From Parafrankia sp. EUN1f (lineage in GTDB: Bacteria > Actinomycetota > Actinomycetes > Frankiales > Frankiaceae), in NCBI RefSeq assembly GCF_000177675.1, contig NZ_ADGX01000088.1, positions 1 to 35,543 of the forward strand: a stretch of DNA of 35,543 bases. The letters run 5' to 3'. This document shows positions 1 through 35,543 of the stretch, piece after piece. The translations under genes and the position numbers were made by a program. Below the pieces are notes generated by a model. It had not been told where the DNA came from and did no database searches. It saw only the letters and a list, made by a program, of their open reading frames with translations. Every line of letters starts with the position of its first letter. Within the stretch, counting starts at the first letter, position 1.

Positions 1-171
1 CGCGGCGATGTCGCCGTTCGGAAGGATGTCCCGAACCGGCGGGCACGGGGTACCGGTCTGCTCGGCGGTCACGAGTATCGCGGCGGCCCGCTCGACGGTG
101 TCACCGACGTCGACGGCGAGGGTTCCGCCTGGTGTCACGCCCTGCGGCTGGGTTCCGTTGGTGGCGCTCAT
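1..171 (-). CDS. 2-keto-4-pentenoate hydratase-like protein, N-terminal fragment
   Basis: The first 57 codons of a leftward gene start at the ATG at 171-169 and run in frame off the window edge. Residues 24-50 (an Ala-rich helix, then AEQTGTPCPPVRDIL) resemble the N-terminus of the MhpD/BphH hydratase and 4-oxalocrotonate decarboxylase family, where a helix is followed by a G-x-P-x-x-P-V-R-like segment. In that family the enzyme hydrates the dienoate released by the meta-cleavage C-C hydrolase, which fits the hydrolase and extradiol dioxygenase nearby. A GAGG-like sequence precedes the start. The active-site part lies outside the window, so the family call rests on a short stretch plus context. 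Confidence 0.55.
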   Translation of the reverse strand, partial: MSATNGTQPQGVTPGGTLAVDVGDTVERAAAILVTAEQTGTPCPPVRDILPNGDIAA

Positions 172-482
172 GGACGTGCCTCACTGACCTTCGCACGTCG
201 GCGCGGTTCAGGCATTGTCTTCTCCTCGGCACGCGCGGGTAGTCCGTCGCAGCCCCTGCAACGACGTGTCTCGACGCCGTTCACGGATGGGTGCTTGGTC
301 GGCCAGCGGCAGGAACGCACGCCAGCTGTCATGGGTATAGGCAGCCGACCTGATCAGCCACAACGAGCCGTTCCGTGATGCGAAACGCGGTGAACGTGGC
401 AACCCTCACGGGCAGTTCCGGGAATTCGGCGACGGCAGAAACACCGGAGCATCGGCTGCGACGACTCCGAACAGCTGGCCTT
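172..482. other. intergenic stretch without a convincing gene
   Basis: Between the hydratase start and the hairpins behind the tannase gene I see no reading frame with a plausible start, ribosome site and recognisable product. It probably holds the promoter of the leftward hydratase gene, but I cannot point to clear -35 and -10 boxes. Confidence 0.4.
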
Positions 483-540
483 TCTCCGCGTGCGGAGACC
501 CGTTGGTGGTCGGCGCGACGTCACGCCGACCACCAACGGG
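483..540 (-). terminator. tandem hairpins behind the tannase gene
   Basis: Two perfect inverted repeats lie back to back 15 nt past the tannase stop. The first met by leftward transcription spans 499-540 and has a 17-bp perfect stem (arms 499-515 and 524-540) with an 8-nt loop. The second spans 483-498 and pairs a 7-bp arm with its complement across 2 nt (in practice 6 bp with a 4-nt loop). There is no U-tract. GC-rich hairpins without U-tracts are commonly proposed as actinobacterial terminators, so this probably ends the dioxygenase-tannase transcript and separates it from the hydratase gene. Confidence 0.6.
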
Positions 541-554
541 CGGGTGTGCTGCCG

Positions 555-2168
555 TCAGGCGGCGCAGTGGTAGCTGCTGGCCACCTTCCGGTCGCCCTGG
601 CCGTTGTAGCGGGCGATCTCGGGGTAGAGGCAGATGTTACGGGTGATGGTTCCCTCGGTGAGGCTGCTGGCCGAGGACGTCAGGGTGGCCGGGGCCTGGC
701 CGTTCTCGACCCAGTTCACCAGGGAGGCCAGCACGTTGGTGGGAACCGGGCCGTTCCCGCCGATGCCGCAGTGCCCGACACCGGGAGCGAGGAACAAGCG
801 GTAGAAATCGTTGGTGCTCGCGGCACCGCCCATTGTCGCCTGCACGCGCTGGTAGTACTTCACCGTGCCCTGCGGGAAGATCAGCTGGTCGGCCAGGCCG
901 TGCCAGCCGATGATTTTCCCGCCCCGGTCCTTGAACGCGGTCAGGTCGGGGTTGTCGGTGCCGATGATGGCCTTGTATTCGGTCTGCGACTGCCCGATCA
1001 GCGTCAGCAGCTGGGAAGGCGTGATGGTCGCGATGTCCGCCGACGGCTGCTTCAGCAGGAAGTACTTGACCCAGTCCGCGATCAGCGAGTTCGGTGAACC
1101 GCTCCGCCGGCCCAGCAGGTCCGAGGTGGTGCCGGCGACCATGTCGATCGCGGCGCCCTTCGGGAGCCCGTTCCATACCTGCTGGCCGTCGGCCGTCTTC
1201 GGGCCCTCCCAGATCCTGCGCACGACCTCGGCGTCGTTCGCGGTGATCGTCTGGAAGACCAGGTCACAGAACACGACCTTGCCGATCAGGCTGCGGGGAT
1301 CGAAGTTGCAGGTCTCCGGCTGGTTGATGAGACCACCGGCGACCGTGTCACCCTGGTTGCAGGCCGCGATGGCCGCGTCGGTGAAGACCTTGAACTTGCA
1401 GGCGCTCGGGTAGGTCTTCAGGTCGTTCATCACCACCTGCGGCCACAGCTCCGCCGGGACGAAGGTGTCCCAGTTGATCGCCGGGGCCGAGGCCATGATG
1501 CCGTCGTAGTCGGCCGGGTAGCGCTGGGCCTCCATCATTCCCTGGCGGCCGCCGGTGGAGCAGCCGTTCCAGTAAGAGTAGGAGGCCTGCTGGCCGTAGA
1601 AGCTGGCGACTACCTGCTTCGCGGCCACCGTCATGTCGTGGATGGAGCGGTGCGCGAAGTTGGTGAGCAGCCCCGTGTTGACTGTGCCGTCCGCCTTCAG
1701 CGCCCAGGCGCTGGGGCTGAGCGGGTTGAAGCCGATGCCGGAGTCCGTCGCCGCGGCGGCGTAGCCCTCCTTCACGGCCGAGGGAAGCGTCGCGACGCTT
1801 TCACCCAGGCTGATACCGCCCAGCTGCAGGCTGGTCGCGTACCCGCCACCGCCGGTTCCCTGGAAACGCCCGTTCCAGGTGCTGGTCGGCAGCCACACCG
1901 TGACCTGCACCTTGTCATCGTCACCGGGGTGGGTGAGTGAGAGCGTCACCTCGCAGTGAGCCGGCACGCCCAGCAGGATGTCGGTCGCCTTGTCGGAGGT
2001 CGACATCGACTGGACGGTCGCACCTGCAACCGTCGGCTGCGCGACGTTCTTGCAACCCGTCCCGGTTGCGGCGGATGCCGGGCTCAGCAGCATCCCCTGC
2101 ACTGTCAGCGCCGCCACCGTGCTGGCCACGGTGAACAGCGTTAACAGGCGTCTTGCGGGTTTCCTCAT
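555..2168 (-). CDS. secreted tannase/feruloyl esterase family hydrolase
   Basis: A 537-residue protein of the tannase and feruloyl esterase family, whose members hydrolyse aromatic-acid esters such as galloyl, feruloyl or phthalate monoesters. The ATG at 2168 follows AGAAGGGG at good spacing. Residues 1-33 form a signal peptide (basic MRKPARR, hydrophobic core, ASA-A cleavage site), so it should act outside the cell. The family's CS-D-HC catalytic signature is visible: Cys203-Ser204 in NGCSTGGRQG, Asp427 in WHGLADQL, and His466-Cys467 in GVGHCGIGG. The paired cysteines next to Ser and His form the hallmark disulfide of the family. It is the last gene before the tandem hairpins, 104 nt past the dihydrodiol dehydrogenase stop, so it may share that transcript. 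The natural ester cannot be told from sequence. Confidence 0.92.
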   Translation of the reverse strand: MRKPARRLLTLFTVASTVAALTVQGMLLSPASAATGTGCKNVAQPTVAGATVQSMSTSDKATDILLGVPAHCEVTLSLTHPGDDDKVQVTVWLPTSTWNGRFQGTGGGGYATSLQLGGISLGESVATLPSAVKEGYAAAATDSGIGFNPLSPSAWALKADGTVNTGLLTNFAHRSIHDMTVAAKQVVASFYGQQASYSYWNGCSTGGRQGMMEAQRYPADYDGIMASAPAINWDTFVPAELWPQVVMNDLKTYPSACKFKVFTDAAIAACNQGDTVAGGLINQPETCNFDPRSLIGKVVFCDLVFQTITANDAEVVRRIWEGPKTADGQQVWNGLPKGAAIDMVAGTTSDLLGRRSGSPNSLIADWVKYFLLKQPSADIATITPSQLLTLIGQSQTEYKAIIGTDNPDLTAFKDRGGKIIGWHGLADQLIFPQGTVKYYQRVQATMGGAASTNDFYRLFLAPGVGHCGIGGNGPVPTNVLASLVNWVENGQAPATLTSSASSLTEGTITRNICLYPEIARYNGQGDRKVASSYHCAA

Positions 2169-2272
2169 AGTGCCCCTTCTTGTGTGCGCCGTGCGGCGGC
2201 CACCGCCCGGCAAGGCCCCCCCGGACCGGAAATGGCTGGTCTGGTGCCCGAAGAGCTGCTCGGGCCACGGCT

Positions 2273-3106
2273 CTAGAGCCGGTCTCCGCCCGCACCCGAG
2301 GCGAATCCACGGACGCGGATCCCGCCGTCCGCCTGGATCGCGTGGCCGGTGACAGTGCCGCTCTGGGACCGTGCGGCGAGGAGAACGTAGGAACCCGTCA
2401 GGTCCGCCGGGTCCACGCTGGCATCGTGCAGCGGTATCGGCGGCGCCGGTGCGTCGGCGGGCCTGTTGTCGAACGACGCCGCGAGCGAGCGGTTCCCGAG
2501 CGCGAGGGCCTCCGGGCCCCGCAGGTCGGTGCGCATGGCGCCGCAGGCGACCCCGTTGACGCGCACCTTCGGCGCCAGTTCGTAGGCCAGCTCGCGCATC
2601 AGGCCGAGGCAGGCGTGCTTGCTGGCCGTGTAGATCGGGCCGCCGCCGTTGACGTGGAACGAGGCGTTGGACAGCGTCATGACGATGCTGCCGCGTGCCC
2701 TGACCAGCTCTCGCCAGGCGGCTTCGGCGGCCAGCAGGTAGCCCTTGACGTTGATCGCGAAGATCTCGTCGAACGCCGCGTCCAGCTCGTCCGCGGACAG
2801 GCGGGTGAGGTGGCGCTGGTAGTCCCAGACACCGGCGTTGGCGACCAGGGTGTCGAGGTGGCCGAAGCGGTCGACGGCTTCGGCGACCGCGCGGTGCAGG
2901 TCCGGGCTCGACCGGACGTCCCCGGCCACGGTGTGGACCCGTTTGGGGTCGGCCGACTTCTCGCGGGCGCTGTCGAGCCGGGCGCCGTCGCGGTCCAGGA
3001 TGACGACGCAGGCGCCCTCGGCGACGAACCGCTCGGCGACGGCCGCGCCGATCCCGGACGCGCCACCGGTGATCAGGGCGACGTCCCCGTCCAGCCATCC
3101 GGTCAT
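2273..3106 (-). CDS. cis-dihydrodiol dehydrogenase (BphB/HcaB-type SDR)
   Basis: A 277-residue classical SDR. It carries the cofactor motif TGGASGIG (residues 13-20), NAG followed by VWDY (residues 90-95, typical of BphB/HcaB/TodD-type dihydrodiol dehydrogenases), INVKGYLLAAEAA (118-130), and a catalytic triad Ser146, Tyr159 and Lys163 with the subfamily's GGGPIYTASKHA around it. The known reaction is NAD-dependent oxidation of the cis-dihydrodiol made by the Rieske dioxygenase to a catechol. Its ATG at 3106 overlaps the hydrolase stop as ATGA, indicating translational coupling and supporting this start over longer upstream frames. The stop lies within a small palindrome (2269-2280). Subfamily assignment is strong; the exact dihydrodiol is inferred only from context. 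Confidence 0.88.
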   Translation of the reverse strand: MTGWLDGDVALITGGASGIGAAVAERFVAEGACVVILDRDGARLDSAREKSADPKRVHTVAGDVRSSPDLHRAVAEAVDRFGHLDTLVANAGVWDYQRHLTRLSADELDAAFDEIFAINVKGYLLAAEAAWRELVRARGSIVMTLSNASFHVNGGGPIYTASKHACLGLMRELAYELAPKVRVNGVACGAMRTDLRGPEALALGNRSLAASFDNRPADAPAPPIPLHDASVDPADLTGSYVLLAARSQSGTVTGHAIQADGGIRVRGFASGAGGDRL

Positions 3107-3969
3107 GCTTCGGGCCCCAGGAAGTCGGTGACCAGGCGCTCGAACTCGCGCGCCCGCTCCAGCTGCACCCAGTGCCCGCAGCCGCCGAAGACGTGCAGCT
3201 GGACGTCGTGGATCTGCTTGAGCATGATCTGGGCGCCTTCCAGCGTGATCGTCCGGTCGTCGCGCCCCCACAGCAGCAGCGTCGGCGCCTTGATCAGGTG
3301 CAGGTCACGCCACAGCGGATCCATGCCGCCGCGCCTGGCGAACGCCGCGTTGTACAGGTGGTAGAAGGCGATGTGGCTCTCGTCCAGCGAGGCCTCGTAA
3401 CGCGCGCGGACGACGTCCGCACCGAACTGCCGGTGGTCGAAGACCATCGTCCGGATGAACGCCGCCATCTTCTTCTCGCTGGGCCCGCCGCCGTTGTAGT
3501 AGCGGAACATCTCCTTCTGGCCCTCGGTGGGCGTGGGCCCGAACGGGAGCCAACCACCGCCGGGAGCCATCAGCACCAGCTTCTCGACCCGGTCCCGGTG
3601 GGCCTGCGCGAACGCGATCGCCGCCGCGCCGCCGAGGCTGTTGCCGAGCAGGTGGAAGCGCTCGACGCCCAGCCCGTCGAGCGCCTCGGCCAAGGCGTCG
3701 ACCGTGATCGCGGTGATCGACCGGGCGTCGAGATCGGCCTCGGTGGGCCGGTAGCTGCCGCCGAATCCGGGCTGGTCGGGCAGCACCACCCGGAAACGCC
3801 TGGTCAGCGAAGGGAGGTTCTGGTGGTAGTTGCTCACACCCGAGGCACCCGGCCCGCCGCCGTGCAGCATGACCAGCACCGGACCGGTGCCAGCCTCGGC
3901 GACGGCGATCTCGCCGAGTGCGGTGGCCACCTGGTGGGTCCTCAGCGCGACTTCACTGATGGTAGTCAC
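3103..3969 (-). CDS. meta-cleavage product C-C hydrolase (MhpC/BphD/HsaD family)
   Basis: A 288-residue alpha/beta hydrolase at the usual family length. The oxyanion-loop motif HGGGPGASG (residues 36-44) is characteristic of carbon-carbon bond hydrolases of meta-cleavage pathways. The nucleophile is Ser111 in GNSLGG, the acid Asp237 in WGRDD, and the base His266 in GCGHWVQLER. These positions nearly equal those known for BphD (Ser112, Asp237, His265). The enzyme should split the vinylogous 1,5-diketone from extradiol cleavage into a hydroxypentadienoate and an acid. It starts with GTG at 3969 after GAAGGAA. Its stop overlaps the next gene's start. It lies 73 nt after the dioxygenase beta gene. 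Whether the substrate has a propionate, aryl or steroid-like side chain cannot be decided here. Confidence 0.92.
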   Translation of the reverse strand: MTTISEVALRTHQVATALGEIAVAEAGTGPVLVMLHGGGPGASGVSNYHQNLPSLTRRFRVVLPDQPGFGGSYRPTEADLDARSITAITVDALAEALDGLGVERFHLLGNSLGGAAAIAFAQAHRDRVEKLVLMAPGGGWLPFGPTPTEGQKEMFRYYNGGGPSEKKMAAFIRTMVFDHRQFGADVVRARYEASLDESHIAFYHLYNAAFARRGGMDPLWRDLHLIKAPTLLLWGRDDRTITLEGAQIMLKQIHDVQLHVFGGCGHWVQLERAREFERLVTDFLGPEA

Positions 3970-4042
3970 GATGGTTCCTTCGCAAGAGAAGCGGTGGGTG
4001 ATGGGAACGCGGTGCGAAACTGACTGGAATCAGAAGCCGGAA

Positions 4043-4642
4043 TCAGAAGAAGATGCTGATGTTCTTCGCCAGCAGAACATTCTGGTCGAGCAGGATCGTG
4101 CGGCGCACAATCAGCAGCCCATCACCGGTGCGGCGCAGAATGTCCGTGCGCTCGCCGGCGAACAGGTTCTCCTCACGCTGAAGCCGGTTACGGTAGACGA
4201 GAAAGTTGGACCGGACGGCGTATACCGCTGTGTCGCCGTCCGCGCCGGTCGCCGCGAGGTCGTCGGTGGGGTTGGCGTGACGTACCCGGACGTTGGTGAT
4301 CAGGTGCCGGGTCCGCGACGGCGGGTCCTCGGCCCAGGCCGTGCCGGAGTCGAACCGGCGGATCCGCCATTCCAGACTCGACTTCGTCTCGTCGTAGAAG
4401 GCGGCTTCGCCACGCGCGGCGACAGACAGGGCCTGCTGTCTGCGCAACCGGTCCGTCCGGGTCGGCATCCAGTAGACGAGGTCGTCGGCGAGCAGTTCGA
4501 GCCATTCGGAGAACCGGCACTCGTCGAGCAGCTCGGCCTCGCGATAGTAGAACTGCTCGACCTCAAAATGAGTGCTCAGGTCAGAGTGGCGGTCATCGGC
4601 AGCCAGAAATGGCGTCGCGACGCGATCGGACGTGGTGCTCAC
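4043..4642 (-). CDS. ring-hydroxylating dioxygenase beta subunit
   Basis: A 199-residue small subunit of an aromatic-ring-hydroxylating dioxygenase (SnoaL-like fold, BphA2/HcaF type). Visible family features include VEQFYYREAELLDE near residues 27-41, DDLVYWMP (52-59), a central acidic SSLEWRIRRFDSG, and a C-terminal SNFLVYRNR followed by RRTILLDQNVL. The subunit helps assemble the alpha3beta3 oxygenase and carries no metal. The start is GTG at 4642 after GAAGGGATC. It is unusual that beta does not directly follow alpha: the ferredoxin and reductase genes lie between them, and 59 nt separate it from the reductase stop. Confidence 0.92.
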   Translation of the reverse strand: MSTTSDRVATPFLAADDRHSDLSTHFEVEQFYYREAELLDECRFSEWLELLADDLVYWMPTRTDRLRRQQALSVAARGEAAFYDETKSSLEWRIRRFDSGTAWAEDPPSRTRHLITNVRVRHANPTDDLAATGADGDTAVYAVRSNFLVYRNRLQREENLFAGERTDILRRTGDGLLIVRRTILLDQNVLLAKNISIFF

Positions 4643-4701
4643 GCTTCATTCGATCCCTTCAGAAGCGGCGGCGGCCATGCGGCGTGCCGCCCAGCGGCAC
4701 G

Positions 4702-5916
4702 TCATCCACGTAACAGTCGGCGGAGATTCGTCGACGGGTCGGCGAGCAGATCCGCGTCTACCGGAATTGCGCCGTCGAGAAGTCTGCGGGCCGTGCGCAC
4801 GGCGAAGGTGTCGTCGACGGACACGGCACCGACCAGCGTGGTGCCGCGGAATCCGAACACTGCGAACGGCTCGTCGCCCAGACGGCCGCGGACGACGGTG
4901 CGGTCCGCCGCGGCCATCCGGCCGACCGTTTCGATGTGCCGGCCATGGCGGTCGCTCCAGAACCAGGGAGCTGACGCCACCGGCGCCGGTCGGCCGAGCA
5001 GCGTGGCCGCCGCACGCTCTCCGTCGCGCCGGGCCGCGTCCCAGTGCCCTGCCTGTGTGCCGTCCGCGCGGCTGCGGGTCACGTCGCCGACCGCCAACAC
5101 CGCCGGATTCGAGGTGCGCTGGGCCGAATCGACCAGAATCCCTCGATCCACCTCTAGCCCAGCGGCTTCGGCGAGCGGGGTCGCCGCGACCATCCCGACA
5201 CCCAGCACAACCAGGTCGACGACGCGAGCCTCCTTCTCGCCGCCGAGCAGGGCCTCGATACCGCGGGATGTCCGCCGCAATGAGGCGATGCCGGCGGCGA
5301 CGGTGTCGATTCCCCGCGTTCGGTGCTGATCATGTAGCCAGGCGGCCAGTTCCGGTCCGACCGCGGCGGCGAGCGGGGGCGCCGCCGGGTCGGCCAGGAC
5401 GACCGCGCACCCCAGCCCGGCCAGGGTGGACGCGACCTCCGCGCCGATGAGGCCAGCGCCGATCACCAGAGCGCGTGACGCCGCGGGCAGGGCGTCGCGA
5501 AGCCGGCCCGCGTCCTCGACAGTGCGCAGCACCTGGACGCCGACCTCCGCGGCGCCGGGGATCGGCAGGCGCGCGGCCGTGCCTCCGGTGCCGAGGACGA
5601 CGCGGTCAGCCGGCAGGGTGGTGCCGTCGGCGAGTTGGACCAGCCCTTGCCCCGGGAGCAACGCCGTGACCTGCGCTCGCCGTATGAGCCGGACGGACTG
5701 CGTTTCGTACCAGCCGGCGGGCTTGAGCGCGATCTGCTCGAAGTCTCGCTTGCCGGCCAGATAGTCCTTGCTCAGCGGTGGCCGATCGTAAGGGAACTCG
5801 CCGGCGTCGACCAGAGTGAGCGTGCCGTCATAGCCACCCGCGCGCAGGGCGGCCACCGTGCTGACGCCTGCGACACCACCGCCCACAATGACGATTCGGC
5901 CCGGCGTGGCGCTCAT
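4702..5916 (-). CDS. ferredoxin-NAD+ reductase of the dioxygenase system
   Basis: A 404-residue FAD-dependent reductase of the BphA4/HcaD type that passes electrons from NADH to the Rieske ferredoxin. The first GxGxxG (VGGGVAG, residues 11-17) binds FAD, YDRPPLSKDYL (43-53) is typical of the family, the second Rossmann motif GAGLIGAEVA (153-162) binds NAD, and AVGDV (275-279) closes the FAD site. The C-terminal domain carries PWFWSDRHG, as in related reductases. The ATG at 5916 overlaps the ferredoxin stop as ATGA, which fixes the start against a longer in-frame extension. A soluble cytoplasmic enzyme; partner assignment follows from the adjacent ferredoxin gene. Confidence 0.92.
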   Translation of the reverse strand: MSATPGRIVIVGGGVAGVSTVAALRAGGYDGTLTLVDAGEFPYDRPPLSKDYLAGKRDFEQIALKPAGWYETQSVRLIRRAQVTALLPGQGLVQLADGTTLPADRVVLGTGGTAARLPIPGAAEVGVQVLRTVEDAGRLRDALPAASRALVIGAGLIGAEVASTLAGLGCAVVLADPAAPPLAAAVGPELAAWLHDQHRTRGIDTVAAGIASLRRTSRGIEALLGGEKEARVVDLVVLGVGMVAATPLAEAAGLEVDRGILVDSAQRTSNPAVLAVGDVTRSRADGTQAGHWDAARRDGERAAATLLGRPAPVASAPWFWSDRHGRHIETVGRMAAADRTVVRGRLGDEPFAVFGFRGTTLVGAVSVDDTFAVRTARRLLDGAIPVDADLLADPSTNLRRLLRG

Positions 5917-6254
5917 GACGAAGTCTCGTTCGGGAAGAGGTACACCTCGCCGTCCCGGACCTCCACCCGATGGGCGACGGCGTCCCGGGTCGCGGGCAGA
6001 CCCTCCACCTTCCCGCTGCGCAGGCAGAACCGGCTCGCATGCAGCGGGCACTCGACGTGCCCTTTCTCGACCCAGCCTTCGGCGAGGGACGCCGTCTCGT
6101 GGGTACAGGTGTCGTTGAGCGCCCACACCGACCCGTCGTCGTCACGCAGCAGCGCGATGTCGTCCTCGGTGCCGGTGACGGCCCGGTCGACCGTGATGCC
6201 CTCGCCCTCGGGGATGTCGTCGAGGGCGGCGACCCGGATACCGGTGCCGCTCAT
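5913..6254 (-). CDS. Rieske [2Fe-2S] ferredoxin of the dioxygenase
   Basis: A 113-residue Rieske-type ferredoxin, the usual length for BphA3/HcaC proteins. Cluster ligands are Cys50 and His52 (CTH) and Cys69 and His72 (CPLH). The segment after the second pair (ASRFCLRSGKVEGLPA) matches the biphenyl/phenylpropionate ferredoxin pattern. It shuttles electrons from the downstream reductase to the oxygenase alpha subunit. Start and stop both overlap neighbours by four bases (ATGA with alpha upstream and with the reductase downstream), so alpha, ferredoxin and reductase are probably translated in a coupled way. Confidence 0.95.
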   Translation of the reverse strand: MSGTGIRVAALDDIPEGEGITVDRAVTGTEDDIALLRDDDGSVWALNDTCTHETASLAEGWVEKGHVECPLHASRFCLRSGKVEGLPATRDAVAHRVEVRDGEVYLFPNETSS

Positions 6255-7609
6255 CTGTCCACCTCATACCAGGCCGGCGTGTTCATCAGTGACTGCCAGC
6301 GGCGGTAGAACGCCCGGCCGGCGGCATCGCTGTACAGCTCGCTGGTCTTCCCCGGGTAACGTCCGTCCTCGCGTTCGGACCCGAGACCCATCTGGTAGTT
6401 GAGCGGGACGCTGTTCGTGACGAACCCGCGGGAGATGGCCTGAACCTCGCTCCAGTTCTCCCCGTCGTCCGCCTCGAAGACCCCGCTGGGCCCGAAGGTG
6501 CGCAGGTTGTAAAGGCGCTGAGCCTCCTTGACCTCGTCCGGCATGGACCTGTCGACCAGGGTCCAGGCCCACACCTCCATCCGGTCCGGGCCCTTCGGGT
6601 GCCAGACCCGGACGCTGCCGTTGACCGGCAGGTAGGAGAAGTTGGGGAACACCGTGGCGTGCCCGTTGGTCATCGGACCCTCGACGCGTGCGTCACCGAG
6701 GCGCGCGCGAGCCGCCTCGTAGTCGAACCACTGATGCACAGCGAGGGCGTCGAAACGGTTCTTCGGATGAACCGGGAACCCGGCACCATGGCCGTTCGGG
6801 TCGACGTATTGGCGGCCTGCGCGGTGGACGATCTCGTCCCTGGGGCTCTTGCCGGCCGGTGCCAGGAGCATGAGAGCCGACGCGTGGCTCATGTTGACGT
6901 GGTACCAGTCGGTCGCGAACTGTTCGGCCGACAGCTTCCAGTTGCCTTCCAGAACCCACTTGTGGACGCCGCCCACCACCTCGGTGCCGGCGCCGTCGTG
7001 GTCGAGCATCGCGTCCATGTACCAGGCCATGCCACCCAGCGCCTCGCGCAACGACGGCGCCCGCGGGTTCCACGTGCCGAAGATCAGACCGCGGTGGTTC
7101 TCGACCCTGGGCACCTCGACCAGACCCCAGTCGGCGGTATCGAAGCGGTCCGGATAGCCCTCCCTGTTCGGAACGCTGACGAGCCGGCCTTCGAGGTCGT
7201 ACGCCCAGCCGTGGTAAGTGCAGGTGAAGTTGCGGGTCGTGCCGGCATCGGCGCGGCATACCCGGGCGCCCCGGTGGCGGCAGGAGTTCAGGTAGGCGCG
7301 GACCGCGCGGCTCTTGTCCATGGTGACGATGACCGGGTCCTCACCCATGTAGGTGGTGAAGAAGTCGCCGGGCCTGCGGAACTGGTCGGTGTGGGCGAGG
7401 AAGAGCCAGCTGGGCGCGAAGACCCGGCGCAGTTCCTGCTGGTAGATCTGGTGGTCGGTGAAGATCGCCCGGTCCAGCAGACCGCCGTCCGCGTCCACCA
7501 ACCCGGAGACATCGATGGTCGGAGTCAACTCGGACGGACGGTGCAGCGGGCCGGCCGGGGTCGCGGTAGGCCGACCCGCGCGGCCGGCCAGCTCAGGGGT
7601 CGACGTCAT
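6251..7609 (-). CDS. Rieske ring-hydroxylating dioxygenase alpha subunit
   Basis: A 452-residue large oxygenase subunit. The N-terminal Rieske domain has Cys110-x-His112 and Cys130-x2-His133 (CRH and CTYH). The catalytic domain has the mononuclear iron motif Asp234-x2-His237-x4-His242 in TDWYHVNMSH, and a later acidic DDGENW typical of the region that supplies the third iron ligand. The alpha subunit binds the aromatic substrate and inserts both atoms of O2 to give a cis-dihydrodiol. The HcaE/BphA-like length and the neighbouring BphB-type and MhpB/MhpC-type genes favour phenylpropionate-like or biphenyl-like acids, but specificity cannot be read from sequence alone. The ATG at 7609 follows a strong GGGAGAGGAG. 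It is the first gene of the leftward operon. Confidence 0.95.
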   Translation of the reverse strand: MTSTPELAGRAGRPTATPAGPLHRPSELTPTIDVSGLVDADGGLLDRAIFTDHQIYQQELRRVFAPSWLFLAHTDQFRRPGDFFTTYMGEDPVIVTMDKSRAVRAYLNSCRHRGARVCRADAGTTRNFTCTYHGWAYDLEGRLVSVPNREGYPDRFDTADWGLVEVPRVENHRGLIFGTWNPRAPSLREALGGMAWYMDAMLDHDGAGTEVVGGVHKWVLEGNWKLSAEQFATDWYHVNMSHASALMLLAPAGKSPRDEIVHRAGRQYVDPNGHGAGFPVHPKNRFDALAVHQWFDYEAARARLGDARVEGPMTNGHATVFPNFSYLPVNGSVRVWHPKGPDRMEVWAWTLVDRSMPDEVKEAQRLYNLRTFGPSGVFEADDGENWSEVQAISRGFVTNSVPLNYQMGLGSEREDGRYPGKTSELYSDAAGRAFYRRWQSLMNTPAWYEVDR

Positions 7610-7961
7610 CGAATCTCCTCTCCCTCTGTCGTGGGGCCGGCTGTTCGTGGAGACAGCTCGGTGCGGACAGGCCCCGGAATGGGCGCCATCACCGGCTCCG
7701 ACACGGAGCGCAGTTCATCGCGGATCGATCCGGACATATACCGCCACCTGACCTGTCTGGCAGCAACCCGTCCGGCCTCGTCCTCCCAGATGGGATGAGG
7801 GCATCGGCCAACGAGACCGGACGGGAGCGACGCGACCGCAGCAGGCCCGTTCGCGGTCACAGAACCAGGGAAACCAACACCGGCCCGGCTCCGCCAGCAC
7901 CCGTGCCACAGGACGGCACGGGTGCTGTCCGACCTGGCGGCAGCCGTTGCATGTTGACGCC
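7610..7961. promoter_or_regulatory. divergent control region of the aromatic cluster
   Basis: This 352-bp stretch separates the leftward dioxygenase operon from the rightward MDR-mhpB pair and must hold promoters for both. No reading frame in it looks genuine. The clearest element is the 33-bp hairpin listed separately near the right end. I cannot assign -35 and -10 boxes with confidence. No regulator gene lies beside it, so the controlling protein is probably encoded elsewhere. Confidence 0.6.
7895..7927. promoter_or_regulatory. perfect 13-bp inverted repeat upstream of the MDR gene
   Basis: The arms 7895-7907 and 7915-7927 are perfect complements (CAGCACCCGTGCC and its reverse) around a 7-nt spacer, ending 34 nt before the MDR start codon. 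It could be an operator for a dimeric regulator, or a leader hairpin acting on the rightward transcript. The sequence alone does not separate these, and its spacing is longer than a typical TetR palindrome. Confidence 0.5.
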
Positions 7962-8966
7962 ATGCTCGCAGCACGTGCCGTTTCGCAAAGCGACACCGAC
8001 CCGCTCTCCGGCCTCGTGGTCGGCGAGGTCTCCGTCCCCGAGCCCCGGCCTGGCTGGTCCGTGGTGCGGGTGATCGCCTCGTCGATCAACATGCATGACG
8101 TCTGGACGCTGCGCGGTGTCGGCCATCCCGCCGACCGGCTCCCGATCACGCTGGGCTGTGACGCGGCCGGCATAGACGAGAACGGGAACGAGGTCATCGT
8201 CTACCCGGTGATCGCCAACCCGGACGCCGGAGGAGGTGACGAGACCCTCGACCCGAACCGGGCGCTGCTCTCCGAGCGTCACGACGGCGCGTTCGCCCAG
8301 TACCTGACGGTGCCCACCCGCAACCTCGTGCCCAAGCCTGCGTGGCTGTCCTTCGACCAGGCCGCGTGCCTGCCCGTCGCGTGGACCACCGCATACCGCA
8401 TGCTGTTCACCCAGGCGAAGATCACCGCTGGCGACCGGGTGCTAGTCCAGGGCGCGGGCGGCGGGGTCGCCTCGGCCGCGATCAGCCTCGCCGCCGCCGC
8501 CGGAGCCGTGGTCTACGCGACCAGTCGCAGCGAGGACAAGCGGGAGAAGGCACTGGCCTGGGGCGCACGCCAGACCTTCCCGACCGGTGCCCGGCTGCCG
8601 GAGAAGGTCGACGTCGTCATCGAAACCGTCGGGGAGGCGACCTGGTCGCACTCGCTGCGGTCACTGCGGCCCGGCGGGACCATCGTCGTCGCCGGCGCGA
8701 CCAGCGGCACGAATCCGCCGGCGGATCTGGCCCGGGTCTTCTACCTCCAGCAACGCATCCTCGGCTCCACCGGCTGCACTCGACCCGAGCTCGTCGCCAT
8801 GCTGCGGATGATGGACGCCACCGGTGTGCGTCCAGTCATCGACCGGACACTGCCCCTGAACGAGATCGACAAGGGTTTTCAGCTCATGCTCGACGGCCAA
8901 CACACCGGAAAGATCGTCGTTCATCCGCCTGCTCCGCGCACGCAGGTTCGAGAAGGGGAAGCCTGA
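7962..8966 (+). CDS. MDR-family (quinone oxidoreductase-like) dehydrogenase
   Basis: A 334-residue medium-chain dehydrogenase/reductase. The N-terminal GroES-like half contains NMHDVWTLRGVG, and the nucleotide-binding motif VQGAGGGVASAAI lies near the middle, followed by a Rossmann fold. The usual structural-zinc cysteine cluster is absent, which fits NADPH-dependent quinone oxidoreductase or enoyl-reductase-type members rather than classical alcohol dehydrogenases. I chose the ATG at 7962; an in-frame TTG at 7947 is possible and neither has a strong ribosome site. The stop overlaps the mhpB start in TGATG, so the two are coupled. In this pathway it might reduce an unsaturated side chain or handle an alcohol/aldehyde intermediate; that role is inference. 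Confidence 0.82.
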   Translation: MLAARAVSQSDTDPLSGLVVGEVSVPEPRPGWSVVRVIASSINMHDVWTLRGVGHPADRLPITLGCDAAGIDENGNEVIVYPVIANPDAGGGDETLDPNRALLSERHDGAFAQYLTVPTRNLVPKPAWLSFDQAACLPVAWTTAYRMLFTQAKITAGDRVLVQGAGGGVASAAISLAAAAGAVVYATSRSEDKREKALAWGARQTFPTGARLPEKVDVVIETVGEATWSHSLRSLRPGGTIVVAGATSGTNPPADLARVFYLQQRILGSTGCTRPELVAMLRMMDATGVRPVIDRTLPLNEIDKGFQLMLDGQHTGKIVVHPPAPRTQVREGEA

Positions 8967-9913
8967 TGCCCACCGCGCTCGTAGGACTGTCCCACTCCCC
9001 GCTGATCGGCAAGAACGACCCGGCGGCCGACGTCGTCGCGGCCGTTGACGAGGCTGTGGCGAACGCCCGGAGCTTCATCCGGGAGTTCGCCCCCGACCTC
9101 GTGGTCCTCTACGCGCCGGATCACTACAACGGCTTCTTCTACCGCGAGATGCCACCGTTCTGCCTGGCCACCGAGGCTCACGCGGTCGGGGACTTCGGCT
9201 CCGCGGCCGGGGCGCTTTCGGTCGATTCCGCTGCCGCGACCGCCCTCGCCGCCGGGGCGCTCGAGCAGGGCGTCGATCTGACGGTCTCCGCACGAATGAC
9301 CGTGGACCACGGATTCGTCCAGCCGTTGCAGGTGCTCTTCGGTGGTATCGATCAGGTTCCCGTCGTCCCGATCTTCGTCAATGGGGTCGCGGCACCGTTC
9401 GGCCCGGTCAGCCGCGTTCGGGCGCTGGGCACCGCCGTCGGCCGGGCGGCCGCCGACCTCGGCCGACGGGTCCTGTTCCTCGGTTCCGGCGGCCTCTCGC
9501 ACGATCCACCCGTGCCCGTCCTGGCCGGCGCGCCGCCACGTGTCGCCGACGCCCTGATCGAGGGGCATCCACCCACCCCCGAACAGCGCGCCCGCGGCGA
9601 GGAGCGCGTCGTCCAGGCCGGCCGCGCCTACGCGGACGGCTCGACCACCATGATCCCGATCAACCCCGTCTGGGACCAACTGGTCCTCGACACCTTCGCG
9701 GGCGGCAGGCTGGAGGATGTCGACTCCTGGACGGTCGAGTGGATGGGCGCCGAAGGCGGCGGCTCCGGGCATGAGACCCGCACCTGGGTCGCCGCGTTCT
9801 CATCGCTGGCTGCCAGCGGCCCCTACGCCATGACGTCCCGGTTCTACCGGCCGATCCCGGAATGGATCGCCGGTTTCGCCGTCGCCACCGCGCTCCCCCT
9901 CGGGGACGGGTAG
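8966..9913 (+). CDS. mhpB: class III extradiol dioxygenase, 2,3-dihydroxyphenylpropionate 1,2-dioxygenase type
   Basis: A 315-residue protein of the LigB superfamily with the length and layout of MhpB (314 residues in E. coli). GLSHSPLIG at residues 7-15 is the N-terminal metal-site motif. The two histidines known to be needed for acid-base catalysis in MhpB appear at the same positions: His115 in TVDHGFVQP and His179 in GGLSHDPP. The known reaction is iron-dependent meta-cleavage of 3-(2,3-dihydroxyphenyl)propionate or the 2,3-dihydroxycinnamate analogue. The ATG at 8966 follows AGAAGGGGAA and overlaps the MDR stop by one base. Its product would be the substrate of the C-C hydrolase encoded on the other strand. 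This gene is the best clue that the cluster handles a phenylpropanoid-type acid. Confidence 0.92.
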   Translation: MPTALVGLSHSPLIGKNDPAADVVAAVDEAVANARSFIREFAPDLVVLYAPDHYNGFFYREMPPFCLATEAHAVGDFGSAAGALSVDSAAATALAAGALEQGVDLTVSARMTVDHGFVQPLQVLFGGIDQVPVVPIFVNGVAAPFGPVSRVRALGTAVGRAAADLGRRVLFLGSGGLSHDPPVPVLAGAPPRVADALIEGHPPTPEQRARGEERVVQAGRAYADGSTTMIPINPVWDQLVLDTFAGGRLEDVDSWTVEWMGAEGGGSGHETRTWVAAFSSLAASGPYAMTSRFYRPIPEWIAGFAVATALPLGDG

Positions 9914-10639
9914 TCGGACCTGCACGTGATCGCGTCGACCTCTCGTCGGACCTCCCCACCGCGAGGCGCGCCTGTGCGCTGGCCACGCGAGGCTCGGCTA
10001 CCATTCCGTGCCCCGTCACGCCGAAGTGCGACGGAGCGCGCCGCATACCGACGATGCCGCCCCGCAAGCGGAAACGGAATCCCGGTTCGGCGCGTCATGC
10101 CCTCATCTATGACGGCGGCGCTGAATCGCTATTTCACGCTGTCCACCGGTACCCATGGCTGACCGCTGCCTGCCCCAGCCCTACGTGTTCCGTACAGCGG
10201 CACGACCGGTGGAAGAGGAACGTGTTGTCAGCGTCTCATGTCGGGACCCGGCGACGTGTCCGGACTTACCGGGTGACACCCGTGAAGACACCTCGGACAT
10301 CATGAAAGGCAGCAGCGCGATGCATCTGAAAGGGCCGGGAGGCCCCGGCCCGTCAAGTCCCGGTGGCGTCGGAGCACAGGCCTGCGCCGGAACGCCCCCA
10401 CGGTCGGTCCCGGCCGTGGCCACGGAGTCCTTCGGCGCCGTCGCCACAACGTGCCCACTCACCGCCGCCGCGACGGCTGCGTCGTCGCCGGCACACGCGC
10501 CGAGGCGACCCAGCGGGCCGCGCTGCCTGGCCACCATCTATCCGTCCGTGAACCCGCCGACCGAAATCGCGCCGAACTGCCGCCGCCCGCCAGCCGTACT
10601 GCCTTCCCGCGTTGTCCGACCGTCGCGCAAGGATTCGTC
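9914..10639. other. 726-bp gap without a convincing gene
   Basis: Several open frames cross this stretch on both strands, but none has a good start site or a recognisable, protein-like composition. A GC-rich hairpin (8-bp arms 10332-10339 and 10344-10351, 4-nt loop) lies in the middle and could end the mhpB transcript, though it is 420 nt past the stop and lacks a U-tract. The last part probably holds the promoter of the CoA ligase gene. Confidence 0.4.
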
Positions 10640-12229
10640 ATGACAGCTGTCGACATCAGCCCCGCAGCCGCGCTCTACCGTCGCGCGCGGTACGCGCCGG
10701 ACACGGCCGCCCTCCACTACGAGGGGCGCACCATCGCCGCCGGCGAGGTCGCGCGGACCGTCCGCCAGCTCGCCGCCGGACTTACGCGCATCGGTCTGGC
10801 GAAAGACGACCGGGTGGCCTACCTGGGCTACAACAGCCCTGTCCTGCTGGAAGCCATGCTCGCCGCGGCGCATCTCGGCGCTGTCTTCGCACCGCTGAAC
10901 TTCCGCCTCGCGGCAACCGAGATCCGTCAGATCCTGCTCAACTGCGATGCCCGGGTCCTGATCGTCGAGGAGGGCCACCGCGCACTGGTCGAGTCCGTCC
11001 GGGCCGACCTACCGACCCACGACTACGTCCTCGTCGACACAGATCCCGCATGCCCCGCACCCGAGCAGCCGGTCCCAGGCTGGCTGCCGCTGTCGACACT
11101 GCTCGCCGAGCCCGCGGACGACTTCGTGCCGGTAGCCCGCCACGAGAACGACATCGCGGCGCTTCTCTACACCTCGGGCACCACCGGGCTCCCCAAGGGC
11201 GTGATTCTCACGCATGGCAACATCTGGTGGAACGCGGTCAATGTCGACAGCGTGGTCGACACCCGCCACAACGACGTGACGCTGGCTGTGGCCCCCCTGT
11301 TCCACATCGGTGGGCTGAACGCACTCACGCTGCGCACGTTGTTGCGCGGAGGACTCGTCATCGTTCGCCGCGCCTTCGAGCCACAGCAGTTCCTCGACGA
11401 TCTCATCGAGTTCAGGGTCGGTGTCCTCTTCGCGGTTCCCGCCATGTTCGCGGCGGTAGCCCGGCTGCCCGGGTTTCCCACCGCCGACCTCGGCGCGCTG
11501 CGGTCGGCGATCGTCGCCGGCGCGCCAGTACCGCCCGCGCTGATCCGGGACTACGCGGCGCGCGGTGTCCTGCTGCAGCAGGCGTGGGGGCTCACGGAGA
11601 CAGCCCCGTTCGCGACCTACCTTCCAGCCGAGCTGACCATGGACAAGCTCGGCTCGGCCGGAGTCCCCATGCCCTACACCAAGGTCCGCCTGGTCAGACC
11701 GGGCACCGACACCCCTGTCGACGCCGCGGACCTCCGCGGTGAACTGTGCGTCCAGGGCCCGAACGTGACGCCTGGCTACTGGAAGAATCCCGAGGCGACG
11801 GGCACGGCGTTCGACAGCGCGGGATGGTTCCACACCGGCGACATCGCCTACCGCGACCAGGACGGCTTCTACTACGTCGTCGACCGCCTCAAGGACATGA
11901 TTATCAGTGGCGGTGAGAACGTCTATCCGGCCGAGGTCGAACGGGTGATCATCGAGCACCCCGATGTAATGGACGTCGCCGTCGTCGGTATCTCCGATCC
12001 CCGTTGGGGCGAGACCGTCGTAGCCATCCTGAGCTGTCGTCCGGGTGCCGAACCGACGATCGAACAGATACGTGACTTCGCCGGACTCCAGCTCGCTCGT
12101 TACAAGCTCCCGACCCAGCTGAGGATAATCGATTCGATTCCTCGGAACCCCAGCGGAAAGCTCGTCAAAGGCCCACTACGGGAATGGGCCGAAAAGATCC
12201 AGGGCACGACGACGAACGTCCCTGCCTGA
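10640..12229 (+). CDS. AMP-forming acyl-CoA ligase
   Basis: A 529-residue member of the ANL adenylate-forming family. The phosphate-binding loop YTSGTTGLPKG sits near residues 175-185, QAWGLTE (A5 motif) in the middle, GWFHTGDIAYRD followed by VDRLKDMIISGGENVYPAEVE (adenylation core and hinge) later, and PRNPSGKLVK with the catalytic lysine near the C-terminus. It forms an acyl-CoA from a carboxylic acid, ATP and CoA. The ATG at 10640 follows CAAGGA at 7 nt. Its place between mhpB and an ABC importer suggests it activates the imported acid or a pathway product. Sequence alone does not tell aromatic from fatty acid substrates; a 4-coumarate/cinnamate-CoA ligase-like role is possible. Confidence 0.9.
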   Translation: MTAVDISPAAALYRRARYAPDTAALHYEGRTIAAGEVARTVRQLAAGLTRIGLAKDDRVAYLGYNSPVLLEAMLAAAHLGAVFAPLNFRLAATEIRQILLNCDARVLIVEEGHRALVESVRADLPTHDYVLVDTDPACPAPEQPVPGWLPLSTLLAEPADDFVPVARHENDIAALLYTSGTTGLPKGVILTHGNIWWNAVNVDSVVDTRHNDVTLAVAPLFHIGGLNALTLRTLLRGGLVIVRRAFEPQQFLDDLIEFRVGVLFAVPAMFAAVARLPGFPTADLGALRSAIVAGAPVPPALIRDYAARGVLLQQAWGLTETAPFATYLPAELTMDKLGSAGVPMPYTKVRLVRPGTDTPVDAADLRGELCVQGPNVTPGYWKNPEATGTAFDSAGWFHTGDIAYRDQDGFYYVVDRLKDMIISGGENVYPAEVERVIIEHPDVMDVAVVGISDPRWGETVVAILSCRPGAEPTIEQIRDFAGLQLARYKLPTQLRIIDSIPRNPSGKLVKGPLREWAEKIQGTTTNVPA

Positions 12230-12560
12230 CCTCGGTTTCTCCGCCGCCTGCGGTACGCGTGCCGCGCCATCGACGCCGCGCCGCAGGCCCGCCCGAAGCG
12301 TCGGCGCACCAGTCCTCCTGGTATGGCGGCCAGGACGACGGGCCGTCTCACACCTGGCCTTGGACCTGCCTCCCTGTCACCGCAGCCTGCCTTCCGGCCG
12401 CCGGAGACCGGCGCATGACTCGTCGCCCCTCCTGTCGCCAGTAGGCCCGGTCCTCCACTCAGAAGGCCCCCATCACCGGTCGGCAGCTCGTGCCCGCCGC
12501 CTCAGTTCTTCGTCGACGACATCCTCGGCATCGCCAATAAAACCCCGCAAAGAGGCCCAT
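12230..12560. other. gap before the ABC importer operon
   Basis: I see no gene here. GCCTGCGG near 12247-12254 has its complement CCGCAGGC about 30 nt later, a weak long-loop hairpin after the ligase stop. The rest presumably carries the promoter of the liv-type operon. An AAAGAGG ribosome site sits directly before the GTG at 12561. Confidence 0.4.
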
Positions 12561-13397
12561 GTGTTAGAAGTAGCCGACCTGTCGGTAAGCTATGGCGGCG
12601 CGGTCCAAGCCCTGCGAAAGGTCTCGCTTCAGGTTCCCGAACACGGCGTTCTCACCGTGCTGGGCAGCAACGGCGCCGGTAAGAGCACCCTGTTACGCGC
12701 GGTCTCCGGGACGCTGGGCCGACATGGCGGTCGCCGGGATAGCGGCACCATCACCGTCGACGGGGCACCAATTCACAAACAGGACGCCGCCTCTATCGTC
12801 CGCACCGGAGTGGTCCAAGTACCCGAAGGGCGACGTGTCTTCGGTCGCATGACCGTCGAGGACAACCTCCGCGCCGGTGCCGCGGCAGCTCGCAGTCGCG
12901 CAGCGGTGGCCCGCGCACGGGAACGCGTCAACGAGCTCTTCCCGATCCTGGTCAGCCGATCGAGACAACCAGCCGCGCTCCTGTCCGGAGGAGAGCAGCA
13001 GATGCTCGCGATCGGACGGGCCCTCATGTCCGACCCACGCCTCCTGCTCCTCGACGAACCGTCCCTGGGCCTGGCGCCGATGATGATCCAGCGAGTCGGC
13101 GAAATCGTCGCGGAGATCCACAAGCAGGGTGTCTGCGTCGTGTTGGTCGAACAGAACGCGACCATGGCTCTCGCGCTGGCTGACACAGCGGTGGTGCTTG
13201 ACGTCGGGCAGGTCAGTCTCGCCGGCAGCGCCGCCGCGCTCGCGGCATCCGAGCAGGTGCAGCGGCTGTACCTCGGCCACGGCGCGCAGGCGGTCGGCCC
13301 GGAAGTGATCCGGCCGGACAGCACAGACGGCTCCGTCGGTGACGATGGTCGTGAACGGGCCGCAGGCACCAGAACACTGACGAGGTGGCAACCGTGA
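12561..13397 (+). CDS. livF: branched-chain-type ABC importer ATPase (LivF)
   Basis: A 278-residue ABC ATPase. Walker A GSNGAGKST is at residues 35-43, the Q-loop region VQVPEGRRVFGRMTVEDNL is the pattern specific to LivF, the signature is LLSGGEQQM, and Walker B is LLLLDEPSLGLAP. The family works with LivG to power uptake of branched-chain amino acids, urea, or in many soil bacteria aromatic acids. I start it at the GTG at 12561, 5 nt after AAAGAGG, because the frame upstream is not LivF-like. It is about 40 residues longer than usual; the extra part is a polar C-terminal tail after YLGHG. Its stop overlaps the livG start as GTGA. Confidence 0.92.
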   Translation: MLEVADLSVSYGGAVQALRKVSLQVPEHGVLTVLGSNGAGKSTLLRAVSGTLGRHGGRRDSGTITVDGAPIHKQDAASIVRTGVVQVPEGRRVFGRMTVEDNLRAGAAAARSRAAVARARERVNELFPILVSRSRQPAALLSGGEQQMLAIGRALMSDPRLLLLDEPSLGLAPMMIQRVGEIVAEIHKQGVCVVLVEQNATMALALADTAVVLDVGQVSLAGSAAALAASEQVQRLYLGHGAQAVGPEVIRPDSTDGSVGDDGRERAAGTRTLTRWQP

Positions 13398-14344
13398 ACG
13401 CTCCCGGCGGCCCCATTCCCGGCGGAGGATCGACCGCGACGGACGAGACGCTGCGGAGCCGAGCGGACGGCTCTGCAGCGTCGCCCCCCAGGCGGGACAG
13501 AAATCAGCAGTCGGAGGAGCAGGCACCGCAGCGCCTTCGCATCGAAGGCGTCAGTGTCACGTTCGGCGCCCTCAAGGCGCTCTCCGACGTCTCGATCTCG
13601 GTCGAGCCCGGCCACATCCACGCGATCATCGGACCGAACGGGGCCGGCAAGTCGACGCTGTTCAACGTGCTGTCCGGCCTGTACAGCACCAGCGCAGGCA
13701 AGGTATGGCTCGGGAACACCGAGCTGACCTCACGGAGGCCGCACCAGATCACCGAGCTCGGAATCGGGCGCGCCTTCCAGAACATCGCCCTCCCATCACA
13801 TGCGACCGTCGCCCGCAGTCTCATGCTGGGCCGCCATCATCTGACGCGGGCCGGTTTTCTCCGAACCGGGCTCCGCCTACCATCGACGATCCGCGAGCAG
13901 GAACGCCACCGCGCCCGGGTTCGGGAGATCGCCGAGTTCCTCGGTCTCGGCGACCTGTTCGACGTCGAGGTCAGCGGCCTGTCCTACGGCGACCGAAAGC
14001 GCGTTGAGGTCGGCCGCGCGCTGGCCACCGAGCCACGCGTCCTCCTCCTCGACGAGCCGGTGGCCGGAATGAACGCCACCGAGTCCTCCCGGATGGCCGG
14101 TCAGCTGCGTGCGATCCGGGAGTCGCTCGGCGTCACCATTCTGCTCGTCGAGCACGACATGGCGATGGTGATGGCCATCGCCGACCGCGTGACCGTACTG
14201 GATTTCGGCACCGTCATCGCCAGCGGGACGCCCGCAGAGATTCAGCGTGACCCCGACGTCATTCGCGCCTACCTGGGCTCCGCGGACGGAATCTCCAAAG
14301 CACCGTCAGACGCCCCTCCCACTTCCTGGAGGGATAAACTGTGA
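13394..14344 (+). CDS. livG: branched-chain-type ABC importer ATPase (LivG)
   Basis: A 316-residue ABC ATPase of the LivG type. Walker A is GPNGAGKST (residues 80-88), the LivG-typical GIGRAFQNI follows, the signature is the variant LSYGDRKRVE rather than LSGGQ (normal for LivG), and Walker B is LLLDEPVAGMN. The first ~47 residues are a polar, Ser/Pro/Arg-rich extension not needed for the fold. I chose the GTG at 13394 for its GTGA overlap with livF and the GAGG upstream; an in-frame GTG at 13385 is an alternative, and an internal start nearer the ABC domain cannot be excluded. Its stop overlaps the livH start as GTGA. Confidence 0.92.
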   Translation: MNAPGGPIPGGGSTATDETLRSRADGSAASPPRRDRNQQSEEQAPQRLRIEGVSVTFGALKALSDVSISVEPGHIHAIIGPNGAGKSTLFNVLSGLYSTSAGKVWLGNTELTSRRPHQITELGIGRAFQNIALPSHATVARSLMLGRHHLTRAGFLRTGLRLPSTIREQERHRARVREIAEFLGLGDLFDVEVSGLSYGDRKRVEVGRALATEPRVLLLDEPVAGMNATESSRMAGQLRAIRESLGVTILLVEHDMAMVMAIADRVTVLDFGTVIASGTPAEIQRDPDVIRAYLGSADGISKAPSDAPPTSWRDKL

Positions 14345-15231
14345 GTACCTTCCTCTCTCTGCTTTTCAACGGGCTGGCGGTCGGAGCGGTATACGCACTG
14401 ATCGCACTCGGCTTTGTGATCATCTTCCGGTCCAGCGAGGTGCTGAACTTCGCGCACGGCGCCATTGTCCTGCTCGGCGCCTACGTCGTCGCCCGGACGC
14501 ATGATTCCCTGGGTTTCGCGGGTGCGGTAGTGCTCGGTGTCGCGGCCGCGGCGGCGATGGCCGCCCTCATCGAACTACTCCTCGTCCGCCGGCTCCGCAA
14601 CGCGCCAGCCATCAGCCTCACCATCATGCTGCTCGGCGTCGACATCCTGATTACGACTGATCTCACCCGCCGTATGGGATCCGACATCCTCGGCCTAGGA
14701 CATCCCTGGGGGGCCGATGTCGTCAGTCTGGGTGGCGTGGCCATCTCGGCGAACCGTCTGATCGCCTTCCTTGTGGCAGCTGTCGTAATCGCCGGTCTCT
14801 TCGCCGCATTCCGCTTCACCTCCTGGGGAGTCGCCATGCGCGCTGCGGCCGAGGATCCGGAGGCCGCGCAGCTCATGGGAATCAGACTGGGCCGGGTGGC
14901 ACTGACCTCTTGGCTGCTCGCGGGGGCTCTCGCCGCGGCGGCGGGACTCTTCCTCACCGGCAGCCCGACCCCGGGCCTCGAACCGGGCATTCGAACAGTC
15001 GCGTTCGCTGCTTTTCCCGTCGCCGTCCTGGGCGGATTGGACTCTCCCGGAGGAGCGCTTATGGCGGGCCTGCTGATCGGAGTGTCCGAATCGCTCGCCG
15101 CCGGCTACCAGGACGATCTGCTGTTCCTTGGACGCGGTATCGGGGAGGTCGTGCCCTACATCGTCATGGTCGTCGTTCTTCTCATTCGGCCCTCCGGGCT
15201 GGCGGGGACAAAGGAGCTGAACCGTGTCTAG
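14341..15231 (+). CDS. livH: branched-chain-type ABC importer permease (LivH)
   Basis: A 296-residue integral membrane protein. The N-terminus (LFNGLAVGAVYALIALGFVII, then SSEVLNFAHGA) is the canonical LivH start. Several hydrophobic segments follow. The cytoplasmic loop TSWGVAMRAAAEDPEAAQLMGI is the ATPase-contacting region of the family, and VAVLGGLDSPGGALMAGLLIG closes the fold. It forms the translocation pore with LivM. The start is GTG at 14341, overlapping the livG stop. The stop lies 8 bases inside livM. Confidence 0.94.
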   Translation: MSTFLSLLFNGLAVGAVYALIALGFVIIFRSSEVLNFAHGAIVLLGAYVVARTHDSLGFAGAVVLGVAAAAAMAALIELLLVRRLRNAPAISLTIMLLGVDILITTDLTRRMGSDILGLGHPWGADVVSLGGVAISANRLIAFLVAAVVIAGLFAAFRFTSWGVAMRAAAEDPEAAQLMGIRLGRVALTSWLLAGALAAAAGLFLTGSPTPGLEPGIRTVAFAAFPVAVLGGLDSPGGALMAGLLIGVSESLAAGYQDDLLFLGRGIGEVVPYIVMVVVLLIRPSGLAGTKELNRV

Positions 15232-16435
15232 GGCGAAACTCCCGGGGCTCCTGGGCGCACTCACCAGCCTTCGCCGTTGGCCGACAGTCGCTCTCTTCGC
15301 GATAGCTGTCGTAATTCCGTTCTACGCGGACGAGTTCTGGCTGCGAACCGGTTTCGCGGTGTTCGCCGCGGTCATTGGTGCCGTGGGCCTGAACCTGCTG
15401 AGCGGGACAACCGGGCAGCTCTCCCTCGGCCATGCATTCTTCCTCGCCGTCGGCGCCATCTCCTACTCCTTTCTGTCAGGCGAGGGCTCCGGCGGCATCA
15501 GCGGGCTCGGTCTGCCACCACTGTTGGCGATGATCATCGCCGTGGCCGTAAGCGGGCTCGCCGGGCTGCTGTTCAGCCCGGTCGCGGCCCGGGTCCGCGG
15601 TCTGTACCTCGCGATCGCCTCGCTTGGTCTTGTCGTCGCCGGCCAGCACATCCTCAACACGGCGACGCCGTTGACCGGCGGATTCAATGGACGATCGGTG
15701 CCGGACTTCTCGTTGCCCGGATTCTCGTTCAGCGACTCCGATCCGGATCTGACGGTGCTCGGAGTCCCCTTCGGACAGGCTGAACGCCTGTGGTACCTGG
15801 GTTTGCTGCTCGCCGCGCTGTCAATCATCTTCGCGAACAACCTGCTGCGTGGTCGCAGCGGAGTGGCACTCGAGGCCGTGCGAGACAATCCACTGGCGGC
15901 CGCGGTCAACGGAGTGGATGTCGCGGCCTATCGAGCACGCGCCTTTCTACTGTCCTCGATGTATGCGGGACTCTCTGGAGTCCTCTACGCTCTTTCGGTC
16001 GGAAGTGTAGCGCCCGAGTCCTTCACCATTGAGGTATCAGTCCAGTACCTGGTTATGATTGTTCTGGGTGGACTTGGCTCGATGGGAGGCGCGGCGGCCG
16101 GAGCGGCGTTCGTGACCGCGCTCCCGCTCGTACTTCAGCAGTACAGCGATTCTCTGCCGTTCCTGTCCGCCCCCGGCAGCGGCGGTGTCAGCTACGCCGA
16201 TGCCGCCCGTTTCGCCTACGGTGCGGCTGTTGTGCTGATCGTCCTCGTGGAGCCAACGGGTGCCGCTGGCCTTGCTCGCCGGGCACGCAAACACCTCCGA
16301 GGCCCGGCTTCGAGCAGCGACACTAATGACCGGGAGCGGAAAAAATCAACCTCTCGGACCTCGACACAGAATTCGGCACCAATGGTGGCAGCGGCCGTGA
16401 TCGCTGCCAGTCCGGACACCATCCCCGAAAAATAA
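15224..16435 (+). CDS. livM: branched-chain-type ABC importer permease (LivM)
   Basis: A 403-residue membrane protein of the LivM type. Multiple hydrophobic helices surround NLLSGTTGQLSLGHAFF (family hallmark), GLYLAIASLGL, the ATPase-contact loop VALEAVRDNPLAAAVNGVDV, and VMIVLGGLGSMGGAAAGAAF. The start is GTG at 15224, 7 nt after AAGGAG, overlapping livH by 8 bases. The final ~55 residues after the last helix are a polar Ser/Thr/Arg-rich tail, longer than usual for the family and likely cytoplasmic. It forms the pore with LivH. Confidence 0.93.
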   Translation: MSRAKLPGLLGALTSLRRWPTVALFAIAVVIPFYADEFWLRTGFAVFAAVIGAVGLNLLSGTTGQLSLGHAFFLAVGAISYSFLSGEGSGGISGLGLPPLLAMIIAVAVSGLAGLLFSPVAARVRGLYLAIASLGLVVAGQHILNTATPLTGGFNGRSVPDFSLPGFSFSDSDPDLTVLGVPFGQAERLWYLGLLLAALSIIFANNLLRGRSGVALEAVRDNPLAAAVNGVDVAAYRARAFLLSSMYAGLSGVLYALSVGSVAPESFTIEVSVQYLVMIVLGGLGSMGGAAAGAAFVTALPLVLQQYSDSLPFLSAPGSGGVSYADAARFAYGAAVVLIVLVEPTGAAGLARRARKHLRGPASSSDTNDRERKKSTSRTSTQNSAPMVAAAVIAASPDTIPEK

Positions 16436-16520
16436 CCCTTTCCCCTGGAGAGGGGCCGGGGGAAGTCAATCACTCTCGGCCGTGATTCTTGTTTCTTGCT
16501 TACTGAAGGGAAAGATTGTA

Positions 16521-17852
16521 ATGAGTAACACGGAGCGCATAGCCGCGGATTCGTCGTTTTCCGCGCCGACTGGTACACGGTCAGAGGGGCGGGGTCGCCG
16601 ACGGATCACGCTGCGGAGCGCGGGAATCTGCGTCACAGTCACCGTCTTAGCCATCTCCGCATGCAGCACCAAGGGGCAGAGCACGACGACGGGCGACACC
16701 AGCGGCTCGGCCAAGATTGGCGCCGGAATCAAGGGCGACACGATCACGCTCGGCGTACTTACCGACGCCACCGGGGTCTTCGCCGCCCTCGGAAAGGAAC
16801 TAACGGCTGGCCAGCAGATCTTCTGGGACGAACGCAACGCCGAGGGCGGTGTGTGCGGCACCTACAAGGTGAAGCTGGATGTCAAGGATCACGGCTACAA
16901 CGTCCAGAACGCCACCTCCCTATACTCCGGTATGCGCGGTGATGTGCTCGGTATCCAGCAGCTGCTCGGATCCGCGATGACCGCGGCCCTGTCCAAGCGC
17001 ATCGAACAGGACTCGATCGTCACCATCCCCCTGACCTGGGCCGCAAGCCTCACCGACAACCCGGACATGGCGCTACTGGGCCCGACCTACGACGTCGAGG
17101 TCGTCAACGGCTTGGACTACCTGCTCGAGGAGAAGAAGATCGCGTCTGGCGACGCGATCGGCGTGATCTACCTCGAGGGTGACTGGGGCGCCACCACACT
17201 CGCGGGCGCGTCCTTCTTCGCCAAGAAGCACAACATGCGAGTCGTGGAGCAGAAGGTCACTCCGAGCGACCAGGACATGACTGCTCAGATCACAGCGCTG
17301 CGCGCCGAAGGAGTCAAGACGGTCCTGCTCGCGACGTCCCCGGGCCAGACCGCCTCGGCAGCTACCGTCGCCGCGACACAGGGACTGAACGTCCCGTTGG
17401 TCGGGAACAACCCCACCTTCTCCCCGGGACTGCTGAACACCCCGGCCAAGGATGCCCTGATCGCCAACTACTACAACATCAGCCCCTACCCGGCCTACGA
17501 CCAGGCCGTTACCCAGGAGCCCCTCACGGCGTACCAGAAGAAGTTCCCTGGCTCAGCGCCGAGCGTCACGATGCTGTCCGGATTCGCCTCCGCGCATGTG
17601 ATGTCGGAGATCCTCGAAGAAGCATGCAGGAAAGGCGACCTCACCCGCGAGGGAGTTGTCCAAGCCAAGCAGAGCCTCGCCAGCATCGATACCGGTGGGC
17701 TCCTCGGCAAGCTCGACTACAGCAAGCCCGGAGTGAGCCCCAGCCGCGAGAACTACGTGCTCCGAGCCGCGAGCACCAGCGGTGGGCTGACCACTGTCCG
17801 AGCGCTGTACTCCGGCCCGACCGCAAAGGAGTACAGCCGCAGCGGAAGCTGA
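16521..17852 (+). CDS. substrate-binding lipoprotein of the ABC importer
   Basis: A 443-residue periplasmic-binding-protein-like fold type I protein (Peripla_BP_6, LivJ-like). A lipobox ISA-C places the lipidated cysteine at residue 48, after a basic stretch and a hydrophobic segment, so it would be membrane-anchored outside the cell. The mature part begins with ITLGVLTDATGVFAALG, the usual first strand and ligand loop. Family members in soil bacteria bind amino acids, urea, amides or aromatic acids; the ligand is not readable here. The ATG at 16521 follows GAAGGGAAAG. The 47 residues before the lipobox cysteine are more than usual. It lies 85 nt after livM, likely the same operon with an extra promoter possible. 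Confidence 0.92.
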   Translation: MSNTERIAADSSFSAPTGTRSEGRGRRRITLRSAGICVTVTVLAISACSTKGQSTTTGDTSGSAKIGAGIKGDTITLGVLTDATGVFAALGKELTAGQQIFWDERNAEGGVCGTYKVKLDVKDHGYNVQNATSLYSGMRGDVLGIQQLLGSAMTAALSKRIEQDSIVTIPLTWAASLTDNPDMALLGPTYDVEVVNGLDYLLEEKKIASGDAIGVIYLEGDWGATTLAGASFFAKKHNMRVVEQKVTPSDQDMTAQITALRAEGVKTVLLATSPGQTASAATVAATQGLNVPLVGNNPTFSPGLLNTPAKDALIANYYNISPYPAYDQAVTQEPLTAYQKKFPGSAPSVTMLSGFASAHVMSEILEEACRKGDLTREGVVQAKQSLASIDTGGLLGKLDYSKPGVSPSRENYVLRAASTSGGLTTVRALYSGPTAKEYSRSGS

Positions 17853-18192
17853 TCGGCGTCTACTGCGAGGCGCCAGCGGGCCTCAACCGCGTGACGGATG
17901 TGTTCTACCCGGACCCGCAGGTGGGTCGGCTGTTCGGGCCACAGATGAAGGCGTTCAAGGCATGAGACACCACCCGCCTGGCCAGGCGAGATACGCGGCA
18001 CTCGATTCAGCCGAGCTCGCACCCTTGCCGGATGACTAGCTGGCGGCCCCTTGGATCCCACTTGAACCGTTCCGGCTTGGGGACATGGCGCGCAGGGTGC
18101 CCAGCTGTGAGTAGCCACCGGAGGAACCGGTCCCTCCGGTGGCTGCTACCAGCCAGCGCGCGTGGGTCCCGCCGTCGAACCGCGCAGCGGGA
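17853..18192. other. convergent gap with possible coding relic
   Basis: The binding-protein gene and an SDR gene converge here. Directly after the stop, in another frame, 17853-17965 can be read as a protein-like C-terminus (for example LNRVTDVFYPDPQVGRLFGP) ending at a TGA at 17963. It has no start of its own and may be the tail of a deleted gene. Nothing recognisable lies in 17966-18192. Confidence 0.3.
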
Positions 18193-18984
18193 TCAGCGCT
18201 TCGGTGGCCGGCTGGGGGTCATCTCGGCGGAGAGGCGTGCTGCGCCGTCGAGCCGAATGACCTCCCCGTTGAGGTAGGGATTGCGGATGATTGCCTCCGC
18301 GAGCAGGGCATATTCCTCAGGCCTGCCCAGCCGTTTCGGGAACAGGACGTCGCGTACGAGCAGCTCCTGGACCACGGGGTTCGACAGCCGTGGTGTGGCG
18401 AACGCCCCGGGTGCGATAGCGCATACCCGGACGCCGATCGCGGCGAGGTCGCGCGCCATGGGCAGCAGCATCGCGACGATCGCCCCTTTGGCCGCGGCGT
18501 AGGGAACCATGGTCGCCTGGCCGTCGAACGCACTGATCGACGCCGTCTGCACGACGACTCCACGCTGCCCGTCCTCGTCCGGCGCGTTGGCGCTGAAGGC
18601 CGATGCCGCGAGCCGGGTGAGGTTGAACGGGCCACACACGTGCAGGTCCAGATTCGCGCGCAGCACCTCTGTTGACATGATCGACCCGTCACCTCCGACG
18701 AGCCGTGGGCTGGGGATGACGACGCCCGTCGCGCTGACGGCGATGGAGAAGACGCCGAGGGCCTGCGCCGCCGAGATCGCGGCGGCCACGGCCTCGTCGT
18801 CGTTGCTGTCGCCGGTCACCGCTTTGACCGTGGGACCCAGTTCGGCGACGAGTGCCCCTGCGCGGTCTGCATCGGGATCGAGCACGACGACACCGACTCC
18901 CAGCGTGGCCAGGCGCCGCACCGTCGCTCCTCCGAGGCCACCCGCGCCTCCTGCGACCACCGCGGCCTTACCTACGAGCTCCAT
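18193..18984 (-). CDS. SDR oxidoreductase, HSD10/3-hydroxyacyl-CoA dehydrogenase-like
   Basis: A 263-residue classical SDR. The cofactor motif is GGAGGLGG near the N-terminus, followed by an acidic VVVLDPDAD at the end of strand 2 that favours NAD. The catalytic region shows QTASISAF and VPYAAAKGAI (Ser, Tyr, Lys), then CAIAPGAFATPRL. The pattern of a fatty-acid-type loop and the GAFATP tail resembles type II 3-hydroxyacyl-CoA dehydrogenase (HSD17B10-like) proteins. The ATG at 18984 follows GGAAGGAAG. It points the same way as the next SDR, 271 nt upstream, and may be transcribed with it. Substrate unknown. Confidence 0.85.
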   Translation of the reverse strand: MELVGKAAVVAGGAGGLGGATVRRLATLGVGVVVLDPDADRAGALVAELGPTVKAVTGDSNDDEAVAAAISAAQALGVFSIAVSATGVVIPSPRLVGGDGSIMSTEVLRANLDLHVCGPFNLTRLAASAFSANAPDEDGQRGVVVQTASISAFDGQATMVPYAAAKGAIVAMLLPMARDLAAIGVRVCAIAPGAFATPRLSNPVVQELLVRDVLFPKRLGRPEEYALLAEAIIRNPYLNGEVIRLDGAARLSAEMTPSRPPKR

Positions 18985-19255
18985 GGACTTCCTTCCACAA
19001 GTGTGATCGCCGAGCTCGTCGCGTATCTCCTGCGGCCGGTGCACGAGCGCGCGGCAGGGACGCGAGCTGACCATCATTTCTTCTGCCTGTCACCTAGCCC
19101 TGCGACCGCCGGCAGATCGGATGCGCAGGAGGGAAATCAGGGAGGCGTCGCGAGGTGGGCCGACAACCACGGTTGGCCGTCGGCACGGTTACCCGTCGAC
19201 GACGCCGATCGCTCTCTTTGGGCAGGCCGCCGCAGCTGCGCGTTACCGCCCCACG

Positions 19256-20005
19256 TCAGATGTACATGCCGCCGTTGACGCCGATGATCTGACCGGTGAT
19301 GTAAGCCGCGTCGTCGGAGACGAGGAACGACACGGCGTTGCCGATGTCGGCGGGCGTGCCGGCCCGGCCGAGCGGGACCATCGCACTGACCGCTTCGAGG
19401 AACTGCTCCGCGCCACCGGCCTGGCCTGCCTCGTGGTGGGCCATCGGGGTGTCGACGATAGTCGGCGGGACCGTGTTGACGGTGATGCGGTGTTCGGCGA
19501 GCTCGCGGGCGAGCGCCTTGGTGAGGCCGATGACACCGCCCTTGCTGGAGACGTAGTGCGCCATCGCCGGCGCGCCCGACTGGGCGCTTGAGGACGAGAT
19601 CGTGACGATCCGGCCGTACTTCGCATCGATCATGTCCGCCACGGCGGCCTGGATCGTGTGGAAGACGCCGGTGAGGTTCACCGCGATCATCCTGTCCCAG
19701 GTCGCCTGATCGAGCCGCACGAACGGGACCATGTTCGAGATGCCGGCGTTCGCGACGACGATGTGGATCGGCCCGAACTGCTCGCGCACCGTCGCGTAGG
19801 CGGCCTCGATCGAGGCGCGGTCGGAGACGTCCACAGTGATCGGCAGGACGGTGCCGCCGGCCGCGGTGAGCTCGAAGGCGAGCTTCTCGACCTTCTCTCC
19901 CTGCCAGTCGAGCATCGCGACCCTGTGACCGTCCGTCGCCAACCGGGTGGCGATCCCAGAACCGATGCCCTCGGCGGCACCCGTGACGACAGCGACCCGA
20001 CCCAT
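19256..20005 (-). CDS. SDR oxidoreductase, FabG-like
   Basis: A 249-residue classical SDR. TGAAEGIGSG is the cofactor motif, VANAG the structural motif, ISSSSAQ and YVSSKGG the catalytic Ser and Tyr-Lys, and the C-terminus ITGQIIGVNGGMYI is FabG-like. An Asp at the end of strand 2 (MLDW) favours NAD. I chose the ATG at 20005, preceded by AGGGAG, over a GTG 7 codons upstream. It is divergent from the TetR-P450 pair with only 51 bp between starts, which suggests it is a target of that TetR and works in the same process as the P450. Confidence 0.88.
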   Translation of the reverse strand: MGRVAVVTGAAEGIGSGIATRLATDGHRVAMLDWQGEKVEKLAFELTAAGGTVLPITVDVSDRASIEAAYATVREQFGPIHIVVANAGISNMVPFVRLDQATWDRMIAVNLTGVFHTIQAAVADMIDAKYGRIVTISSSSAQSGAPAMAHYVSSKGGVIGLTKALARELAEHRITVNTVPPTIVDTPMAHHEAGQAGGAEQFLEAVSAMVPLGRAGTPADIGNAVSFLVSDDAAYITGQIIGVNGGMYI

Positions 20006-20056
20006 TCGCTTCTCCCTACTGGACACTGGGTTTTGACGAGTGTAAAAGTAACTGCC
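20006..20056. promoter_or_regulatory. short divergent promoter region between SDR and TetR
   Basis: The 51 bp between divergent starts must hold both promoters. A weak inverted repeat, ACACT at 20023-20027 and AGTGT at 20039-20043 (11-nt spacer), is a candidate half-site pair for the adjacent TetR. TTGACG at 20033-20038 resembles a -35 box, but a matching -10 would fall in the coding region, so I do not assign a promoter. Confidence 0.4.
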
Positions 20057-20659
20057 ATGGGTGGGTCAGAGCAAGAGGTCCGTTCGCGGGGTTCCCGGGC
20101 GCCCGAGACGCGTGACAGGATCGTCGAAGCCACGATCCAACTCCTGGCCCGCGAGGGCTATGGCAACATCACGACGCGGCGTATCGGAGAGGTCGCCGGC
20201 GTGAAGTACCAGCTCGTCCACTACTACTTCGCCTCGATGGAGGACCTCTTCATCGAGGCCTTCCGGCGCGGCGCCGAGGAGAACCTCGCACGTCTCGCCG
20301 AGATCGCGAAAGGTGAGGCCTCGCTCCGCAGGTTCTGGCAGATCCACTCTGACGCCGGCGCCAGCAAACTCATGGTCGAGTTCGTGGCTCTCGCCCAGCG
20401 TCACCCCGCGCTGCGGCTGGAGATCGCGGCCTACGCGCGACGTTTCCGCACTGCGCAGCTCGACTTCGCGCGGGCGGCCCTCGAACGTGAGTCGATCGCT
20501 TCCGACCACATACCACCGATGGTCGTTCTCCTGCTCACCACCGGTCTGGCACAGCTAGAGGCGAACGATCGCCTGCTCGGTTTCACCGACGGGCACGACG
20601 AAACCCGCACCTGGATCGAGAGCTGGCTCGCAGCCAACACCACCCCAGTGAAGGAATGA
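20057..20659 (+). CDS. TetR-family transcriptional regulator
   Basis: A 200-residue TetR protein. The N-terminal DNA-binding domain starts at about residue 14 (ETRDRIVEATIQLLAREGYGN is the first helix region), with the recognition helix around VAGVKYQLVHYYFASMEDLF. The C-terminal half is the ligand-binding and dimer domain and is divergent, as normal. The ATG at 20057 lacks a strong ribosome site and may be near-leaderless. Its stop is only 10 nt before the P450 start, so the two are co-transcribed, and an SDR gene is divergent. It probably represses this small set and responds to the P450 substrate or a product. Confidence 0.88.
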   Translation: MGGSEQEVRSRGSRAPETRDRIVEATIQLLAREGYGNITTRRIGEVAGVKYQLVHYYFASMEDLFIEAFRRGAEENLARLAEIAKGEASLRRFWQIHSDAGASKLMVEFVALAQRHPALRLEIAAYARRFRTAQLDFARAALERESIASDHIPPMVVLLLTTGLAQLEANDRLLGFTDGHDETRTWIESWLAANTTPVKE

Positions 20660-20669
20660 GAGACGACGC

Positions 20670-21869
20670 ATGACCACCGCAGACCTCTACTGGGACCCGT
20701 TCCGCCACGACATCTGGGTGGACCCGTACCCCATCTACAAGCGCCTACGTGCCGAAGCCCCGGTCTACTACAACGAAGACCACGACTTCTACGCCTTCGC
20801 GCGGTGGGACGATGTGGACCGTGGCCTGCCTGACATCGAGCACTTCAGCAACGCCCGCGGCAACATCTACGAGTTCATCAAGTCCGGCATCGAGATGCCC
20901 CCGGGCAGTGTGATCTTCGAGGACCCGCCGAGCCACGGAATCCACCGCCGCCTGGTCTCCCGCCTGTTCTCCCCGGGCGGCATCAAATCGCTGGAGCCGA
21001 AGATCCGCGACTACGTCGCCCGCCAGCTCGACCCGGTGCGCGACGGCGAGAGCTTCGACGTCATCGACATTCTCTCGGACAAGGTGCCGATGCGCGTCAT
21101 CGGCATGCTGGTCGGGATTCCCGAGGAGATGCAGCAATCGGTCCGAGACCGTACTGTCGCCAACCTCAAGACCGAGGAGGGCGGCAAGATCGACGCGGAG
21201 GCTTCGCAGATCGCGACCGACATCTTCGAGAGCTACATCGACTGGCGGATCGCGAACCCCTCCGACGACATCATGACCAAGCTTCTCAACGTGGAGTTCG
21301 AGGACCACGACGGCACTATCCGCAAGCTCACCCGCGAGGAGATTCTGGTCTACTGCGCGGTCATCGCCGGAGCGGGCAACGAGACCACCGGCCAGCTCAT
21401 GGGCTGGATCGGGAAGATCTTCGGCGAGGAGAAGAACCACGCCCAGTACCAGGAGGTCGTCGCCGACCCGTCGCTCGCGGGCAGGGCGGTGGAGGAGATC
21501 CTGCGCTTGGAGCCGGTCGGTCAGGCGGTGGGGCGGTACGTCACGAAGGACGTCGAGTTCCACGACCAGACCATCCCCGAGGGCAGCACCGCGCTGTTCA
21601 TCGTCGGATCCGCCGGGCGCGACGAGTCCAAGTTCGCCAACCCCGACGACCTCGACATCCACCGTGACATCACGGCGCAGCGCAGTTTCGGTTACGGCCT
21701 GCACTACTGCCTCGGCGCGAATCTCGCCCGCATGGAAGGACGCATCGTCCTCGAAGAACTGGCGAAGCGCTTCCCGAAGGGATGGGACGTCGACTGGAAC
21801 GGCGCCAAGCTTGCGAGTACCTCGACAGTACGTGGCTGGGAGAAGCTCCCTATCACCCCGCGGAAGTAG
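20670..21869 (+). CDS. cytochrome P450
   Basis: A 399-residue bacterial class I-type P450 at normal length. The I-helix oxygen-activation motif is AGAGNETT (residues 233-240), the ExxR pair is Glu276/Arg279 in EEILRLEP, and the heme-binding loop is FGYGLHYCLG with the proximal Cys347. FEDPPSHGIHRRLV (residues 83-96) is the usual C-helix heme contact. There is no N-terminal membrane anchor, so it is cytoplasmic and needs a ferredoxin and reductase. No dedicated ferredoxin gene lies beside it. The ATG at 20670 is 10 nt after the TetR stop. Its context (SDRs, aldehyde dehydrogenase) suggests hydroxylation followed by alcohol and aldehyde oxidation of an unknown, perhaps alicyclic or terpenoid, compound. 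Confidence 0.95.
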   Translation: MTTADLYWDPFRHDIWVDPYPIYKRLRAEAPVYYNEDHDFYAFARWDDVDRGLPDIEHFSNARGNIYEFIKSGIEMPPGSVIFEDPPSHGIHRRLVSRLFSPGGIKSLEPKIRDYVARQLDPVRDGESFDVIDILSDKVPMRVIGMLVGIPEEMQQSVRDRTVANLKTEEGGKIDAEASQIATDIFESYIDWRIANPSDDIMTKLLNVEFEDHDGTIRKLTREEILVYCAVIAGAGNETTGQLMGWIGKIFGEEKNHAQYQEVVADPSLAGRAVEEILRLEPVGQAVGRYVTKDVEFHDQTIPEGSTALFIVGSAGRDESKFANPDDLDIHRDITAQRSFGYGLHYCLGANLARMEGRIVLEELAKRFPKGWDVDWNGAKLASTSTVRGWEKLPITPRK

Positions 21870-22206
21870 ATCCGCCTCGCCACGGGTGAAGGACAGTCCG
21901 CGGACGTCGCCGCTGGCGTTGGCGGACTCGGCATCGCCAGCGCGCGACAGCACCGGACAGCACCATGTGTCTCGACGTGGTCGCCGCATCGCTGTGACGT
22001 CGGCGGCACCGGCGGGGGAATGACCTCCGGCTGTTCTGGCCCCGCGCCCTGGCCAACCTGTGCGCCGTCGATGCACCGCCGCTGGCTATGTGAGCGATCG
22101 CTCACATAATCGCTCACATAGTGGAGGGCTTTGTCGCGACCTGTGCGACGCGACATTGGAAGACACACGTCGCCGCCCGGTGCCAGCGGAAAGCGTCGAG
22201 CTGAGA
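21870..22206. other. convergent gap between P450 and TetR genes
   Basis: No gene is recognisable here. The P450 and the second TetR gene converge on this 337-bp stretch. It contains the TetR-type operator listed separately. Short frames after the operator, such as a 27-codon one starting at a GTG near 22121, show no family features. Confidence 0.4.
22086..22121. promoter_or_regulatory. three-half-site TetR-type operator
   Basis: A perfect 22-bp palindrome at 22087-22108 (core GTGAGCGATCGCTCAC) is followed after one base by a second copy of its right arm (TCGCTCACATA at 22098-22108 and again at 22110-22120). The outer arm CTATGTGAGCGA (22086-22097) is thus complementary to two positions. GTGAGCGATCGCTCAC-like palindromes are typical binding sites of actinobacterial TetR proteins. 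It lies between two converging genes, about 90 bp past the stop of a TetR gene, with no evident promoter target. Confidence 0.7.
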
Positions 22207-22896
22207 TCAGAGTGCCGGCAGCGACATGGCCGGGGGTGTCTGGTCAGTGGTAGTGGTGAGGAATCGTCGGGTCTCCTGCGACACCGGAGCCGCCAGGTGG
22301 CCGGTGAAGCCGTCGATCAAGGTGCTGACGAACAGGCCGAACGGCACGATCTGTTCGCCGGCCGCGATCGCTCGCTCCCGCCGGGCCGCGGCGTGCACGC
22401 TGAGTTCCTGGACCTCACGGATGCGCATCGTGCGTACCGGCTCCTCGACGTGGGGCACCAGGCGGCGCATGTCGTTGAGGAACTCGTCCTGGGAGCGCTG
22501 GATGTCGTCCGACTGGACGAGGGTGCCGGTGGCTTCGGTGCTGCGTTGGAGCTGCTCGACGAACGACACGTAGAAGTTGTCCGGCGACTCCGCCAGTTCC
22601 AGCACGGGCAGCAGGTGCGCCTCGAATCGGGCTCGCAGGTCGCCCGGGTCGATGCGGGCGAGCAGGAGCGCGCGCCGCTGCACCAGCTGCGGCATCCGGT
22701 GAGCGAAGATCGCTTCGATCAGCTGTCGTTTCGAGCCGAAGTAGTAGTGCACGGCCGAGTTGTTGCCAGACCCGGCCTGGGTGGCGATCTGCCGCAGGGA
22801 CACCCCGTCGATGCCATGCTCGGCGAAGAGCCGCTCGGCGGTCAGCAAGAGTTGCAGTGCCATCGCACCGGCCGGGGTGCCCTGCGGCTGGCTCAC
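22207..22896 (-). CDS. TetR-family transcriptional regulator
   Basis: A 229-residue TetR protein. The DNA-binding domain shows LTAERLFAEHGIDGVSLRQIA (HTH entry) and AVHYYFGSKRQLIEAIF after the recognition helix. The larger C-terminal half fits the longer TetR subclass. I start it at the GTG at 22896, which overlaps the stop of the CMD gene as GTGA and leaves a normal N-terminal arm; the ATG at 22863 is an alternative. It is the last gene of the leftward ALDH operon and probably autoregulates it. The palindrome 86 bp beyond its stop could be its binding site, but it is oddly placed for that. Confidence 0.88.
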   Translation of the reverse strand: MSQPQGTPAGAMALQLLLTAERLFAEHGIDGVSLRQIATQAGSGNNSAVHYYFGSKRQLIEAIFAHRMPQLVQRRALLLARIDPGDLRARFEAHLLPVLELAESPDNFYVSFVEQLQRSTEATGTLVQSDDIQRSQDEFLNDMRRLVPHVEEPVRTMRIREVQELSVHAAARRERAIAAGEQIVPFGLFVSTLIDGFTGHLAAPVSQETRRFLTTTTDQTPPAMSLPAL

Positions 22897-23657
22897 GGCC
22901 GGCTCGCTCGCCAGTGGCGCGCGGCCTCGTGCAGCGCCTCGCCCTTCGCGAATCCGTAGTAGGCGCTGAAGTGCAGGATGATCTCCTGCATCTCCTCGTA
23001 GGTCACGTCGCCTGACTCTAGTGCCGACCCGACGTGCGAGAAGATGGGTCCGACCGCGTCCGAGGCACCCACGCACGGAATCGTGACGAGCCGGCGCTCG
23101 CGGCGGCTGAGCCCTTCCCGGCGCCAGACGTGGCCGAACACGAAGTTGAGGATGCCGGCGTAGAAGTAGGGCGAGTCGGACGGCGGGGCGGGGATGATGT
23201 TGACGGTCCTGAACTCCTCCTGCCCGCCGACGATCCGCTCCTCGCGGTCCGCCGGCCCGAGGTCCTCGACGGTGAGCGTCGGCCAGGCCGGCGCTTCCTG
23301 TCCCTGCTCAGCGTGTAGTCGGTGCCACTGCTTGCGGACGGCCTGCTCCAGTGCTGAGGCTTTCGGCCAGCCGCAGTAGACGGCGAAGTGCAAGGTGACC
23401 TCGTTCATCTGCTCGATTGTGAGGTCGCCGCTGCGAAGCGCCGCGTAGACGTGTTCGTCGATCGGTGTCGCCGCGTCCGCGGCGGCGACACAGGCGAGCG
23501 ATACGAGGCGGCGGTCGCGAATGCCCAGGCCGGGCCTGCTCCAGATCTCTCCGAACAGGTACTGGCGGGAGGCCGTGTCGAAGGGTGTCTGTGGCGTCGG
23601 CGGGTCGACGGTCATCACGGCCCGGTAGACGTCGTCCGCGGTAGTCGACGAGGTCAT
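22893..23657 (-). CDS. tandem carboxymuconolactone decarboxylase-like protein
   Basis: A 254-residue protein with two repeats of the CMD fold. Repeat 1 (about residues 25-115) has RDRRLVSLACVAAADAATPIDEHVYAAL and EVTLHFAVYCGWPKA. Repeat 2 (about 155-250) has RERRLVTIPCVGASDAVGPIFSHVGSAL and EIILHFSAYYGFAKG, so the repeats clearly align. Neither has the CxxC pair of AhpD peroxidase-type members, so a redox role is unlikely. In the family, gamma-carboxymuconolactone decarboxylase acts in protocatechuate catabolism, but single-domain and tandem members often have other unknown jobs. The ATG at 23657 overlaps the preceding stop as ATGA; ribosome site GAGAGGA. Function in this operon unknown. Confidence 0.85.
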   Translation of the reverse strand: MTSSTTADDVYRAVMTVDPPTPQTPFDTASRQYLFGEIWSRPGLGIRDRRLVSLACVAAADAATPIDEHVYAALRSGDLTIEQMNEVTLHFAVYCGWPKASALEQAVRKQWHRLHAEQGQEAPAWPTLTVEDLGPADREERIVGGQEEFRTVNIIPAPPSDSPYFYAGILNFVFGHVWRREGLSRRERRLVTIPCVGASDAVGPIFSHVGSALESGDVTYEEMQEIILHFSAYYGFAKGEALHEAARHWRASRP

Positions 23658-24505
23658 GAATGGTCCTCTCGTGCGGTGCGGGCGAGGCCCATGGCGGTCA
23701 ACGCGGCGTCGGCCATGTCGATCAGTGGTGACGCGACGGGTGCGAGCAGGCCGGCGAGGATCCCGACGTCCTTGGCAAGCAGCGGCCCGGCGCTGCCCGC
23801 GAGCGGGGCCAGGTGAAAGCCGTTCCTGGCGACGACCTCGGCGGCGAAGCTGTGGCCGCTGCCGCCGCGCAGCACGGTCGCCATGGCCGCGGGGTCGAGC
23901 CCGCGGCGCTGCGCGGCCGCGTGGACCTCGGCGGCGAGGGCGAGCTGCGCGGTGAACAGGGCGTTGTTGAACACCTTCGCTTCTTGGCCGCTGCCCAGCG
24001 GCCCGAGGTGCACGATCGGGTCCGCGAAGGCGGTCAGGACCGGCCGGCAGCGCTCCAGGATCCCAGCCTCGCCGCCGACCATGACCAGCAGCCTGCGTTC
24101 GGCCGCGGCTGCCCCGCCACCACTGACGGGCGCGTCCAGGACGTGGAGGTGCGGGTGGTCCTCCTGCAGCCGGCGACAGGTGTCCGGACGGGTGGTGCTG
24201 TGCACCACGACGATCCCGCCAGGCGCCATGCCGGCGAGTGCTCCGTCCGGTCCGCGTAGCACCTCGTCCGCGTCGGCGTCGCCCACCACGCACACGCCGA
24301 GCAGGTCGCTGGCCGCGCCGAGCTCGACCCTGCTCGCCGCGAAGCGGGCGGCCGTGTCTGCGAAGGGCTGCTGGGCCTCGGGGCGGCGCGCCCACAGCGT
24401 TGTCGGGAAGCCGGCGTCGAGGATTCTTCGGGCCATCGGGGCGCCCTGGGAGCCGAGCCCGACGAAACCGACCCGTACGCCGCCGTCCCCGTGGGCCCCG
24501 CTCAC
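23654..24505 (-). CDS. 3-hydroxyisobutyrate dehydrogenase/6-phosphogluconate dehydrogenase-like protein
   Basis: A 283-residue beta-hydroxyacid dehydrogenase family member. The Rossmann motif is VGFVGLGSQGAPMA (usually GLGxMG), followed by LDAPVSGGGAAA, the substrate-binding loop of the family, and GSGQEAKVFNN, which carries the catalytic lysine. The C-terminal helix domain includes LAKDVGILAGL. The family oxidises 3-hydroxy acids with NAD(P), or reduces tartronate semialdehyde or imines in some members. The start is GTG at 24505, overlapping the SDR stop as GTGA. It is part of a five-gene overlapping run; its substrate is not known. Confidence 0.88.
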   Translation of the reverse strand: MSGAHGDGGVRVGFVGLGSQGAPMARRILDAGFPTTLWARRPEAQQPFADTAARFAASRVELGAASDLLGVCVVGDADADEVLRGPDGALAGMAPGGIVVVHSTTRPDTCRRLQEDHPHLHVLDAPVSGGGAAAAERRLLVMVGGEAGILERCRPVLTAFADPIVHLGPLGSGQEAKVFNNALFTAQLALAAEVHAAAQRRGLDPAAMATVLRGGSGHSFAAEVVARNGFHLAPLAGSAGPLLAKDVGILAGLLAPVASPLIDMADAALTAMGLARTAREDHS

Positions 24506-25308
24506 GGCGCCTGCTCGGTGATCCGGGCCTGCAGGTAGGCCTCCAGGTCGCCGGCCCGCACCGCCAGCTCGTCATGGATCGCGGGCGCCGTCAGGACGAG
24601 GAAACGTCCCTGGGTCACGGCGTCGGCCGCCAGCTCGCCCACTGTGTCCGCGGGCACCACGGGATGATCGGGCGCGCGGGGCGAGGAGGCGACCTCCCCG
24701 TAGACGGTCACCTGCTCGAGAATGTTCGTGATCACTCCGGATGGGCACAGACAGGTGACCCCGACGCCGCGGGGACCCAGGTACAGCGCGAGCGCCTCCG
24801 ACAGCCCGACGACCGCGTGCTTGCTCGCGACGTAGGGCAGCCGGTCGAAGCCGTACGCGAGCAGCCCCGACGCGGACGCGGTGTTCACCACATGGCCTCG
24901 GCCCTGGTCGAGCAGCAGGGGAAGGAACACCCGGTTGCTGCGCGCGATGCTCATCAGGTTGAGGTCGAACACCCGCTGCCAGGCCTCGTCCGGCAGCGAT
25001 TCGGGCGCACCCAGGGCGAGGACGCCGACGTTGTTCATGACGAGGTCGACCCGGCCGAACCGGTCGAGGGCGGCGTCACGCCAGGCAGCGAAGTCGGCCT
25101 CGCGGGTGACATCGACCCGGGTGGCGAACGCCTCGCCGCCGCCCGCGATGATCTCGGCGGCGACGGCGCGCGCCCGGTCGAGATCGAGGTCGCTCACGGC
25201 GACCCGGGCTCCCCGGCGGGCGAACGCGAGCGCGGCGGCCCGGCCGATTCCGCTGCCGCCGCCCGTGACGGCGGCGACAGCACCGGTAAGCATCAGTGGC
25301 CGGGTCAT
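24502..25308 (-). CDS. SDR oxidoreductase
   Basis: A 268-residue classical SDR. VTGGGSGIGRAAA is the cofactor motif, with an Asp at the end of strand 2 (SDLDLDRA) that favours NAD. NNVG replaces the common NNAG. The catalytic region shows TASASGLLAY and YVASKHAV. The C-terminal part lacks the usual VDGG ending and instead has FLVLTAPAIHDELAVRA, as in SDRs related to short-chain alcohol dehydrogenases of fused lipid or steroid type. The ATG at 25308 overlaps the aldehyde dehydrogenase stop as ATGA. It probably makes the ketone or aldehyde for its neighbours; inference only. Confidence 0.88.
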   Translation of the reverse strand: MTRPLMLTGAVAAVTGGGSGIGRAAALAFARRGARVAVSDLDLDRARAVAAEIIAGGGEAFATRVDVTREADFAAWRDAALDRFGRVDLVMNNVGVLALGAPESLPDEAWQRVFDLNLMSIARSNRVFLPLLLDQGRGHVVNTASASGLLAYGFDRLPYVASKHAVVGLSEALALYLGPRGVGVTCLCPSGVITNILEQVTVYGEVASSPRAPDHPVVPADTVGELAADAVTQGRFLVLTAPAIHDELAVRAGDLEAYLQARITEQAP

Positions 25309-26765
25309 GCGATCGCCACGGCCTTCGTGCGGACAAACTCCAGCAGGCCCTCCTGGCCGCCTTCCCGGCCGTAGCCCGAGATGCCCACACCCCCGAAGGG
25401 CAGCTCGTAGCCGACCACCGGCGGAGCGCCGTTGACGTAGACGCCGCCGGCGCGCAGCTGGGCCGTCAGCCGGTTGACCCGGCCGATGTCGCGGGTATTG
25501 ACGTAGGAAGCCAGGCCGTAGGACGTGCTGTTCGCGATCGCGACCGCTTCCTCCTCGGAGGAGAACCGCAGGAGCGACAGGACCGGGCCGAACACCTCCA
25601 CCTGGGCGATCTCGCTGTCCGGCGCGACGTCACCGAAGACCGTCGGCTCGACGTAGTAGCCGCCCGCCGGCACGCCGTCGGGCACACCGCCACCGGCGAG
25701 CAGCCTGCCCACGCCCTGCGACCGCGCCCGGCCGATCATCCCGAGGATCCGGTCACGCGCCGCGTGTGTGACCACCGGGCTGACGTTGGTCGACGGGTCG
25801 AACGGATCCCCGAACCGCAGTGAGCGCACCCGCGCGACGACCTTCTCCGCGACCTCGTCGTAGACCGACTCGTGCACGAGCAGCCGCGACGGGATCGCGC
25901 AGCCCTGGCCCGCCAGCGTCTCGAACACCGACGAGGTGTTGATCAGGGTGACGCGGTCAAGGTCGGCGTCCGGGAAGACGAGGTTGGCTGACTTGCCTCC
26001 AAGTTCAAGCACCGCGGGCTTGAGCGATTCCGCGCACGACGCGAGGATCTTGCGGGCCGTCGTCGGGCCGCCCGTGAAGCTGACCTTCTGCACGAGCGGA
26101 TGGCGCACGAGCGCCTCACCCGCGTCCGGGCCGCCGAGCACCAGGTTGACCACGCCATCCGGGATCCCCGCCGCACGGACGAGGCGCATCAGGTGCTCGG
26201 TGGCGTAGGGCGTCAGCTCGGACGGCTTGACGACGACGGTGTTACCCGCCGCGAGCGCCGGGATGACCTTCATCCCGACCGAGACCAGCGGGCCGTTCCA
26301 GGTCAGGATGATCCCGACGACGCCGTACGGCTCGGGGACCGTGTACGCGAGTTCCCGGCGCTGTGCCGGCACCGTGGTGACCCGGCCCTCGATCTTGTCC
26401 GCCCAGCCTGCGTAGTACTCGGTGTAGCCGGCCATCGAGCTCGCCAGATGCAGACCGATGCGGTGCGTCATCCCGTTGTCCAGCACCGACAGCCGGCCCA
26501 ACTCCGCGATGTCGGCCTTGATCAGCTCCGCGAGCCGCACGAGTACGCCGCGGCGCTCCGCCGGGGTCCAGGCTCGCCAGGCCGGAAACGCGGCGTGCGC
26601 CGCCTCGACGGCCTCCGCGACGTCGGCCGGACCGGCGAGCGGAACCAGACCCTGGACCTCTCCCGTCACGGGGAAGACGTGCTCGACCGTGCCGCCGGTG
26701 CCCTCCGCCCGCGCCTGGCCGCCGATGTGCAGGTGTACGGCGGGGACCGTGCGATCGATACCCAT
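25305..26765 (-). CDS. NAD(P)-dependent aldehyde dehydrogenase
   Basis: A 486-residue ALDH at normal family length. Visible motifs are TWNGP with Asn157, VKPSELTP (179-186) at the cofactor site, SFTGGPTTAR (the usual FTGSxxxG loop with a Gly for Ser), the general base Glu254 in LELGGKSA, and the nucleophile Cys289 in AGQGCAIPSR, at the standard 35-residue spacing. EVFGPVL is present toward the C-terminus. It oxidises an aldehyde to the acid. The ATG at 26765 follows a very strong GGGAGGAGGG. It is the first gene of the overlapping leftward operon and is divergent from another SDR gene. Confidence 0.93.
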   Translation of the reverse strand: MGIDRTVPAVHLHIGGQARAEGTGGTVEHVFPVTGEVQGLVPLAGPADVAEAVEAAHAAFPAWRAWTPAERRGVLVRLAELIKADIAELGRLSVLDNGMTHRIGLHLASSMAGYTEYYAGWADKIEGRVTTVPAQRRELAYTVPEPYGVVGIILTWNGPLVSVGMKVIPALAAGNTVVVKPSELTPYATEHLMRLVRAAGIPDGVVNLVLGGPDAGEALVRHPLVQKVSFTGGPTTARKILASCAESLKPAVLELGGKSANLVFPDADLDRVTLINTSSVFETLAGQGCAIPSRLLVHESVYDEVAEKVVARVRSLRFGDPFDPSTNVSPVVTHAARDRILGMIGRARSQGVGRLLAGGGVPDGVPAGGYYVEPTVFGDVAPDSEIAQVEVFGPVLSLLRFSSEEEAVAIANSTSYGLASYVNTRDIGRVNRLTAQLRAGGVYVNGAPPVVGYELPFGGVGISGYGREGGQEGLLEFVRTKAVAIA

Positions 26766-26847
26766 CCAGACCCTCCTCCCGATAAGTCAGTCGCTTTAAG
26801 GCAGACGGTACTTGACTTGGAAAGTATGCGCATGTCTTAGTGGCCGC
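26766..26847. promoter_or_regulatory. divergent promoter region of the ALDH operon and SDR
   Basis: The 82 bp between divergent starts carries both promoters. TTGACT at 26812-26817 with TCTTAG at 26835-26840 (17-nt spacing) could drive a near-leaderless SDR transcript. An 8-bp palindrome ATGCGCAT is at 26825-26832. No copy of the GTGAGCGATCGCTCAC operator is present here, which is unexpected if the operon's TetR autoregulates through that motif. Confidence 0.4.
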
Positions 26848-27621
26848 ATGACACCCACGGAGCTGTTCGACCTCGCGGGCAAGGTCGCCGTCCTCACCGG
26901 CGGAGCCGGAGGCATCGGCGTGGTCTACGCGGAGGCCCTCTGCCAGGCCGGCGCCTCCGTCGTCGTCGCCGACCTGGACGGCGCCGCGGCTGAGCGCACG
27001 GCCGAGAAGTTGACCGGCCAGGGACTGCCGGCCATGCCGGTGCAGGTAGACGTCTCGTCCGTCGAGTCGACCGCGGCGATGGCCGCCGCCGCGGTCACCG
27101 CGTTCGGCGGGATCGACATCCTGGTCAACAACGCGGCGATCATGACGAACCTGCCGTCCTACGGACTGTCGGACATGCCCGTCACCGACTACGACCGCGT
27201 CATGAACGTCAACCTGCGCGGGCCGCTGCTATGCACGCAGGCCGTCGTCGAGTCGATGACCGAACGCGGCGGCGGCCGGATCGTCAACGGCCTGTCCGCC
27301 GGAGCCTTCATGACCGGCGGCATCTACGGCGTCAGCAAGTTCGCACTCCACGGCCTGACGATCAACCTCGCGGCCGAACTCGGCCCCCGCGGCATCAACG
27401 TCAACGCGATCGCCCCCGGCCTCGTCGCCAACGACAGCGGCTACGTCTCCCTGCCCAGGGACTCGCCGTTCCGCGCCGCGATCGAGGCCCGCATCCCGGG
27501 CAAGAAATCAGGACCGCCGGAGGACCTGGTCGGCGCACTGCTCCTGCTGTGCTCCAAAGCCGGCGAGTGGATCACCGGCCAGACGATCCTCGTCGACGGC
27601 GGATGGATCACCCGCCTCTAG
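26848..27621 (+). CDS. SDR oxidoreductase
   Basis: A 257-residue classical SDR. VLTGGAGGIGVVYAEAL is the cofactor segment, VADLDG at strand 2 favours NAD, NNAA the structural motif, GLSAGAF the catalytic serine region and YGVSKFAL the Tyr-Lys pair, and the C-terminus ITGQTILVDGGW is typical FabG-like. The ATG at 26848 has no clear ribosome site and may be translated from a nearly leaderless mRNA. Divergent from the ALDH operon, so probably co-regulated. It is the last intact gene before the IS6-disturbed zone; the first IS6 relic lies 320 bp downstream. Confidence 0.9.
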   Translation: MTPTELFDLAGKVAVLTGGAGGIGVVYAEALCQAGASVVVADLDGAAAERTAEKLTGQGLPAMPVQVDVSSVESTAAMAAAAVTAFGGIDILVNNAAIMTNLPSYGLSDMPVTDYDRVMNVNLRGPLLCTQAVVESMTERGGGRIVNGLSAGAFMTGGIYGVSKFALHGLTINLAAELGPRGINVNAIAPGLVANDSGYVSLPRDSPFRAAIEARIPGKKSGPPEDLVGALLLLCSKAGEWITGQTILVDGGWITRL

Positions 27622-27686
27622 GCCTGTCTTCCGCAGATGGGATTTCGATGCGTTGACCAGGCACCCAAAGTCATCAACCAAGCACT

Positions 27687-27941
27687 TTAAGTAGTTGATC
27701 GAGACTCCGGTGGCCGAGGGCCGTGGCACCGCATGCCCGGACCCTCGGTTCCGACCAGCACCGCTCCCGTCGCCCCGGCCGTCTGCCCGCGGCCCGGCGC
27801 CCCGGCCAACTGAACGGGGGCGCCCGGCCGGCGGGCCCAGTACCACCACTTCGTTCCCGCCGGGATTGGCACGGTGAGCGCGTTCGGGTTGTTGTTGATC
27901 GCGTCGCACCAGTCGTGGCCGAAGGAGCCGACGGTGCTGCC
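27687..27941 (-). pseudogene. possible gene tail cut by the IS6 relic
   Basis: On the minus strand a frame abuts the IS6 relic at about 27941 and runs left. Its first part (WCDAINNNPNALTVPIPAG, then TKWWYWAR) looks protein-like, with Trp and Asn composition unlike a shadow frame. The later part turns Gly/Pro/Arg-rich and may be noise. It has no plausible start, so it would be the 3' remainder of a gene truncated by IS6 activity. I do not recognise a family. Confidence 0.25.
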
Positions 27942-28281
27942 CACCGACAAGGCCCCCGTCTACCCAAGGCTCCTCGACGAGCTGCTCCCCGAGGCCTGCC
28001 ACGTCGACGCCGCGCGGGAGAACAACCGGATCGAAGCCGATCACGGCCGCCTGAAAGCCCGGCTCCGGCCCATGCGCGGCCTGAAACGCCTGCGGTCCGC
28101 CCAGACGATCAGCGCAGGTCATGCGCTCGTCCGGAACATCCGCCGCGGCGACTACGAACTCGCCATCGACACCGACCCGCACCTGCGGCTGGCAGCCGCG
28201 TTCACCGAGCTCACCCTCGCTATCTGATCACCCGCTCGGCAGGGTCAACCATGCCCTGCCATCCCCTAATGCAACAGACCC
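27941..28281 (+). mobile_element. truncated IS6-family element (3' part)
   Basis: From about 27942 the DNA matches the 3' third of the intact IS6 transposase at 31487-32197. It codes for TDKAPVYPRLLDELLPEA, then ENNRIEADHGRLKARLRP with the third catalytic Glu, and ends at a TGA near 28225. The N-terminal half, including both catalytic Asp residues, is missing, so it is inactive. The element end is still visible: ATGCAACAGACCC at 28269-28281 is the reverse of the GGGTCTGTTGCAT that opens the intact copy. The left junction is abrupt, as expected from IS6-type adjacent deletions. Confidence 0.85.
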
Positions 28282-28365
28282 CTCACGAGTCGTCTTCATC
28301 CTCTGCTTGCGGTTCGGGTCGGCGGTGGGGCCACCTCGGAGACCTCCGGGCCATCGCCGCCCAGC

Positions 28366-28800
28366 GCGACTGGCTGGTCCCGCCCGGCTACGGGCACTGG
28401 ATCCCCCGGTGGAATCGAGCACGCCGTCACCACCTTGCGGTGGGATCACCCCGCTGCCCGACCAGACCGTCCAGGTGTCCATGCCTACCGACCCGCGGGT
28501 GCGGGCCATCGCCGAACGGCTCATTGCCGATCCCGCGGACCAACGCGAACTCGTCCCTGGGCCGATCAGGTGCATGCCGGAGTCCGCACCTTGGCCCGGT
28601 TGTTCCTCAACGAGACCGGGCTCAGCTTCGCCCGTTGGCGCACACAGATACGCATCCGCGCCGCCATCGGACTACCCGCCGGCGGGGCGACCGTGGACGC
28701 CGTCGCCCGCGCTGTCGGCTACCGCAAGACCAGCACGTTCATCAGCGCCTTCCGCCGCGCCACCGGCCAAACCCCAGGCACCTACCTATATCGCCCATAA
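28366..28800 (+). pseudogene. AraC-family regulator, frameshifted remnant
   Basis: Pieces of an AraC/XylS regulator with a cupin-type sensor appear in three frames in the right order. WLVPPGYGHWIP lies near 28370-28405, then GGIEHAVTTLRWDHP (+1 frame) to about 28450, then DPRVRAIAERLIADPADQREL (next frame) around 28490-28550, and finally the HTH domain back in the second frame (VRTLARLFLNETGLSFARW, then a second HTH with VGYRKTSTFISAFRRATGQ) to the TAA at 28798. At least three frameshifts and loss of the 5' part show it is dead. It begins just after the IS6 relic end, so the IS event probably removed its start. Confidence 0.8.
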
Positions 28801-29352
28801 CCATCCGACTGCTCAGCGCTGATCCACCGAGGCCGAGCCCGCGATCACGGAGCGATGGTCAGGGACGGTGGATCAGGAACTAGACCAACATGCGTGGTCG
28901 GGTGGCATGCCCAGCTTCCCCGCAATGAAACAGCGCCCGCGCCCCATCACCGTCATCTGGTAGTAGCCGCGGGCCCCACCGCGCCCTTTTCGCTGATCCC
29001 AACGCCAACGGCCCGTATGTTCGCCGCTCCATGCCCATGTCGGCGACCAGCGTGCCCTCGCCACACGGCACAGCGCGCTAGCGACCGGGCCACCGCCTCC
29101 GCCATGTTCAACCCGGCCGCCTTGTTCGCCTCCTACGTCGGCCTGACCGACCTCGCCGCGTCTGATGCCCCACGCCGAGCTTCGCCCACACGCGCGCAGC
29201 CCCTGACCGCCGAGGCTGCCTGAAAGAGACCGCCATGTGTGCCAGTTGACGGCCAGCGATCCGCCCTCACGGTGGCGAGGGGGACCGTTCTTACCCGCCC
29301 CATCCTCTCATTCACTCACGCCTCCGGCAGAGTGCGGGTAGCGTTGTCGGGT
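28801..29352. other. gap with IS6 debris, no gene seen
   Basis: Apart from the orphan IS6 end listed separately, I find no supported gene. A minus-strand frame at 28880-29071 reads through the orphan end (ending in FHCGEAGHA-like text that is only the translated IS end) and is not a gene of its own. Confidence 0.4.
28904..28937 (+). repeat. orphan IS6 right end
   Basis: These 34 bp match the right terminus of the intact IS6 copy (32219-32252) at 31 of 34 positions, starting with GGCATGCCCAGCTTCCCC and ending in CAACAGCGCC-like AAACAGCGCC. No transposase sequence precedes it, so it is the footprint of another, mostly deleted copy. Confidence 0.75.
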
Positions 29353-29859
29353 ATGATCCAGAAGCACGACCCGCGAAGCCCCGGCGCCGACCTGATCCCG
29401 GGGGATGTGGATCTGTTCGTCGTTCTCGCGGAGGACGACCGCGTCGCCGTCATCCTTGACCGGGTGCGGGCACAGCCAGCCGGCTTCGAGTTTGATCTGC
29501 TAATGGTTGGACAAGTGCAATCATTAGTGCGTGTTATGCATCCAGGAGCCGTGGAGGGCTCGGCCGGGTTGCGGGCTTTCGCCGCGTCTGCGTTGGGCGA
29601 AGAGCCGCCCGTGCTCGACTGCGGCGTGCAGTTTGCCGGTAAGGGTCCCGGCCCGGTCGAAGCCAGACTTCACATGAAGTCTGGCTTCTCACGTGACGGC
29701 GAGACGGACGCGTCTTTCTGGGTGCGGCCCCTGCCGCCTGTTGGCGACGTGATCTTCACGGTCACCGTCGGTGATCTGACTGGCTCGGCGGTCATCTCCG
29801 GCAACGATCTGCGGTCCGCAGCAACGCGGGCCAGGCGTCTCGGCGCGTCCGGCCGATGA
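29353..29859 (+). CDS. hypothetical protein, paralogue of the product at 30682-31191
   Basis: A 168-residue soluble-looking protein that I do not recognise. It aligns with the product encoded at 30682-31191: an N-terminal IPGDVDLFVVLAE matches IPGKMRCYTVLAE, and the C-terminal PLPPVGDVIFTVTVGDLTGS and DLRSAATRARR match PLPDVGNALIRVSVAGLSGE and ELRAAAARARP. The middle is divergent. No signal peptide or membrane segment is visible. I chose the ATG at 29353 because homology begins soon after; no strong ribosome site precedes it. The shared C-terminal pattern (hydrophobic beta strand, then an Ala/Arg helix) occurs in many small actinobacterial proteins of unknown role. Confidence 0.65.
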   Translation: MIQKHDPRSPGADLIPGDVDLFVVLAEDDRVAVILDRVRAQPAGFEFDLLMVGQVQSLVRVMHPGAVEGSAGLRAFAASALGEEPPVLDCGVQFAGKGPGPVEARLHMKSGFSRDGETDASFWVRPLPPVGDVIFTVTVGDLTGSAVISGNDLRSAATRARRLGASGR

Positions 29860-30096
29860 CAGACTGTATGCCCCACACAGAATCCGCCACCACGCGGCGT
29901 TCTGTAACTATCTGCGCATCAGGTCACGCAGCCATGCTATGGGTCAAACTCTATACGGATCACTAGGCCCATACAAGAGCCTTTCGGCCCTAGGAGGACG
30001 AGATGTGAACGCTTTAGGCTTTGCTATACCGACTACAGGCGGTGTCAATGCGATGGATATGATCTATGCATCCGTCCATCAGGCACGGAGGATAAC

Positions 30097-30633
30097 ATGA
30101 ATGGAATGGGGAACACGCCGAGACGAGCCATGACGACGATCGGCGCCTGCGGCGCGGCGGTCGGACTGACAATCGCGGGCACAGCGCCCGCGCAGGCCGC
30201 AGAGTCGCCGGGCCTCTCTTCCCCCTCGGGACCGGGCGCCACCTATTATGGACCGAGCGGGACAGCCGGTTCAGGCGCGGCGGCTGCGGACTCTGGATGG
30301 GCCTGCACCATTTATCCGGAGAACCCGACCCGTCCCTTCTCTGACCTCCTCGTGGCTAGCGGGAATCAGTTCTGTTCAGGTGACCTCAGCGGTCAGACGC
30401 TAACGGTCTACCTGAAGAACTGGGACACCACCAACGAAAGATGGGTGCGAATCACCGGGGGCACCCATAGGTCCGGCGGCCTCGGCATGCTCTCGGCGAG
30501 CGACGAGTATTTCTGCGAACCCACTACCACCGGTAAGGACTACCGTAGCGAGGTTGTCGGAACAGGCGTCGGGCCGTCCGGCGCCAGCACGGCCACCGCC
30601 TACTCCAACACAGTCACGTTCAACTGTGCCTGA
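30097..30633 (+). CDS. small secreted protein with four cysteines
   Basis: A 178-residue protein with a signal peptide: MNGMGNTPRRAM, a hydrophobic stretch (IGACGAAVGLTIAG), then APAQA-A at about residues 30-35. The mature part starts with a Gly/Ser/Pro-rich linker and then a compact domain holding four cysteines (in WACTIYP, NQFCSGD, YFCEPTT and at the end FNCA), which could form two disulfides outside the cell. The ATG at 30097 follows GGAGG at 5 nt, the best ribosome site in this region. I do not recognise a family. It is flanked by two paralogous hypothetical genes on the same strand, which suggests, but does not prove, a shared function. Confidence 0.75.
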   Translation: MNGMGNTPRRAMTTIGACGAAVGLTIAGTAPAQAAESPGLSSPSGPGATYYGPSGTAGSGAAAADSGWACTIYPENPTRPFSDLLVASGNQFCSGDLSGQTLTVYLKNWDTTNERWVRITGGTHRSGGLGMLSASDEYFCEPTTTGKDYRSEVVGTGVGPSGASTATAYSNTVTFNCA

Positions 30634-30681
30634 TCGATTTTTCCTGGCTTCTTCGCCGAGCGAGTCGACAGCCCTCTTCCG

Positions 30682-31191
30682 ATGAACGCCGTGGAGCGGG
30701 AGCCCGCCGCCGACCAGGTGCCGATTCCGGGTAAAATGCGGTGTTACACGGTGCTCGCCGAGAGTCCCTCCACCGCCGTCGTTCTGGTTGGATTGTGGGT
30801 ATGGCCGCAGAGAATTCTTTTTCGAATGCTCCTGTTCGGCGTCGAGGCGGTCTTCCCCTCGACGCCAAACGAGATCGAGCGGCTACGCCGAGCGGGAGAA
30901 CTCCAGGAACAGATGTATAGCCTGCGGACCGATCCAAAACTGATCGTCGAACCGCTCGCATGCGACGTCACCATGCCCCGGAGCACGGTCCGGGAAGCGC
31001 GGGTATGGTCACCCGGCTGGGGCACGACCTACGGTCGTCTACAGGCCGATTACGAGGCGAGCCCCTTGCCCGATGTGGGGAACGCACTCATCCGCGTCAG
31101 CGTCGCCGGTCTGAGCGGCGAGGTCGAGCTCAGCGGTGACGAACTGCGCGCCGCAGCCGCCCGCGCGCGACCACCAAGATCCCCACGCTGA
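30682..31191 (+). CDS. hypothetical protein, paralogue of the product at 29353-29859
   Basis: A 169-residue protein, 48 nt after the secreted protein gene and thus probably in the same transcript. It shares the N-terminal VLAE strand and the C-terminal PLPDVG strand-helix pattern with the 29353 product. It has a more hydrophobic segment in the N-terminal third (LVGLWVWPQRILFRMLLFG), but this also aligns with the paralogue and is probably a beta region rather than a membrane helix. Family and function unknown. The ATG at 30682 lacks a strong ribosome site and could be translated by coupling. Confidence 0.65.
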   Translation: MNAVEREPAADQVPIPGKMRCYTVLAESPSTAVVLVGLWVWPQRILFRMLLFGVEAVFPSTPNEIERLRRAGELQEQMYSLRTDPKLIVEPLACDVTMPRSTVREARVWSPGWGTTYGRLQADYEASPLPDVGNALIRVSVAGLSGEVELSGDELRAAAARARPPRSPR

Positions 31192-31212
31192 CAGATCTAC
31201 TGTGGCGACGCG

Positions 31213-31229
31213 AGCCGTGCTTTCAACCG
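31213..31229. repeat. short IS6 transposase fragment
   Basis: These 17 bp (AGCCGTGCTTTCAACCG) are identical to 33497-33513 inside the minus-strand IS6 transposase (the segment coding for LKARLR). The next bases also resemble it after a gap of about 18 bp. It looks like a tiny internal IS6 remnant. A 17-bp match could in principle have another cause. Confidence 0.4.
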
Positions 31230-31426
31230 CTGGTTCTCACAGCGTAGCTTCTCCAACGCGATCTGCTCCGCCGAATTCACCGGCTTCTTCTCCGGACCGC
31301 GTACCACGCTACCCGCTCCCCCAGGGCTCCGACGTCACGGGCCCGAGTCCACTCCATCAGATGCGAGGAGAACAACCCCGTGTTCGACGAACGCGATCGA
31401 GTCGTTGAACCTGACTTGGCTCAAGT

Positions 31427-32252
31427 GGGTCTGTTGCATCGGCGAAGTCGGCCATCGCGGGGCGTCCGAGCGGTCATGATCGGCTGATGCGTCGACGCCG
31501 TGTCCGTCCACTGGCTCCGGTGTCGGAGTTCGCCGGGTTCCGGTTCCCACCCGAGGTGATCGTGCTGGCGGTGCGGTGGTACCTGCGGTACGCGCTGTCC
31601 TACCGGGACGTCGAGGAGCTCCTCGCTGAACGCGGCATCGAGGTCGACCACGTCACGATCTACCGGTGGGTGCGGCGCTTCACGCCCTTGCTCGTGGACG
31701 CGGCCCGGCCCTGCCGACACCAACCAGGCGACAGATGGTTCGTCGATGAGACGTACGTGAAGGTCTCTGGTCGGTGGACCTACGTGTACCGGGCGGTTGA
31801 CCAGCACGGGCAGGTCATCGACGTCCTCGCCAGCGAACGACGCGACCAGGCCGCCGCCCGTAGGTTCTTCGCCCACGCACTGTCCCACGGGCGCCGGCCG
31901 GTCGAGGTCACCACCGACAAGGCACCGGTCTATCGGAGAATCCTTGACGAGCTGCTCCCCGAGGCCTGCCACGTCGACGCCGCCCGGGAGAACAACCGGA
32001 TCGAAGCCGACCACGGCCGCCTGAAAGCCCGGCTACGGCCGATGCGCGGCCTGAAACGGCTGCGTTCGGTCCAGACCGTGAGCGCCGGACATGCCCTGGT
32101 GCGGAACATCCGCCGCGGCCACTACGAACTCGCCATCGACACGGACCCACACCTGCGGCTGGCAGCCGCGTTCACCGAGCTCGCCGCCGCCGTCTGACCG
32201 CCGATCATCGAGGCCGCTGGCATGCCCAGCTTCCCCGGAACGCAACAGCGCC
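31427..32252 (+). mobile_element. intact IS6-family insertion sequence
   Basis: An 826-bp element with one transposase gene. The left end at 31427 begins GGGTCTGTTGCATCGGC. The right end, ending at 32252, finishes CGCAACAGCGCC, the imperfect inverse of the left end. No 8-bp target duplication is seen: GCTCAAGT lies to the left and ATCAGGAC to the right. The right flank is itself a fragment of another IS6 copy, so this element inserted into, or recombined with, older IS DNA. Confidence 0.85.
31487..32197 (+). CDS. IS6-family transposase
   Basis: A 236-residue transposase at full family length. The N-terminal helix-turn-helix region includes RYALSYRDVEELLAERGI and TIYRWVRRF. The DDE catalytic residues are visible as Asp in WFVDETYVKV, Asp in YRAVDQHG and Glu in NRIEADHGRLK. 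The protein is about 90 percent identical by eye to the minus-strand copy at 33334-34044. The frame is intact from the ATG at 31487 to the TGA at 32197, so it may be active. IS6 transposases move by replicative cointegrate formation. Confidence 0.95.
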   Translation: MRRRRVRPLAPVSEFAGFRFPPEVIVLAVRWYLRYALSYRDVEELLAERGIEVDHVTIYRWVRRFTPLLVDAARPCRHQPGDRWFVDETYVKVSGRWTYVYRAVDQHGQVIDVLASERRDQAAARRFFAHALSHGRRPVEVTTDKAPVYRRILDELLPEACHVDAARENNRIEADHGRLKARLRPMRGLKRLRSVQTVSAGHALVRNIRRGHYELAIDTDPHLRLAAAFTELAAAV

Positions 32253-32306
32253 ATCAGGACCGATCGGTAGCCGCAGGACAGCGGACTCTGCCGATGCAAC
32301 AGCGCC
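32253..32306 (-). repeat. orphan IS6 left end abutting the intact element
   Basis: These 54 bp match the transposase-proximal end of the 33278-34104 element (34051-34104) in the same orientation: CGGTAGCCGCAGGACAGCGG, then ACTCTGCCGATGCAACAGCGCC. They begin exactly where the intact plus-strand element ends. It is the left terminus of a second, otherwise deleted, IS6 copy and can be mistaken for the right end of the intact one. Confidence 0.75.
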
Positions 32307-32462
32307 CCGGAAGATGTCCGAGATCACCGCCGAGAGCTTGACCAGGGCCAGATCGAGGACCTTCTCGACTCGGCCTCGACGCGTCACTCGATCATGACTG
32401 ATCAGGATCCGCGATGCCGGACTCCGCGGATGCAACACACCTCTGACGGTAGACTCTTGGCC

Positions 32463-32690
32463 ATGGCAGTCGTCAGCCGTATTACCGCCGATCCCGCGAT
32501 CATGGCGGGTGCGCCGGCGATTCGTGGTACCCGGATCACCGTGTCCGCGGTGCTGGGGCAGCTCGCGGCTGGCTCGACGGTCGAGGAACTGCTCGCAGAC
32601 TACCCGTCGCTCACCCGCGACGATGTGCTCGCTGCTCTCGCGTTTGCCGCGGAGACGATGCCGCAAGAGCGTCCGTTCATCGCCGCATGA
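32463..32690 (+). CDS. DUF433 antitoxin-like protein
   Basis: A 75-residue protein of the DUF433 type. GAPAIRGTRITVSAVLGQLAAG and VEELLADYPSLTRDDVLAALAFA form the winged-helix-like DNA-binding core of this family, which is thought to act as the antitoxin and autorepressor in pairs with DUF5615 proteins. The ATG at 32463 fits the family start; an in-frame longer version from 32394 would add residues without homology. Its stop overlaps the DUF5615 start as ATGA. The pair lies between two inverted IS6 copies. Confidence 0.88.
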   Translation: MAVVSRITADPAIMAGAPAIRGTRITVSAVLGQLAAGSTVEELLADYPSLTRDDVLAALAFAAETMPQERPFIAA

Positions 32691-33055
32691 AGTTCCTTGT
32701 CGACGAGAACCTCTCACCGCGGGTCGCCGAACTGCTGCGCGACAAGGGTATCGACACGACGCACGTCCTCGAGCACGGGCTTGGCGGTTCTCCGGATACC
32801 AAGGTCAGCGCGTTCGCCGTCACCGAGAGACGGTCGATCATCTCGGCCGACAGCGACTTCACCACCCTGCTCGCGCTCAGTCGCGGCACTGCTCCCTCGC
32901 TCGTCCTGCTCCGGTCCGGCGACCAGCTCAAGCCCGACGCGCAAGCCGCCTTGTTGCTGGCGAACCTGCCCGCGCTGGAAGCCGACCTCGAACAGGGCGT
33001 CGTGGTATCGCTCAGCACGACCCACGTGCGGGTCCGTCGGCTCCCGCTTCGCTGA
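32687..33055 (+). CDS. DUF5615 PIN-like toxin candidate
   Basis: A 122-residue DUF5615 (PIN-like) protein. The N-terminal FLVDENLSPRVAELL carries the conserved acidic pair, and SADSDFTTL carries further acidic residues expected in a PIN-type metal site. ALSRGTAPSLVLLRSGD and the C-terminal VVVSLSTTHVRVRRLP match the family layout. PIN-type toxins cut RNA; for DUF5615 proteins this activity is inferred from fold and pairing with DUF433. It is coupled to the upstream gene by a 4-bp overlap and appears full length. Confidence 0.88.
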   Translation: MKFLVDENLSPRVAELLRDKGIDTTHVLEHGLGGSPDTKVSAFAVTERRSIISADSDFTTLLALSRGTAPSLVLLRSGDQLKPDAQAALLLANLPALEADLEQGVVVSLSTTHVRVRRLPLR

Positions 33056-33277
33056 GTACTGCTACCCCCGCTCCGGCCCGTGGTTTCCGTGCCTGTCTCG
33101 CCCTGGGCTGCTACTGGCTACGTACCGTAGCCGCAGTCCGTCTCTGTCCAGCAAGTTTGGGTATGCCTGTCATGGCCGGGGCGTCGTGTGCCGCGTCCGG
33201 ACCGCGTGTGTGCGCATTGTGTGCGCGGATGCCCCGGCACGGCGCGACATCGGCCGGCACGTTCCGGCACTGAAAAC

Positions 33278-34104
33278 GGCGGTGTCGCGTTCGGCGAAGG
33301 CGGGGCATGCCCAGTGGCCGGGGCGTCTGCCGGTCAGACGGTTGCGGCGAGTTCGGTGAAGGCGGCTGCCAACCTCAGTCGCGGACTGCTGTCGATCCCG
33401 AGTTCGTAGTGGCCGCGGCGGATGTTCTGCACCAAGGCGTGTCCGGCACTGACGGTCTGGACCGAGCGGAGGCGTTTCAGCCCGCGCATCGGCCGCAGCC
33501 GTGCTTTCAACCGGCCGTGGTCCGCTTCGATCCGGTTGTTCTCCCGAGCGGCATCGACATGACAGGCCTCGGGGAGGAGCTCGTCGAGGATCCTCGGGTA
33601 GACGGGGGCCTTGTCGGTCGTGACCTCGACCGGCCGACGGCCATGGGACAGCGCCCGGGCGAAGAAGCGCCGGGCGGCGGCCTGGTCGCGGCGGGTGCTG
33701 GCCAGGACGTCGATGACCTGACCATGCTGGTCAACAGCCCGGTACACGTAGGTCCACCGGCCGGAGACCCTCACGTAGGTCTCATCGACAAACCACCTCC
33801 CGCCAGGCCGGTGCCGACACGGCCGGGCCGCGTCGACCAGCAGCGGGGTGAACCGGCGGACCCATCGGTAGACGGTCACGTGATCGACCTTGAGGCCGCG
33901 TTCGGCGAGGAGCTCCTCCACATCGCGGTACGACAGGGCGAACCTCAGGTACCAGCGCACCGCCAGAACGATCACCTCGGGCGGGAACCGGAAGCCGGAG
34001 AACTCCGATGCTGGAGCCGGTGGGTGGGCGCGACGTCGACGCATCGCTTGATCATGACCGTTCGGTAGCCGCAGGACAGCGGACTCTGCCGATGCAACAG
34101 CGCC
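33278..34104 (-). mobile_element. second IS6-family insertion sequence, inverted
   Basis: An 827-bp element in opposite orientation to the copy at 31427. The transposase-proximal end at 34104 reads inward GGCGCTGTTGCATCGGC. The distal end at 33278 begins GGCGGTGTCGCGTTCGGC and matches the inverse of the other copy's right end at 27 of 34 positions, so it has drifted. Flanks (CTGAAAAC to the left, CTGCGCGA to the right) show no convincing target duplication. Confidence 0.82.
33334..34044 (-). CDS. IS6-family transposase
   Basis: A 236-residue, full-length IS6 transposase with the same motifs as the plus-strand copy: WFVDETYVRV, YRAVDQHG and NRIEADHGRLK hold the DDE triad. It starts at the ATG at 34044. 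Differences from the other copy are scattered substitutions (for example LKVDHVTVYRW for IEVDHVTIYRW), so they are related but not a recent duplication. The frame is intact. Confidence 0.95.
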   Translation of the reverse strand: MRRRRAHPPAPASEFSGFRFPPEVIVLAVRWYLRFALSYRDVEELLAERGLKVDHVTVYRWVRRFTPLLVDAARPCRHRPGGRWFVDETYVRVSGRWTYVYRAVDQHGQVIDVLASTRRDQAAARRFFARALSHGRRPVEVTTDKAPVYPRILDELLPEACHVDAARENNRIEADHGRLKARLRPMRGLKRLRSVQTVSAGHALVQNIRRGHYELGIDSSPRLRLAAAFTELAATV

Positions 34105-34121
34105 CTGCGCGATCCAGATCT

Positions 34122-34271
34122 ATGACATCGAGAGCAATGGTCTTCGCAACTCCGGAGAGCTGGTTCGTGGACGACGATCTTATCTCCCGGTTCCCGGGAT
34201 ACACGAGAACCCGCTCCGTCTGGTCACTCTACGACGCGGTCAGCGGAATCGCGGTGAAGAAACCGTCCTGA
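34122..34271 (+). CDS. small unrecognised open frame beside the IS6 element
   Basis: A 49-codon frame starting 18 bp outside the IS6 end, with protein-like composition (SWFVDDDLISRFPGYTRTRS, then VWSLYDAVSGIAVKK). It has no clear ribosome site and the frame is open upstream into the IS. It may be the C-terminal relic of a gene cut by the IS, or a short genuine gene. No family is recognised. Confidence 0.3.
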   Translation: MTSRAMVFATPESWFVDDDLISRFPGYTRTRSVWSLYDAVSGIAVKKPS

Positions 34272-34475
34272 CACCCATCGATCTTGCTCTATCGAGCGGC
34301 CCTCCGTGCCGGCCTACCAGGGCAATCGAACGCGGAAAGAACGCAACATAACCTTCTCCGGTATATCCCGATTTTCAGTCATCCTTCTTCAGCGTTCCTA
34401 TCCCAAGCGGGTTGGGGAACCTGCTGCCCGACCTCCTGATCCCGGTCGGTGCCCTCCGCTTCAACCTCAGTTGCG

Positions 34476-35543
34476 TCAGAGCCGCCACCGAACCCTCGGG
34501 CCTCTCCCTGACGACCACGGCCAGAAACGTCGTCCTCCCGGAGGCCAACCAGCAGAGTCGGAACTGCCCGGCGGCGGCGCAGCGCCCGGCCTGACCCCAC
34601 CAGCCGGGATCGGCGGGTCAAGGCGGCGGAGCATCACCAGGGTGAGTGCCAGGGTCGCAGCCCACAACGCGACACCGAAGGCCACGGCCCGCAGCCACAC
34701 CACCGAGCTGTGCGTCCACAGGGGGTCGGTCGGATCGGTGTGGAGGATCTCGCTGCCCAGCTTGGCGACCTCGTTCATGTCGTTGGTGGCGGCAAGGCCC
34801 GCGTAGCCCCAGCGGGCAGGGGCAATCCAGGAGATCTGTTCCATAAACGGCCGGCCACAGACGGATACGAGGCCGCCACACAGCACGAGCTGGGCCACGG
34901 TGAGCAGTACCAGCAACGGCATCGCCTTGTCGGTGGTGTCGACCAGAGTCGAGACGAGCAGCCCGACGAGCATCGAGCCCAGCGCAGCGACGATCACCGC
35001 TACCAGGCACTCCGCTACCGGAGATCTCAGCAGGACGGCGTCCGACGGCCCTCGTCCCAGCAGACTGATGAAGGTGAAGACCACAGCCTGGACAGTCGTG
35101 ACGCAGGTCAGCACGATCACTTTTGACCCGAGGTACGCCGCGGGAGATAGCCCGATCGTGCGCTCGCGGCGATAGATGTGACGCTCCTTGACGATCTCGC
35201 GCACCGAGTTGGCCATGCCCATGAAACACGCGCACAGCACAAGGACCACCAGGACCTTCGTCGCGTTGAGGTTGGGAGCGACCGGCAGGGCGCCCAGACC
35301 GTCAGGTGCCGGGATCGATCGCGGGACGATCCCGAGAAGAATCGGAAACACGACGAGGAGCCTCAGATAGGAGCGGTCCGCGCACACCACTCGCAGATAC
35401 CGCCGGGTGAGGGTGGCGAGCTGAGTCAGCATCGGTTGACGTCGGATGCCGAGCAGCTCTGCCGGTGCCCCTCGTGCCATGGGCGCCACGACCGCAGAGG
35501 GCACGAAGTAGTCGGACGAGCGGAAGCGAGCCGCCAGCTCGGC
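34476..35543 (-). CDS. ABC-2 type transporter, C-terminal part (probable FHA-ABC fusion)
   Basis: The last 355 codons of a leftward gene, open at the right window edge. The visible N-terminal part (ARFRSSDYFVP, then RRQPMLTQLATLTRRYLRV) matches the linker between the ATPase and the ABC-2 membrane domain in actinobacterial FHA-ABC fusions such as M. tuberculosis Rv1747. Five or six hydrophobic segments follow, with VREIVKERHIYRRERTIGLSP (the conserved cytoplasmic helix of ABCG-like permeases) and WIAPARWGYAGLAA near the end. The last ~45 residues are Pro/Gly/Arg-rich and unlike a permease end, so the stop region may be shifted or decayed. The FHA and ATPase parts would lie outside the window. 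Confidence 0.8.
   Translation of the reverse strand, partial: AELAARFRSSDYFVPSAVVAPMARGAPAELLGIRRQPMLTQLATLTRRYLRVVCADRSYLRLLVVFPILLGIVPRSIPAPDGLGALPVAPNLNATKVLVVLVLCACFMGMANSVREIVKERHIYRRERTIGLSPAAYLGSKVIVLTCVTTVQAVVFTFISLLGRGPSDAVLLRSPVAECLVAVIVAALGSMLVGLLVSTLVDTTDKAMPLLVLLTVAQLVLCGGLVSVCGRPFMEQISWIAPARWGYAGLAATNDMNEVAKLGSEILHTDPTDPLWTHSSVVWLRAVAFGVALWAATLALTLVMLRRLDPPIPAGGVRPGAAPPPGSSDSAGWPPGGRRFWPWSSGRGPRVRWRL

What the first reader, a model, noticed from the sequence alone, without database searches (positions are those of the whole stretch)
29353..31191. Unrecognised trio: two paralogues flanking a secreted four-cysteine protein
Two ~168-residue paralogues with the same strand-helix C-terminus flank a small secreted protein with a strong ribosome site, all on one strand, in the accessory zone. 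Paralogue-effector-paralogue layouts are typical of immunity or chaperone partners of secreted effectors. No known family is recognised, so this is the best candidate for an undescribed system in the window.
Basis: partly seen in the sequence, partly recalled or inferred. Interest (0 to 1): 0.6.

Follow-up and report, generated by a model that had tools for sequence, protein, structure and literature searches.

The report
Secreted four-cysteine protein with two partners
Three neighbouring genes of a Frankia-type soil bacterium encode a small exported protein and two related partners of unknown function that recur together in other strains, sometimes beside enzymes that look able to activate and transfer fatty acids; it is a real, undescribed gene group whose job still has to be tested.

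Summary
The trio is real: P1 (29353-29859), secreted S (30097-30633), P2 (30682-31191); P1 and P2 are paralogues and no curated family matches. The genome belongs to Frankia's family. S occurs in 5 of 35 genomes of the order, and all 6 S genes or remnants lie beside P genes. In three Frankia species the order is S-P1-P2 with 4-base stop/start overlaps, so "paralogue-effector-paralogue" is not the conserved layout. Close P genes also occur without S (3 of 9 loci, two degraded), and P1/P2 are divergent members of a widespread unannotated actinobacterial family, usually single; this weakens the immunity reading. S is predicted as an Ig-like beta-sandwich with four conserved cysteines. Unexpectedly, S and distant four-cysteine secreted relatives sit beside an acyl-ligase / ACP-GNAT / SnoaL-like module: 18 pattern hits in 17 of 42 loci (two doubtful; pattern set after seeing five of them), against 0 in 40 arbitrary Frankiaceae stretches (800 kb). 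The window copy lacks the module and is flanked by IS240-type copies. Most likely the trio is the export-side part of such an acyl-transfer locus: S acts outside, P1/P2 handle it inside. Function is unproven; direct acylation of S is the boldest open reading.

The parts
29353..29859 (+). P1, 168-aa protein without signal peptide (by eye), first paralogue, predicted beta-sandwich
   Evidence: ORF; BLASTP to P2; AlphaFold2 model pLDDT 84.4, pTM 0.80; matched by the broad-family profile A4 at 3.4e-11
30087..30091 (+). GGAGG ribosome-binding site of S, 5 bases before the ATG
   Evidence: sequence
30097..30633 (+). S, 178-aa exported protein; signal peptide about residues 1-34, low-complexity linker, four-cysteine domain
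   Evidence: ORF; relatives; model of the mature part pLDDT 74.7 (linker below 50; the five models range from 42 to 75), pTM 0.69
30097..30198 (+). predicted signal peptide (cleavage placed by eye after PAQA; Sec or Tat not decided)
   Evidence: sequence, by eye; passes the home-made signal-like filter
30298..30633 (+). mature four-cysteine domain, Trp68 to the stop (Cys 70, 93, 140, 177), predicted Ig-like
30682..31191 (+). P2, 169-aa paralogue; starts 48 bases after the stop of S
   Evidence: ORF; closest relative is the second P gene of Frankia sp. R82, 44% identity
27874..28227 (+). 3' part of an IS240-type (DDE_Tnp_IS240) transposase, left of the trio
   Evidence: Pfam; 292-nt direct repeat, 88%, with the right-hand copy
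31487..32197 (+). IS240-type transposase ORF (236 aa), right of the trio
   Evidence: Pfam; repeats

Best explanation
The trio encodes one exported protein and two cytosolic partners. S is exported through its signal peptide and folds into an Ig-like beta-sandwich, probably with two disulfides. P1 and P2 are beta-sandwiches of an undescribed actinobacterial family. In the fuller Frankia locus they are encoded with overlaps behind S, downstream of a fatty-acyl ligase of the FAAL/FadD type, an ACP-GNAT fusion and a SnoaL-like protein. Proposed mechanism: the ligase activates an acyl acid and loads the ACP domain; the GNAT domain moves the acyl group to an amine; S is the extracellular component that binds, displays or delivers the product; P1/P2, probably as a pair, hold S or its precursor in the cytosol before export. 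Shown: the genes, paralogy, conserved cysteines, S-with-P linkage, gene overlaps, and linkage of S-type proteins to the module. Inferred: enzyme activities (from family resemblance, weak for ACP, GNAT and SnoaL taken singly), disulfides, export, every protein contact, the P role. In this genome the trio is detached from such a module and lies between IS240-type copies, so it would have to work with modules elsewhere in the genome or be a passenger.
For: Trio and paralogy. Linkage: 6 of 6 S genes or remnants beside P genes. S-P1-P2 with TTGA and ATGA overlaps in F. torreyi, F. tisae and F. gtarii. Order ACP-GNAT, ligase, SnoaL-like, S, P1, P2 in F. torreyi; the F. tisae and F. gtarii module contigs run into the start of S. 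In a second genus: P, S, ACP-GNAT, ligase on one strand (ACP-GNATs 48% identical; ligases 42%). Four-cysteine secreted ORFs: 18 hits in 17 of 42 ACP-GNAT loci, all on the ACP-GNAT strand, 0 in 32 other loci and 0 in 40 arbitrary 20-kb stretches of five Frankiaceae genomes; ACP-GNAT loci of those same five genomes give 5 hits in 7 loci, 90,507 bases. S against the FRAAL6541 type: hhalign score 27.1 on the mature part, above all 200 column shuffles (highest 20.3), four cysteines aligned. P family: hhalign 97.6%, E 3e-12. Second-position P genes form one clade (76/78).
Against: No ACP-GNAT or SnoaL-like gene was recognised beside the trio in the window. ACP-GNAT is common in the order (26 of 35 genomes); in 42 ACP-GNAT loci P genes were found only in L028 and L030 (the P genes of L180 and L181 lie on other contigs). 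An intact P1-P2 pair exists without S (R82), so P has some S-independent role. 25 of 42 ACP-GNAT loci gave no strict hit, two of them because S is cut by a contig end; a looser scan of 19 of these gave 3 hits against 8 in 32 control loci, no enrichment. The pattern was set after I had seen S and three FRAAL6541-type proteins, which supply 5 of the 18 hits; two hits look doubtful; 9 are orthologues of one protein. ACP, GNAT and SnoaL Pfam matches are all below the curated cut-offs. The best-scoring named profile of the ligase is a fatty acid-CoA ligase (also just below cut-off), not a FAAL. Fold matches are generic beta-sandwiches.
Confidence: 0.3

Rival explanations
1. S is the acylated substrate: the GNAT domain attaches a fatty acyl group from its fused ACP to S (or its precursor) before export, a protein counterpart of GNAT-lipidated ribosomal peptides.
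For: Same-strand linkage of diverse small secreted proteins to ACP-GNAT genes; the ligase's best solved relative is a fatty acyl-adenylate ligase (3pbk, E 1.6e-60); GNATs that lipidate ribosomal peptides are known (PMC13060382, passages).
Against: No lysine is invariant in S relatives; in six aligned sequences the invariant columns are G, A, C, P and one Ser. The mature N-terminus is created only on export. The GNAT's best solved relatives are acetyltransferases, several of them of spermidine or diamines.
Confidence: 0.15
2. Effector with immunity or chaperone partners: S is a secreted toxin-like effector and P1/P2 protect the producer or escort S.
For: S always with P, overlaps S-P1-P2, no signal peptide on P1/P2 (by eye), sporadic distribution, IS flanks.
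Against: No toxin or defence family matched; P1-P2 intact without S in R82; the broad P family is usually single and without S; S changes little among three close species (dN/dS 0.13-0.16, few differences).
Confidence: 0.12
3. Loose neighbours: P1/P2 carry out their own cytosolic task (as their solitary relatives do) and S is only co-transcribed; linkage reflects shared regulation.
For: P pair without S in R82; broad P profile in 37 of 393 genomes, 32 of them without an S match, some members in longer proteins with ankyrin-like repeats (by eye); no specific recurrent neighbour of the broad family.
Against: 6 of 6 S beside P, although gene order changed between loci; 4-base overlaps between S, P1 and P2.
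Confidence: 0.2
4. In this genome the trio is a mobile or decaying remnant: IS240-type copies moved S/P away from an acyl module, and it no longer works here.
For: IS240-type parts on both sides; degraded copies elsewhere: S remnant and shortened P2 on F. torreyi contig C85, frame-broken P2 on C94, fragments in G005 and G020; only marginal codon-model scores.
Against: All three window ORFs are intact, the four cysteines are kept, S keeps a strong ribosome site; window against R82: dN/dS 0.22 for P1 (dS saturated) and 0.44 for P2.
Confidence: 0.15

Closest known systems
Unannotated actinobacterial family of about 170-210 aa (alignment A4; core consensus around WLxPLPPPGPLT)
   Same: P1/P2 align over 157 columns at 97.6% probability, E 3e-12; same final strand-helix block; A4 profile finds window P1 at 3.4e-11.
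   Different: P1/P2 and close relatives form a separate clade against five broad members (100/99), come as a pair and are tied to S; of 30 loci read around broad members, 26 had the member called as a gene, one each.
FRAAL6541 of Frankia alni ACN14a ('putative signal peptide', listed as specific to the core genome of Alnus-infective cluster Ia; PMC9956245, passages and table rows seen)
   Same: Secreted, about 141 aa, four cysteines in register with S, same place after ACP-GNAT, ligase and SnoaL-like genes.
   Different: About 18-21% identity to S; no P genes found beside it.
Mycobactin acylation set MbtM / MbtL / MbtK (FAAL, ACP, GNAT; recalled, apart from the MbtM profile match)
   Same: Same three kinds of domain: ligase matches the MbtM profile (E 3.4e-96, below its cut-off); ACP-like and GNAT-like domains.
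   Different: ACP and GNAT are fused here; a secreted protein sits next to the set; siderophore genes were not looked for.
GNAT-lipidated ribosomal peptides (lipolanthines, selidamides, nostolysamides; PMC13060382, passages)
   Same: A GNAT encoded beside a small gene-encoded product.
   Different: S is a protein with a signal peptide, not a short peptide with a leader; acylation of S is not shown.
PDB 3fbq and gamma-adaptin / GGA ear domains (fold only)
   Same: P1 model: Z 10.0 to 3fbq (rmsd 2.9, 110 aligned), 7.5 and below to ear domains.
   Different: No sequence match of the P profile in the PDB at E up to 10; a common fold that says nothing on function.

Membership tests
Broad actinobacterial P family (A4) | Collinear profile match including the PLPP..G and final strand-helix blocks | tested here: met
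   hhalign 97.6%, E 3e-12, 157 columns; A4 profile hits window P1 at 3.4e-11
Broad actinobacterial P family (A4) | Same beta-sandwich fold | not tested
   only P1 was modelled; no model of a broad member
S / FRAAL6541-type secreted four-cysteine proteins | Signal-like start plus four cysteines in similar spacing | tested here: met
   pattern scan; four cysteines aligned
S / FRAAL6541-type secreted four-cysteine proteins | Sequence homology beyond the cysteines | tested here: inconclusive
   hhalign probability only 31.8%, pairwise E 4.9e-4; score 27.1 above the highest of 100 shuffles with cysteines fixed (20.3) and of 100 free ones (18.1)
S / FRAAL6541-type secreted four-cysteine proteins | Next to ACP-GNAT, ligase and SnoaL-like genes | tested here: not met
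   met for the F. torreyi S (with SnoaL) and the G021 S (ACP-GNAT and ligase only; contig ends), not at the window locus; so S is filed only as a relative by sequence
Effector with immunity partner | Known toxin domain or catalytic motif in S | tested here: inconclusive
   no family match; an unknown toxin is not excluded
Effector with immunity partner | Partner found only with its effector | tested here: not met
   intact P pair without S in R82; broad P family without S
Effector with immunity partner | Harm by S, rescue by P1 or P2 | not testable with these tools
   needs expression tests
Acyl ligase / ACP / GNAT acyl-transfer cluster | The three domains encoded at the locus | tested here: not met
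   seen in F. torreyi and G021 (ACP and GNAT below Pfam cut-offs), not recognised beside the window trio; the window genome has ACP-GNAT matches on contigs C308, C391 (with a stop inside) and C374
Anti-phage defence systems (PADLOC) | Match to a defence model | tested here: not met
   no match for P1, S, P2 at E up to 1

The most novel reading that the evidence does not exclude
Frankiaceae carry an undescribed protein-lipidation or lipid-delivery cassette: an acyl ligase charges an ACP fused to a GNAT, which acylates (or hands its product to) a fast-diverging, exported, disulfide-stabilised beta-sandwich protein; P1/P2 are its dedicated cytosolic handlers. The window holds the exported protein and its handlers as a mobile unit.
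Probability: 0.2. Interest if true: 0.75.

Novelty: new variant of a known kind. Interest (0 to 1): 0.5.

Why it matters
If true, it would extend acyl-ACP-dependent GNAT acylation from siderophores and short ribosomal peptides to a family of exported proteins in relatives of nitrogen-fixing plant symbionts, and suggest a function for a published Alnus-cluster-specific secreted protein (FRAAL6541). Independently of that, P1/P2 give a widespread actinobacterial domain without a Pfam or NCBIfam match a first link to an exported partner.

Tried and rejected
Kelch hits of the S profile in the PDB rejected: a short motif multiplied by repeat proteins, the best of them named SAKe (designed, recalled). 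Weak S hits: of those outside the family I inspected 10, by eye out-of-frame or unrelated ORFs; one search listed many more at E up to 0.5 that I did not inspect. In one search four further genomes (G008, G009, G025, G030) and a second place in G004 matched at E 0.004-0.01 and were dropped: three cover only residues 16-76, the G008 one holds four stops, the G009 one lies in an antisense frame of a glyoxalase-like ORF. In one search G311 (E 2.1e-5, one stop) was dropped. In one search two of 14 genomes (G013, G183) matched the close-P profile weakly and are assigned to neither group; G001, G002, G018 and G055 are broad-family members. tblastn of S on the P loci without S gave only hits of E 3e-4 or weaker with composition correction off. 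Plasmids with S and P1 and viral contigs with S: nothing; the phage collection was not searched. Neighbours of the broad P family: the commonest recurring families were a short-chain dehydrogenase class (7 loci, the window and L028 included) and a phosphatase-like class (5 loci) (named by eye). Looser secreted-ORF scans: 3 hits in 19 ACP-GNAT loci against 8 in 32 controls, so not counted; one search had no control. VIA-align lists exclude no family by absence. The six weakest ACP-GNAT matches (E about 2e-6 to 6e-6) were not read.

Full report
Observation. P1 and P2 are 30% identical over 155 residues (E 5e-10). S carries a signal-peptide-like start, a GGAGG ribosome site and four cysteines in its mature part, with a fifth in the signal peptide. 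Pfam, NCBIfam, PHROGs and PADLOC recognise none of the three.

Distribution. Among 35 genomes of the order, P2 as query found P-type matches in 7 at E 0.01; the profile search added a fragment in G005. S matched 9 of 35 genomes at E 0.01; 5 are strong, and the 4 at E 0.005-0.01 are not accepted. Of 393 class genomes 6 matched the S profile (best 8 candidates per genome scored); one, G311, is weak and not counted. Each accepted S lies beside P genes: window, G004, G011, G012 contig C94 and G021, plus a C-terminal S remnant upstream of P1 on G012 contig C85. S of G004 and G011 is cut by the contig end. Of nine close-P loci three have no S: an intact P1-P2 pair in R82 (G009) and degraded pieces in G005 and G020.

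Layout. In F. torreyi, F. tisae and F. gtarii the order is S-P1-P2 with stop and start overlapping by four bases at both joints; P2 of F. torreyi C94 loses its frame near the end. In G021 it is P then S. Only the window has P1-S-P2, with 237 bases between P1 and S and 48 between S and P2. In a tree the second-position P genes form one clade (76/78; 72% of bootstrap trees) and the first-position ones need two changes, so the duplication is probably, not surely, old. dN/dS is below 1 in 3 of 3 S pairs among close species (0.13-0.16, on 3 to 10 differences) and in 11 of 12 P pairs (0.27-0.42; the twelfth, with 8 differences, 1.14); window S against F. torreyi S is 0.59.

What P is. The profile of close P genes aligns with a profile of a widespread actinobacterial family over 157 columns (97.6%, E 3e-12), and that family's profile finds window P1 at 3.4e-11. 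It matched 37 of 393 class genomes and 19 of 137 genera (best 7 candidates per genome scored, so a lower bound; the count includes genomes that have P1/P2-type genes). Some members lie in longer proteins with ankyrin-like repeats (by eye). In 30 loci read around broad members (L108-L137) the member was called as a gene in 26, one per locus, with no specific recurrent neighbour. P1 is predicted with good confidence (pLDDT 84.4, pTM 0.80) as a beta-sandwich with a C-terminal helix; best structural match 3fbq (Z 10.0, rmsd 2.9, 110 aligned), then adaptin-ear domains at Z 7.5 and below, a common fold.

What S is. The mature domain is predicted as an Ig-like beta-sandwich from a five-row alignment (best model pLDDT 74.7, linker below 50, pTM 0.69; the other four models average 42 to 72). 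Best match is the RsgI4 sensor domain (7cg8, Z 8.9, rmsd 2.8, 97 aligned), tied with unrelated sandwiches. Disulfides are inferred from conservation, not modelled.

The module. Upstream of S in F. torreyi lie, on the same strand, a carboxylesterase, an ACP-GNAT fusion, an AMP-dependent ligase and a SnoaL-like gene. AMP-binding is far above its Pfam cut-off; PP-binding, GNAT and SnoaL matches are each slightly below theirs, supported for ACP and GNAT by weak PDB sequence matches (2n57 E 0.0016, 3tcv E 1.2e-6). In F. tisae and F. gtarii the same set is on a contig that ends inside the start of S. In G021, of another genus, S is followed by an ACP-GNAT (48% identical) and a ligase (42%). The ligase's best solved relative is a fatty acyl-adenylate ligase (3pbk, E 1.6e-60); its best NCBIfam profile is named fatty acid-CoA ligase (554.6 bits, cut-off 572), followed by MbtM and FAAL profiles far below their cut-offs, so AMP- against CoA-ligase is open.

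How strong the link is. ACP-GNAT matches occur in 26 of 35 genomes. I read 42 loci around them and scanned for ORFs with a signal-like start and four cysteines in S-like spacing. The spacing was chosen after seeing S and three FRAAL6541-type proteins, which account for 5 hits. Result: 18 hits in 17 of 42 loci (479,315 bases), all on the ACP-GNAT strand; 0 in 32 other loci (438,688 bases, mostly not Frankiaceae). Added on checking: 0 in 40 arbitrary 20-kb stretches of five closed or nearly closed Frankiaceae genomes (800,000 bases, 3 raw cysteine-pattern matches without signal-like start), against 5 hits in the 7 ACP-GNAT loci read of those same genomes (90,507 bases). Two of the 18 (L188, and the first in L202) look doubtful; nine are orthologues of FRAAL6541 (60-94% identical in the eight aligned); the rest are diverse. 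FRAAL6541 is listed in PMC9956245 as a secreted protein specific to the core of Alnus-infective cluster Ia (passages and table rows); a search for that tag found only this paper. In the clade of 26 ACP-GNATs that holds those beside S (98 SH-aLRT, GNAT part only), 16 have such a protein, counting two whose S is cut by a contig end. S and the FRAAL6541 type align with all four cysteines; hhalign gives only 31.8%, but the score exceeds 200 of 200 shuffles. I take them as distant relatives with moderate confidence. Outside the family, a search of 128 class genomes gave one strong ACP-GNAT match (G124, E 8.5e-49), with partial ligase matches and secreted ORFs nearby but no four-cysteine pattern.

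The window copy. No such module was recognised beside it. IS240-type transposase parts lie on both sides (27874-28227 and 31487-32197, same orientation, 292 nt at 88%). The genome has ACP-GNAT matches on contigs C308, C391 (with a stop inside) and C374; the C308 one groups with the G021 gene that neighbours S (SH-aLRT 92), and the C391 one has its own four-cysteine secreted ORF. So the trio may be the displaced end of such a locus; this is inference.

Mechanism. Best supported: an exported protein with two cytosolic partners at the export end of an acyl-activation and N-acyl-transfer locus. Whether S is carrier, target or only a neighbour of the acyl chemistry is open. The lack of an invariant lysine speaks against a fixed lysine acceptor. 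GNATs that lipidate ribosomal peptides are known (PMC13060382, passages), which makes the acyl-substrate reading possible but not favoured. The toxin-immunity reading has no positive sign beyond linkage.

Literature. Searches on Frankia secretome, F. torreyi CpI1 with 'secreted', FAAL/GNAT/ACP/actinobacteria (0 papers), GNAT lipopeptides, FRAAL6541, goadvionin and selidamide showed, as far as listings go, no description of this trio or module. PMC10435860 was seen as passages, PMC2266912 only in a listing.

Noticed in passing
window 32394-33055 (+): Overlapping DUF433 (98 aa) and DUF5615/PIN-like (122 aa) genes, a likely toxin-antitoxin-like pair (recalled), between two inverted IS240-type copies.
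   Followed up: no
window 27874-28227, 31487-32197 (+), 33334-34044 (-): Three IS240-type transposase copies, one lacking its 5' part, bracket the trio and the DUF433/DUF5615 pair; inverted arms of 790 nt, 83% complementary.
   Followed up: partly
L184:6053-6475 (Frankia alni ACN14a): FRAAL6541, a published Alnus-cluster-specific secreted protein, sits directly after an ACP-GNAT / ligase / SnoaL-like set and has S-like cysteines.
   Followed up: partly
L190:9818-10291, L191:5585-5998, L198:2171-2632, L201:3531-4145, L213:7763-9104, L218:7112-8798: Other ACP-GNAT loci carry further small secreted-looking ORFs with 2 to 5 cysteines, some in tandem (no control run); not counted in the statistics.
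   Followed up: partly
L101 and L102 (also L104): Broad P-family domain at the N-terminus of longer proteins; in L101 and L102 followed by ankyrin-like repeats (by eye).
   Followed up: no
L026 / L027 / L180 / L181: The F. gtarii and F. tisae assemblies break near the start of S, by its repeat-rich linker, whose short repeat differs in copy number from F. torreyi.
   Followed up: partly
window 6731-6813: tRNA-Pro (cgg), the only tRNA found in the window.
   Followed up: no
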